The notes under the pieces are model-generated. The model was not told the DNA's origin. It ran no database searches and was given only the letters and a program-made list of their open reading frames with translations. Of a stretch of DNA of 41,216 bases, positions 1-41,216 are shown piece after piece. How positions within the stretch are numbered: position 1 is the stretch's first letter; each line of letters opens with the position of its first letter. Source of the stretch: a virus; the IMG/VR virus record IMGVR_UViG_3300003319_000250, positions 1 to 41,216 of that record; one strand, 5' to 3'. The position numbers were made by a program, and so were the translations under genes.

Positions 1-95
1 CTGCAATATTTACCCCATCCCTTCCTTAGGTCTCTTGTTCTTGCCAAGAACTCTTCGCCACATTGCGCGCATATTGTTTTTGTATATCCAGCCAT
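1..95 (-). CDS. Small zinc-ribbon protein, 3' end outside window
   Basis: An ATG at 95 opens a frame running leftward off the window, with 31 residues visible. It shows a CxxC knuckle (CAQC, residues 9-12) followed by a basic stretch and another Cys at residue 31, the layout of a small zinc-ribbon or zinc-finger protein. It lies 29 bases after the lipoprotein gene on the same strand and is probably the next gene of the Cro operon. The missing C-terminus prevents family assignment; HNH-like or DNA-binding roles are possible. Confidence 0.55.
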   Translation of the reverse strand, partial: MAGYTKTICAQCGEEFLARTRDLRKGWGKYC

Positions 96-124
96 AGCTA
101 CCCCGCTTTCATTTACCCGTTATT

Positions 125-379
125 TTACTGAACCGGCGTTATAATTAGATTCCCAGTCACCTCTACCAGCTTACCTGTTTTTGAATCCTCGAAATAATAG
201 CCATCCGAATGGTTTTCAGAAATCACCTTTCCGGTGCTGATCCAGCTATGGGTGACGCTTCCATCACAATTGACAACCTCTATTTTAAATTGATTTCCAA
301 GTCCGGAAATCTTAGATCTTGTAGCGTCAGTGCAAGAAATTACAGTAAACGCGAGTAGTAATAGCAGTAGTTTTTTCAT
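125..379 (-). CDS. Small phage lipoprotein
   Basis: 84 residues. The N-terminus is a lipoprotein signal: MKK, a run of leucines, then a lipobox ending VISC with Cys16 as the predicted lipidated residue. The mature part, about 68 residues, is polar and beta-rich with one further Cys (residue 38), and no domain is recognised. It sits in the leftward operon behind the Cro-like gene and two tiny membrane proteins. Early or lysogenic phage lipoproteins in other phages can block superinfection (known examples: Llp of T5, Ltp of TP-J34); that role here is inference from position and type only. Confidence 0.75.
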   Translation of the reverse strand: MKKLLLLLLAFTVISCTDATRSKISGLGNQFKIEVVNCDGSVTHSWISTGKVISENHSDGYYFEDSKTGKLVEVTGNLIITPVQ

Positions 380-386
380 GTTATTT

Positions 387-527
387 TTATTGAGTTATTA
401 GTTTACACAGTTCATAAATTCCCAGGGCCACTACAGCTATACCGCATGTTATTGCTCCGGCCGCCAGAATCGCTCCGCTTATCCAGTCTTTGGAGTCGTC
501 GTATTGCTTTTTTCTTGTCTCTTTCAT
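387..527 (-). CDS. Tiny one-helix membrane protein (46 aa)
   Basis: ATG at 527, stop at 387-389, 46 residues. A charged N-terminus (METRKK-like) precedes one clear hydrophobic segment at about residues 17-41, rich in Ala, Gly, Ile and Val. It overlaps the upstream gene by 4 bases (ATGA), so translation is probably coupled, and its stop is 7 bases before the lipoprotein start. The family is unknown. The tight packing between another membrane protein and a lipoprotein suggests the three act at the envelope. Confidence 0.6.
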   Translation of the reverse strand: MKETRKKQYDDSKDWISGAILAAGAITCGIAVVALGIYELCKLITQ

Positions 528-739
528 AGTTCAAGGTCTCTTAAGTGTGGGTCTATATCTTCTTGGCAGCAATTTTCTTCCGATCTCTCCCGGCATCTTT
601 CATAAGAATTGTAAGTTGGTGGGACTTTGAAGCTTCTTCTTAATTGGCTCTGCGGGTCGTTGAGTTCTGCAATCCACGTCAGGTATGCTATAATAGCACC
701 TATTAGAAGCAGTACTGCTGATATACTGGCGGTGATCAT
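524..739 (-). CDS. Small membrane protein (71 aa)
   Basis: 71 residues with one N-terminal transmembrane helix (about residues 3-25) followed by a polar, Arg/Glu-rich tail containing adjacent cysteines (NCCQ). The start overlaps the stop of the Cro-like gene by 4 bases (ATGA), and its own stop overlaps the next start, so it is the second gene of a translationally coupled operon. Function unrecognised; an envelope-located early or lysogenic role is inferred from context. Confidence 0.6.
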   Translation of the reverse strand: MITASISAVLLLIGAIIAYLTWIAELNDPQSQLRRSFKVPPTYNSYERCRERSEENCCQEDIDPHLRDLEL

Positions 740-921
740 GCTACGTTAGGTTTTACCAGATACTTGTCTTTTACAGCCTCTATTTTTTCTCTGCTGTCCA
801 GACTGACTTCTCTTCCTTTGAAGTAATCGACCACCACCGGGTAGCTGAGTTTGGTTTCTTCTGCAATCCTTTTTTTAAAGCCTCGAGGGTAATAGGATTT
901 AATTTTGCTTTTCTTTATCAT
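736..921 (-). CDS. Cro-like small HTH DNA-binding protein
   Basis: 61 residues, basic. Residues about 15-45 form a helix-turn-helix-like pattern (KKRIAEETKLSYPVVVDYF followed by a Lys/Glu-rich helix). It is divergent from the C1 repressor gene across a roughly 107-bp control region, the classical position of cro, and is the first gene of the leftward operon. A consensus Bacteroidota promoter (963-994, minus strand) lies about 40 bases upstream. The fold call rests on pattern only; the position makes a Cro or antirepressor role likely. Confidence 0.65.
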   Translation of the reverse strand: MIKKSKIKSYYPRGFKKRIAEETKLSYPVVVDYFKGREVSLDSREKIEAVKDKYLVKPNVA

Positions 922-952
922 TTGCTTTTGGCTTACTTTCGATTTATATTTG
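921..952 (+). promoter_or_regulatory. Predicted repressor promoter (rightward)
   Basis: TTTG at 921-924, 20 bp spacer, TATATTTG at 945-952: an exact match to the Bacteroidota -33/-7 consensus (TTTG, about 20, TAnnTTTG). It would start a transcript near 959 with a leader of about 70 bases before the C1 ATG at 1029. It overlaps the first codon of the Cro-like gene on the other strand. Confidence 0.55.
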
Positions 953-962
953 ATTCACATTG

Positions 963-994
963 CAAACATATAACGCTTTTTGATTAAACGCAAA
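963..994 (-). promoter_or_regulatory. Predicted cro promoter (leftward)
   Basis: Read on the minus strand: TTTG (complement of 991-994), 20 bp spacer, TATGTTTG (complement of 963-970), again an exact consensus match. The transcript would start near 956 and reach the Cro-like ATG at 921 after about 35 bases. This promoter and the rightward one at 921-952 face each other. Confidence 0.55.
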
Positions 995-1030
995 TTGATT
1001 AGTGTGTTTTGCTTAAAATAATTTGCAAAT
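985..1030. promoter_or_regulatory. Candidate operator cluster in the switch region
   Basis: The segment contains an imperfect inverted repeat, TTAAACGCAAA (985-994 region) against TTTTGCTTAAA (1008-1017), and a perfect 10-bp palindrome ATTTGCAAAT at 1021-1030 that covers the C1 start codon. Related GCAAA/TTTGC half-sites recur at 962-967 and 920-926. Repressor or Cro operators are expected here, but which of these repeats is bound cannot be read from sequence. Confidence 0.3.
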
Positions 1031-1769
1031 GCCTGAAAGTGAGAAGAAAAACTTTAAAATAGGAATGGGTGAAAGGCTAATGTTTATTCGAAATGCGTTA
1101 AAATACACTAACGCATCTGCATTTGCCCGTAAAATTGATATGGTTCCACAGAATTTGGTTGCAATTGAAAGAGGTGCAAGGCCAATACCGGATACTACTA
1201 TTCTGAAAATCTGCGAGCTATGGCCCGATGTCTCTTACGAGTGGCTGAAGCTGGGAAAAGGCAATCCGCCTGTGTTTAACGGTGAATCAAAACTGACTAT
1301 ATTAAAAGAGTCGCCTATTTCGTATCAAAAGAAGCCTGCTACTCCCGCTCAAATACCACTATACAACGTAGAGTTCAGTGCTGGTATAGTAACTAAGCTA
1401 CAGGAGGCCCGGTACACGCCGCACATAATGGCTATGTTGAGTGTGGAGTACTTTCCTGAGTTGCAAGGTTGCGATGCCGTTATACAGGCAAAAGGGGACA
1501 GCATGGCACCAGAAGTAAACGACAAGGATTACCTGGGGATAAAGTTCATGCACGATAAAACAGTAGTGCCACCAGGTTATATGTATGGAATAATCACCGG
1601 TGATTTAATGATGGTGAAGTATATACGCAAGGCAAAAGATCCTGAAATGTACCTGATACGTTCTCACAATCCACTATACGAAGACTTTGAATTACCTAAG
1701 AACAAAGTTGACGAGTTGTATATGATAAAGTGTGTAATTCCAGCAATTAAAATAAAATGTTTTGTGTAG
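1029..1769 (+). CDS. C1-type phage repressor, HTH plus S24/LexA-like peptidase
   Basis: 246 residues from the ATG at 1029 (an in-frame TTG lies 6 bases earlier). The N-terminal about 75 residues are an XRE-type HTH (SAFARKIDMVPQNLVAIERG). The C-terminal half is a LexA/UmuD-like S24 domain: an Ala118-Gly119 bond in FSAG as candidate autocleavage site, catalytic Ser158 in KGDSM and Lys197 in MMVKYI. This is the architecture of RecA-responsive repressors that maintain lysogeny and allow SOS induction. It is divergent from the Cro-like gene and one base upstream of a second regulator. Family role is established; inducibility is inferred. Confidence 0.92.
   Translation: MPESEKKNFKIGMGERLMFIRNALKYTNASAFARKIDMVPQNLVAIERGARPIPDTTILKICELWPDVSYEWLKLGKGNPPVFNGESKLTILKESPISYQKKPATPAQIPLYNVEFSAGIVTKLQEARYTPHIMAMLSVEYFPELQGCDAVIQAKGDSMAPEVNDKDYLGIKFMHDKTVVPPGYMYGIITGDLMMVKYIRKAKDPEMYLIRSHNPLYEDFELPKNKVDELYMIKCVIPAIKIKCFV
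1093..1116. repeat. Perfect inverted repeat inside the C1 gene
   Basis: ATGCGTTA (1093-1100) and TAACGCAT (1109-1116) form 8-bp perfect arms around an 8-base spacer, within codons for the HTH. TAACGC also occurs in the control region at 972-976. It could be an intragenic operator or a chance repeat. Confidence 0.3.
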
Positions 1770-1770
1770 T

Positions 1771-2163
1771 ATGAAATCGAACAATAAAGATAAAAAAGAC
1801 AATAGCGAGATCGAAGAGGAAAAGCCGTTACCCTCAGGGCTATCTATTATTATGGCTGAGCGCTTAAAAAGGCTACGGGAAAACAAGAAGTTCAGCCACT
1901 ACCAACTTGAGCAATTATCGGGTATAACCCGACCTACTATATCTGCTTTAGAAGACCCAACAAATGACCGAATGCCAAGAATAGATGTGCTAGAGGCGCT
2001 GGCAAAAGCATTGGGCGCCCCTATTTCTTATTTAATTGGGGAGAACAATAGTTCAAGTGCTGGTAGATTACAGGAAAGGCCCTGGATGGTAGTGACTACC
2101 CCAAATGGCAAAACAATTAGAATTTACGAAGCCCCTGATGGTATAACAATTAATATTGATTAA
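1771..2163 (+). CDS. XRE-family HTH transcriptional regulator
   Basis: 130 residues from ATG 1771, one base after the C1 stop. Acidic/lysine-rich N-terminus, then a canonical XRE HTH at about residues 28-85 (LKRLRENKKFSHYQLEQLSG, RPTISALEDP, ALAKALGAPISYLIG), and a short beta-rich tail. No peptidase domain. As second gene of the repressor operon it is probably a co-repressor or modulator of the switch. A TTG 9 bases upstream is a less likely start. Confidence 0.85.
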   Translation: MKSNNKDKKDNSEIEEEKPLPSGLSIIMAERLKRLRENKKFSHYQLEQLSGITRPTISALEDPTNDRMPRIDVLEALAKALGAPISYLIGENNSSSAGRLQERPWMVVTTPNGKTIRIYEAPDGITINID

Positions 2164-2165
2164 TC

Positions 2166-2675
2166 ATGAAGTACACTATTTTGGCTACTCTGGCAGTTTT
2201 CATTCCATTATTGGTAATAGCTCAAAATGTTGAAAAGCTGGATGAGAAGGGTGGATTTAAACAATTTCTTTTTTATTCTTCTCCGGCTGCACTTAAAAGC
2301 ATAGTTCCTATAGGATTAACCCCGGAAGGCATGGATTACTATAGTTATACTGGCGAACAGTTAAAAATTGGAGATTCTAAGGTTGATCAAATAGGTTTGG
2401 GTTTTTACGACAATCAATTGGCAATGATTGTTATTCTTTTGCCAGAAGATAAATACAAGGGTGCATTAAAGGTATTTAGGAAAGCATACGGGGATGGTAG
2501 TGATATAACTATAGATGGCGAGGAAAAATATATGTGGGATGGTAAAGCTGTGCGGGCGGTATATGAGGATGTAGGGGTTAATGGAATTTCAATAACAATT
2601 CTTCAAAAAAGTTTAATGGATATATTAAAGGATGCAGCCGATAAAAAAATAGAAGATGCGGCCAAAAAATTGTAA
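2166..2675 (+). CDS. Secreted or periplasmic protein of unknown function
   Basis: 169 residues, starting 2 bases after the XRE stop. Residues 1-19 are a signal peptide ending VIA, with Gln20 as the likely mature N-terminus, as is common in Bacteroidota. The rest is soluble alpha/beta with a charged helical C-terminus. No domain is recognised. Co-transcription with the repressor implies expression in the lysogen, so it is a lysogenic-conversion candidate. Confidence 0.65.
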   Translation: MKYTILATLAVFIPLLVIAQNVEKLDEKGGFKQFLFYSSPAALKSIVPIGLTPEGMDYYSYTGEQLKIGDSKVDQIGLGFYDNQLAMIVILLPEDKYKGALKVFRKAYGDGSDITIDGEEKYMWDGKAVRAVYEDVGVNGISITILQKSLMDILKDAADKKIEDAAKKL

Positions 2676-2715
2676 TTCCCTATATTAGCCTCCCTAACCA
2701 AAAATTTCTAGCAAA

Positions 2716-3681
2716 ATGAAAACAAAACTATTTCTTATTTCAATCTTCATTACCAATATGTGTTTGGCGCAAATTCAGGTTTCTCCTACCTATATAACCC
2801 CACCATCTACCTGTAATTCTTGCGATGGGAAGGCTAAGCTACAAGTGTATTCATCTGCAAGTGGCCAGTTGTCATTGGTTTGGTCCGGCGGCACTATGGA
2901 TGCGGATCAAGTGAGTCGAAAAAACATGTGCTGGGGGGTATATAACATATCGATTACTGATGGTGCGGGGAATAGTAAGGAGGTTTTCATAAAACAGGGT
3001 TGCAACCCAGCTAACTTTTCTGCATTTTCCTTTTATTACGAAAACCCGTCTGCCTGCTCTACTTATGATGGCCGAATATTGACTTATTCCAATTATAATA
3101 ACTATCCGTATACATACAAATGGAGCAACGGAAGTACATCATCTCAATTATATGATCTTTGCGCTGGAAAATATAATGTCACAATTACAGATTCTAAGTC
3201 TAGCACTTATACAACAGAGATAAGATTAAATGAAAAACCAGCGGCCACTCCAACACTAACCATTTCCGGCTCTACGATTACTTCCACCCCAGCCACTTCT
3301 TACCAATGGTACATGAACAGCACTGAAATAAACGGAGCTACAAACCAAAGCATAACAGCTATTACAACTGGTACATACGAAGTAAGGATAACAGACACCA
3401 GCTCATGCAGTGCTTTTGGGTCAGTATATTGGGTAGCCCCTACTACTGGCATTAAGGAGCTACAGGTGTCAGGTATGATTTCGCCAAATCCTGCTACTGA
3501 TCATCTATTAATAAAAACAGGCACTCCACAATCGCTGATCATCTATTCAGTAACAGGGCAAGCGGTGATCAATCAGGTCGTAAGAGATCAGGAAGTTGTT
3601 TCTTTGTCCGAATTCCTACCCGGGGTATATTTATACCGCCTGGGAGATAATAAGCCTCAGAAATTCATTATAAATAGGTAA
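2716..3681 (+). CDS. T9SS-exported surface protein with SprB-like repeats
   Basis: 321 residues. Signal peptide 1-19 (ends CLAQ). Residues about 30-175 contain two Cys-containing repeats of SprB-like pattern (CxxCDGKAKL...WSGG...GVYNISITDG; CSTYDGRI...WSNGST...GKYNVTITDS). The last about 75 residues are a type A T9SS sorting domain (ISPNPATDHLLI, IYSVTGQAV, LPGVYLYRLGD, KFIINR). Known family role: export across the outer membrane and attachment or release at the surface. It is the last gene before a terminator in the repressor operon, so it is probably made in lysogens and displayed on the host. It is a moron-type gene. Confidence 0.85.
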   Translation: MKTKLFLISIFITNMCLAQIQVSPTYITPPSTCNSCDGKAKLQVYSSASGQLSLVWSGGTMDADQVSRKNMCWGVYNISITDGAGNSKEVFIKQGCNPANFSAFSFYYENPSACSTYDGRILTYSNYNNYPYTYKWSNGSTSSQLYDLCAGKYNVTITDSKSSTYTTEIRLNEKPAATPTLTISGSTITSTPATSYQWYMNSTEINGATNQSITAITTGTYEVRITDTSSCSAFGSVYWVAPTTGIKELQVSGMISPNPATDHLLIKTGTPQSLIIYSVTGQAVINQVVRDQEVVSLSEFLPGVYLYRLGDNKPQKFIINR

Positions 3682-3720
3682 TACATTTTAATAAAGTAAC
3701 CCCCAATATTTTCTTACTTA

Positions 3721-3745
3721 CCCCGGTGATCAGCCGGGGTTTTTT
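3721..3745 (+). terminator. Rho-independent terminator of the lysogeny operon
   Basis: CCCCGG, a 7-base loop, CCGGGG, then six T residues (3740-3745). It separates the lysogeny operon from the late structural operon. Confidence 0.85.
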
Positions 3746-3764
3746 ATTGCCCGAATCCCCCAAA

Positions 3765-3796
3765 TTTGCATTTTCACGTACTTTACTGTACTTTTA
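3765..3796 (+). promoter_or_regulatory. Candidate late promoter
   Basis: TTTG at 3765-3768, 20 bp, TACTTTTA at 3789-3796 (one mismatch to TAnnTTTG), just after the terminator and 36 bases before the first late gene. The surroundings carry repeated GTACTTTAC/GTACTTTTAC (3778-3797) and the inverted pair CGTACTT (3777-3783)/AAGTACG (3811-3817), possible sites for a late activator. Confidence 0.35.
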
Positions 3797-3831
3797 CATT
3801 ACGTGTTGTTAAGTACGCACGTCCAGATACC

Positions 3832-4278
3832 ATGGATACATCATTAGAAGATGTTAAAGTAGCCCCGGAAGCAACCGAAGAGGCAAAAGAAAAATTCAGC
3901 GACTCCATAGATTTTAACAGGCTATTCCGAGTAAAGGGTCATAAGGGTCTTTACTACCTAATCTCCATCCCGAATAAAGCGGGCATGTGTGGTTTCCAAG
4001 AGTTCCTGGGGGAGAAAAGATTTACTACCCATAAAAGGGATGCTGAGTTATTGGCGGCCTTTACCTTCAAAAAAGGAGATGGCGATAATTTAACCCTTGG
4101 CCAGGTATTCGACAATCTACACGAGCACCCGGAAGACCACCTGAAATCATTAACCGAAGAAGAGTTAATGGATATTATGGTGCCAGGTTACGACCCTGAG
4201 ACCTTCAAGCCATACCATGCAGCTAAAGTAATTGCCTGGTACAGTGAAGTAAATGCAAAAGTGGAGGCTTTATCATAA
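3832..4278 (+). CDS. Hypothetical protein at start of late operon
   Basis: 148 residues from the ATG at 3832. The frame is open further upstream, but that would overlap the predicted promoter. Soluble, acidic N-terminus, no recognised domain. Its stop overlaps the next start (TAATG). First gene of the packaging module, so a packaging or early-late role is possible; none is assigned. Confidence 0.65.
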   Translation: MDTSLEDVKVAPEATEEAKEKFSDSIDFNRLFRVKGHKGLYYLISIPNKAGMCGFQEFLGEKRFTTHKRDAELLAAFTFKKGDGDNLTLGQVFDNLHEHPEDHLKSLTEEELMDIMVPGYDPETFKPYHAAKVIAWYSEVNAKVEALS

Positions 4279-4463
4279 TGGGCATATACCACATATTTAG
4301 AATAGCGGTACTGACGGTACTGCTTAGCCACTTTTTCGGCATTGAGGCTAAATCTGCCTTCGTATTTTCATTTTGTTACATGGCAGGAAACTACCTATTG
4401 AATTGGGTGGGTGAAAAAATGCTTGCCTACAAAAGGACTCAAGAAGATGGCAAAGCAAGCTAA
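4278..4463 (+). CDS. Small membrane protein
   Basis: 61 residues with two hydrophobic segments (about residues 6-22 and 27-43) and a charged tail. Starts on the stop of the preceding gene and overlaps the TerS start by 17 bases. Function unknown. Confidence 0.55.
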   Translation: MGIYHIFRIAVLTVLLSHFFGIEAKSAFVFSFCYMAGNYLLNWVGEKMLAYKRTQEDGKAS

Positions 4464-5055
4464 AAAGCCGACGGCTCCACCTGCGGCTGACCTACCAGCC
4501 GCAGAGAAGCCAAAGAGAAACGGAGCCCCAAAGGGCAATGAGTTCTGGAAGCTACGTTCTAAGCACGGGTGTGATAAGTTATTCGCAAGTCCTGAATTAC
4601 TTTGGGAGGCAGCCTGCGAATATTTCCAATGGTGTATAGACAATCCCTTAATTGAAGTAGACTATAAAGGTAAAGACGCCAAGAAAGTTCGAGTACCTAA
4701 AATGCGCCCTTTCACTTTAGGCGGACTTGCTCTATACTGTCATGCGCATACTCTTTATTTCACTCAATTTAAGGACGATTTAAAGAAAAAAGACGATAAA
4801 ACCTCAAGAGCTTTCTACGAGGTCGTTACACGCATATACGATACAATCTACCAGCAGAAGTTTGAAGGTGCAGCCGCTGGCTTTTTAAACCCCAATATTA
4901 TAGCACGTGATTTAGGCCTTGTTGAAAAAACCGAGTCAAAAGCAAACGTTACCATCGAAGAAGAGATCGACTACGAGCAGCTCAGCACAGAAGCCCTCAG
5001 AGAAATTGCCCAGGCTAAGCGCCACAAAGGCAATGGCGGAGCTGTGCAGGCGTAG
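4447..5055 (+). CDS. Terminase small subunit
   Basis: 202 residues from ATG 4447 (a GTG at 4411 is the alternative). Lys/Pro/Ala-rich N-terminus, then a helical region resembling phage gp3-type DNA-packaging small subunits (FWKLRSKHGC, PELLWEAACEYFQWC, TLGGLALYCHA, FNPNI-like end), and an acidic C-terminus. Immediately followed, with 23-base overlap, by the large subunit. It recognises phage DNA and regulates the packaging motor. The call rests on position and general pattern. Confidence 0.75.
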   Translation: MAKQAKKPTAPPAADLPAAEKPKRNGAPKGNEFWKLRSKHGCDKLFASPELLWEAACEYFQWCIDNPLIEVDYKGKDAKKVRVPKMRPFTLGGLALYCHAHTLYFTQFKDDLKKKDDKTSRAFYEVVTRIYDTIYQQKFEGAAAGFLNPNIIARDLGLVEKTESKANVTIEEEIDYEQLSTEALREIAQAKRHKGNGGAVQA

Positions 5056-6409
5056 TTACTATGATTTCTTCCTTGAGTTTTGGGACGAGGTAAACACAGA
5101 GCCGCTTGTCCCAAACTGGCATATTAAATATCTGTGCGACCAATTACAGGCGGTTGTTTTTCGTTTACGGGACCGCTTGCCAACGGAGGGTGATATTATC
5201 GTGAATATCCCTCCAGGGTCTTCAAAGTCAAATATCTGCACAATACTACTCCCAGCCTGGGCATGGGCAGTTGATCCTACACTCAGGGTTCTTTCCAGCT
5301 CCTACTCGGATATCCTGGCTACCGAGCATGCGGTGAAGAGCCGGGATATTATCATGTCTGCAAAGTTCAAGGAGTATTTTTCAAGCATTCAGATACGAAG
5401 GGATAAGAACAATAAGACCAATTACGAAAATCAGTTTGGTGGCCAACGCATTGTTTCATCTGTTGGTGGTACAGCTACCGGTATGCACGCCCATTTGCTC
5501 ATTGTAGACGACCCTATAAACCCCAAAAGAGCACAGAGCGAGCCGGAAAGACAATCGGCCAACGAATATATGACTCAGACACTCTCTACCCGTAAGGTAG
5601 ATAAGGCTGTTTCTACCACTATCCTGGTAATGCAGCGCCTACATACTAAAGATCCTACTGGCGAAATGCTCAAAAGGAAGAAGGTTAAGCACTATTGCTT
5701 TCCTGCAGAACTGAGTCAGGATACTTCACCGGAAGAGGTAAAAGCGTTTTATCAGAATGGATTGCTGGACCCTAACCGTATGCCTAAATCTGTACTGGAT
5801 AATATGAAAGTAGATTTGGGTAGCTATGGTTATTCAGGTCAGATGCAGCAAAGGCCAACGCCAGAAGGCGGCGGTATATTAAAAAGCACCTGGCTTACAC
5901 TGATAGACCATAAGCCGCCAGGCAAGGTAGATTTCTTTATTGACGGAGCTTTTACAGACAAAACCTACAACGATCCAACGGCTATTCTAGTAACAATGGA
6001 GCACAGGAAGGACGTGTACATAACAAACTCTATCACCAAGCACCTGGAGCTATATGAGCTGGTTAAATACATAAAAGACCTTGCAAGGGCCACGCCGGAC
6101 TTTGGCCCTTCATCACTGATCCACATTGAAGAAAAAGCCAGCGGATTGGGCATAAAAAGCCTATTGAGAAAGGAAGGATTCAACGTTGTGGCTGTTGATC
6201 CTAAGTTCGTAGCAGAAGGCAAGATAGCCAGGGCGTATGCAACTGCACCAGCTATGGAAGCTGGCAGGGTGAAATGCGTAAAAGGTCAATGGAATGAGAT
6301 ATTCTTCCAAGAAATAGACGCCTTTCCCAATGGAGAGAACGACGACCAGGTTGATAATTTAACAGCAGCTGTTAATAGGTACACGAAACCCGGATTAATT
6401 TATATGTAA
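5033..6409 (+). CDS. terL: Terminase large subunit (packaging ATPase and nuclease)
   Basis: 458 residues from ATG 5033, overlapping TerS. Motor domain: Walker A-like PPGSSKS at about 60-66 and Walker B LLIVDD at 155-160. RNase H-fold nuclease domain: first acidic residue Asp304 (FFIDGAF), Glu366 (HIEEKASG) and the Asp437-Asp438 pair (NDDQVDN). This is the complete two-domain terminase that pumps DNA into the procapsid and cuts the concatemer. The frame is open for 38 codons upstream but lacks an ATG there. A hairpin follows the stop. Confidence 0.95.
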   Translation: MAELCRRSYYDFFLEFWDEVNTEPLVPNWHIKYLCDQLQAVVFRLRDRLPTEGDIIVNIPPGSSKSNICTILLPAWAWAVDPTLRVLSSSYSDILATEHAVKSRDIIMSAKFKEYFSSIQIRRDKNNKTNYENQFGGQRIVSSVGGTATGMHAHLLIVDDPINPKRAQSEPERQSANEYMTQTLSTRKVDKAVSTTILVMQRLHTKDPTGEMLKRKKVKHYCFPAELSQDTSPEEVKAFYQNGLLDPNRMPKSVLDNMKVDLGSYGYSGQMQQRPTPEGGGILKSTWLTLIDHKPPGKVDFFIDGAFTDKTYNDPTAILVTMEHRKDVYITNSITKHLELYELVKYIKDLARATPDFGPSSLIHIEEKASGLGIKSLLRKEGFNVVAVDPKFVAEGKIARAYATAPAMEAGRVKCVKGQWNEIFFQEIDAFPNGENDDQVDNLTAAVNRYTKPGLIYM

Positions 6410-6422
6410 TATTCTAATACAA

Positions 6423-6464
6423 AACCCCGGAAAATTGCCTTTTGATAGCAAAAATCCCGGGGTT
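6423..6464. terminator. Hairpin between terL and the reverse cassette, possibly bidirectional
   Basis: AACCCCGG (6423-6430) pairs with CCGGGGTT (6457-6464), with an inner TTGC/GCAA pair. On the minus strand the stem is followed by TTTTG, so it would best terminate the leftward three-gene cassette; a weaker effect on terL transcripts is possible. Confidence 0.5.
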
Positions 6465-6498
6465 AGACTAAATTATGGTTGGATTATTCTAATATTAA

Positions 6499-6678
6499 TC
6501 AATTCATACTATAATGAGTAATTAGAATATCCCCCTTCTTTTCACTAAACCACATTGGCAATACGGATTGATTGCATATTCGAGCAGATTTATTTCTTTT
6601 CGAAGCCCAGATAGCTACATATATAAAATGCTTGGGCATATCAAAGCTAAATTCTATGGAAATATTATTCTTTGCCAT
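6499..6678 (-). CDS. Small orphan protein, third gene of reverse cassette
   Basis: 59 residues, ATG 6678, stop 6499-6501. Overlaps the upstream gene by 14 bases. Sequence begins MAKNNISIEFSFDMPKHFIY and is mixed polar/aromatic with no recognised domain. Faces leftward against the late operon and ends before the hairpin at 6423-6464. Confidence 0.5.
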   Translation of the reverse strand: MAKNNISIEFSFDMPKHFIYVAIWASKRNKSARICNQSVLPMWFSEKKGDILITHYSMN

Positions 6679-6823
6679 CTGAATTATTTATTATACTTAC
6701 CCTTCCTCTTTTCATGAGGTGCTTTACAGCCTTTATATTACCATTTGCTAGGTGTTTTTCTAACCACTTCTTTGTGGTTTCGTGGTTATTGCAGATTATG
6801 AGCGCCTTCACGTTGGGCGGCAT
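6665..6823 (-). CDS. Small orphan protein, second gene of reverse cassette
   Basis: 52 residues, ATG 6823, stop 6665-6667. Basic, with a predicted helical centre (TTKKWLEKHLANG). Seven bases after the ribbon-helix-helix-like gene and overlapping the next one. No family recognised. Confidence 0.5.
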   Translation of the reverse strand: MPPNVKALIICNNHETTKKWLEKHLANGNIKAVKHLMKRGRVSIINNSDGKE

Positions 6824-6830
6824 GGGTATT

Positions 6831-6986
6831 TTATTCTTCATCTAGATCCAACTGCTTGAGTTTTTCGACAAACACGTGGTTTAGGCCTTTCCCGTATTTC
6901 AGCTTCAATCTATCCTTCACCTTCTTAGGTACTCTAAGACTTATTGTATCGGTCTTTTCTGATTGTGGCCGTCCTCTTCTTTTCAT
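6831..6986 (-). CDS. Ribbon-helix-helix-like small DNA-binding protein
   Basis: 51 residues, ATG 6986, stop 6831-6833. Basic N-terminus (KRRGRPQSEK), then TDTISLRVPKKVKDRLK, which fits the beta-strand and first helix of ribbon-helix-helix proteins, and a second helix with a conserved-looking Gly-Leu-Asn turn. First gene of a leftward three-gene cassette with its own consensus promoter; probably autoregulates the cassette. Other option: a general phage RHH regulator. Confidence 0.6.
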   Translation of the reverse strand: MKRRGRPQSEKTDTISLRVPKKVKDRLKLKYGKGLNHVFVEKLKQLDLDEE

Positions 6987-7015
6987 ATATCAAGGATTTT
7001 CGAATTGTTGCAATA

Positions 7016-7050
7016 CAAAAATAGGGCATTTGTATTTAAATATAACCAAA
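7016..7050 (-). promoter_or_regulatory. Predicted promoter of the reverse cassette
   Basis: On the minus strand: TTTG (complement of 7047-7050), 23 bp, TATTTTTG (complement of 7016-7023), an exact match to the -7 element with slightly long spacing. It lies about 30 bases upstream of the RHH-like ATG. Confidence 0.45.
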
Positions 7051-7123
7051 AGGCATAAAAATGTGCAAACTTTGTATTTGATAAGTGCGCCTTCCCAATT
7101 GGTAACACTTAAAACAAAAGCAA

Positions 7124-7726
7124 ATGTCTCTAGCTTGTTTAACGGGGTGCTTATGCGCAGACCCACTAGGCAGTATAACAAACGACAAATGTGCTGATGC
7201 TTTTTTCGGCGCCCAGCTGGTTAAGTTGTTTATCATGAAGCAAAACGGTACCGACTTTGACGGCACCACAGGCAACACTATCAGTGTTGAAGCTGATTGG
7301 CAAACAAAGCTAACTGCGCTGGACGATGAAAAAATCGTAGCTCTGGATATTACCGGCACTAAACCGCTGGGAGATCCAACAACCCTTACAGGTAATGATG
7401 TTCCTTACGGAACAACAATAGTTGTGGACAGACCACAATCCATTACAGGCTTCCTGACATTCCCTACAAACACCACTATGGACGAGGTGAACAAAGCCAA
7501 CTGTTGGGGCAATGTGAAGTTTGCATTTCTGGATAACAACGGTTGGTTATGGGTTTACAAAAAGCCTCTTGGTGAGTTTGTGCCAAACGCCACAATGATC
7601 TTCACTGGTCTTGAGCAAGGCGGTATTGGAACAAAAGCCCGTGTTGGCTTTAACCTAACCTGGAACAACTTGTGCTTCCCAACCAATATTGGCCAGTACC
7701 CATTCCTTCCAAATCTGCAAAACTAA
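7124..7726 (+). CDS. Virion structural protein, possible tail tube protein
   Basis: 200 residues, beta-rich, no signal peptide, Cys-containing N-terminus. The C-terminal half (MIFTGLEQGGIGTKARVGFNL region) has the alternating pattern of tail tube or other all-beta virion proteins. Its place between terL and portal is unusual for a tube gene, so a head decoration protein is also possible. Starts at ATG 7124 with an A-rich leader; the portal gene follows after one base. Confidence 0.5.
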   Translation: MSLACLTGCLCADPLGSITNDKCADAFFGAQLVKLFIMKQNGTDFDGTTGNTISVEADWQTKLTALDDEKIVALDITGTKPLGDPTTLTGNDVPYGTTIVVDRPQSITGFLTFPTNTTMDEVNKANCWGNVKFAFLDNNGWLWVYKKPLGEFVPNATMIFTGLEQGGIGTKARVGFNLTWNNLCFPTNIGQYPFLPNLQN

Positions 7727-7727
7727 A

Positions 7728-9485
7728 ATGCTAGAAGCTGCACAGATCATACAGATTCTGAAAAAGCCCGCGTCTTCTGACGAACTGTCAAAGGCTCGGG
7801 CTTTGCAGCGCAAGCATTTAAGAATGGTGAAGGGTGAAGGTTTTTCTGATGATTTAAAAAAGAGACGCATTGCAAAAATGGAGAGCACAACTCTTCATAA
7901 TGCTAAGTTGCAATTAGCAAGACCTAAAACGCCGGCACTTTTCGAAAAATTTATCAATCAATTTTCTAAAGCATTTACAGCAGAGGGTTACAATCAGCAT
8001 ATTGTTTTCGACGAAAATGACAATGCGCTTGTAAAAGAAGCATCAGACTTTTTAGATAAATGCTGGGGCGGCAAAAGCCTTAAGAGCTATATGGCTTGCG
8101 AGTGGTCAAATTACATCGTAGAAGAGTTCAATGGTGTAATTGTAATAGAGGTTGAAAAGAATCTAGACCAGAATGACGAGCTTATTCCTTACCCCAAGTT
8201 TTATCCGCTATCATACATTTTTGATATAAAAGAAACTTCCGAAGGCATCCAGTATTTAGTTCTTAAGTGGGAAGTAAAAGGCGAATCAGGGAAAACAACT
8301 TCTTATTACCGCTTCATAGATAAAGAAACAGACGCCCTTTTTACTAAGGAAGGCGAAGAATTTTTTGTCGTAAAAGACGAAAATGGCAAAGAAAAGAGAT
8401 ATGAAATAGAGACTGGTTATGTGCCTGCTATTCGTGTGAGCAACTATCGTTATTCAATGCATTTTCCGGTAATGCGTGTTAATCACCTGAATTCAGGTAT
8501 CGACACCTCTGAGCAGTACCAAGATATTTGTGACGATCATATTGTTTCGCAGAAAAAACATGGTTATCCGCTTTTCTATTCAAAGCCCATTACGTGCCCT
8601 AAATGTAATGGCAGAAAAGAAATTTTTATAAAGCCTGATGATGATATTTTAGCTAGCGACCCTGGCGCTACTGGTACATATATAGGGTGTGTTAACTGCA
8701 ACCAACAAGGTGTTGTTTCCTTTCCAAAGGGAGACCCAACGGAAGGCATTTCACTTCCATTAAACCCTGACCCAGATAAAGAAACTAGCGAAGCTAAACC
8801 GCCGGCTGGGTTTGTGCAGAACGATATTGAAAGCCTGCAAGAAATGGCTGTTGAAAAAGGCCGTAGAAAAGAAGAGGTTGAAGAGGCTGTGCTTGGGGTT
8901 ATTGGTATTATAAACCGTAATAATAAAACCGCCACAGAGGTGGTAATAAACTACGCTCCGCTGGAAGATAGGCTGAATGCTTTTACAGACAATATAGAGC
9001 TTGTTCACACATTCATTGCCTCTACTATCCTGAAAATAAAATACCCTGAAAAATTTATTGCGTTCATAGTTAATTACGGACGAAAGTACATCATACAGAC
9101 TCCACAGGAAGCATATACACAATTTGATGAAGCTAAGCAGGCTGGAATGCCAGATAGCTTCTTGAAGGAGCTGCTTGTTATGTACAATAAGGTTCTTTTC
9201 TCGAATAACCCACAAGCGCGTGCAAGATCATTATTTCTTCTTGACCTGGAGCCGTTCCCAACATATACCACAGAAGAGGTTAAGAACATTGAGCTGGCCA
9301 GGGAATTAGATATTAAAACAAAACTGTATTTCAATGACCTGATTCGCTGGTTTGAACTCCAGAATGGGGATATAATGGAGTATCAGTCTGGTAAAAAATA
9401 TGCTATCCGAATAGATAGTATACAAAATGAGTTCGAAAGAATACTGACCGAAAAGAAAATTTACACATCAACTCAAAACACATAA
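7728..9485 (+). CDS. Portal protein with zinc-knuckle insertion
   Basis: 585 residues from ATG 7728. Size, position after terminase and before scaffold/capsid, and the long helical C-terminal half (TEVVINYAPLEDRLNAF..., RELDIKTKLYFNDLI) fit a dodecameric portal through which DNA enters and leaves the head. Residues 290-324 carry CPKC...CVNC, two CxxC knuckles 28 residues apart, an apparent zinc-ribbon insertion uncommon in portals. No significant sequence motif defines portals, so the call is context plus pattern. Confidence 0.75.
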   Translation: MLEAAQIIQILKKPASSDELSKARALQRKHLRMVKGEGFSDDLKKRRIAKMESTTLHNAKLQLARPKTPALFEKFINQFSKAFTAEGYNQHIVFDENDNALVKEASDFLDKCWGGKSLKSYMACEWSNYIVEEFNGVIVIEVEKNLDQNDELIPYPKFYPLSYIFDIKETSEGIQYLVLKWEVKGESGKTTSYYRFIDKETDALFTKEGEEFFVVKDENGKEKRYEIETGYVPAIRVSNYRYSMHFPVMRVNHLNSGIDTSEQYQDICDDHIVSQKKHGYPLFYSKPITCPKCNGRKEIFIKPDDDILASDPGATGTYIGCVNCNQQGVVSFPKGDPTEGISLPLNPDPDKETSEAKPPAGFVQNDIESLQEMAVEKGRRKEEVEEAVLGVIGIINRNNKTATEVVINYAPLEDRLNAFTDNIELVHTFIASTILKIKYPEKFIAFIVNYGRKYIIQTPQEAYTQFDEAKQAGMPDSFLKELLVMYNKVLFSNNPQARARSLFLLDLEPFPTYTTEEVKNIELARELDIKTKLYFNDLIRWFELQNGDIMEYQSGKKYAIRIDSIQNEFERILTEKKIYTSTQNT

Positions 9486-9487
9486 AA

Positions 9488-9769
9488 ATGGCAAAAGAAT
9501 TTCAAAACGGAGAAACATACGAGCTGCATCAGTTCGATGTTCCAGAACAAAAGGGCTACGCAAGAAAGCCCGCAAGAACTATTGAGGTAACTAAGGAAGA
9601 GTTCAATTCAATCATGAACGACCCTATCCAAATGCAGCTTCATCACGCTATCACAATCCCAGGCGAGCCAAAGTCTAGAAAAGACGAAGGCGATGAAGGC
9701 AACACCGGCAAAAAAGCTTCAAAGAAAACCACAAAAGACGAAGGCGATGAAGGCAAAGCAGATAGTTAA
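9488..9769 (+). CDS. Hypothetical head-region protein with charged repeat tail
   Basis: 93 residues. An ordered N-terminal part is followed by a low-complexity tail with a repeated KDEGDEG motif. The repeats come from a 24-bp direct DNA duplication (9679-9702 and 9733-9756). Located between portal and scaffold; role unknown. Confidence 0.6.
   Translation: MAKEFQNGETYELHQFDVPEQKGYARKPARTIEVTKEEFNSIMNDPIQMQLHHAITIPGEPKSRKDEGDEGNTGKKASKKTTKDEGDEGKADS
9679..9756 (+). repeat. 24-bp direct repeat spanning two overlapping genes
   Basis: The same 24 bases (starting AAAAGACGAAGGCGATG) occur at 9679-9702 and 9733-9756, 54 bp apart. Each copy carries, in a second frame, an ATG that can start the downstream gene (9693 and 9747). 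Confidence 0.85.
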
Positions 9770-9971
9770 ACCTGGCGTTCCCTTTCTTGACGCAGACGGA
9801 AAGGAAGTGATACGTGAATTCCCTGACGCTCAGTGGAGCTTACTATCAAGGCAGAAAAACCTAAAATGGGAAGCTATCCCTACTGACGAAAAACCAAAAG
9901 TTCGTGACGAAAAAGCCGAAATCAACAAAACCAAAAAAGCCTTATCAGAAGAAGGCGTAAAACCAGAATAA
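9747..9971 (+). CDS. Small head-region protein
   Basis: 74 residues from ATG 9747, overlapping the preceding gene by 23 bases; an in-frame ATG at 9693 would give 92 residues with a Lys/Gln-rich start. The core (GVPFLDADGKEVIREFPDAQ) looks like a compact ordered domain followed by a charged helical tail. Family not recognised. Confidence 0.55.
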   Translation: MKAKQIVKPGVPFLDADGKEVIREFPDAQWSLLSRQKNLKWEAIPTDEKPKVRDEKAEINKTKKALSEEGVKPE

Positions 9972-9974
9972 AAC

Positions 9975-10910
9975 ATGGAATACCTAAGTGAGTTACTTGC
10001 CCCTATGCTTGGAGTAGAGCCAGGAGCGGTAGTAGAAACATTGAAAGACGAGTCGAAAGTTAACGACTTAAAGTCGAAGCTGAACGGCGCGCGCATCCTG
10101 ACACCAGATCAGGAAAACAGCTTGATAGATAACAAGCTGAAATCATTGACCGGAGACGTGGTGTGGAAAACAGTAGGTGAAAAAACCAAAGCTGGCATTC
10201 ACAACATTGTTAAAGGCGGTGTGCTTGAGCAAAAGGAAAAAGATCTGCAGGAAACATACGGTACAGCTTTCGAACGTGGTAAAGATTACACTACCATAAA
10301 CGAACTGGTTGACCTGATTGTGACCAGCAAGGCTTCAAAGGGAAATGAAGATGTAGAGTTGTTAAAAACAAAACATCAAACTGAGAAAAGAGCCCTTTTG
10401 CAATCTCACCAAGAGGCAATTGAAAAAGCCTCTACTGACGGCGAGGAAAGAGTAAAGAAGATAATCTCTTCTCATGCCATTTCTTCTGTAAAATCAAATC
10501 TTGAAGGAACAGAAGACCAGGTAAAAACTAAAGTAGCTGCCATACAGTCTACTTACATCCAATTAGGGTATAAGCTTACTTCGAGTGAAGACGGCGAATA
10601 TATAACTGTTGATAGCAACGGAGAAACACTGGTTGATAAAAACCATAATCCTCTGCCGCTATCAGATGTCTATGCAAAAATTTCAGCCGATCTATTCGGC
10701 GAGAAAAAGGTCGCGAATTCGGCACGCGGGGGTAATGCTGCCGGAAACAATGGAAATGGTGGACAGGGCTCTACAGGTGATTTCTCTAAATACTCGAGTG
10801 TTGGTCAGTTCATGAGCGACTTATCAAGGGAAGGCCTCGTATCAGGTACGGCTGCATTTAGTGCTAGAATGAAAGAGTTTTTAGAAGCGCGTCCAGAACT
10901 AAACAAATAA
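9975..10910 (+). CDS. Capsid scaffolding protein
   Basis: 311 residues, immediately upstream of the major capsid gene. Largely helical and charged, with a coiled-coil-like centre (about 130-170, VELLKTKHQTEKRALLQ), a Gly/Asn-rich linker near 250-265 and a compact helical C-terminus (QFMSDLSREGL, ARMKEFLEARPE) that could bind capsid protein. This composition and position are typical of tailed-phage scaffolds. No protease motif is visible. Confidence 0.75.
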   Translation: MEYLSELLAPMLGVEPGAVVETLKDESKVNDLKSKLNGARILTPDQENSLIDNKLKSLTGDVVWKTVGEKTKAGIHNIVKGGVLEQKEKDLQETYGTAFERGKDYTTINELVDLIVTSKASKGNEDVELLKTKHQTEKRALLQSHQEAIEKASTDGEERVKKIISSHAISSVKSNLEGTEDQVKTKVAAIQSTYIQLGYKLTSSEDGEYITVDSNGETLVDKNHNPLPLSDVYAKISADLFGEKKVANSARGGNAAGNNGNGGQGSTGDFSKYSSVGQFMSDLSREGLVSGTAAFSARMKEFLEARPELNK

Positions 10911-10913
10911 AAA

Positions 10914-11999
10914 ATGGCAAACGAATATGGCGCTATAGCATTTACGGAAGCCTGGTACAAAACCAGGGAAACCGACTTTATGCAGCGTAACGAGTCGCGC
11001 GCTAGTATCTACGGAATATTAGATACGGCGTTGATTGACAACGCAAATAAGCTGTTGTCAAATGCACAGATTGAGGTTCTGCGTACAGCCGCAGAACGTC
11101 CAGTTAAAATTCCTGTGCTGAAAAAAGAAGCTGTAGGAACTAGCACCGCACGTGTTTGTGCAGGAACAGGCGTAGGAGATTCTGCTGTTGTAACTCCAAC
11201 ATGGGCTACAATTAATGAGCAGTTTTCTTTATCAGTAGACCAACTGCTTGGGACATCAATCATCGACCCTAACAGTATTTTAAGACAACGCATTCGCGAA
11301 AGAATCAAATCAATTGACTCTCGTCTTGATACTGCAGGTAATGCATTTTTGGTGGCAAACAAATCTGATGGTCTCGGCACGCATTACACTCGCGTAACAA
11401 ATGATGCGCAAGTTCCGCTGGCAGACCATACTGTTAGTCCTAACACGGCTGCATTATGGCTGAACTATGCCTCTCAGGAGATGTTTGAGAACGACTACTC
11501 TCCAATGTACAATATCGTTGGTTCACCTGGTGTAAAAGCCAGCATCATGCCAATGCTTGCACAAGGAGTAGGAAACCAGACAAACCTGGCGTTCCAAGAT
11601 GGCGAATTCATGAAGCGTTTCTCTAACAGGGTTACTGTTGACACGGCTAACGATGTTGGCACGGCCTTCATCATGCCAGAGGGAATGTTCACACTTCTGA
11701 CCTGGACAAAACCAAAAAACAGAACAAACTTATCTGCCCTTGGCTTCGAAGGAATCCAAGAAGTTGGCGGATGGATCATTGCTGGCAATGACTTCTGGGG
11801 CATGGTGGCGCATCCTGTTTACGGCTTCCCTATTGAAGTGAAAGGGAAGTTAAGCTGTAATGATAATTCAGCTAACATGCTGGATGCTCAGGATGACCTG
11901 CTGTATCAAATCTCGCTGTCTTTTGATTATGCCTACTTAAAGGCGTACACGTCTGATACCAACACAGGTATCTACAAGTACGAATTGAAGAAAGCGTAA
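10914..11999 (+). CDS. Major capsid protein
   Basis: 361 residues, directly after the scaffold and before a strong hairpin. The sequence has HK97-fold-like features: N-terminal arm, a long helix region (about 120-145, RQRIRERIKSIDSRLDTAG), central WLNYASQEMF and a beta-rich C-terminal part (EVKGKLSC..., SFDYAYLKAYT). Identification is by size, order and pattern. It forms the icosahedral shell. Confidence 0.8.
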   Translation: MANEYGAIAFTEAWYKTRETDFMQRNESRASIYGILDTALIDNANKLLSNAQIEVLRTAAERPVKIPVLKKEAVGTSTARVCAGTGVGDSAVVTPTWATINEQFSLSVDQLLGTSIIDPNSILRQRIRERIKSIDSRLDTAGNAFLVANKSDGLGTHYTRVTNDAQVPLADHTVSPNTAALWLNYASQEMFENDYSPMYNIVGSPGVKASIMPMLAQGVGNQTNLAFQDGEFMKRFSNRVTVDTANDVGTAFIMPEGMFTLLTWTKPKNRTNLSALGFEGIQEVGGWIIAGNDFWGMVAHPVYGFPIEVKGKLSCNDNSANMLDAQDDLLYQISLSFDYAYLKAYTSDTNTGIYKYELKKA

Positions 12000-12017
12000 C
12001 GGTTAGTAAACAATGAA

Positions 12018-12047
12018 AAGTGGAGTGTTTTAATCGACACTCCACTT
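12018..12047 (+). terminator. Strong hairpin after the capsid gene, likely attenuator
   Basis: Perfect 11-bp stem AAGTGGAGTGT/ACACTCCACTT with an 8-base loop, 18 bases after the capsid stop. Only a short CTT follows, without a T tract, so partial termination or 3'-end protection of abundant capsid mRNA is more likely than full termination. Confidence 0.6.
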
Positions 12048-12063
12048 CTTAAAAACCTCTCTT

Positions 12064-13179
12064 ATGTTCAATCGAGATACAATTAAAGCTTGCTTTGAAG
12101 GGCTTGTAGGATGGCGCACCACTGCTAGTGAGTGCGTACCAGCAATTGACACTTATAACACTACAAGCAATTCAGGTATTTATTTCGATGGAGACGGCGG
12201 CCCAAGCCAAAAGGCACTCTATGCATGCATGAGTAAAGATTACGCCTCTGATGCTACAGGATGGAATCTGTTTCTGAAAAACCTTTATGAAGATAGCGTA
12301 CAGGGTTTGGTTCGCAAATACCTGGCACTGCAAAGTAAGAGGTTGAACGGAAAGGGAATACTGAGTAATCAGCAGCTTGGCTACAGGCCGGAAGCAACAA
12401 GAAACACTGTACCAAAACTGAACAGATTTGTCGGCATAGAGTTTCATCCATGGGACGGGAAAAACTACTGCACTGAACTTTTGTATTTGGGCTTATGGTT
12501 CAATAAAACACAAACAGTTAAGATGTACCTGTATTCATCTGCCAGGTTACAGCCGATTAGCCAGTTTGACCTTGAATATACAGATGCAGGCAGCCTACAG
12601 CTGTTCACTCTGGTAAATCAAATAATCTACGATAATAGATTCTTAACGTCAGAGCTAGGAACCGAAGGAGAGAAATATTACCTGGGTTACTATGAGGACG
12701 AACTGGATGTTGACACGCTAGCTATTGATACGCTAACGCAATGCGGCGGCTGTTCTGGTTCAGAAAGCAAAAAGTACGCTGAATACATTCGCGTTCATCC
12801 ATTCTCTGTTGCTAATGGTAAATGGTATGTAGATAGAACTGTTCCAGATGAACAGGACTTTACGCCTACTACTCAATCATTCGGTCTTACAGCCAGTATA
12901 AACGTTACCTGTGATCTGTCAAACATTTTCTGTGACAACAAATCGCTGTTTGCAGCTTCATTACAGAAGTATTTACAAATACAGGCTTACTGGAAAATAT
13001 ACAACACACTAGAGCTTGGCCCCGAGGCTGAATTAAGCAAGGAGGACGCTAGGCTGAACGCAGAAAGGCTGGACTTAGACCTTGATAGCGAATTGAAGAA
13101 GATTGTTATTGACTTTGAAAACATACAGTGCGCATGCATTGGAAGTAATCGAGGCGCAATGAGAATAATGGGTATGTAA
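12064..13179 (+). CDS. Virion protein of unknown function
   Basis: 371 residues in the head-completion position after the capsid gene. Mixed alpha/beta, with several Cys including a CGGCSGSE patch near residue 228 and another CAC near the C-terminus. No domain recognised. Position suggests an adaptor, connector or neck-associated structural protein. Its stop overlaps the next start (TAATG). Confidence 0.55.
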   Translation: MFNRDTIKACFEGLVGWRTTASECVPAIDTYNTTSNSGIYFDGDGGPSQKALYACMSKDYASDATGWNLFLKNLYEDSVQGLVRKYLALQSKRLNGKGILSNQQLGYRPEATRNTVPKLNRFVGIEFHPWDGKNYCTELLYLGLWFNKTQTVKMYLYSSARLQPISQFDLEYTDAGSLQLFTLVNQIIYDNRFLTSELGTEGEKYYLGYYEDELDVDTLAIDTLTQCGGCSGSESKKYAEYIRVHPFSVANGKWYVDRTVPDEQDFTPTTQSFGLTASINVTCDLSNIFCDNKSLFAASLQKYLQIQAYWKIYNTLELGPEAELSKEDARLNAERLDLDLDSELKKIVIDFENIQCACIGSNRGAMRIMGM

Positions 13180-13661
13180 TGGCTATTACACTGGATAAAT
13201 TCATTAGTAACCTGGAGCAATTGCAAGATCAAGTTCTTGTTAACACGCCTGACATTATAAATGAAGAGCTACCAGTAATTGAGCAGGAGAACCGCGAAAG
13301 GATTGCAAAAGGGAAAGATATAAACGGTAAGGATATAAAGTATAGCAAAACGCGTGTTTCTCCATTAAATGGCAAAAAGACATATACCAAAAGCTATAGC
13401 AGAAAGAAGGAAAAACTAGGTGGTAACACCGGTATAGTTGACCTGAAATTGAAAGGTAGCTATACAAACCAAATTGAGGCAGAAAGAGAAGGTAATTTAA
13501 TCATAACCCAAAGCGCAGACCCCAATGCGGGTAAAGTTAAAGGGCTTGATGCTGGTTACCCCAACCATATAGGATTACCCACCAAACAACGCCAGGGCTT
13601 ACTTGAAAGAGTCGCTAAAAAAGTAGGTGTGTTATCCATTAGCAAAATGATTCAGAAATGA
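13179..13661 (+). CDS. Probable neck/tail completion protein
   Basis: 160 residues, basic. The pattern (helical start, ENRERIAKGKDINGKDIKYSK, then Tyr/Lys-rich strands, GYPNHIGLPTKQR and a C-terminal helix) resembles HK97 gp10 or phage virion morphogenesis proteins that complete the neck or tail. The family call is tentative and mainly from order. Confidence 0.5.
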   Translation: MAITLDKFISNLEQLQDQVLVNTPDIINEELPVIEQENRERIAKGKDINGKDIKYSKTRVSPLNGKKTYTKSYSRKKEKLGGNTGIVDLKLKGSYTNQIEAEREGNLIITQSADPNAGKVKGLDAGYPNHIGLPTKQRQGLLERVAKKVGVLSISKMIQK

Positions 13662-13732
13662 AAGAAAGAATAAGCGCCCTAAAACAATGGATTACATTTA
13701 TGGGCATAAAACCTAAGGAAAGAGAGCTGTAA
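13658..13732 (+). CDS. Possible 24-residue peptide
   Basis: ATGA overlap with the previous stop and a stop one base before the next ATG. Basic amphipathic sequence (MKERISALKQWITFMG). Too short to be sure it is a gene; the coupling signals are its only support. Confidence 0.3.
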   Translation: MKERISALKQWITFMGIKPKEREL

Positions 13733-13733
13733 G

Positions 13734-14345
13734 ATGCCATGTCAAGTTCTGCCACCGGCCATTAATTGTGCTTACCTGGATAAGTTCACGATAAAAGCAT
13801 TACAGGATGCTCTTGCGAATGGTTGTCCGTTTCTGGAGTTCATATATCCTGTAGCGGAAGTTGGTGTAAGGAATGACGGTCAGAAGAAGCATAGATACCC
13901 GCGCTTGTTTGTCGGTGAAGCAGAAAAGAACTACTACGTCGACTTGTCCCCTGATAATGACAGATTCGGAAAACACACATTCAGCTTTTTCGAAATAGAG
14001 AACAGTGAACGTGTACACTTTAGAAGGCAAGACGGCCTGGTTGATTTCAGGCTAAACTTAATTGTTTGGGCAAAGCAAGACGATATCACTCAGGACAAGG
14101 TGGATATAACAGACTACTTGATTGCAAAAGTTAAAAAAGCACTTCTATCCTCCCCTGTGAATTCAATTATCACAGATATGTGGGTTGAAAAAGACAAGCA
14201 CAAAGTATTTGATAGCTATGATTACGACTTTGAGAAACTAAGACACATAGCATGGCCTTACACCTGTTTTAAAATGGTGATGGATGTACTTTCTGTTGAT
14301 GTTTCCGACTGTATAGATGACACCTGTATAAATCCGGTAATATGA
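13734..14345 (+). CDS. Possible tail terminator-like structural protein
   Basis: 203 residues, alpha/beta. The order (after a neck-type protein, before the chaperones and tape measure) and the segment VDFRLNLIVWAKQD followed by a helix fit tail terminator or minor tail proteins, but no diagnostic motif is visible. ATGA overlap with the next small gene. Confidence 0.45.
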   Translation: MPCQVLPPAINCAYLDKFTIKALQDALANGCPFLEFIYPVAEVGVRNDGQKKHRYPRLFVGEAEKNYYVDLSPDNDRFGKHTFSFFEIENSERVHFRRQDGLVDFRLNLIVWAKQDDITQDKVDITDYLIAKVKKALLSSPVNSIITDMWVEKDKHKVFDSYDYDFEKLRHIAWPYTCFKMVMDVLSVDVSDCIDDTCINPVI

Positions 14346-14494
14346 AAAAACCAACATTCACTCAAATGAAATATATGGGACTTGGCCAGCCAAAACCCTA
14401 TCATAAAATGGGTACGGATGAACTTATGCGACACATGTCAGAGAGTAAATCCAATTCAAACAAAGCGTTCATGCTAAAAAGAAAGCGCAAATGA
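14342..14494 (+). CDS. Small basic protein (50 aa)
   Basis: ATG overlaps the previous stop (ATGA); 50 residues, ends in KRKRK, rich in Met and Lys, largely disordered. Function unknown. Confidence 0.45.
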   Translation: MKKPTFTQMKYMGLGQPKPYHKMGTDELMRHMSESKSNSNKAFMLKRKRK

Positions 14495-14495
14495 A

Positions 14496-14774
14496 ATGGG
14501 TAATGATACTAACAATTGTCCTGTCTATGCCATGTATGGCAGCGATGAATGCATACGTGCTTCTTGCGCTAAGCGAAGGACACTTCTTGCATGCAATCGG
14601 GGAAAAGATAAAGCCAAAATGCATTCCGTGCAGAACTTATTGGCTTCTGGCATTACCGGAGTGTTTGGTGTTATTGGCCTGGTGCTGGAATACACAATTA
14701 TCGGTGGCCTCATTGCTTGCGCCGCTGGCTCTGCTGTCATTCTTATTATCGGCCTTATCAGTGGTGATTTATAG
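14496..14774 (+). CDS. Small Cys-containing membrane protein
   Basis: 92 residues: a polar Cys-rich N-terminus (NNCPVYAMYGSDECIRASC) and two Gly-rich hydrophobic segments (about 50-64 and 68-88). Another frame (14491-14790, 99 residues, ATGA overlaps at both ends) is also open. This one is preferred because its codons follow a strong purine-any-pyrimidine pattern, while the other frame has irregular third positions and reads like a shifted membrane segment. Both could be translated. Confidence 0.5.
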   Translation: MGNDTNNCPVYAMYGSDECIRASCAKRRTLLACNRGKDKAKMHSVQNLLASGITGVFGVIGLVLEYTIIGGLIACAAGSAVILIIGLISGDL

Positions 14775-14786
14775 ATTCTTAAACGG

Positions 14787-15203
14787 ATGAAAACCATAAA
14801 AATAAACGAACTCAGTATAAAAGTTTGCGAAACGCTGTCGGATATAAATGCCGCTCGTTTCGTGGCCACCAAGGAGTATATCCTGATGATGGAGGCTGGT
14901 ATAGACATGCCAGCCATTGACAGGACATTCAGAGGTTTCTGTCAGCAGTTTGACGAGAAAAGCCCGTCTGGAATGCTTAAAGAGCTATATGACTTTATCA
15001 CAGGGTTGCAGAAGGTTAAAGACAATGAAGATGCAGAGCAGATGTTGTTTGCGTTGATTACTGTTATTGAAGGTGAGGATGTATCGTCAACAGATAAGAC
15101 AGTATTGAAAGAGAAATTAACGCTGCTTTCAAATGCTGGATTAACACAGGGTATTGTCAGGGAGCACGTTTCGGTTTTTCACACAGCCTTCAGGAGCAGG
15201 TAA
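14787..15203 (+). CDS. Tail assembly chaperone, G-like
   Basis: 138 residues, acidic, helical, directly upstream of a second small helical frame and the tape measure gene: the standard position of the lambda G/GT chaperone pair that coats the tape measure during tail assembly. The end of the frame overlaps a -1 frame that continues to 15526. Confidence 0.6.
   Translation: MKTIKINELSIKVCETLSDINAARFVATKEYILMMEAGIDMPAIDRTFRGFCQQFDEKSPSGMLKELYDFITGLQKVKDNEDAEQMLFALITVIEGEDVSSTDKTVLKEKLTLLSNAGLTQGIVREHVSVFHTAFRSR
15173..15180 (+). other. Candidate -1 ribosomal frameshift site
   Basis: In the chaperone frame the codons are TCG GTT TTT CAC, with five consecutive T residues. A -1 slip with TTT in the P site re-pairs perfectly and continues as TCA CAC AGC. 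From here the -1 frame is open to 15526 and has no ATG until 15263. It is not a perfect X-XXY-YYZ heptamer. Confidence 0.4.
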
Positions 15204-15526
15204 ACTTTCTTTTTGGAAGTGGATCGAAAGAGATCCTGGAGGCCTTGAAAAAGAACGTGAAAATGATTCTGGCAAGCGCGGGCTTGAGTTCAATACAAAA
15301 AGCAACGCTTATATGTGATATTGAGGCGGTAGAAAAACAAATTAAAACATCTGATAATAGCGATTTCAACAGTACGGTGTTGAAAATGTATCTAGACTTC
15401 GAAAAGCTGTGTTTTACCCTATCCGATATAGACGGAAAAACATCAGCACCGGAGCTAAAAAAATGGTCAGCTATGGACTTTCTGCTACACAAGAAATACA
15501 TAGAAGAAAAGCTCTCAAAAAAGTAA
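15179..15526 (+). CDS. Tail chaperone extension, GT-like (-1 frame)
   Basis: Open in the -1 frame relative to the preceding chaperone. It reads SHSLQEQVNFLFGSGSKEI and continues as a helical protein of 115 residues, ending 1 base before the tape measure ATG. Independent starts would have to be TTG 15245 or ATG 15263, which would cut into the helical segment. Most simply it is the T part of a G-T fusion made by frameshifting. Confidence 0.5.
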   Translation, partial: SHSLQEQVNFLFGSGSKEILEALKKNVKMILASAGLSSIQKATLICDIEAVEKQIKTSDNSDFNSTVLKMYLDFEKLCFTLSDIDGKTSAPELKKWSAMDFLLHKKYIEEKLSKK

Positions 15527-15527
15527 A

Positions 15528-18500
15528 ATGCCACAAAGGGAAGAACTTGACTTAGCAATAAAATTTGCCGAAACACCCGGCCTGGAGAAGCTGCTTTCTC
15601 TGCTTAAACAGGTTAAGGGTGTGCGTGATGATCTAGTTGGCAAGCCCTTAGTTCCAGTAGTTGAGCAGACTGTAATAGACACTTTTGCAAAAATCAATAC
15701 CGAAGCAAAAAGATTAATTGACCTTTTGCGTGGCGCTACAACCTTAGATACAATAACAAGCCTTAATAAAGATTCGCAAGAATTACTCGCAACAGAGCAA
15801 AAGCTAACGAAGGTCACAACGGATTTTGTAAATGCCCTTTTACAGGAAAACAAAACCCTGGAGCAGGTTGATGCCACTATGGCTGCCATTCGAGGCCAAA
15901 AATCACAGCTAGATAAGCAGATAAACCAGCTGATAAAGTCTGGCAATACCGAAAGCGCAACATTTAAGGAGCTAACCGATAACGCAGCCAGGCTTAACGC
16001 ATCGTTAATTATACTAGGCGCAGAAAAGAAAAGGCTTACGGGTACAACCGAAAAAGAACTTGGCGCATATCAGTTGCTAAACGAAGAATACAAAGAAAGT
16101 TTTAGGCAGTCACAAAACCTTTTAGCTCAAAACAGAAAACTCACTGATTCTGAGCAAGCGGTCATAGATAAAACCATTGCATTAGACACCAGGTTAAAAG
16201 AGATAGATTCTAAACTAGGGCGGAATACTAGGAATGTCGGTAATTACGCAAGCGGCTTCAATGGTCTGCAGAATTCTATAAATCAAGTAACTCGTGAAGC
16301 TCCGGCGTTTGTAAGCTCTCTACAGGCGGGATTTTCAGGTATTGCAAATAACCTGCCAATAGTTGCAGATGAAATAAAAAGGCTTATTGACACCAATAAG
16401 GAGTTAATATCTCAAGGAAAACCGATTCAAAGCGTGTTCAGTCAAGTGGCTGGAGCTGTTTTTTCAGTCGGCACAGCATTAAGCGCAGGTATCACACTAC
16501 TTACGCTGTTTGGGCCAAAAATCATAGAATCATTTGTTGGGACTAGTGACGCTATACGTAAGGCGGAAGAAGAATTAAAGGCTTTCAATGATCAACAAGT
16601 AATTGCATTAAATCTTGCATTAAGTAATGGCAAAATAACACAAGCGGAATTCGATAAAGCTATCGGCAAGATAGATGAGTTCGAAGCGAAAAGAGTTTCT
16701 ATTGTTGAGCGTGCTGATCAGGAGATTTTAAATGCCCAAGAAGACCTTAGGAAAGACCTGCAGAAAACAATTGATGAAAGGATAAACGCAGAAAAGAAAA
16801 TCTCACAAGCTCAGGCAGAAAGAACAAGGGAAAACATTGCTGGTAGGAATTTCGAGAATTCAACTAGACTTTTAAAGGAGGGCACTGAGGCCCTGCAAAA
16901 AGCCCAAGAAGATAATGCTAGGGTATTTGAGGTTGGGACTCAAAAAATAAAAAATATCCAGCAGAAGGCAGATGCAGACCTTATAGAGTTAGAAAAAGAA
17001 AGGAATAAAAAGAAAAAAGAAAATAGGGATAAGGAGTTTGAAGAAGCATTGCGTCAGTTTGAGCTGGAAAGTAAAATACAGATAGATTTCTTTAATAACA
17101 GGAAGGTAGCAGTTCAGAACGATTTAAAGAATGATGAATTGTCTTTTGATGAAAAGCAAAAGAGGGTTACTGAATTGAAGACCCTGAATGAAACGACAGC
17201 GGACAATATTGAAGCTATTGCTAGACGTGTATTCAAAAATATCAGTGATATAGATCTTTCTAAAATAGACTTCCAGAAGCTATCTCTTAGTCCTTCCCTT
17301 ACAAAAGACCTCCAGGCGATAAGTAAGCGAATTCAGCTTTTGGATTCATTACGCCAAAAAACAGAACAATATGGCGATTCGGCAGAAGCGGAGACAGAGC
17401 AGGAAAGAAAGCTGACAGAAGAAAGAATAAAGCTGAATAAAGAGCTGGATGTTTCACTACAAACACTACAAGCTAATCAGATACAGATAGAAAGAGAACG
17501 TGCAATTGCTGTAGAAAACATACGTGCCCAAGAAGAGAAAAAGGCCACCGAAAGAAGATATAAAGGCCTGAATGAAGACAAGAAGGTAAAAGAACTGCTT
17601 GAGCTACAGGAAAGGAATCACGTAGCGAATATTGAGCGAATAAACCGTGATGCTATTGCCAGGGATATTAGCCGGGTTGAAAAACAACTCCAGTTAAAGG
17701 AGGCAACGGAAATAAATGCCGAAAAGAAGAGGGTATTTAGCTTAAGGTCTTTAAATGACAGGATAGAGAAGATTCAGCGAGAAAGCACCCAGAAGCAAAT
17801 CAATATAAAGAAGTTTGAGATTCAGTCCATAACAGACACAACCGAAGAGGCTAACGCTAGGCGGCTGAAAGCTGAGATAGAACTGGAGCAACTTATAAGC
17901 AAGCAACTGGACGAAGAACGTCAGCGCAGGCAAAAGAATATTGATGAGGCCGTTTCTGGTATCAATTCTTTTTTGGGTGGCCTGCAGGATGCTTTAAACA
18001 GAAAGTCTGTTGCTATTAACGATCAGTTAGCCACACAAGCCAGGAACATTTCTCAACAGTCGGAACTTGCTGCCCGTGGCCTGGAAAACACGCTTGCATT
18101 TGAAGAGGGAAAACGTGCTGAGCTGGAGAGAAAGCAGGAAGAAACAAGAAGGAATGCTGAAAAGGCTGCAAAACTACAATCTTTCTTTAACCTGGTTGCG
18201 GAGTATGCAAAAGACAACCCCAATACAGCGGCGGCAAAGGCACTTATTCAGGTAGAAATAGCTGATGCGATCGCAGCGCGTCTAGAGCATGGTACAGAGG
18301 GTAATTTATATGATGAAATATCTAGACAAGGAAAGGGCGGCGGTGTTGCATCTAACGGCATAAGCTACGGCAGAACTCATGGTCAAGGCGGCATTCTGGT
18401 AGAAATGGAAGGCGAAGAAGGGATGTTCGGCAAGAGAGAAATGCGCAATCTTGGTAAGGGTAATTTCAGCGCACTCAAAAAACTTGCACGTACTGGCCCA

Positions 18501-18740
18501 TTGGCAGATGATTATTTCGCCAGAGAAAACGAACAATTACAGACTCTTATTATCAGCAAGCCAGCGGCGGATAACTCCAAAGAAATAATAGACAGGCTTA
18601 ATTCTATTGAGAAAGCAATTACCGCTAAGCCGGTAAGTAATTTCTCATTCAATAAGCTTGGGGAGTTTGTGGAAGAGGAAATAAGTAGTGGTATGAAAAA
18701 GACCACCATTCACAAAAGATCTAAAAGAATAGGCGGATAA
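15528..18740 (+). CDS. Tape measure protein
   Basis: 1070 residues, very helical and Glu/Lys/Gln/Arg-rich with long coiled coils (about 390-880). It has a hydrophobic segment near 300-340 (VFSQVAGAVFSVGTALSAG) that could enter the host membrane during DNA ejection, and a Gly-rich C-terminal region near 945-990. Its length sets tail length; at about 0.15 nm per residue it predicts a tail of roughly 160 nm, pointing to siphovirus morphology. Preceded by the G/GT chaperones. Confidence 0.9.
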   Translation: MPQREELDLAIKFAETPGLEKLLSLLKQVKGVRDDLVGKPLVPVVEQTVIDTFAKINTEAKRLIDLLRGATTLDTITSLNKDSQELLATEQKLTKVTTDFVNALLQENKTLEQVDATMAAIRGQKSQLDKQINQLIKSGNTESATFKELTDNAARLNASLIILGAEKKRLTGTTEKELGAYQLLNEEYKESFRQSQNLLAQNRKLTDSEQAVIDKTIALDTRLKEIDSKLGRNTRNVGNYASGFNGLQNSINQVTREAPAFVSSLQAGFSGIANNLPIVADEIKRLIDTNKELISQGKPIQSVFSQVAGAVFSVGTALSAGITLLTLFGPKIIESFVGTSDAIRKAEEELKAFNDQQVIALNLALSNGKITQAEFDKAIGKIDEFEAKRVSIVERADQEILNAQEDLRKDLQKTIDERINAEKKISQAQAERTRENIAGRNFENSTRLLKEGTEALQKAQEDNARVFEVGTQKIKNIQQKADADLIELEKERNKKKKENRDKEFEEALRQFELESKIQIDFFNNRKVAVQNDLKNDELSFDEKQKRVTELKTLNETTADNIEAIARRVFKNISDIDLSKIDFQKLSLSPSLTKDLQAISKRIQLLDSLRQKTEQYGDSAEAETEQERKLTEERIKLNKELDVSLQTLQANQIQIERERAIAVENIRAQEEKKATERRYKGLNEDKKVKELLELQERNHVANIERINRDAIARDISRVEKQLQLKEATEINAEKKRVFSLRSLNDRIEKIQRESTQKQINIKKFEIQSITDTTEEANARRLKAEIELEQLISKQLDEERQRRQKNIDEAVSGINSFLGGLQDALNRKSVAINDQLATQARNISQQSELAARGLENTLAFEEGKRAELERKQEETRRNAEKAAKLQSFFNLVAEYAKDNPNTAAAKALIQVEIADAIAARLEHGTEGNLYDEISRQGKGGGVASNGISYGRTHGQGGILVEMEGEEGMFGKREMRNLGKGNFSALKKLARTGPLADDYFARENEQLQTLIISKPAADNSKEIIDRLNSIEKAITAKPVSNFSFNKLGEFVEEEISSGMKKTTIHKRSKRIGG

Positions 18741-20497
18741 TGGCACAGGCACAACTACGATCTATAGTAGCCGGAGTGCAAACAACGCCTCCGACGGATT
18801 GGCCAGCGCTTACGCTGGAGCTGTCATACATGAGTGGCCAGCCTAAACTTACTACTTCTGATTTTGAATTTACTGATGATGCAAAAGACATCCTGACCAA
18901 ACATATAGCTGATGGGCTTACGGGTGGTGTAGGAATATTTGAGGCCCCCTCTTTGGAGCTGGATTTGATATGTGACGGAGTGGTTACACCAATGGTAAAA
19001 GCTCTTATTGACCTTACTACTGCGAAGCTATCACCCATCCGTGTACAGTCCGCCACAATTGAAAGAGACAGCATTGACTTCCTTAACGAGGTTGCCGATA
19101 GTTTCCGATATGAATATCTGACAACGCTACCGGCTGGCACACCAGGAAGAATAACAAGCGCTGACTATCTGCCAATTAACTACGTAATAGGCAAATATCC
19201 TCAGTACGTTGAGATATTGCTGGCTGCCGTAAGTGTATACGTGTTATTGAAAGAGACTTACGAGATTGCAAAACGAATAGCGGATATTACAACGCAAACC
19301 ATAGCACTTATTGCAACTGGTGGTTTTACGAGTGCAATTGCTGGCCCATTATTCTCAGCAGCAGAAATACTTTTATTGCTTGGGTATTTAGCGCTAGTCA
19401 TAATAGCACTTATTGACCTGGTAGAAAAGTTATTTACTCTTCTCTTCCCATTTGTTTACTACCATAAGGCAATTCGTTTATCAACACTGTTTCAAAGGGG
19501 CTGTGAGTTCCTGGGCTATACTTTCAGCAGCACTATAATGACCGGCTTAGCCAATGACCTGGTATATATGCCGACAAAAGATGTGCCGGGCGCATTTGTG
19601 GGCAAAGCAAACAACGAAACGGCCCTTTATCCGGGCACGTTTGGTGATTACTTGCGTGAAATGGAAGAGTATTTCAATGCAAAAACCAAGTTGATTAACG
19701 GTGTTGTGTACTTCGAAAACGAAAACTACTACAATAATCCTAGCGGATTTATAATACCAGATGTTTGCAACGAATTCTACACTACAAACGCCAGTGAGGC
19801 GGTAAGTAACTACTTCCTTTCGTATCGCAATGACAATACAGACCTGTGGAGTTATAACAACATATCGGGCATAAACTACCAGGTAACAATGCGGCCGAAA
19901 GTTATCAATGATAAAAAGGCCGTATTGCTCAAAGGATTAAGCAGGACTGATTTTAACTACTCATTAAGCTATGTGAAGACCACCACTTCTGATCTGGAGG
20001 CCATAATGATAGATGTGTACAACTTCCTGGCCGGTATTATTAATGCTATTGCCAATATAGGCGGTGGAAGTAACCCATTACCTACAATTCCGAAGTCTGC
20101 ATCTAAATATTGCTTAATACTTGACACGCACTTCACCGGATCGCCCCGCATGCTTTTACTGAAAGATACCAGCGGAAAAGTGAGAGACGATTTCGCAGCA
20201 AACTTTGGTGCAGAACAGATGTGGAAAAAGTACCACTACACCAAGAGCTTTGTTCCGCAGGCCGGAAATACAAAGGGTAATCAGTGGATAAGATACGACC
20301 TGGACAAGATAGATATGTGCTGTGAAGATTTCCTGTTACTGCTTAATAATAACTACGCAACATACCGCGGGCAATCGGCCAGAATAAGGAGCTTGAAATA
20401 CAGTCCTTTCCAAAACTCAGCAAGCATATCCTTTGAGATCAACCAAACATATACTACTAACCTAGTTGAAACATACGTAAAAGATGGGGGCAGATAA
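18740..20497 (+). CDS. Tail tip/baseplate-region protein with hydrophobic core segment
   Basis: 585 residues, in the distal-tail position directly after the tape measure (start overlaps its stop, TAATG). Residues about 154-241 are strongly hydrophobic with several potential membrane helices (EILLLLGYLALVIIALIDLV), flanked by soluble beta-rich parts. No family recognised. The membrane-like segment may be released on contact with the host. Confidence 0.5.
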   Translation: MAQAQLRSIVAGVQTTPPTDWPALTLELSYMSGQPKLTTSDFEFTDDAKDILTKHIADGLTGGVGIFEAPSLELDLICDGVVTPMVKALIDLTTAKLSPIRVQSATIERDSIDFLNEVADSFRYEYLTTLPAGTPGRITSADYLPINYVIGKYPQYVEILLAAVSVYVLLKETYEIAKRIADITTQTIALIATGGFTSAIAGPLFSAAEILLLLGYLALVIIALIDLVEKLFTLLFPFVYYHKAIRLSTLFQRGCEFLGYTFSSTIMTGLANDLVYMPTKDVPGAFVGKANNETALYPGTFGDYLREMEEYFNAKTKLINGVVYFENENYYNNPSGFIIPDVCNEFYTTNASEAVSNYFLSYRNDNTDLWSYNNISGINYQVTMRPKVINDKKAVLLKGLSRTDFNYSLSYVKTTTSDLEAIMIDVYNFLAGIINAIANIGGGSNPLPTIPKSASKYCLILDTHFTGSPRMLLLKDTSGKVRDDFAANFGAEQMWKKYHYTKSFVPQAGNTKGNQWIRYDLDKIDMCCEDFLLLLNNNYATYRGQSARIRSLKYSPFQNSASISFEINQTYTTNLVETYVKDGGR

Positions 20498-20750
20498 TTA
20501 CCATAAAATGTTTTCCAGTCCAGATGCCTTTTCGAAGAGTATTAATTCTGCAAAAAAAGACCTGAATGCTCTGTTTGAAAACCTGCAGAAACAGGCTAAT
20601 GTTTTGGAGGCGAAAGAGCGCATATCAAAAGTAATAGATGGTCATACCATAGAGATTATGGTTATGGTAGATGGTAGCATTGGTATCAAAACTAACAATG
20701 CCCCTGCATCGGTAAAAGAAAAGGTTTTAGAAGCAATTAAGGCATTATGA
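20484..20750 (+). CDS. Small tail-region protein
   Basis: 88 residues, overlapping the previous gene by 14 bases and the next by 4 (ATGA). Helical N-terminal half (ALFENLQKQANVLEAKERI), then a small beta hairpin and C-terminal helix. Unknown; possible assembly partner of the following fibre protein. ATG 20508 is an alternative start. Confidence 0.55.
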   Translation: MGADNYHKMFSSPDAFSKSINSAKKDLNALFENLQKQANVLEAKERISKVIDGHTIEIMVMVDGSIGIKTNNAPASVKEKVLEAIKAL

Positions 20751-23700
20751 TAGATATATTCTCCATAGAGTTTTTTGATCGTTTTAACGGCACTCCTGCG
20801 TTTAATTTACGCGGCTGTATTGGTAGTTACGTAAAAGCCAGGATTAAATTCTATCTGCATTGGGAAGTTGTCAATACTGAAATGCAATTCAATGGCAAGC
20901 AGATCATTTTAGGCAAAAACGCTTCATGGTTGAATGCCGGCTTTTTACCTGGTGATAAAATTCGGGTTGTTGGCTCTGGTGTGAATGAAGGGGAGTATAT
21001 CATTGATAGCGTTGACGATCAACATCTATTAATCACCGGAGGCCCTTTCAATAGCACTACAGTTACTTGTAGCGTATATGGAATAAGCATTCCCAATGCT
21101 GTAAAGTTCATGTATAACACGGTGGAAAATGACGAGCCGGATACTTTCTTCTCTAGGCTGGATAACAAAGCTGTAATGGCTTATATCCTGCAAAATAGCG
21201 CTGAGTTTGCCACCGCTTCTACATACAATTTACAGCCACTTTACAATACAAAACACTGGATCACTGGTTCGCCTGCCGACCAGGCCGTTACCATCACAAG
21301 AATTACAGGTACTGCAGGAGTTGGTTATTTACAAGATTCGTATTACCAGATTGAGCATACGTTCTATGTAACACCTACTGTAATTACAGACTGGCTGGAT
21401 GCAAACGATAAGCTTGATATATCACTTTCAGATCAATATTCCGATGCAAAAAGTCCGCGCTACACGTTCAAAATTGAAATGGCTACTGACAATCAGAATT
21501 TCCGGTTGTCTACTGATGGAGAGAATATCAAAAAGTACCTGGCAAAAGGTGCTGTGGGATGGTGGGGTGAAGAAGGAAATAGCCTTCCGAGTAAATTTTC
21601 TGTTGACAGCGTTGAATACCGTGAGGACACTAGCGGGAATAATGTAAGCAGCCTATTAAGTAACGCTGTTACTCGTGTGAAGGTTGTTTTAAAATGCGTA
21701 TCACCAGCAGCATTCACCAATAACGCAAGTCAGCGCGTTGATCTGTATTTTGCCGAAAAAGTAGCAGATACAGTATACACGAATCCTGCGAACGACCTGT
21801 TTACAAACTTCAACGTTTCGTATGCCACTAAAACTATTCCAGGCGCTGCAACGGTTTTCAATAATATTTCTGATTACAAAGTAACATTCAACTCAGCGAC
21901 CCAAGTAACTGTAGAGTTTAAATATGCCATTACCGGCAGTTCAAACAAATATGCGCTTTGGGTGGAGACACAAAGCGGGGCTAAAACAGATTTGAAGGCT
22001 ACCGATAAAGTAGCGTTGTTGATTGACGAAGGGCAGCTGGAAGGGTATTATAACCTGGATGGCGTTGTTACTACAAAAATGAGATTTCTGGAACACCCTT
22101 TTGTGCAGGCATCCGACGGAACAACTGATTATAAAGGCTGGATAGAAGACGGAGTACTGCTAATAGGAGATGTGCAGGTGCTGAAAAAGAACACTACTGG
22201 AGACGATACCGCATTGAGCAATATTGTCCTTTCCATTGTGGCTGAAAATGGCGTTGACGGCAGGAGCTTTGTGCTGGAGACAATGACGATGCCGATAGGC
22301 TTGAACACTGTAAGGAATTTTAAGCTGCCTACCGGTGACCCAAAGCTAGAGGTTTCCCTCACAGAAGAAGTAGCGCAGGAAACACCAAGCAGTAAATATT
22401 TTACACTTAAATATGCCTATAAAGAACGCTTTGAAGAATGGCTGCCACAATCAAATGCGGATAGCTACTTCATAGGCAAGGATAACAAGAAATGGAATAA
22501 CTACTCAGAGTATATTAACTCCGGCAACTGGAATTTAAAGATTTACGCTGACCACAATATTACTGTTGGCGCTGGTGTAAATTCTGGCACTGGCATAGTA
22601 AGGGTTATTGGTAGTCATTACGTCCTCAATTATGAGCAATATGACGCATGCCCTGTAATTGGGGAGATAAAATGCATTGAGGAAACGACAGGTTTTGATC
22701 TTACGCCATTCCTTTCTAAAACCAACAACACAAGGGTTCAGGCCACCTTCACTGGCAACGGACTGGATTGCTACAATTTTGCCAACACTGACTTTTATGG
22801 CATCCTGGAGATATACGAATACAGATCAGGGACAATAGAAAGCATACGGCAGATAAGTACATTGTTTAATCCTGAGACTGACACGCCGTGGATTGGATTA
22901 AACGGTAACATGGCCCGTCTGGTGAAAAGCTCCGGCCCTTTCACAGTTGTTTTGGATGCTATTTTGAATATGTCTTTTGTTGATCCAGCCAAAACATACA
23001 CTATAACAGCAAGGCTTGGCAAGATAACGCCAATACAAACCGAGACCTGTACTTGCCCTGCCGGGTTTACCTATGATGAAGATAGCGGCAATTGCTTTAA
23101 GGAGGTTTCTGAGCAGCCGAACCCACTTTCAGAAGGATGGGTGTTTGGCGGTGAGGCTGGCGTTACTTTTAAAACACTTGATGTAAACGGAGATCCAACA
23201 CCATTTACTACAGCACTACTGAACAGCCCGTTTGCCACAGCGGTAGCATGTGACAATAACGGCAATATCATTGTTTATACAGACGGAGAAGTTGCTTGGT
23301 CTGGAACGAATGCAGTTGTAAGTAATGTGTTGAAAGGAAAGAAGACGGCCTCTCAGGGCGCAATGATTATTCGCGACAAGGTAACCACTACGAAATTTTG
23401 GTTTGCCACCCTTCCTGATCTGTCGACAGACGATTGCCCAAGATTCCACATATACGATAGTACTACAGAAACGTTCATTGTAGTTAATCAGCCGATTATA
23501 AGTGCGGCCACCAGGGCGGCTGAAAAGCAAACAATGTATACTTCTGCGAACGGTGATCGCTTTTGGATTGCAAGAAGCAGAAACTCCAACGATTATATAG
23601 TAGTGCCTTTTACAGCTTCTGGATTTGGAGTGCCGAGCATGCAACCTGGCCCATCTTATCCGGCGGTAAACCTTTCCGTTGTCGTGGATTCAAGTAGCAA

Positions 23701-25951
23701 TGGTTTTACCGGGCAAACTGTAGGCTTGCCACTTCCTGCGTTGATTACCTCTCCGTTCTCAGGATTCAATAAAGCGCTTGAATTTGATGGAATTAACAGG
23801 GGTATAAATGACGACTCGCAGGGCGTGAAAATAACCGGAAGCGGAACTGGTATTCAAGGAAACTATACCGTAGAAGCTAAGATAAGAACCAATAATACAG
23901 CACTGACAGGGGTTATTGTTGCAAAAAACGGTAATTCAGGCAGCTTCGATACAAATTTCCGTTTCGACCTGCAGGCCGGCAAACTAAGATTCTACGTTCG
24001 TACTTCGATCAATTTCCAGATCGTAAGTAATGCGACCCTTGCGTTTAACACAAAATATGACGTTGCTGTTTCTTATGATGGCACAACCATAAGGATGTTT
24101 ATTAATGGAGTGCTGGATAATTCTGCGCTTTGCGATAATCCCCGTGTGCCAGACCTGGTAACGCCACTTTACATTGGTAAAACAGCTGAAACTTCTGTAG
24201 ACGTATTCAATGGCGCAATTGATGAGGTTCGGGGTTCTACGATTTGTAGGTATACAGCTAACTATACGCCCTCTACTGTTCCATTTGAAAATGATGCAGA
24301 CACTCAATGGCTGTATCACCTGGACTTCCCGAATGCAGCAAATATTGGTGTACTGAAATCAAATAATAATGGCTATCTGATTGATACAGCATACACCGAT
24401 AAGGCTTATTTATTGCCATTCAACGAAACCACGAAAACAATCGGTGTTGCAGTACCACTGCCAAGCGCAGGAGCAAAAGTATACGGTGCAGAGTTTAGTA
24501 GCAATAAAAATGTCCTGTATGTTGCTACTACTGATTTCGCAAACCCGTCAGCAGTAAATGAAATAAACCAGTTTGATCTTACCGCTGGCAGTATAGATGG
24601 AAGTGTTGAAAATATCTTTGCCAACACAGACAGGTTAGGTCAGATGCAGATTGGCCCTAATAATGTGATTTACATAGCAGCGTTTGGAGCTAACACCCTC
24701 TATAAAATACAAGACCCTAATGTCTTAGGTGTAGGTTGTGGCTTTGCTTATACAGGTCCTTCGCTTGCAGGCAAGCTAAGTACTTATGGATTGCCTAATT
24801 ACGATCGCATAACAACGCAAGGTGTCACAAGGCTAGAGTTTCCATGCGCTTGCGTTTGCCCGGATGGATATGTTTATAATGCAGAAACAAATCAATGCGA
24901 AAATGAAACAGGGTCCGAGACTCCTGTAGTTTGCGGAACTATGGAACCAACAGTAACCGGCGTTACCTATACTGGTGCTCCAGGAAATCACAATCCAAAT
25001 GAAAGAGGCGCGTCTATTATGCCCGATGAAATAGACGGTAATTTTACTGGATTCGAAGGCTTGAAAAGTGCTTTTTGGAAAAACAGATATTTTGGGGGTA
25101 TATGGACTACTACTCCACAAGTTCCAACGTGTGAATACATAGGGTTTTCATTTTGTCTTAATGGAGACGATGGAGATTATATCATTGGCTTTACGGTAGA
25201 TGATATATGTCGCATCACCGTTAATGGCGTTATTTTGGGGCAAGACAGTATTCCACTATCAGAATGCAGGGGTACTGAGGTTTACACCAAACAAAAATTC
25301 GGCATCCCGCCAACAACCCAAGGTGATGATTATTTTAATTTTTATAGACTTCCGCTTGTTTCTGGTCAAAATACCATTAAAGTAGAAATGCTTAATGCTG
25401 TTTCTGGATCTGCGTCAGGGCTTTCATTCGACATAGCCGGACCATATCCAGTAGGCTCTTGTATAACAGCTGCCGGCCTTTATGCGCAACTAAACCATGA
25501 TATAAACGGCGTTCCGCAAAACTTCACAAACAAAATCATTTCAAGCCATACTGATTTTATTGGTCAGCCATTTGTGACTGGAGAAAAAAGCGGCTATACC
25601 TGTGGAGATGGATATGTATTATCAATCTGCGATGGTGTGCCTGTTTGTAAAAAGTACTGCATTGGTTTAGATGTAGTGCCATGTGAAGGTCAGGTAGAAG
25701 GGTGTCAATTGCCTGAAACGGATATTTCTTCTGTATGTCCTGCTGGTAATATCTCTATCAATATGATAGCTACAAAGGGTCGCACCTGGATAGTAACGGA
25801 CGATTTCGGAACTACGCCAATGAATATTACAACCAATGGAAATTACCTGTTTGGTGCTTATGGCGGGAGTGATGTTGTTACGCTTACACTCACTGACAGC
25901 ATTCGCCCTAATTGTAAAATAACCCAAGTAATCAATATAAACTGCACCTAA
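20747..25951 (+). CDS. Giant tail fibre/tip protein with LamG-like and Cys-rich modules
   Basis: 1734 residues, beta-rich. Residues about 1008-1194 match a laminin-G/concanavalin-type lectin layout (LEFDGINRG, YTVEAKIRTNN, YDVAVSYDGTTIRMFINGVL, PLYIGKT, GAIDEVRG). Two similar Cys-rich modules, CTCPAGFTYDEDSGNC (about 768) and CVCPDGYVYNAETNQC (about 1369), flank it. A PA14-like stretch follows near 1400-1580 (GDDGDYIIGFTVDD). The size, position and carbohydrate-binding fold indicate receptor recognition, probably of host surface glycans. Module calls are by pattern. Confidence 0.75.
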   Translation: MIDIFSIEFFDRFNGTPAFNLRGCIGSYVKARIKFYLHWEVVNTEMQFNGKQIILGKNASWLNAGFLPGDKIRVVGSGVNEGEYIIDSVDDQHLLITGGPFNSTTVTCSVYGISIPNAVKFMYNTVENDEPDTFFSRLDNKAVMAYILQNSAEFATASTYNLQPLYNTKHWITGSPADQAVTITRITGTAGVGYLQDSYYQIEHTFYVTPTVITDWLDANDKLDISLSDQYSDAKSPRYTFKIEMATDNQNFRLSTDGENIKKYLAKGAVGWWGEEGNSLPSKFSVDSVEYREDTSGNNVSSLLSNAVTRVKVVLKCVSPAAFTNNASQRVDLYFAEKVADTVYTNPANDLFTNFNVSYATKTIPGAATVFNNISDYKVTFNSATQVTVEFKYAITGSSNKYALWVETQSGAKTDLKATDKVALLIDEGQLEGYYNLDGVVTTKMRFLEHPFVQASDGTTDYKGWIEDGVLLIGDVQVLKKNTTGDDTALSNIVLSIVAENGVDGRSFVLETMTMPIGLNTVRNFKLPTGDPKLEVSLTEEVAQETPSSKYFTLKYAYKERFEEWLPQSNADSYFIGKDNKKWNNYSEYINSGNWNLKIYADHNITVGAGVNSGTGIVRVIGSHYVLNYEQYDACPVIGEIKCIEETTGFDLTPFLSKTNNTRVQATFTGNGLDCYNFANTDFYGILEIYEYRSGTIESIRQISTLFNPETDTPWIGLNGNMARLVKSSGPFTVVLDAILNMSFVDPAKTYTITARLGKITPIQTETCTCPAGFTYDEDSGNCFKEVSEQPNPLSEGWVFGGEAGVTFKTLDVNGDPTPFTTALLNSPFATAVACDNNGNIIVYTDGEVAWSGTNAVVSNVLKGKKTASQGAMIIRDKVTTTKFWFATLPDLSTDDCPRFHIYDSTTETFIVVNQPIISAATRAAEKQTMYTSANGDRFWIARSRNSNDYIVVPFTASGFGVPSMQPGPSYPAVNLSVVVDSSSNGFTGQTVGLPLPALITSPFSGFNKALEFDGINRGINDDSQGVKITGSGTGIQGNYTVEAKIRTNNTALTGVIVAKNGNSGSFDTNFRFDLQAGKLRFYVRTSINFQIVSNATLAFNTKYDVAVSYDGTTIRMFINGVLDNSALCDNPRVPDLVTPLYIGKTAETSVDVFNGAIDEVRGSTICRYTANYTPSTVPFENDADTQWLYHLDFPNAANIGVLKSNNNGYLIDTAYTDKAYLLPFNETTKTIGVAVPLPSAGAKVYGAEFSSNKNVLYVATTDFANPSAVNEINQFDLTAGSIDGSVENIFANTDRLGQMQIGPNNVIYIAAFGANTLYKIQDPNVLGVGCGFAYTGPSLAGKLSTYGLPNYDRITTQGVTRLEFPCACVCPDGYVYNAETNQCENETGSETPVVCGTMEPTVTGVTYTGAPGNHNPNERGASIMPDEIDGNFTGFEGLKSAFWKNRYFGGIWTTTPQVPTCEYIGFSFCLNGDDGDYIIGFTVDDICRITVNGVILGQDSIPLSECRGTEVYTKQKFGIPPTTQGDDYFNFYRLPLVSGQNTIKVEMLNAVSGSASGLSFDIAGPYPVGSCITAAGLYAQLNHDINGVPQNFTNKIISSHTDFIGQPFVTGEKSGYTCGDGYVLSICDGVPVCKKYCIGLDVVPCEGQVEGCQLPETDISSVCPAGNISINMIATKGRTWIVTDDFGTTPMNITTNGNYLFGAYGGSDVVTLTLTDSIRPNCKITQVININCT

Positions 25952-26901
25952 TGCTTATACAGCTTAACGACAATACTCGCCCCGGTGTATTTTTTGCATT
26001 GCGCACAAAAATAGACGTAGGGCCAATGCCAGACCCAACGACACCAGAAAGGAGTTCTGTTAACCCTCCTGCATGTTGCGAGATTGGCATTGATGCGCTT
26101 GGTGTATTAGCAGACCCAAACAGCTCTGATCCACTAAGGAATGATACAAGTAGCTTCTTGTTTGATAGGGATTTACCGGCAGACGATTGGAGTTTCACTC
26201 TAGAGAAATATAGCGCTGCATGGTTGCCAATGGATAGCTTGAACTCGTCTAGTATTTACTGCTCTTTCTACGATTGGGCAAAATACAATACCACGAAAGA
26301 GTTTAAAGGGATTAATGTGATTTGGCAAATGGTACTAACTGACTTTGGAGAAGGGTTCTACCGAATTAAAGCTGAAAGAAGCGGCCTTGGCACTACAGTG
26401 TGGTATTCTGAAATGTACTGTTTGAAAACATATACGGATGCTAATGCTGATGGCTCTGTGCGCTTTGACTGGTATTTAAATGGCACGCAAAGTGGCGTAA
26501 ACAATCGCAAGATTCGTGTTGACTACGGCAACATAAACTGGTTCGATAGCATACGAGTAAGAGGCATGTTCGGCTTCCAGACAGACGAATTGGAACTAAC
26601 AGAAGTGAAATATGAAACCGGGTATTTAAAGAACATCAAAGATCAGGTGATTGTAAAATACTTGTTCAAAAGCGGGTTGTTGAACTACAGAACGCATGAA
26701 ACACTGAGGTATAATGCATTCTTGAGTGAGAAATTAAAAGCAACTGATTACTGTTTATTAAACGACAATCCTGAATACCAAAACATAGAAGTGAAATACG
26801 AAAGCGGTTACGCGCCAGACTTCCTGGTGTACAATAAAAACAGCCGTGTAGAAGTAGGCTTCAAAGACAGGTATGATACAACAGGAAGGCAAATATGTTA
26901 A
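25951..26901 (+). CDS. Tail fibre-associated or tip protein
   Basis: 316 residues, beta-rich, starting at the end of the giant fibre gene. Regular aromatic/glycine strands (GEGFYRIKAERSGLG, GSVRFDWYLNGTQSG) suggest a beta-sandwich virion protein. No catalytic motif visible; probably part of the tail tip complex. Confidence 0.55.
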   Translation: MLIQLNDNTRPGVFFALRTKIDVGPMPDPTTPERSSVNPPACCEIGIDALGVLADPNSSDPLRNDTSSFLFDRDLPADDWSFTLEKYSAAWLPMDSLNSSSIYCSFYDWAKYNTTKEFKGINVIWQMVLTDFGEGFYRIKAERSGLGTTVWYSEMYCLKTYTDANADGSVRFDWYLNGTQSGVNNRKIRVDYGNINWFDSIRVRGMFGFQTDELELTEVKYETGYLKNIKDQVIVKYLFKSGLLNYRTHETLRYNAFLSEKLKATDYCLLNDNPEYQNIEVKYESGYAPDFLVYNKNSRVEVGFKDRYDTTGRQIC

Positions 26902-26904
26902 GCT

Positions 26905-27231
26905 ATGGCAACAGTTAATGGGCAATTAAATCTAAACACCACCAATCCAACAGTTGTTGCTGTTCAAGTAGACGCAAACAGTAGAATAAGGCTGGATGGC
27001 GCTGTGGTTAGAAACAATTCTTCTACAGACAGCACCTTCGACGTTGCTATTCATACAGATGAAAATGCTCTGCAATCACAGCATTATTTCATAAGAGACG
27101 AGCCAATACTTGCCAAGGAGTCCTTCCCTATAGTATTTGAAAACAGCGAATTAAACCTTATGCCAGGCCAAAAATTAATTGTGACTGCACATAATGCAGA
27201 TATGGCCGTAACCGTAACGCGCTACTTATGA
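26905..27231 (+). CDS. Small beta-rich virion protein
   Basis: 108 residues, 3 bases after the previous gene and overlapping the next by 4. All-beta pattern (RIRLDGAVVRNNSS, PGQKLIVTAHN), resembling a small receptor-binding or head-fibre domain. Unknown function. Confidence 0.55.
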   Translation: MATVNGQLNLNTTNPTVVAVQVDANSRIRLDGAVVRNNSSTDSTFDVAIHTDENALQSQHYFIRDEPILAKESFPIVFENSELNLMPGQKLIVTAHNADMAVTVTRYL

Positions 27232-28721
27232 GCATAAAATTTAACCCGATAAGGCGTATTTTATACGCCATATACCAGAAGTTAAACACTGGTACGGCTA
27301 TCACTGGGAATGTAGGTATTCTTAATGCCACAAACGTAAGAATTAATCCCGCAACAGAGGAGACGCAATCAGCTGGCAATTCTATTCTGGGGAATATTCT
27401 CACGCAGCTTCAAAACCAGAAAGATTTTGAAGAGACAGTATGGATAGATACCGGCAACTCTAATACTGTTTACATAAGGACCGTTACACTAAACGAAGGT
27501 ACGGGCGTTAAAACTATTACCTATTCGTTGCCCGATGGCACAACATATTTGCCTGTTGGCCCTAGCGTTCAGGCCTCGTCATCTAATGATGTAGAATTCA
27601 GCAGAAATCAGTACAAAGCTAACGCCGGAGGTACTGGGTATACAACCGGGAATGTTATCTCTCAAATACTAGTGCTTGACACCACAACCACTACACCATC
27701 ATTAAGAGCTACCCTATGGTATAATGAAAGTACGCTAGCTTTTATTTCTACGCCAACACCAGGCACACTAGACCCCTTTGAAGGTAACACTACAGTAAGT
27801 AATCCATTTGCCTTAGAAGCCACACAGCTACTAGTAAAATCAAATACGGACAACCTTACTAATTGGAATGAATCCAACAGGGCAAAAGTTAATTTAATTG
27901 CAGGGCAAGCCGGAATAGATGGTGGGCCAGGTGCAGCAACGACTAAGACAGCAAGAGTTGTATTATCAGACAATGTTCCGTCTGCATTGGGGGTAAATTC
28001 CAGCACAACAAACCTTGGCTCTAATGCTGTTTTTACTGGAACATCTGAAAGCACTGTAGGCTATAAGGAGATAAGGATATATGTGTTTTCTAATGTTGCC
28101 TCCGCAACGGATGGATTATCAATTCAGCAGTCATCAGACGGCACTAACTGGGATATTGTTGACACTTATACAATATCAGCAGGCGTAGGAAAGACAATCG
28201 GTGTGCCAAGGCAAGGTATTTTCTTTAGAATTGTTTACACGAATGGCGCTTCTGCTCAGACGTCTTTCAGATTGCAAGTTGTATATGACAGAGTTGGAGG
28301 AAAATCCTCTTCCCAGAAACCTATGGATGCATACAGCAATGAAACAGACCTAGAGCAGTCACAGGCATTTTTAATGGGCTTTAATGGCACCACTTGGGAT
28401 CGCCTGCGTCTTGATTCTGGTTTCAGATTAACAATTGCAGACACTACAACAAGTGCTTTTTCGAATGGTACCGCTACTGCTGTTTCGAGTACTGCTGTAC
28501 AAATTTTGGCAGCAAACGTATTAAGAAAGGGCGCTGTTATACAGAATCAGGGAAATGCAAATGTGAGAATTGGCATTACTGGGGTAACAGCGGCTACAGG
28601 CATTAGGCTTGGGCCTGGGAAGTCAATCGTAATTAGGCCCCCAAACATAGAGACAAGCGCAATATTCGCGATAAGAGAAGGCGCTACAGATAGTACAGTT
28701 TTAGCACAGGAAAGCACATGA
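27228..28721 (+). CDS. Appendage/fibre-type virion protein
   Basis: 497 residues, Thr/Ser/Asn/Gly-rich. A short helical N-terminus with an amphipathic start is followed by repeated beta-sandwich-like sections (DTGNSNTVYIRTVTL, RIYVFSNVASATDG, LQVVYDR) and a C-terminal domain (GAVIQNQGNANVRIGITG, GKSIVIRPP) of the kind found in virion decoration and fibre proteins. Overlaps both neighbours by 4 bases. Confidence 0.55.
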   Translation: MSIKFNPIRRILYAIYQKLNTGTAITGNVGILNATNVRINPATEETQSAGNSILGNILTQLQNQKDFEETVWIDTGNSNTVYIRTVTLNEGTGVKTITYSLPDGTTYLPVGPSVQASSSNDVEFSRNQYKANAGGTGYTTGNVISQILVLDTTTTTPSLRATLWYNESTLAFISTPTPGTLDPFEGNTTVSNPFALEATQLLVKSNTDNLTNWNESNRAKVNLIAGQAGIDGGPGAATTKTARVVLSDNVPSALGVNSSTTNLGSNAVFTGTSESTVGYKEIRIYVFSNVASATDGLSIQQSSDGTNWDIVDTYTISAGVGKTIGVPRQGIFFRIVYTNGASAQTSFRLQVVYDRVGGKSSSQKPMDAYSNETDLEQSQAFLMGFNGTTWDRLRLDSGFRLTIADTTTSAFSNGTATAVSSTAVQILAANVLRKGAVIQNQGNANVRIGITGVTAATGIRLGPGKSIVIRPPNIETSAIFAIREGATDSTVLAQEST

Positions 28722-29098
28722 TAGCGCTAGTAGATAATTCTGGACTGCAAATAGTAGCTACATCTGTAAGTAGGGCATTTAATACAAACTATCAAAACAA
28801 TAGCGGGTATTACATGCGAGTTCGAGTTACGTGCACTATATCATGTACCTCAACTCTTATTGCTGGACAAACAGGAACTGTGAATCTCTTAAGCGATACC
28901 GCTGCTACGCCGACAACGCAAAGGGATTCAAAAGTGCATTCTTTAGCTCAAGTGCTTGGTATTACCGTGACAATGACAAGCGCTATTGATGTTGACATAT
29001 GGTGCATTGTTCCGCCAGGCAGTTACTATAGAATAACAAACGCCGGTACGGCCACAATGACCATTAAAGCTGCAGATGAAGAACTATATATAGTATGA
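28718..29098 (+). CDS. Small beta-rich virion protein
   Basis: 126 residues, Thr-rich and all-beta; begins in an ATGA overlap with the fibre gene. It resembles a single fibre or capsid-decoration domain. Function unassigned. Confidence 0.5.
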   Translation: MIALVDNSGLQIVATSVSRAFNTNYQNNSGYYMRVRVTCTISCTSTLIAGQTGTVNLLSDTAATPTTQRDSKVHSLAQVLGITVTMTSAIDVDIWCIVPPGSYYRITNAGTATMTIKAADEELYIV

Positions 29099-29265
29099 TG
29101 CAAAAATTTAGATTCAAATATAGACTACCGTCATTCCCAGAAGAGGTTTCTGGATACATAGTAATGGTCATAGAGGCCCCAAACGAACAAGATGCACTGG
29201 CACTATTTGATGCATATATTCAGCTTGGAGAAGACGCCGAATTGATAGTAGAGCCGATTAATTAA
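29095..29265 (+). CDS. Small hypothetical protein (56 aa)
   Basis: ATG overlaps the previous stop; 56 residues of alpha/beta pattern (YIVMVIEAPNEQDALALFDAY, then LGEDAELIVEPI). It reads like a small ferredoxin-like fold of the kind that ends fibre operons. Unknown role. Confidence 0.5.
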   Translation: MMQKFRFKYRLPSFPEEVSGYIVMVIEAPNEQDALALFDAYIQLGEDAELIVEPIN

Positions 29266-29283
29266 CCTTCAAAAACGCAGATA

Positions 29284-29502
29284 ATGACCCCACAACTTTC
29301 ACTTTGGCTACTGCCTTTATTATTAACGCTAATAGGTATTATAGGCATGAGATACCTGGACTCCATCCTTAAGAGGCATAGAGATGAAGTAACTGTGCTA
29401 TTCAAAAAGATTGATTCGTTGAATGACAGCATAGGCAAGCTGAAGGACGAGCTACATAGTATGCAATTGAAATTAACAGAACATATAAGCGCAACAAAAT
29501 GA
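29284..29502 (+). CDS. Small membrane-anchored coiled-coil protein, lysis-module candidate
   Basis: 72 residues: N-terminal membrane helix (about 6-22) followed by an amphipathic coiled coil (DEVTVLFKKIDSLNDSIGKL). Directly upstream of, and overlapping by 4 bases, the M15 peptidase gene. Topology and context suggest a holin, pinholin or inner-membrane spanin-like role; it cannot be decided from sequence. Confidence 0.55.
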   Translation: MTPQLSLWLLPLLLTLIGIIGMRYLDSILKRHRDEVTVLFKKIDSLNDSIGKLKDELHSMQLKLTEHISATK

Positions 29503-29933
29503 ACCTAACAAAAAACTTTACTCTGCAGGAAATGCTTTCCAGTGGAACGGCAACAAGACTAGGGATAAAGGAGCAGTTTGCGCCATCTCCAATAGTTCAG
29601 CAGAATCTGCAGGCGCTGTGCGAAAATATACTGCAGCCGCTTCGGGATGCAATCGGTCATTCATTACATGTTAATAATGGCTATCGTTGTGCGGCACTCA
29701 ATAAAGTGGTAGGCGGAAGTAAAATAAGCCAACACCTTACCGGCTGTGCTGCAGACATTGAAGACTTTCAGGCAGATAACCTGTGGTTGTTCAATAAAAT
29801 TCAGGAGCTAAAGCTGCCATTTGACCAGCTGATTAACGAGTACCCGGATGCCAACGGTGTACCATCATGGGTGCACGTGAGCTATAATCCTGCGGGCAAG
29901 CAAAGAGGACAAGTATTAACCATTAAAAAATAA
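29499..29933 (+). CDS. Endolysin: M15 family zinc peptidase
   Basis: 144 residues, peptidase M15A type (D,D-/L,D-carboxypeptidase-like). Zinc ligands His79 and Asp86 in SQHLTGCAADIED and His126 in WVHVSY are present in the expected spacing, preceded by NNGYRCAALN. It would cut peptidoglycan peptide cross-links or stem peptides at lysis. No signal peptide, so it needs a holin; membrane proteins flank it on both sides. Confidence 0.88.
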   Translation: MNLTKNFTLQEMLSSGTATRLGIKEQFAPSPIVQQNLQALCENILQPLRDAIGHSLHVNNGYRCAALNKVVGGSKISQHLTGCAADIEDFQADNLWLFNKIQELKLPFDQLINEYPDANGVPSWVHVSYNPAGKQRGQVLTIKK

Positions 29934-29937
29934 TATC

Positions 29938-30186
29938 ATGCTAAAAGAAACCGTACAAAGGTTGTCTGCAGAGAGTCCAGACTACCAGAAGAAGCTAGTA
30001 AAAATATGTGCTGCCGCAGTAGTTGTTAGCGGCCTTATCATTGGAGCGCCTGCAGTAGGTATATCATTAGGTTTACCTGCAGGAATTGTAACTGCAGCTA
30101 AAGTTATTGCATACTTGGGAGCAGGTTTAGGCTTTGGAGCGCAAACCGCCAAGAAAGATCCACCTGCAGAACAACAAGGAAATTAA
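29938..30186 (+). CDS. Holin candidate
   Basis: 82 residues, 4 bases after the peptidase. Basic soluble N-terminus, two hydrophobic segments rich in Ala/Gly (about 24-45 and 52-70), and a short charged tail. Size, topology and neighbour fit a class II holin. Last gene of the late operon before the structured region and terminator. Confidence 0.6.
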   Translation: MLKETVQRLSAESPDYQKKLVKICAAAVVVSGLIIGAPAVGISLGLPAGIVTAAKVIAYLGAGLGFGAQTAKKDPPAEQQGN

Positions 30187-30495
30187 GATAAGATTACCCC
30201 TTACTGAAGCTAGATAAAGATTTAGGTCGACAAAGACACGAGCTGTCCGCCTGGGTGGGAGTGGTAAAAAAAAGAAGCGTAGTTACCCTTCGTGATCGGC
30301 CGTGTCACGATCCTTTGGACTCAAAGAGGTTAATAAGAATTTTACAGGCCCTACGATTGAGGCTTTTACGCCCCAATCCCCGTTAATATTTTGGGAGCCT
30401 GGACTTAATCCGTTTCCGGTACGCTTCGACGTAAATATACAAATTTATAGTAACCGATACGCTACGGCGCACCAGTTCGGTTCATTTGAAATAAG
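30187..30495 (+). ncRNA. Candidate structured RNA in a 349-bp gene-free stretch
   Basis: No convincing coding frame between the holin and 30536. Hairpins in order: GACA/TGTC (from 30230), TCGTGA/TCACGA (about 30290-30310), CCTTTG/CAAAG (about 30312-30327), GATTGAGGC/GCCCCAATC with one mismatch (about 30355-30380), inside CAGGCCC/GGGAGCCTG, and AACCGA/TCGGTT (about 30452-30482). It ends in a canonical terminator. No known RNA family was recognised; it could be an sRNA, a 3' UTR element or a processed RNA. Confidence 0.35.
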
Positions 30496-30523
30496 AGCAG
30501 CTTTCGGGCTGCTTTTGTTTTTG
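30496..30523 (+). terminator. Rho-independent terminator
   Basis: AGCAGC, 6-base loop TTTCGG, GCTGCT, then TTTGTTTTT. It ends the late/lysis transcript together with the structured region. Confidence 0.8.
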
Positions 30524-30535
30524 TATATTAGCCTT

Positions 30536-30937
30536 ATGATCCAGCCCAACGAACTTAGAATAAATAACCTAGTGCGCTATATCGAGGGAGCTTATGACTC
30601 TAGCTCTGGACACGGTCGCATTGAAAGGATATTAGGAAAGCATGTAAGATTGAGAGGCAAGGGCAGCGAGTATAAGGTGTCTGACATATCACCTATTCTT
30701 CTTACAGAAGAATGGTTGCTGAGGTTTGGTTTTACGCAAATTAACGCGGGTGTGTGGCAACCAGAAGTGGAAGTCAATTCCCCACAGCCTAGACAATCAT
30801 TCGTCCTTGAGCTGCTTGAAGGTGGATTGCATTACTCAGCGTATGAGAGCCAAATGTATTCCGTGCAAATTGAATGGGTACACCAGCTTCAAAACCTTTA
30901 CTTCGCTCTAGTTGGTGAAGAACTGCAAATAAAATAA
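30536..30937 (+). CDS. Conserved Bacteroidota phage protein
   Basis: 133 residues from ATG 30536. The pattern NELRINNLV ... ISPILLTEEWLLRFGF ... VHQLQNLYFALVGEEL is, from memory, a recurring family in Bacteroidota phages and prophages with no known function. The frame is open upstream to 30302 but that part would include the terminator hairpin. It starts 12 bases after the terminator, so it needs its own promoter or read-through; none was recognised. Confidence 0.75.
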   Translation: MIQPNELRINNLVRYIEGAYDSSSGHGRIERILGKHVRLRGKGSEYKVSDISPILLTEEWLLRFGFTQINAGVWQPEVEVNSPQPRQSFVLELLEGGLHYSAYESQMYSVQIEWVHQLQNLYFALVGEELQIK

Positions 30938-31021
30938 CCTCTACCCTGCTCTATTCAACCTAATGTAAACCATTCAGCTAGAAAAAGACATATTATACTG
31001 ACTATAAGATAGTTATTTGTA

Positions 31022-31046
31022 TTTTTCGACTCCGGCGCTGGGTACA
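31022..31046 (+). other. Putative att core resembling a tRNA 3' end
   Basis: TTCGACT (31025-31031) has the form of a T-loop, followed by CCGGC (T-stem 3' strand), GCTGGGT (acceptor 3' strand) and A (discriminator position). There is no matching 5' half here, as expected of an attP core copied from a host tRNA gene. Confidence 0.45.
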
Positions 31047-31079
31047 TATAATGAAGTAATTTGAACTATCAAATTTCGG

Positions 31080-31111
31080 AAAAGCTCTGAGAAATCAGGG
31101 CTTTTGTCGTT
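31080..31111 (+). terminator. Rho-independent terminator upstream of int
   Basis: AAAAGCTCTGA pairs with TCAGGGCTTTT (one G-T wobble) across a GAAA tetraloop, followed by GTCGTTTT. It isolates int from rightward transcription. Confidence 0.85.
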
Positions 31112-31209
31112 TTAAGCCAATTTGCATTTATTCGTATCAGTTCAAATAATTTATTTAAAATGTAAACTGTACTGTAAACCGGTTACATTTGTCATGTAAA
31201 CCGCTAGGC

Positions 31210-32418
31210 ATGGCTAAAGTTACGGCAATACTTTATATAAGCAAGACATTGAGCAACGGAGAGCATCCTGTTATGATTCGTGTTTCAGAAGGGGCTGACC
31301 GCAAGTACTTTTCTTTTGGTTACTCGGCTGCTCCTGACCAGTGGAAGGATGGGCAATTTAGCAGTAAGAGGCCTAACCACCGTGCGCTCAATATGCTTCT
31401 TAGGGACAAGCTCAATGAGTACGAAGGCAGGGCGATACAGGCAGAATCAGAAGGCAAGAGCGCATTGCTGGAAATCAAGAAGCCTAAAAGATCAAAAAAC
31501 ATCTACGACTTTATTGATCTGCATGTTGATCGACTAAAGAAGGCTGGCAGGCATGGCAACGCAAACGCTTACAGCATTCTTAAAAACATTCTGCAAAAGC
31601 AGCATTCTGGAGACAAGCTGACATACAAGGAGATTGATACGGCCTTTTTAAACAATATGCTCACCTGGCTTCGGGCAAAGAAAGGGCCTTACGGGTCTCC
31701 CCTCTCCCCTAATACCATTAACACCTACTTTGCTAAACTGAACAGTGTGTTTGAAAAAGCGGCCGCCGAAGATTATATCTCTAAATCTGACAACCCCATC
31801 CTTTCCTGGTCAATACCAAAAACCCAGAAGGGTAAAAAGGTGCATCTGACCCAGGATAATCTAAAAGACCTGCGTAAATTTCCACTTGCCAAGCAAAGTC
31901 CGGCATGGCATTGTAGGAACTACTTTCTTTTCCAATACAATTGCCTTGGTATGCGCATAGGCGATGTAATTATAATGAGAAGGAAAGCTGTTATTGGTGA
32001 CGAAATGGAATACAGAATGGGTAAAACGGGTGATCTTTTCCGTTTCAAACTTAGCCCAGAGGCGAAAAAGATACTTTCGTATTATATCACCCCTGAAATG
32101 AAGCCTGATGATTTTGTTTTCCCAATAGCAGACAGAAAGGAATACGAGGCTGTGGAAGACAAGAAAAGGTTTATTGATAATAGAATCGGGGCTATTAATA
32201 AACAGTTGCGACACTTGGGCAAGCTGCTGGGGTTGAATAGCAACCTTACAACACACATAGCGAGACACACTTTTGCATCAAACGTGGACAGGAAATTGAA
32301 AGATCCTAGAATGATGCAAAAGCTACTGGGGCATAAAAAGCTAGAAACATCTGTTGGTTATGCCGGAAGTTTGCATAATGATGATGTAGATGCCGCAATA
32401 AAAAAGTTGTATAAATAA
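31210..32418 (+). CDS. int: Tyrosine recombinase integrase
   Basis: 402 residues from ATG 31210 (a TTG at 31189 is also in frame). N-terminal arm-binding domain and SAM-like core-binding domain (about 95-195), then the catalytic domain with Arg249 (CLGMRIGD), His349 and Arg352 (THIARHTFA), His375 (LLGHKK) and nucleophile Tyr384 (SVGYAG). Complete catalytic set. It integrates and excises the phage at the att site. TGTAAACC repeats lie just upstream of and across the start. Converges with the Xis-like gene with no gap. Confidence 0.95.
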   Translation: MAKVTAILYISKTLSNGEHPVMIRVSEGADRKYFSFGYSAAPDQWKDGQFSSKRPNHRALNMLLRDKLNEYEGRAIQAESEGKSALLEIKKPKRSKNIYDFIDLHVDRLKKAGRHGNANAYSILKNILQKQHSGDKLTYKEIDTAFLNNMLTWLRAKKGPYGSPLSPNTINTYFAKLNSVFEKAAAEDYISKSDNPILSWSIPKTQKGKKVHLTQDNLKDLRKFPLAKQSPAWHCRNYFLFQYNCLGMRIGDVIIMRRKAVIGDEMEYRMGKTGDLFRFKLSPEAKKILSYYITPEMKPDDFVFPIADRKEYEAVEDKKRFIDNRIGAINKQLRHLGKLLGLNSNLTTHIARHTFASNVDRKLKDPRMMQKLLGHKKLETSVGYAGSLHNDDVDAAIKKLYK

Positions 32419-32709
32419 TTAGTTGGTCTTGTCTTTTTCGACACCGTCCACCACCTGTTGTTTATTATATAGTATAGCTTTTCCGTTTGTCTTTGATGTT
32501 TCAATCCTGTGTCGCAAGCAAAATGCCTTAAAGGTATCATGGTGCCTACAATTACTTAAATCCTTTGCAATCTTACTTGTGATCCACTTTTCATCAAGCA
32601 AGGTGCGAACATTGCTTACGGCTTCTTTCACACTCTTTTCCACGCTTTCTTCTATGATGATTTTTAATAAACCTGTTAGCTCTTGCTTGTCAATTACTAC
32701 TAATTCCAT
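32419..32709 (-). CDS. Excisionase-like HTH protein
   Basis: 96 residues. Helical N-terminus (ELTGLLKIIIEESVEKSVKEA) followed by a possible MerR/excisionase-type region (EKWITSKIAKDLSNC, then ETSKTNGKAILYNKQQVVDG) of the type called HTH_17 in Bacteroidota mobile elements. The stop lies on the base after the int stop, tail to tail. Known relatives direct excision or regulate transfer; Xis function here is inferred from position. Confidence 0.55.
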   Translation of the reverse strand: MELVVIDKQELTGLLKIIIEESVEKSVKEAVSNVRTLLDEKWITSKIAKDLSNCRHHDTFKAFCLRHRIETSKTNGKAILYNKQQVVDGVEKDKTN

Positions 32710-32734
32710 AATTACACTTAATCTATTGGGGGTT

Positions 32735-33367
32735 TTACACTTGTTGTGCCACGACTGGCATGTACTTTATTATCGTTTTACTGTCATATTCGTGTAGCTC
32801 TTTTTCGAATCCTTCTGTCTCCAAGAATATATATGATGTGCCAAAGTCTACACCTAGAAGTTCGTTTTGTCCTGGTGTTACATTCAGTTCATTGCAGACG
32901 GTTTTATAATCATCCGCAAGAATTGATATTTTTCTTCTTGGAGGAGTGTAGCTAGAGGCCATCATATCGCTACGCCTTTTCAGGCCCTGCAATAGGTATT
33001 CTCCCAGGCTGTTTCTTTCACGACTAACCAAGAGTGCCTCTACTTCCTTTATCATCTTTCCGCGAGCACTTTTCGTGTACAGATAATTGTTAATGACTTT
33101 AATGCCATTTATCACAGTTGCGTGGTCCTGCTTAAATATTCGGCCAATTTCAGCAAGTGTAATCTCCTTATTTGAGCAGTACTTCTGCATCAGGTAATAA
33201 CCAAGATGCCTGGGAAATACAAACTCTTGCTTTCTGGTTTTCTTTCGGAGGTCTTCCGGCTTCATAGAGAAGTAGTCGCAAATAACTTCCACAATAGATG
33301 CCGCCTCCATACTTCTCACAAGGCCAGGTAAAACATAAGCGGCCGTTATAGATAGGTGTTGTTTCAT
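32735..33367 (-). CDS. DnaA domain IV-like phage replication protein
   Basis: 210 residues. Residues about 35-95 match the DNA-binding domain IV of DnaA: RKQEFVFPRHLGYYLMQKYC, ITLAEIGRIF and the signature QDHATVINGI (residues 80-89), related to the DHSTV box-binding motif. The AAA+ domain is absent, and the C-terminal half (GVDFGTSYIFLE) is unrecognised. It could bind DnaA-box-like sites in phage or host origins, promoting phage replication or competing with host DnaA. Confidence 0.75.
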   Translation of the reverse strand: MKQHLSITAAYVLPGLVRSMEAASIVEVICDYFSMKPEDLRKKTRKQEFVFPRHLGYYLMQKYCSNKEITLAEIGRIFKQDHATVINGIKVINNYLYTKSARGKMIKEVEALLVSRERNSLGEYLLQGLKRRSDMMASSYTPPRRKISILADDYKTVCNELNVTPGQNELLGVDFGTSYIFLETEGFEKELHEYDSKTIIKYMPVVAQQV

Positions 33368-33368
33368 C

Positions 33369-33737
33369 TTACTCTATTTTAGTAGCGTCAAGAGCCAAAC
33401 CGGCATCAATCAGACTCCACAGGTCGAAACCTTTTTCAAGTAGTATCCTCATTTGCTTGGCGTTGAAATAAATATCTACTGGCATAAAAGAAGGATGGGC
33501 TATCATTGAAATTTGTACATCCTGCATATCCATTTCTTTAGCCTCTTCTTCTGTCATGCTTGATAGCGGGCGTAGCAGGGGTATCGGATTATTCATGAAA
33601 TAACCTCCCTCTACTTCGTAATAAGTGTTCAAGAAGTCATAATCAATAATTAGCTTTTCGTTATGTATATCGCCACTATTAATAAGAACTTCGCATCCTA
33701 AATAAAGGTGTAAGTAATCTTCTATTTTCTTCTCCAT
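33369..33737 (-). CDS. Hypothetical early protein
   Basis: 122 residues from ATG 33737; an upstream in-frame ATG at 33776 would overlap the neighbouring gene by 26 bases. It starts MEKKIEDYLHLYLGCEVLIN, a motif I associate (unverified) with Bacteroidota phage early proteins. Acidic alpha/beta, ending in LLEKGFDLWSLIDAGLALD. Adjacent to the DnaA-like gene (1-base gap). Confidence 0.55.
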   Translation of the reverse strand: MEKKIEDYLHLYLGCEVLINSGDIHNEKLIIDYDFLNTYYEVEGGYFMNNPIPLLRPLSSMTEEEAKEMDMQDVQISMIAHPSFMPVDIYFNAKQMRILLEKGFDLWSLIDAGLALDATKIE

Positions 33738-33750
33738 GTGTATTGAGGGG

Positions 33751-34053
33751 TTAAAGGCCAGTTTCATCTTTGCCATGAACTACAATTTCAAAAGCTTCTT
33801 TTGTAACTCTTTCGTCTATAGGAGCCACAATGCCAACATCCGAAATGTAGTTACCCAAGTCTTCCATGATATGAGCCAATTGCGCAACAGTTTTCTTCAG
33901 TACAATATCATGTACATTAGTTTGGTCTTTCAGTTCAGGTAATTTTATTGAAAGCATCTTGAGTTGTTCGTTCACCCTTGATAAATTACTTGCCATGTAG
34001 CTTATGGTTGACGTAGCTATAATTATTTTACTGATGTTATCCAGTTTTTCCAT
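33751..34053 (-). CDS. Hypothetical early protein
   Basis: 100 residues, helical (ISKIIIATSTISYMASNL, then a coiled-coil-like stretch). No domain recognised. In the leftward early operon. Confidence 0.5.
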   Translation of the reverse strand: MEKLDNISKIIIATSTISYMASNLSRVNEQLKMLSIKLPELKDQTNVHDIVLKKTVAQLAHIMEDLGNYISDVGIVAPIDERVTKEAFEIVVHGKDETGL

Positions 34054-34071
34054 TATGTTTTTTTACCCCCG

Positions 34072-34263
34072 TTATAAAGGCTTAGTTTTTAGAAATACAC
34101 GTATTTTACCCAACTCCATGCTATGCCAAATGTCTCTCACTAAGTAGAGTTCTCGTTCAAAAACAATTATTTCATCTACTCTCGGTACGCATGACCATTT
34201 GACAATCTTTTCATCAGTAGAATTAGGCATGATCATACTTAATTCTATTCCTGTTTTTTTCAT
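34072..34263 (-). CDS. Small beta-rich early protein
   Basis: 63 residues from ATG 34263, which overlaps the previous stop (ATGA). The frame is open upstream to 34359, but that part is out-of-frame shadow of the preceding gene. The pattern VDEIIVFERELYLVRDIWHS...KIRVFLK suggests an SH3- or ASCH-like small beta barrel. Unknown. Confidence 0.5.
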   Translation of the reverse strand: MKKTGIELSMIMPNSTDEKIVKWSCVPRVDEIIVFERELYLVRDIWHSMELGKIRVFLKTKPL

Positions 34264-34490
34264 TTGTTTTCGCCCGGCTGACCACCACCGGAAGGTTTTA
34301 GTTGATCGATTTGGTTTTTCAGCTCTCCTATTTTGCATAGAAAATAAACATTGGCGCAATCCTGATAGGTAAGATTTTTAAATCTCTTAGGGTCTTTTTC
34401 TGCTTTGTTTTGCACCTCCGCAATCACTCTATGCATTTCTTTTTGTAGTTCATCAAAAAGGGGATTGTCTTTTTCTTGTAATATGCTCAT
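34260..34490 (-). CDS. Small helical early protein
   Basis: 76 residues, helical and charged, with a Gly-rich tail (SGGGQPGENK). Overlaps the next gene by 4 bases. No family recognised. Confidence 0.5.
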   Translation of the reverse strand: MSILQEKDNPLFDELQKEMHRVIAEVQNKAEKDPKRFKNLTYQDCANVYFLCKIGELKNQIDQLKPSGGGQPGENK

Positions 34491-34587
34491 TGTGTTTTCT
34501 CTTTTTTACTATCGCAGCTCCCATCTCCATTGTGTAGGAAGGTGGTGTAGCTTTGGTGAATACTAATTTGTTCTGGTAGTAGGTTTT

Positions 34588-34878
34588 CTACTGTCCGGAG
34601 TTAATATTGGTTATTTCAATAATTGCATCTTTTAAGAATTCTAAGCAAATAATCACGGAATTACTTTCTGATATATCCCTGTTCTTAGCTCTTTTAATCA
34701 CCATTTCGTCTATCAGATTAATGATGTCTTTTATCTGCTGCTCCCTTTCTTCCAGTCTCCATTCCATTGACTCAGCGTGGTCAATAGATCGCTGAAAGCC
34801 ATCCTGTATTTCATCTGAATAAGGCTCGTATTCTTCAATGTCATTACGTAATTGCTCTAATTTATCTGATAGTTTCAT
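34588..34878 (-). CDS. Coiled-coil early protein
   Basis: 96 residues, acidic and nearly all helical (KLEQLRNDIEEYEP, EWRLEEREQQIKDIINLI), a likely coiled coil. Function unknown. The 97-bp gap downstream has no convincing gene. Confidence 0.5.
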   Translation of the reverse strand: MKLSDKLEQLRNDIEEYEPYSDEIQDGFQRSIDHAESMEWRLEEREQQIKDIINLIDEMVIKRAKNRDISESNSVIICLEFLKDAIIEITNINSGQ

Positions 34879-34896
34879 TTTACTTGCTTTATAGTT

Positions 34897-35148
34897 TTAA
34901 CTTCCGTATTTAATTTTCATCTTTTCGATCCAGCTCTCAACGGACTCCAGGTTTTCCTCATTATCCTTTTGCAGCTGCATAAACTTTGCTTTATTACAAA
35001 AGGGACATGGCACCTTCTCACCCGGTTCAATAAGGCCATTTTCATCACATTTATCTAAATCCCATAAGTAGCCATTAACGCATGTTGCATCTGGGTAAGT
35101 GGCTCCGAAATATGGAATCTCAGGACACGGGTTTATCTCTTTGCTCAT
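34897..35148 (-). CDS. Small zinc-ribbon protein
   Basis: 83 residues with cysteines at about 8, 23, 34 and a CPFC knuckle (48-51), followed by a charged helix. The arrangement suggests one zinc site. Such proteins recur in phage early regions; function unknown. Confidence 0.6.
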   Translation of the reverse strand: MSKEINPCPEIPYFGATYPDATCVNGYLWDLDKCDENGLIEPGEKVPCPFCNKAKFMQLQKDNEENLESVESWIEKMKIKYGS

Positions 35149-35160
35149 TGGGACTCCTTT

Positions 35161-35442
35161 TTAAATAATGTTGATGGTTGCAATTTCTATTTGCCGTACG
35201 TTACTAAGCGAAAACATCACATAGTCTTCTTGTAATTTGGGGTAATCACGAAGTATGTGAGTTATATCACAACGAACCTCTCGGCCACTAAATAAATCTT
35301 TGTATTGATCATACTCCTGTAGGTAGACTTCATCGCCCACTTCGAATAACCTGTCATTAAATCGTATTTCAGCCTTTTTGTTGCCATCCCATACATCCTG
35401 AAAGTGGGGATTCACGGTTTTAAGAAAGTGTGTCTTTTTCAT
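35161..35442 (-). CDS. DUF3850-like ASCH/PUA-fold protein
   Basis: 93 residues. HFLKTVNPHFQDVWDGNKKAEIR, FNDRLFEVGDEVYLQEYD and the closing DITHILRDYP...YVMFSL match the DUF3850 (ASCH superfamily) layout as I know it. ASCH/PUA-like domains bind RNA or modified nucleotides; the phage role is unknown. Overlaps the upstream gene by 4 bases. Confidence 0.75.
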   Translation of the reverse strand: MKKTHFLKTVNPHFQDVWDGNKKAEIRFNDRLFEVGDEVYLQEYDQYKDLFSGREVRCDITHILRDYPKLQEDYVMFSLSNVRQIEIATINII

Positions 35443-35879
35443 TTTCTTTCGGTTTTAAACAGTTGGTAAAGCTCTTCGGTGGTCTTGCATATTGGGGTGC
35501 CGTCATCTTTATAGCTTTGATATCTAACTTCTGTCCAATCTTGCTTAACGATCCAGTTAGCAAACTCCACTGCTTCGCTCTTCGGGGCGAGACGGTCGCG
35601 CATTTTTCGCATGCATGCTCGATATCCTAATCGCATAAATCCAGCCTCCTTTGAAATTGCCGGAAATTGTTTTAATGCCTCTTCCTCTATTTCCTGATCT
35701 GTTACTTCCTGTTGCTTAGTAGGTCCGAGTTTTAAAAAAATATTATCACAGGCTTCTTCACAAAGAATATCAATTAGATCTCTTGTATCATTAACTATTA
35801 CATGTTGAACCAGATGTCGTGTAATAGCTTTTTTTATTTCCTTTTGTATCTCTACTCTTAGTTTCTCTTCTGGGGTCAT
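35439..35879 (-). CDS. Hypothetical early protein
   Basis: 146 residues, helical N-terminal half and a C-terminal segment EFANWIVKQDW ... KTTEELYQLFKTER that resembles a tail seen in other Bacteroidota phage proteins (memory, unverified). No catalytic motif. Confidence 0.55.
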   Translation of the reverse strand: MTPEEKLRVEIQKEIKKAITRHLVQHVIVNDTRDLIDILCEEACDNIFLKLGPTKQQEVTDQEIEEEALKQFPAISKEAGFMRLGYRACMRKMRDRLAPKSEAVEFANWIVKQDWTEVRYQSYKDDGTPICKTTEELYQLFKTERK

Positions 35880-35881
35880 GG

Positions 35882-36097
35882 TTAACTGTTTTTAAGTGCA
35901 TCCATAATATTGTAAGGTCCGAAACCGTTTAGTGCATCATAAAGATCATCTGAAATGTCTTTTTCTGCCTCAAAATCTCCACTGACTCCTCTACTTCCCA
36001 TTTCTGTTCTTTTATGCACTTCGTTGTACACTTTATTGCCAATCTCTACTTTGGTATGCCAGCCGTCTTTTGTAATAATAATTGTTACTTGTTTCAT
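35882..36097 (-). CDS. Small hypothetical early protein
   Basis: 71 residues; beta-strand start (KQVTIIITKDGWHTKVEIGNK) and acidic helical end. Two bases downstream of it starts the next gene of the operon. Unknown. Confidence 0.5.
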   Translation of the reverse strand: MKQVTIIITKDGWHTKVEIGNKVYNEVHKRTEMGSRGVSGDFEAEKDISDDLYDALNGFGPYNIMDALKNS

Positions 36098-36100
36098 ATC

Positions 36101-36550
36101 TTAAACTGTTTTTGATTCAGTAGAGGGGAGAGAAAGTAGTTCGGGGTTTTCGTAAATATTTCCGATAACTTCAAGCCCTGTAAAAACTTCGTGCATCGGG
36201 TCTAATATGGTATTATCCTTTAAGTAAGAAATATCTATAGCAAACATTGCGTTTTCGGCCCACCATGACACTGGGTATCCGCACAGCTCCATTTTACCAT
36301 CTATTTCTAATTTTTCGCCCAGGATGTCCCCTTCGTAAATATCCTTCCCGTTCTTATCTTTCAGGCCCGTGTACTGCATTAAAACACCTTCGAAATCATA
36401 ATTCTTTTTCCTTTCTCGATACTGGTCCATATTCTCCCATACAGCTATTCTGGTGTATAAGGTTCCGTTTTCCAGGCAATACATTTCATCGCACGGCGTA
36501 ATCATTTTATTTCCTTCTTCTGACCACGCTCTAAATTTTATCTCTCTCAT
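36101..36550 (-). CDS. YopX family protein
   Basis: 149 residues with the YopX family hallmarks: start MREIKFRAW, central LMQYTGLKDKNGKDIYEGDI and end EVIGNIYENPEL. YopX-like proteins are common in phages of Firmicutes and Bacteroidota; their biochemical role is not known. Confidence 0.85.
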   Translation of the reverse strand: MREIKFRAWSEEGNKMITPCDEMYCLENGTLYTRIAVWENMDQYRERKKNYDFEGVLMQYTGLKDKNGKDIYEGDILGEKLEIDGKMELCGYPVSWWAENAMFAIDISYLKDNTILDPMHEVFTGLEVIGNIYENPELLSLPSTESKTV

Positions 36551-36577
36551 ATATTTTTCTTTTGGCCTAAGCCGGGG

Positions 36578-36808
36578 TTATACATAATAACGCCACCCAT
36601 TCACATTCATGGTGCATATTGTTCTGCTGTTTCTCTCTCTACTTAAAACGAATGATGCCAAAGCAGTACACTCCATGCGATCTGGCGGGACATTTAAACA
36701 CAAAACGACCTTGTTGGTATATACCTGGAAGACATCATTCCTTTTTTTATGATGATACACTTCCCCTCCAGCAGATGTTTTACCATCTATTTTTATCCAG
36801 TTTTTCAT
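36578..36808 (-). CDS. Small hypothetical protein
   Basis: 76 residues, starting inside the 3' end of the methyltransferase gene (29-base overlap). Mixed beta pattern (DVFQVYTNKVVLCLNV). Unknown. Confidence 0.45.
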   Translation of the reverse strand: MKNWIKIDGKTSAGGEVYHHKKRNDVFQVYTNKVVLCLNVPPDRMECTALASFVLSRERNSRTICTMNVNGWRYYV

Positions 36809-37517
36809 AATTTTCTATTATTAGAAATATTTGATATGCTATTTGTGGCACTATGGCGTTTCCGTATCCCTGTATCTCATCCACCCAGTCGGATAACCCA
36901 TCATTATCCTGTAAAAATTCGGGTCGGGGCATGATCGTCCCGTTTTTATTTTCCACCAGTGCCGTAATTGGTCTAACCTTAGTTTCCCATTGTCTTTCCT
37001 GGGCGCCGAACTGCCGCCTTTCCAGTCGTCTTTCAGAGGAGTGGGCAACCAGCCAAACTCTTTCTCTATGGTGTGATGCTCCAACATAACTTGCAGGGAT
37101 AATAATGGGCGACCAGCAGGTGTAACCAATACTTTCGAGGTCAGTAATTTTCCTGTCAAGGATTCCATTCGAAACGCTTCCTCGAACATTTTCATTAACC
37201 ACCCAACCTGGCCCAATAATATCAGCGGTTCTGAGCATTTCCGGCCAGAGGAAGTCTTTGTATTTTTCTCCTTCCCTTCTGCCAATAACTGAGTTTCCCT
37301 GACATGGATCTCCTCCTGTAAGGATGTCGACCCCTCCCCTGTAAATAGTGAAATCTGTTGTGCGTATGTTTTCATGACTTATTGCATTTGGCCATTTTTT
37401 ATTGAGCCACGCTCTTCTTTTTTTAAGAATTTCGCAGTGAAAAACATTTTCCCAACCCATCCACTCAGCCGCAAGATCAAACCCGCCAATACCGCTAAAT
37501 AAACTTCCATGCTTCAT
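36780..37517 (-). CDS. Orphan DNA cytosine-5 methyltransferase
   Basis: 245 residues, C5-MTase: motif I LFSGIGG (6-12), motif IV GGDPCQG with catalytic Cys72, motif VI NENV (108-111), motif VIII RERVW (151-155) and motif X GYGNAIVPQIA (217-227). The target-recognition region between VIII and X is short, as in compact phage enzymes. No restriction endonuclease is nearby, so protection against host restriction is the likely role. A 174-codon second frame lies wholly inside it (36851-37375). Confidence 0.92.
   Translation of the reverse strand: MKHGSLFSGIGGFDLAAEWMGWENVFHCEILKKRRAWLNKKWPNAISHENIRTTDFTIYRGGVDILTGGDPCQGNSVIGRREGEKYKDFLWPEMLRTADIIGPGWVVNENVRGSVSNGILDRKITDLESIGYTCWSPIIIPASYVGASHHRERVWLVAHSSERRLERRQFGAQERQWETKVRPITALVENKNGTIMPRPEFLQDNDGLSDWVDEIQGYGNAIVPQIAYQIFLIIENYEKLDKNRW
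36851..37375 (-). CDS. Possible overlapping gene inside the methyltransferase
   Basis: 174 codons on the same strand in another frame, ATG 37375 to TAG 36851. Segments such as SLFTGEGSTSLQEE, TPAGRPLLSLQ, FGWLPTPLKDDWKGG and IMMGYPTGW resemble, from memory, a phage protein family often found beside cytosine methylases (LPTPxxxDxKG ... MMGFPxGWT). The methyltransferase frame has the clearer codon bias, so this may be real dual coding or a frame echo of conserved methyltransferase DNA. Confidence 0.35.
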   Translation of the reverse strand: MKTYAQQISLFTGEGSTSLQEEIHVRETQLLAEGKEKNTKTSSGRKCSEPLILLGQVGWLMKMFEEAFRMESLTGKLLTSKVLVTPAGRPLLSLQVMLEHHTIEKEFGWLPTPLKDDWKGGSSAPRKDNGKLRLDQLRHWWKIKTGRSCPDPNFYRIMMGYPTGWMRYRDTETP

Positions 37518-37554
37518 GTGTGTTACTTATTATAGTTAGTTAAGGGGTTAGTGC

Positions 37555-38397
37555 TTACCCTCTTCTGTCTGGTGCGTCCGAGGGGAATGCGACCATGTTT
37601 ACCATTTCTCTTAACCTTGATCTTACTCGGTTTCCGTAAAGCGTATCAACCTCGTCAGAGATTATATTTGTGGTTATGTGTGTTCGTCCTTTAAGCAAAG
37701 GATGGTCGTACCTAGCTAGAATAATGTCGGCCATTACGTTCAGATCGTCTCCGTAGTGCTTTTTCATTTCCTCAGTTCCCAGGTCGTCAAAGCAAGCGCC
37801 TAGCTTATTATGACCGAACATGTTTGTTGCATTCGGTATTTCTCCGTAGTATTTGTTTATACCTGAAATGCCTTCTTTGCTATAATCTGAGGCTACCTTT
37901 CGGCAATTATAAACTGAGTAGCTTCCAACATGATTGTCCCTGAAAAGCTTCATGAAAACAGTTTTCCCGCACCCTACATTTCCATGTAACCACAATCCCT
38001 TTTTCAACGAATACCCCTCTCCCTTCTTTTCAAATTCTGGATTGCCAGAGAAGTATAGACAGAGCAGTTCGAATATTTCCTTGTTGTATTTATCCAAATC
38101 AAACTTTCCATATTCACGAATGGCTTTTTGTGTGATGAAATCCGCAACCTGATCGCTGGTTAAAATCCTTGTGCCTTTATTTTGAACAGCATTAACTTTA
38201 TCCCAGTAAGCCTTTTGCGCCAACTCGTAGTATCTTTTCTCTTTGAACCTATAAATTGCCTCTGCTTTCTCTTCTTCAGTAAGCTCAACTGAGTCTATTT
38301 CTTTAAACCTAGAGTTTGCCGGGATCGCGCCCAGGGATTGCGGTAAGTCTGTTTTGGCCTGTTCCATTAAGCTGCTTAGTTTGGGTATTTCTGTCAT
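37555..38397 (-). CDS. DnaC-like helicase loader ATPase
   Basis: 280 residues, AAA+: Walker A GNVGCGKT (139-146), Walker B ACFDDLG (201-207), sensor THITTN (239-244) and a likely arginine finger in GNRVRSRLREM (255-265). The N-terminal about 130 residues probably contact helicase or initiator. Overlaps the initiator gene by 89 bases, giving an O/P-like pair that loads the host replicative helicase at the phage origin. Confidence 0.88.
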   Translation of the reverse strand: MTEIPKLSSLMEQAKTDLPQSLGAIPANSRFKEIDSVELTEEEKAEAIYRFKEKRYYELAQKAYWDKVNAVQNKGTRILTSDQVADFITQKAIREYGKFDLDKYNKEIFELLCLYFSGNPEFEKKGEGYSLKKGLWLHGNVGCGKTVFMKLFRDNHVGSYSVYNCRKVASDYSKEGISGINKYYGEIPNATNMFGHNKLGACFDDLGTEEMKKHYGDDLNVMADIILARYDHPLLKGRTHITTNIISDEVDTLYGNRVRSRLREMVNMVAFPSDAPDRRG

Positions 38398-39115
38398 GTT
38401 TTAGGTATGGTATAGTGTTAAGTATTTTAGACTTCCAGTTTTTTATAGGGCTTCCGTTTCCATCTTTCCACCCATTATCAATCCATTGTAATCTTTTGGC
38501 CTTTAAGGAGAATTCTAATCCTTGGTATGTGTCAGGTATTTGCTCCTTGCAGTAGGCTAAAAACTCAGCCTCTTCTGGAATATCTTTTTTTACATCTTTA
38601 CCTACATCTACATTTGCACTTTCATCTTTATTTATATCTACTATATGCTTAAGCATAGCTTCAAGCATAGGTATAAGCATAGCTTTGTTTTTTTCTTCGA
38701 AATCGTTAATTATTTTTAGCTTCTCTTCGTTGTTAAATTCCTTTAGCCATGTAAATAATTTCAGATAATCTTTCGCATTTAATTCTGCCTTTGCTTTTTT
38801 GAAAAACTGTCCTACACGACCGTTTAAGGCTTGTTTTTCAGAAAATTCTTTCCTCTCTTCCATAACATCGCTTAGTTTCTGGTTATACCAACCCTTATCG
38901 CATAGCTTAAACTTAGCTTCAAGGGTAGCTTCAAGGGTAGCTTTAGCTATGCCTCCACAATAAAGAAGCAACCTTTTAGTGTCTGTGGGTATAAAGCCAT
39001 GCTGATGTTGGTATATCATCAAATCAATGAAGCAGGCCCTTTCTTCCGGCAACATCATTCTTGTTCCTTCATAAAATGCTTTACTGTAAAATAGAAATGC
39101 TGGGTCTTTTGCCAT
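38309..39115 (-). CDS. Replication initiator with origin iterons in the gene
   Basis: 268 residues. The N-terminal about 110 residues (KDPAFLFYSKAFYEG, EERACFIDLMIYQHQHG, LSDVMEERKEFSEKQALNGR) match the DUF1376-like winged-helix replication proteins. The C-terminal part has LEFSLKAKRLQWIDNGW and KNWKSKILNTIPYL, as in phage initiator/DnaD-type proteins. Located upstream of the helicase loader. The gene holds two clusters of 12-bp repeats, seen in the protein as ATLEATLEA and AMLIPMLEAML. Confidence 0.75.
   Translation of the reverse strand: MAKDPAFLFYSKAFYEGTRMMLPEERACFIDLMIYQHQHGFIPTDTKRLLLYCGGIAKATLEATLEAKFKLCDKGWYNQKLSDVMEERKEFSEKQALNGRVGQFFKKAKAELNAKDYLKLFTWLKEFNNEEKLKIINDFEEKNKAMLIPMLEAMLKHIVDINKDESANVDVGKDVKKDIPEEAEFLAYCKEQIPDTYQGLEFSLKAKRLQWIDNGWKDGNGSPIKNWKSKILNTIPYLKHDRNTQTKQLNGTGQNRLTAIPGRDPGKL
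38644..38686. repeat. Iteron cluster 1 (candidate replication origin)
   Basis: AAGCATAG at 38651, 38663 and 38675, an exact 12-bp period, preceded by TATGCTT, so 38644-38657 is a perfect 14-bp palindrome (TATGCTTAAGCATA). It lies inside the initiator gene in an AT-rich stretch. Confidence 0.6.
38902..38950. repeat. Iteron cluster 2 (candidate replication origin)
   Basis: TAGCTTC/TAGCTTT at 38914, 38926 and 38938 (12-bp period), with AAGGG between copies, and a related TAGCTTA at 38903. It shares TAGCTTCAAG with cluster 1 (38656-38665), 250 bp away. Confidence 0.55.
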
Positions 39116-39120
39116 AAATC

Positions 39121-39288
39121 TTACCTGGTCTTTTCCTGTTTCAGAACATCCATGTTCTGTATGATGTATTCTTTTAGTTTTCCGTGGGCTTTATTGGTGT
39201 CGTAAAGCCATAGTAAGTAGCTTGCTGGAACGTTAGCCAGCTTCTTTCCTTTGTGTATGCCAAATGGCATTATGCTGTCGTCTTTCAT
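39121..39288 (-). CDS. DUF3820-like small protein
   Basis: 55 residues, ATG 39288, TAA 39121-39123. The sequence MPFGIHKGKKLANVPASYLLWLY matches the DUF3820 signature (PFGKHKGKPL..VP..YL.WL). Two bases after the previous gene. Function unknown. Confidence 0.75.
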   Translation of the reverse strand: MKDDSIMPFGIHKGKKLANVPASYLLWLYDTNKAHGKLKEYIIQNMDVLKQEKTR

Positions 39289-39290
39289 AT

Positions 39291-39581
39291 TTACGTGAAC
39301 ATTAACCTTTCGTCTTCTTGAACAATTGTAGTATTAAATGGAAAGTCTGTTTTTGGGACATGCTGTATCATGTCGATCAATACCTTTGATCCAGTGAATA
39401 GAATGTGGTTTGTTCCATCAACTGAAATTTGCAGGTACAGACATTTTCCATCAAATTTTGAGTCTTCAACACTGAAATCGTGAACAACTATTTGCCCGTT
39501 CAGTATCTTCTTTATTTTGATTTTGTCGCCTGTGAACCTGGAGACGGATGTTTTTATTCCGAAGTCCTTAAAGTTTTTCAT
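39291..39581 (-). CDS. RT-adjacent small protein, OB-like pattern
   Basis: 96 residues overlapping the reverse transcriptase stop by 14 bases. Strand-rich core (GDKIKIKKILNGQIVVHDF, CLYLQISVDGTNHILFTGS) and a terminal segment FNTTIVQEDERL. It could be a small OB-fold nucleic-acid-binding protein, but this is pattern-level only. It does not resemble the four-helix Avd accessory protein of other DGRs. Confidence 0.5.
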   Translation of the reverse strand: MKNFKDFGIKTSVSRFTGDKIKIKKILNGQIVVHDFSVEDSKFDGKCLYLQISVDGTNHILFTGSKVLIDMIQHVPKTDFPFNTTIVQEDERLMFT

Positions 39582-40524
39582 GTAGTTTTCTTACCAGGTT
39601 AATACTGTTACAGTGTGTTGTCCATCCGTTGTATGCGGCTATGGATTCTCTGTTAGGTCCTTTTTTTAGCATCCGTGCATATCGCTGTTTGATGCTTTTT
39701 CTCAATAAAGTGTGAGTGTGGTAGAAACGATAGCCAACGAAGTCAATGCCGCGATCTGCTACCGGAAATACTTGATAGTTTTCTTTTATTGTCAGCTTTA
39801 GCTTTTCGCCCAGATAAATTCTAATGTCAAATAATAGACTGTGAAGCTCTTCCTTGTTCCCTGAAAGTATTACCAGGTCGTCTGCATAACGGAAGTAGTA
39901 TTTTACTTTCTTCTCTTCCTTAAGCCAGTGATCGAAATAGCTCAAATAGAAGTTGGCGAAGTATTGACTTAGGTAGTTTCCGATAGGAACACCTGGCGCG
40001 CTGTCAATTATTTCGTCAAGCAACCATAATAGGTCAGCGTCTTTAAATTTCCTTCTTAGAAGCCCTTTTAGAATGTCATGGTCAATGTTTGGGTAGAACT
40101 TCTTAATGTCCAGCTTCAAACAATACTGAGTACTTGTAACATCTTTTAAGGCGTTTTTAACAGAACATGCAGCTGCATGTATACCTTTTCCTTTTATGCA
40201 GCTATATGTGTCTGCTGTGAAGGTTTTAACAAATATTGGTTCCAGAATATTCAGGATAGCATGGTGCGTAATCCTATCAGGATAATAAGGCAAACGAAAT
40301 ACATCCCTTTCCTTCGGCTCAAACACTTTAAATGTGCTGTACTCAGAAGTGCAGTAGGTTTTATTAACAAGCATATGCTGGAGTGCAATTATGTTGGCAC
40401 TCTGATTTTTCAGGTGCAATTGCACTCCGTATTGATTTGTTTTACCCCTCATGGCTTTTTGGTCAGCCAGGATAAGATTATCAACACTGCATACCTTGCT
40501 ATATAAGTTTCCTATTCGTTTCAT
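39568..40524 (-). CDS. DGR reverse transcriptase
   Basis: 318 residues, typical DGR RT length. Palm motifs: LKLDIKKFY (136-144, Asp139), IGNYLSQ (181-187, the DGR-type motif in place of the QG of retroviral/group II RTs) and FRYADD (211-216, catalytic Asp215-Asp216), followed by DFVGYRF (261-267). No maturase or RNase H domain. It lies just downstream of a template repeat with two variable-repeat target genes upstream, completing a DGR. It copies TR RNA with errors at adenines into cDNA that replaces VR sequence. Confidence 0.95.
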   Translation of the reverse strand: MKRIGNLYSKVCSVDNLILADQKAMRGKTNQYGVQLHLKNQSANIIALQHMLVNKTYCTSEYSTFKVFEPKERDVFRLPYYPDRITHHAILNILEPIFVKTFTADTYSCIKGKGIHAAACSVKNALKDVTSTQYCLKLDIKKFYPNIDHDILKGLLRRKFKDADLLWLLDEIIDSAPGVPIGNYLSQYFANFYLSYFDHWLKEEKKVKYYFRYADDLVILSGNKEELHSLLFDIRIYLGEKLKLTIKENYQVFPVADRGIDFVGYRFYHTHTLLRKSIKQRYARMLKKGPNRESIAAYNGWTTHCNSINLVRKLHEKL

Positions 40525-40619
40525 TTGCTTAGATTAAAGTCTTCTTCTTTTAGATACCAAAGCCTTCTTTCATTAATTTGTTTTCTGGATTGTTACCAAG
40601 GTCTGTGTCGGGAAAAATT

Positions 40620-40693
40620 AAACAGAGCTGCGAGCTGACATTCGTATTCGTGTTCTGGTTATCGTAGTCGTTGTACGACAAGCCGGAACTGGA
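40620..40693 (-). repeat. DGR template repeat (TR)
   Basis: 74 bp, read on the minus strand, between target gene 1 and the RT gene. It holds 20 adenines, concentrated in AAC, AAT, CAG and AGC/AGT codons, and is the presumed RNA donor. Alignment with VR1 gives 13 substitutions at TR adenines and 2 others (positions 69 and 72). Confidence 0.93.
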
Positions 40694-40729
40694 AGAAGCC
40701 CAAAATATCCAACACACCACCCGTTTTAA

Positions 40730-41113
40730 TTACTCGCTGTATAACATGTAATCCTGATACAGCTTGTTATACACATTGCCCACGTGTTCGGCTAAGTCTC
40801 TCGTTTTCAAGCAAAGCCGCGAGCCGACACACGTATGCGTGCGCCGGTAATCGTAGCCGACGTACGACAAGCCGGAACCGGAGGGAGTGGCTTCATCTGC
40901 CTCTACCCTGAACCATGGATAGTATTTATATTCGTTCCAGTCATTCCAATTTGGTTTCCATCCATCATTGTGAGCTTCACAAACAATCATTAGTTGATAA
41001 GCTGCTTTGATGGCGTTCTGGTGTCTTTCCGGAAGCATTGAAACATCTGGTAGTGCGTTAGGATCTAAGCCCATTGCCGCAAAACATTCTTCTACTGTGT
41101 TGTACTTTTTCAT
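40730..41113 (-). CDS. DGR target protein 1 (variable protein)
   Basis: 127 residues. N-terminal part (VEECFAAMGLDP, AIKAAYQLMIVCEAHNDGW, KYYPWF) and C-terminal VGSRLCLKTRDLAEHVGNVY match the DGR target family common in Bacteroidota phages, presumed C-type-lectin-like fold. VR covers residues 78-102. Variable positions relative to TR: 79, 85, 86, 89, 90, 91, 93, 95, 97, 99. No signal peptide. Starts 3 bases after target gene 2. Ligand unknown; it may act in the virion or inside the cell. Confidence 0.9.
   Translation of the reverse strand: MKKYNTVEECFAAMGLDPNALPDVSMLPERHQNAIKAAYQLMIVCEAHNDGWKPNWNDWNEYKYYPWFRVEADEATPSGSGLSYVGYDYRRTHTCVGSRLCLKTRDLAEHVGNVYNKLYQDYMLYSE
40739..40772. repeat. Nested inverted repeats downstream of VR1
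   Basis: GTATAACA (40739-40746) with TGTTATAC (40765-40772), and an overlapping pair GCTGTAT (40736-40742) with ATACAGC (40757-40763). They lie about 37 bp beyond the VR 3' end, where DGRs often carry a hairpin or cruciform important for homing, and here fall in the last codons of the target gene. Confidence 0.5.
40809..40882 (-). repeat. DGR variable repeat 1 (VR1)
   Basis: 74 bp near the 3' end of target gene 1, aligned without gaps to the TR. Thirteen of 20 TR adenines are replaced, spread over G, T and C. The last bases differ from TR at two non-adenine positions (CTTTGCTT against CTCTGTTT), the expected IMH/IMH* boundary. Confidence 0.93.
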
Positions 41114-41116
41114 ATG

Positions 41117-41216
41117 TTATTTTTTGATGATAAACATTTGCGTGTATTCTGGTTTGAACTGCTTTCCGGCATATTCAGCGAGTTCTGAGGTCTTGAAGCA
41201 AAGCCGCGAGCCGACA
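41117..41216 (-). CDS. DGR target protein 2, 5' part outside window
   Basis: Last 32 codons visible, stop at 41117-41119. It reads VGSRLCFKTSELAEYAGKQF and then a charged end, the same C-terminal family motif as target 1. Three bases separate it from target gene 1. The VR lies at the window edge, so this is a second, tandem DGR target. Confidence 0.85.
   Translation of the reverse strand, partial: VGSRLCFKTSELAEYAGKQFKPEYTQMFIIKK
41196..41216 (-). repeat. DGR variable repeat 2 (VR2), 3' end only
   Basis: The 21 visible bases are identical to VR1 over the same positions, including G at the two TR adenine sites and the CTTTGCTT boundary. The more variable part lies beyond the window. Confidence 0.8.

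Follow-up and report, generated by a model that had tools for sequence, protein, structure and literature searches.

A phage diversity-generating retroelement with two tandem target genes and its short-TR relatives in Bacteroidota

Introduction

The diversity-generating retroelement (DGR) of BPP-1 consists of mtd, avd, TR and brt, with a TR of 134 bp and a spacer of 144 nt between TR and the reverse transcriptase (RT) gene. Avd, an inverted repeat following VR and a C-lectin target are features of the BPP-1 type and not of all DGRs. The BPP-1 spacer is a structured RNA that recruits bRT-Avd and provides the adenine used for priming (PMC12875486). Mapping of the context dependence of the BPP-1 RT in E. 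coli revealed raised G misincorporation in NAC contexts, and the text of that study describes no fixed outcome for C-A-G (PMC12875486). Avd has been reported absent from many DGRs, for example those of most Zeta crAss-like phages (PMC12386605), and C-lectin folds were found to be systematic in annotated VR domains, with divergent variants expected (Roux et al., PMC8144416).

Several VRs were present in about a seventh of the DGRs collected in DiGReF (PMC3521204), and a later survey counted 28.6% multi-VR DGRs, mostly with a single TR (PMC6642488). Two-target gut phages have also been published, namely nd4/nd12 with tentaclin (PMC10743442) and the Bacuni phages (PMC8143477), the latter having Avd. 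In both cases one TR corresponds to two VRs in two genes.

We analysed the entire IMG/VR record IMGVR_UViG_3300003319_000250, a linear stretch of 41,216 bp referred to here as the window, at the right end of which a DGR with two tandem target genes had been predicted. The locus resembles the BPP-1 DGR in its homologous RT, the target-TR-spacer-RT order, the adenine-only TR/VR differences in the repeat body and the difference of the IMH/IMH* type at the 3' end. Unlike BPP-1, it has a TR of only 74 bp, a spacer of 95 nt, two tandem targets, 28 codons after VR and an own partner ORF after the RT gene. It also differs in following the C-A-G rule described below and in belonging to a lineage with no GRNA hairpin after VR, and no Avd was recognised in the interval from target to TR.

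The closest likeness was found to short-TR DGRs of Bacteroidota phages and prophages (most of the loci L002-L145, and L158), whose RTs are up to 74% identical. These share the order target 2, target 1, TR, spacer, RT and partner ORF with the same spacing and differ in individual sequences only, except that some carry 3 or 4 VRs and others have one target at a distance. The targets of nd4/nd12 and Bacuni are C-lectin proteins of different architecture, whereas those of the present phage are short tandem paralogues. The DGRs of crAss-like phages (e.g. cr55_1, Suoliviridae) have RTs 60% identical to the present one, and the VR end (...CGSRL) is weakly matched; there, the annotated gene beside the RT in which the match occurs encodes one long protein (572 aa), and the matching part is its extreme C-terminus.

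Results

Organisation of the cassette

All parts of the cassette were encoded on the minus strand, in the coding-direction order of truncated target gene 2, target gene 1, TR, spacer, RT and a 96-aa ORF. The RT with its YADD and IGNYLSQ motifs, TR, VR1 and the end of VR2 were all located at the predicted positions. Target gene 2 was represented by its 3' end (41117..41216), terminating in ...VGSRLCFKTSELAEYAGKQFKPEYTQMFIIKK*, and its stop codon at 41117 precedes the start codon (ATG) of target gene 1 by 3 bp; the gene is truncated because the whole record is linear and ends at 41,216. Target gene 1 (40730..41113, 127 aa) belonged to the phrog_11581 family (E 7.7e-19), for which function is unassigned, and contained VR1 (40809..40882) in frame as codons 78-101. 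TR (40620..40693) was followed by the spacer (40525..40619), the RT gene (39568..40524, 318 aa) and the 96-aa ORF (39291..39581), which overlapped the RT stop by 14 nt and matched phrog_19665 (E 2.3e-8).

Other genes of the window provided context. A Por secretion-system C-terminal sorting domain in a phage gene at 2716-3681 (E 2.8e-8) indicated a Bacteroidota host, and an S24-type repressor (1023-1769), a tyrosine integrase (31189-32418) and a terminase (4919-6409) indicated a temperate tailed phage. Imperfect 12-nt repeats (AAGCATAGCTTC-like) were clustered at 38635-38698 and 38905-38956, within a primosome-like gene (38309-39115).

Comparison of TR and VR1

The gapless 74-bp alignment of TR and VR1 gave 15 differences. 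As predicted, 13 of these were located at TR adenines, of which TR has 20, and the other two (C>T at 40625 and T>C at 40622) in the last six bases. The proportion at adenines (13/15, 87%) exceeded the value of at least 75% used for recognition of DGRs, and the bias was highly significant (hypergeometric P = 6.2e-8). When the comparison was reversed with VR as the template, 0 differences fell at VR A, which makes the TR-to-VR direction clear. The bias was also seen among relatives, taken from the 80 top viral and 80 top genome matches of the RT: in 91 non-redundant cassettes with 186 VRs, 2374 of 2426 mismatches (97.9%) were at TR A. These three results supported the predicted adenine-specific mutagenic retrohoming.

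The two differences near the 3' end agree with the IMH/IMH* divergence that DGRs are expected to show. In the relatives, the VR 3' end was strongly conserved (e.g. +2 C in 97% and +3 C in 99%), and TR departed from it at the fixed positions -6, +1 and +5. This conserved stretch presumably functions as IMH. As about 28 codons follow VR, the presumed IMH lies inside the coding sequence.

Reverse transcriptase, spacer RNA and partner ORF

IGNYLSQ conforms to the GxxxSQ motif of DGR RTs. The RT matched Pfam RVT_1 (E 3.6e-17) and phrog_1423 (E 5.6e-121), and its nearest PDB match was 8ub7 (E 8.5e-52), the aligned sequence of which is the same stretch as BPP-1 Brt; group II-type RTs came next (1.7e-17). 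In the phylogenetic tree, it was placed inside a Bacteroidota set and together with the RTs of BPP-1, hankyphage, Toutatis and crAss phages, well separated from those of group II and Javan5 (SH-aLRT 100), with the finer placement unsure owing to the long branches of BPP-1, p00 and Toutatis. The PDB search and the tree thus agreed in assigning the RT to the DGR clade, outside of which it would have spoken against the original prediction. We have very little doubt that the element is a phage-borne DGR.

The spacer contained two hairpins common to 46 aligned relatives, hairpin 1 at about 40585-40599 and hairpin 2 at about 40537-40566, the latter with an invariant GUA/GAA internal loop that we take to resemble the sarcin-ricin (loop E) motif. 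Compensatory changes were detected in 12 of 14 pairs, and the covariation score was 0.584, against 0.206 +/- 0.016 for shuffled alignments and at most 0.119 for slid ones. The single-sequence fold of TR and spacer of the present phage was not better than shuffles (z -0.15). Rfam contained no family for the spacer, and a mir-305 match was rejected as a chance hit. In view of the role of the BPP-1 spacer, the same role is likely for the present one by analogy.

The phrog_19665 family consists of proteins of 96-103 aa, the genes of which usually begin inside the RT gene, some 14 nt ahead of its stop. A member was found within 1.2 kb after the RT gene in 110 of 115 short-TR cassettes. A search with this family alone identified 78 new loci (L318-L395), and the RT gene was directly upstream in all of them (78/78), demonstrating that the ORF is an obligate neighbour of the RT. 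The long-TR lineage had a weak homologue farther 3' of the RT, and another adjoined the RT of an archaeal virus. No Avd-like Pfam match was obtained among the window ORFs scanned, the region upstream of target 2 being missing from the record, and there was no room for Avd between target 1 and RT. Because many DGRs reportedly lack Avd, this negative result does not exclude DGR membership. The phrog_19665 ORF is a candidate accessory factor of DGRs without recognised Avd.

A group of Bacteroidales loci (L109-L130) had a longer TR (114-119 bp). Most of them had one target only, and the small gene directly 3' of the RT was a different one.

Target proteins and the region after VR

The targets gave no Pfam match, and their structure models matched neither PDB entries nor the C-lectin fold. 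Mean pLDDT of the two models was 85 and 89, with about 53-68 in VR; apart from VR, where prediction was poor, the models were mainly helical. As divergent C-lectin variants are to be expected (PMC8144416), the targets may still have such a fold. A relationship of target 1 to Mtd was considered and rejected, as profile comparison showed none. The targets are probably small phage proteins used in binding. Inspection of the sequences after VR detected GRNA-loop stems of at least 7 bp in 0 of 186 VRs, without excess over shuffles. The same script found the hairpin in BPP-1 and in 11 of 49 VRs of its relatives, and in 0 of the hankyphage- and Faecalibacterium-type DGRs.

Fixed outcome at C-A-G adenines

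The TR adenines of the clade were divided into two classes. Most were converted to mixtures of A, C, G and T in the VRs, while adenines in the context C-A-G-(C/G/T) became G in 98-100% of VRs. In short-TR cassettes, the G outcome was observed in 123/126 cases for CAGC, 143/146 for CAGG and 144/146 for CAGT, and in long-TR cassettes in 41/41, including close Firmicutes relatives (14/14); inheritance of sites lowers the number of independent cases in these counts. The rule is not a general property of DGRs, as A was retained in 31/40 cases in the Faecalibacterium type and in 6/11 in the BPP-1 type.

In the present phage, 40690, 40636 and 40629 were in C-A-G-(C/T) contexts. The original prediction counted ten diversified codons in target 1. 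Ten codons, and ten residues, indeed differed between TR and VR1, but since three of the 13 adenine changes belonged to the C-A-G class, the stochastic part was reduced to 10 changes in 7 codons.

We tentatively interpret the change of C-A-G to G as miscoding with a fixed, context-dependent outcome, due to the RT of this clade or to its RNA. The rule may instead have nothing to do with the RT, its sites lying outside the copied tract in the IMH or arms, or being selected for glycine or arginine, a reading which is compatible with the DGR explanation. Two of the main sites, -6 and +1, are indeed located in the VR 3' end beside the IMH, -54/-60 encode glycine in VR, and many C-A-G sites are inherited. 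Silent positions argued against this reading. At third positions of the short-TR lineage, to which the silent-site evidence belongs because codon phase is uncertain in the long-TR lineage and its counts were not used, silent CAG was changed to G in 97/98 cases, and other silent adenines gave a mixture (G17 A11 T9 C4). Silent sites thus behave like the others, and for them selection for Gly/Arg is no explanation. Offset -61, which in most members corresponds to the third position of a serine codon, pointed in the same direction. When TR had A at this offset, VR had G in 72/75 cases, and when TR had C, G or T, VR was equal to TR in 111/111 (58, 37 and 16, respectively); the state at this offset changed 21 times along the RT tree. 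The exact match at C, G and T indicated that the position is copied. An explanation of the fixed A-to-G sites merely as IMH or as lying outside the copied tract thus failed at silent 5' and mid-tract sites. Furthermore, other adenines within the same flanks were mixed, and C-A-G-G inside the tract of the long-TR lineage gave G in 17/17 cases. We give the explanation without the RT somewhat less than an even chance. The combined proposal, that the CAG[CGT] adenine is nearly always written as G and that the phrog_19665 partner replaces Avd, is held tentatively, at just short of an even chance.

In NAC contexts, for which raised G misincorporation by the BPP-1 RT has been described, few C (3%) were found in the VRs of the present clade.

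Two targets sharing one TR

The visible part of VR2, its last 21 bp (41196..41216), matched the end of VR1 at every position and ran in frame into a 28-residue tail. Its 19-bp core had 0 expected occurrences in 100 shuffles. The fragment alone cannot show diversification, because its two TR adenines belong to the invariant C-A-G class. Searches of viral contigs with the TR/VR pattern of the present phage gave no match, and those with the target 2 end pattern found no second contig of this phage. As target 2 is incomplete and no second contig is available, diversification of VR2 in the present phage is argued from its relatives.

Two to four VRs matching one TR were present in 101 of the 104 comparable cassettes (those of the short-TR type in which 1.3 kb or more of sequence precedes the RT), and the second VR was in tandem in 95. 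One template for two proteins is therefore not unusual, being the norm in the short-TR lineage, and the predicted pair of targets on one TR was supported through these relatives. The gap between target 2 and target 1 was usually 2-12 nt, and the tail after VR had the same length as here, about 28 codons. Target 2 (median 154 aa) was longer than target 1 (129 aa) because of an N-terminal extension. The two targets for the most part fell into separate families according to position, with 34 label changes against 68 after shuffling, indicating that the tandem arrangement is old and not a recent duplication.

Near-identical pairs of relatives revealed recent changes. Between L002 and L082, in which TR, the compared RT stretch and the 150 nt upstream of each VR were identical, VR1 was changed at 10/20 and VR2 at 11/20 TR adenines, with changes elsewhere at 0/56 and 0/60, respectively. 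VR2 alone was changed between L011 and L015 (11/20 TR adenines), VR1 between L053 and L056 (12/22, with VR2 unchanged), and VR3 alone between L053 and L054 (13/19). Since VR1, VR2 or VR3 changed separately, the targets were rewritten independently. These pairs served as a counterpart of the read mapping proposed with the original prediction, and the variation at TR adenines was a favourable outcome. The mutated fraction of core adenines in the 186 VRs was 0.634 for VR1, 0.609 for VR2 and 0.607 for VR3. Within a genome, VR1 and VR2 were nearly independent, with an identity of 0.350 compared to the expected 0.326 +/- 0.012. By extension from these relatives, the element of the present phage is probably active.

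An extra or second target was located about 3-5.5 kb from the cassette in L063, L065, L071, L074, L042 and L046, and these remote targets had adenine-only differences from the same TR.

The possibility of a DGR with one live target, in which target 2 would be a decayed or static paralogue sharing merely the VR end, derives from the 21 visible bp of VR2, all identical to VR1. It was hard to reconcile with the 101/104 cassettes, in which mismatches were near-exclusively at adenines, or with VR2 being mutated as much as VR1 and changing alone in L011/L015. In the present phage, the reading frame of target 2 remained open as far as its natural stop, giving the same tail of 28 residues. We consider a single live target very improbable. 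Ordinary divergence of duplicates by gene duplication and selection, with no retrohoming and an RT unrelated to the repeats, would agree with the paralogy of targets 1 and 2 (hhalign probability 100), but it is refuted by the 97.9% adenine bias, is opposed by the exact reproduction of TR C, G and T at silent third positions (111/111 at offset -61) and by the RT belonging to the DGR clade, and retains a practically negligible probability.

Discussion

A mechanism can be proposed for the two-target DGR. TR and spacer would be transcribed, and the spacer RNA would fold and present TR to the RT, probably assisted by the small overlapping partner protein. TR would carry the variant IMH*, and each target would be hit independently.

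The use of several targets per TR is already published, and the present element joins a large lineage of Bacteroidota phages. No earlier description of the C-A-G outcome, the partner ORF or the covarying spacer was found in the DGR literature compared, the 2018 accessory-gene survey being outside this comparison. The specialist interest is in these lineage-level features: the C-A-G outcome, the obligate partner ORF and the covarying spacer. If the C-A-G outcome is a property of the RT, adenines of fixed outcome could be designed into templates for targeted protein diversification. The comparison with relatives is of more consequence than the element itself. It provides natural TR/VR pairs by the hundreds, and their silent sites allow the behaviour of the RT to be told apart from selection. 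It also points to a clear candidate for an accessory protein where DGRs have no recognised Avd, and shows that spacer RNA structure is conserved in a lineage distant from BPP-1.
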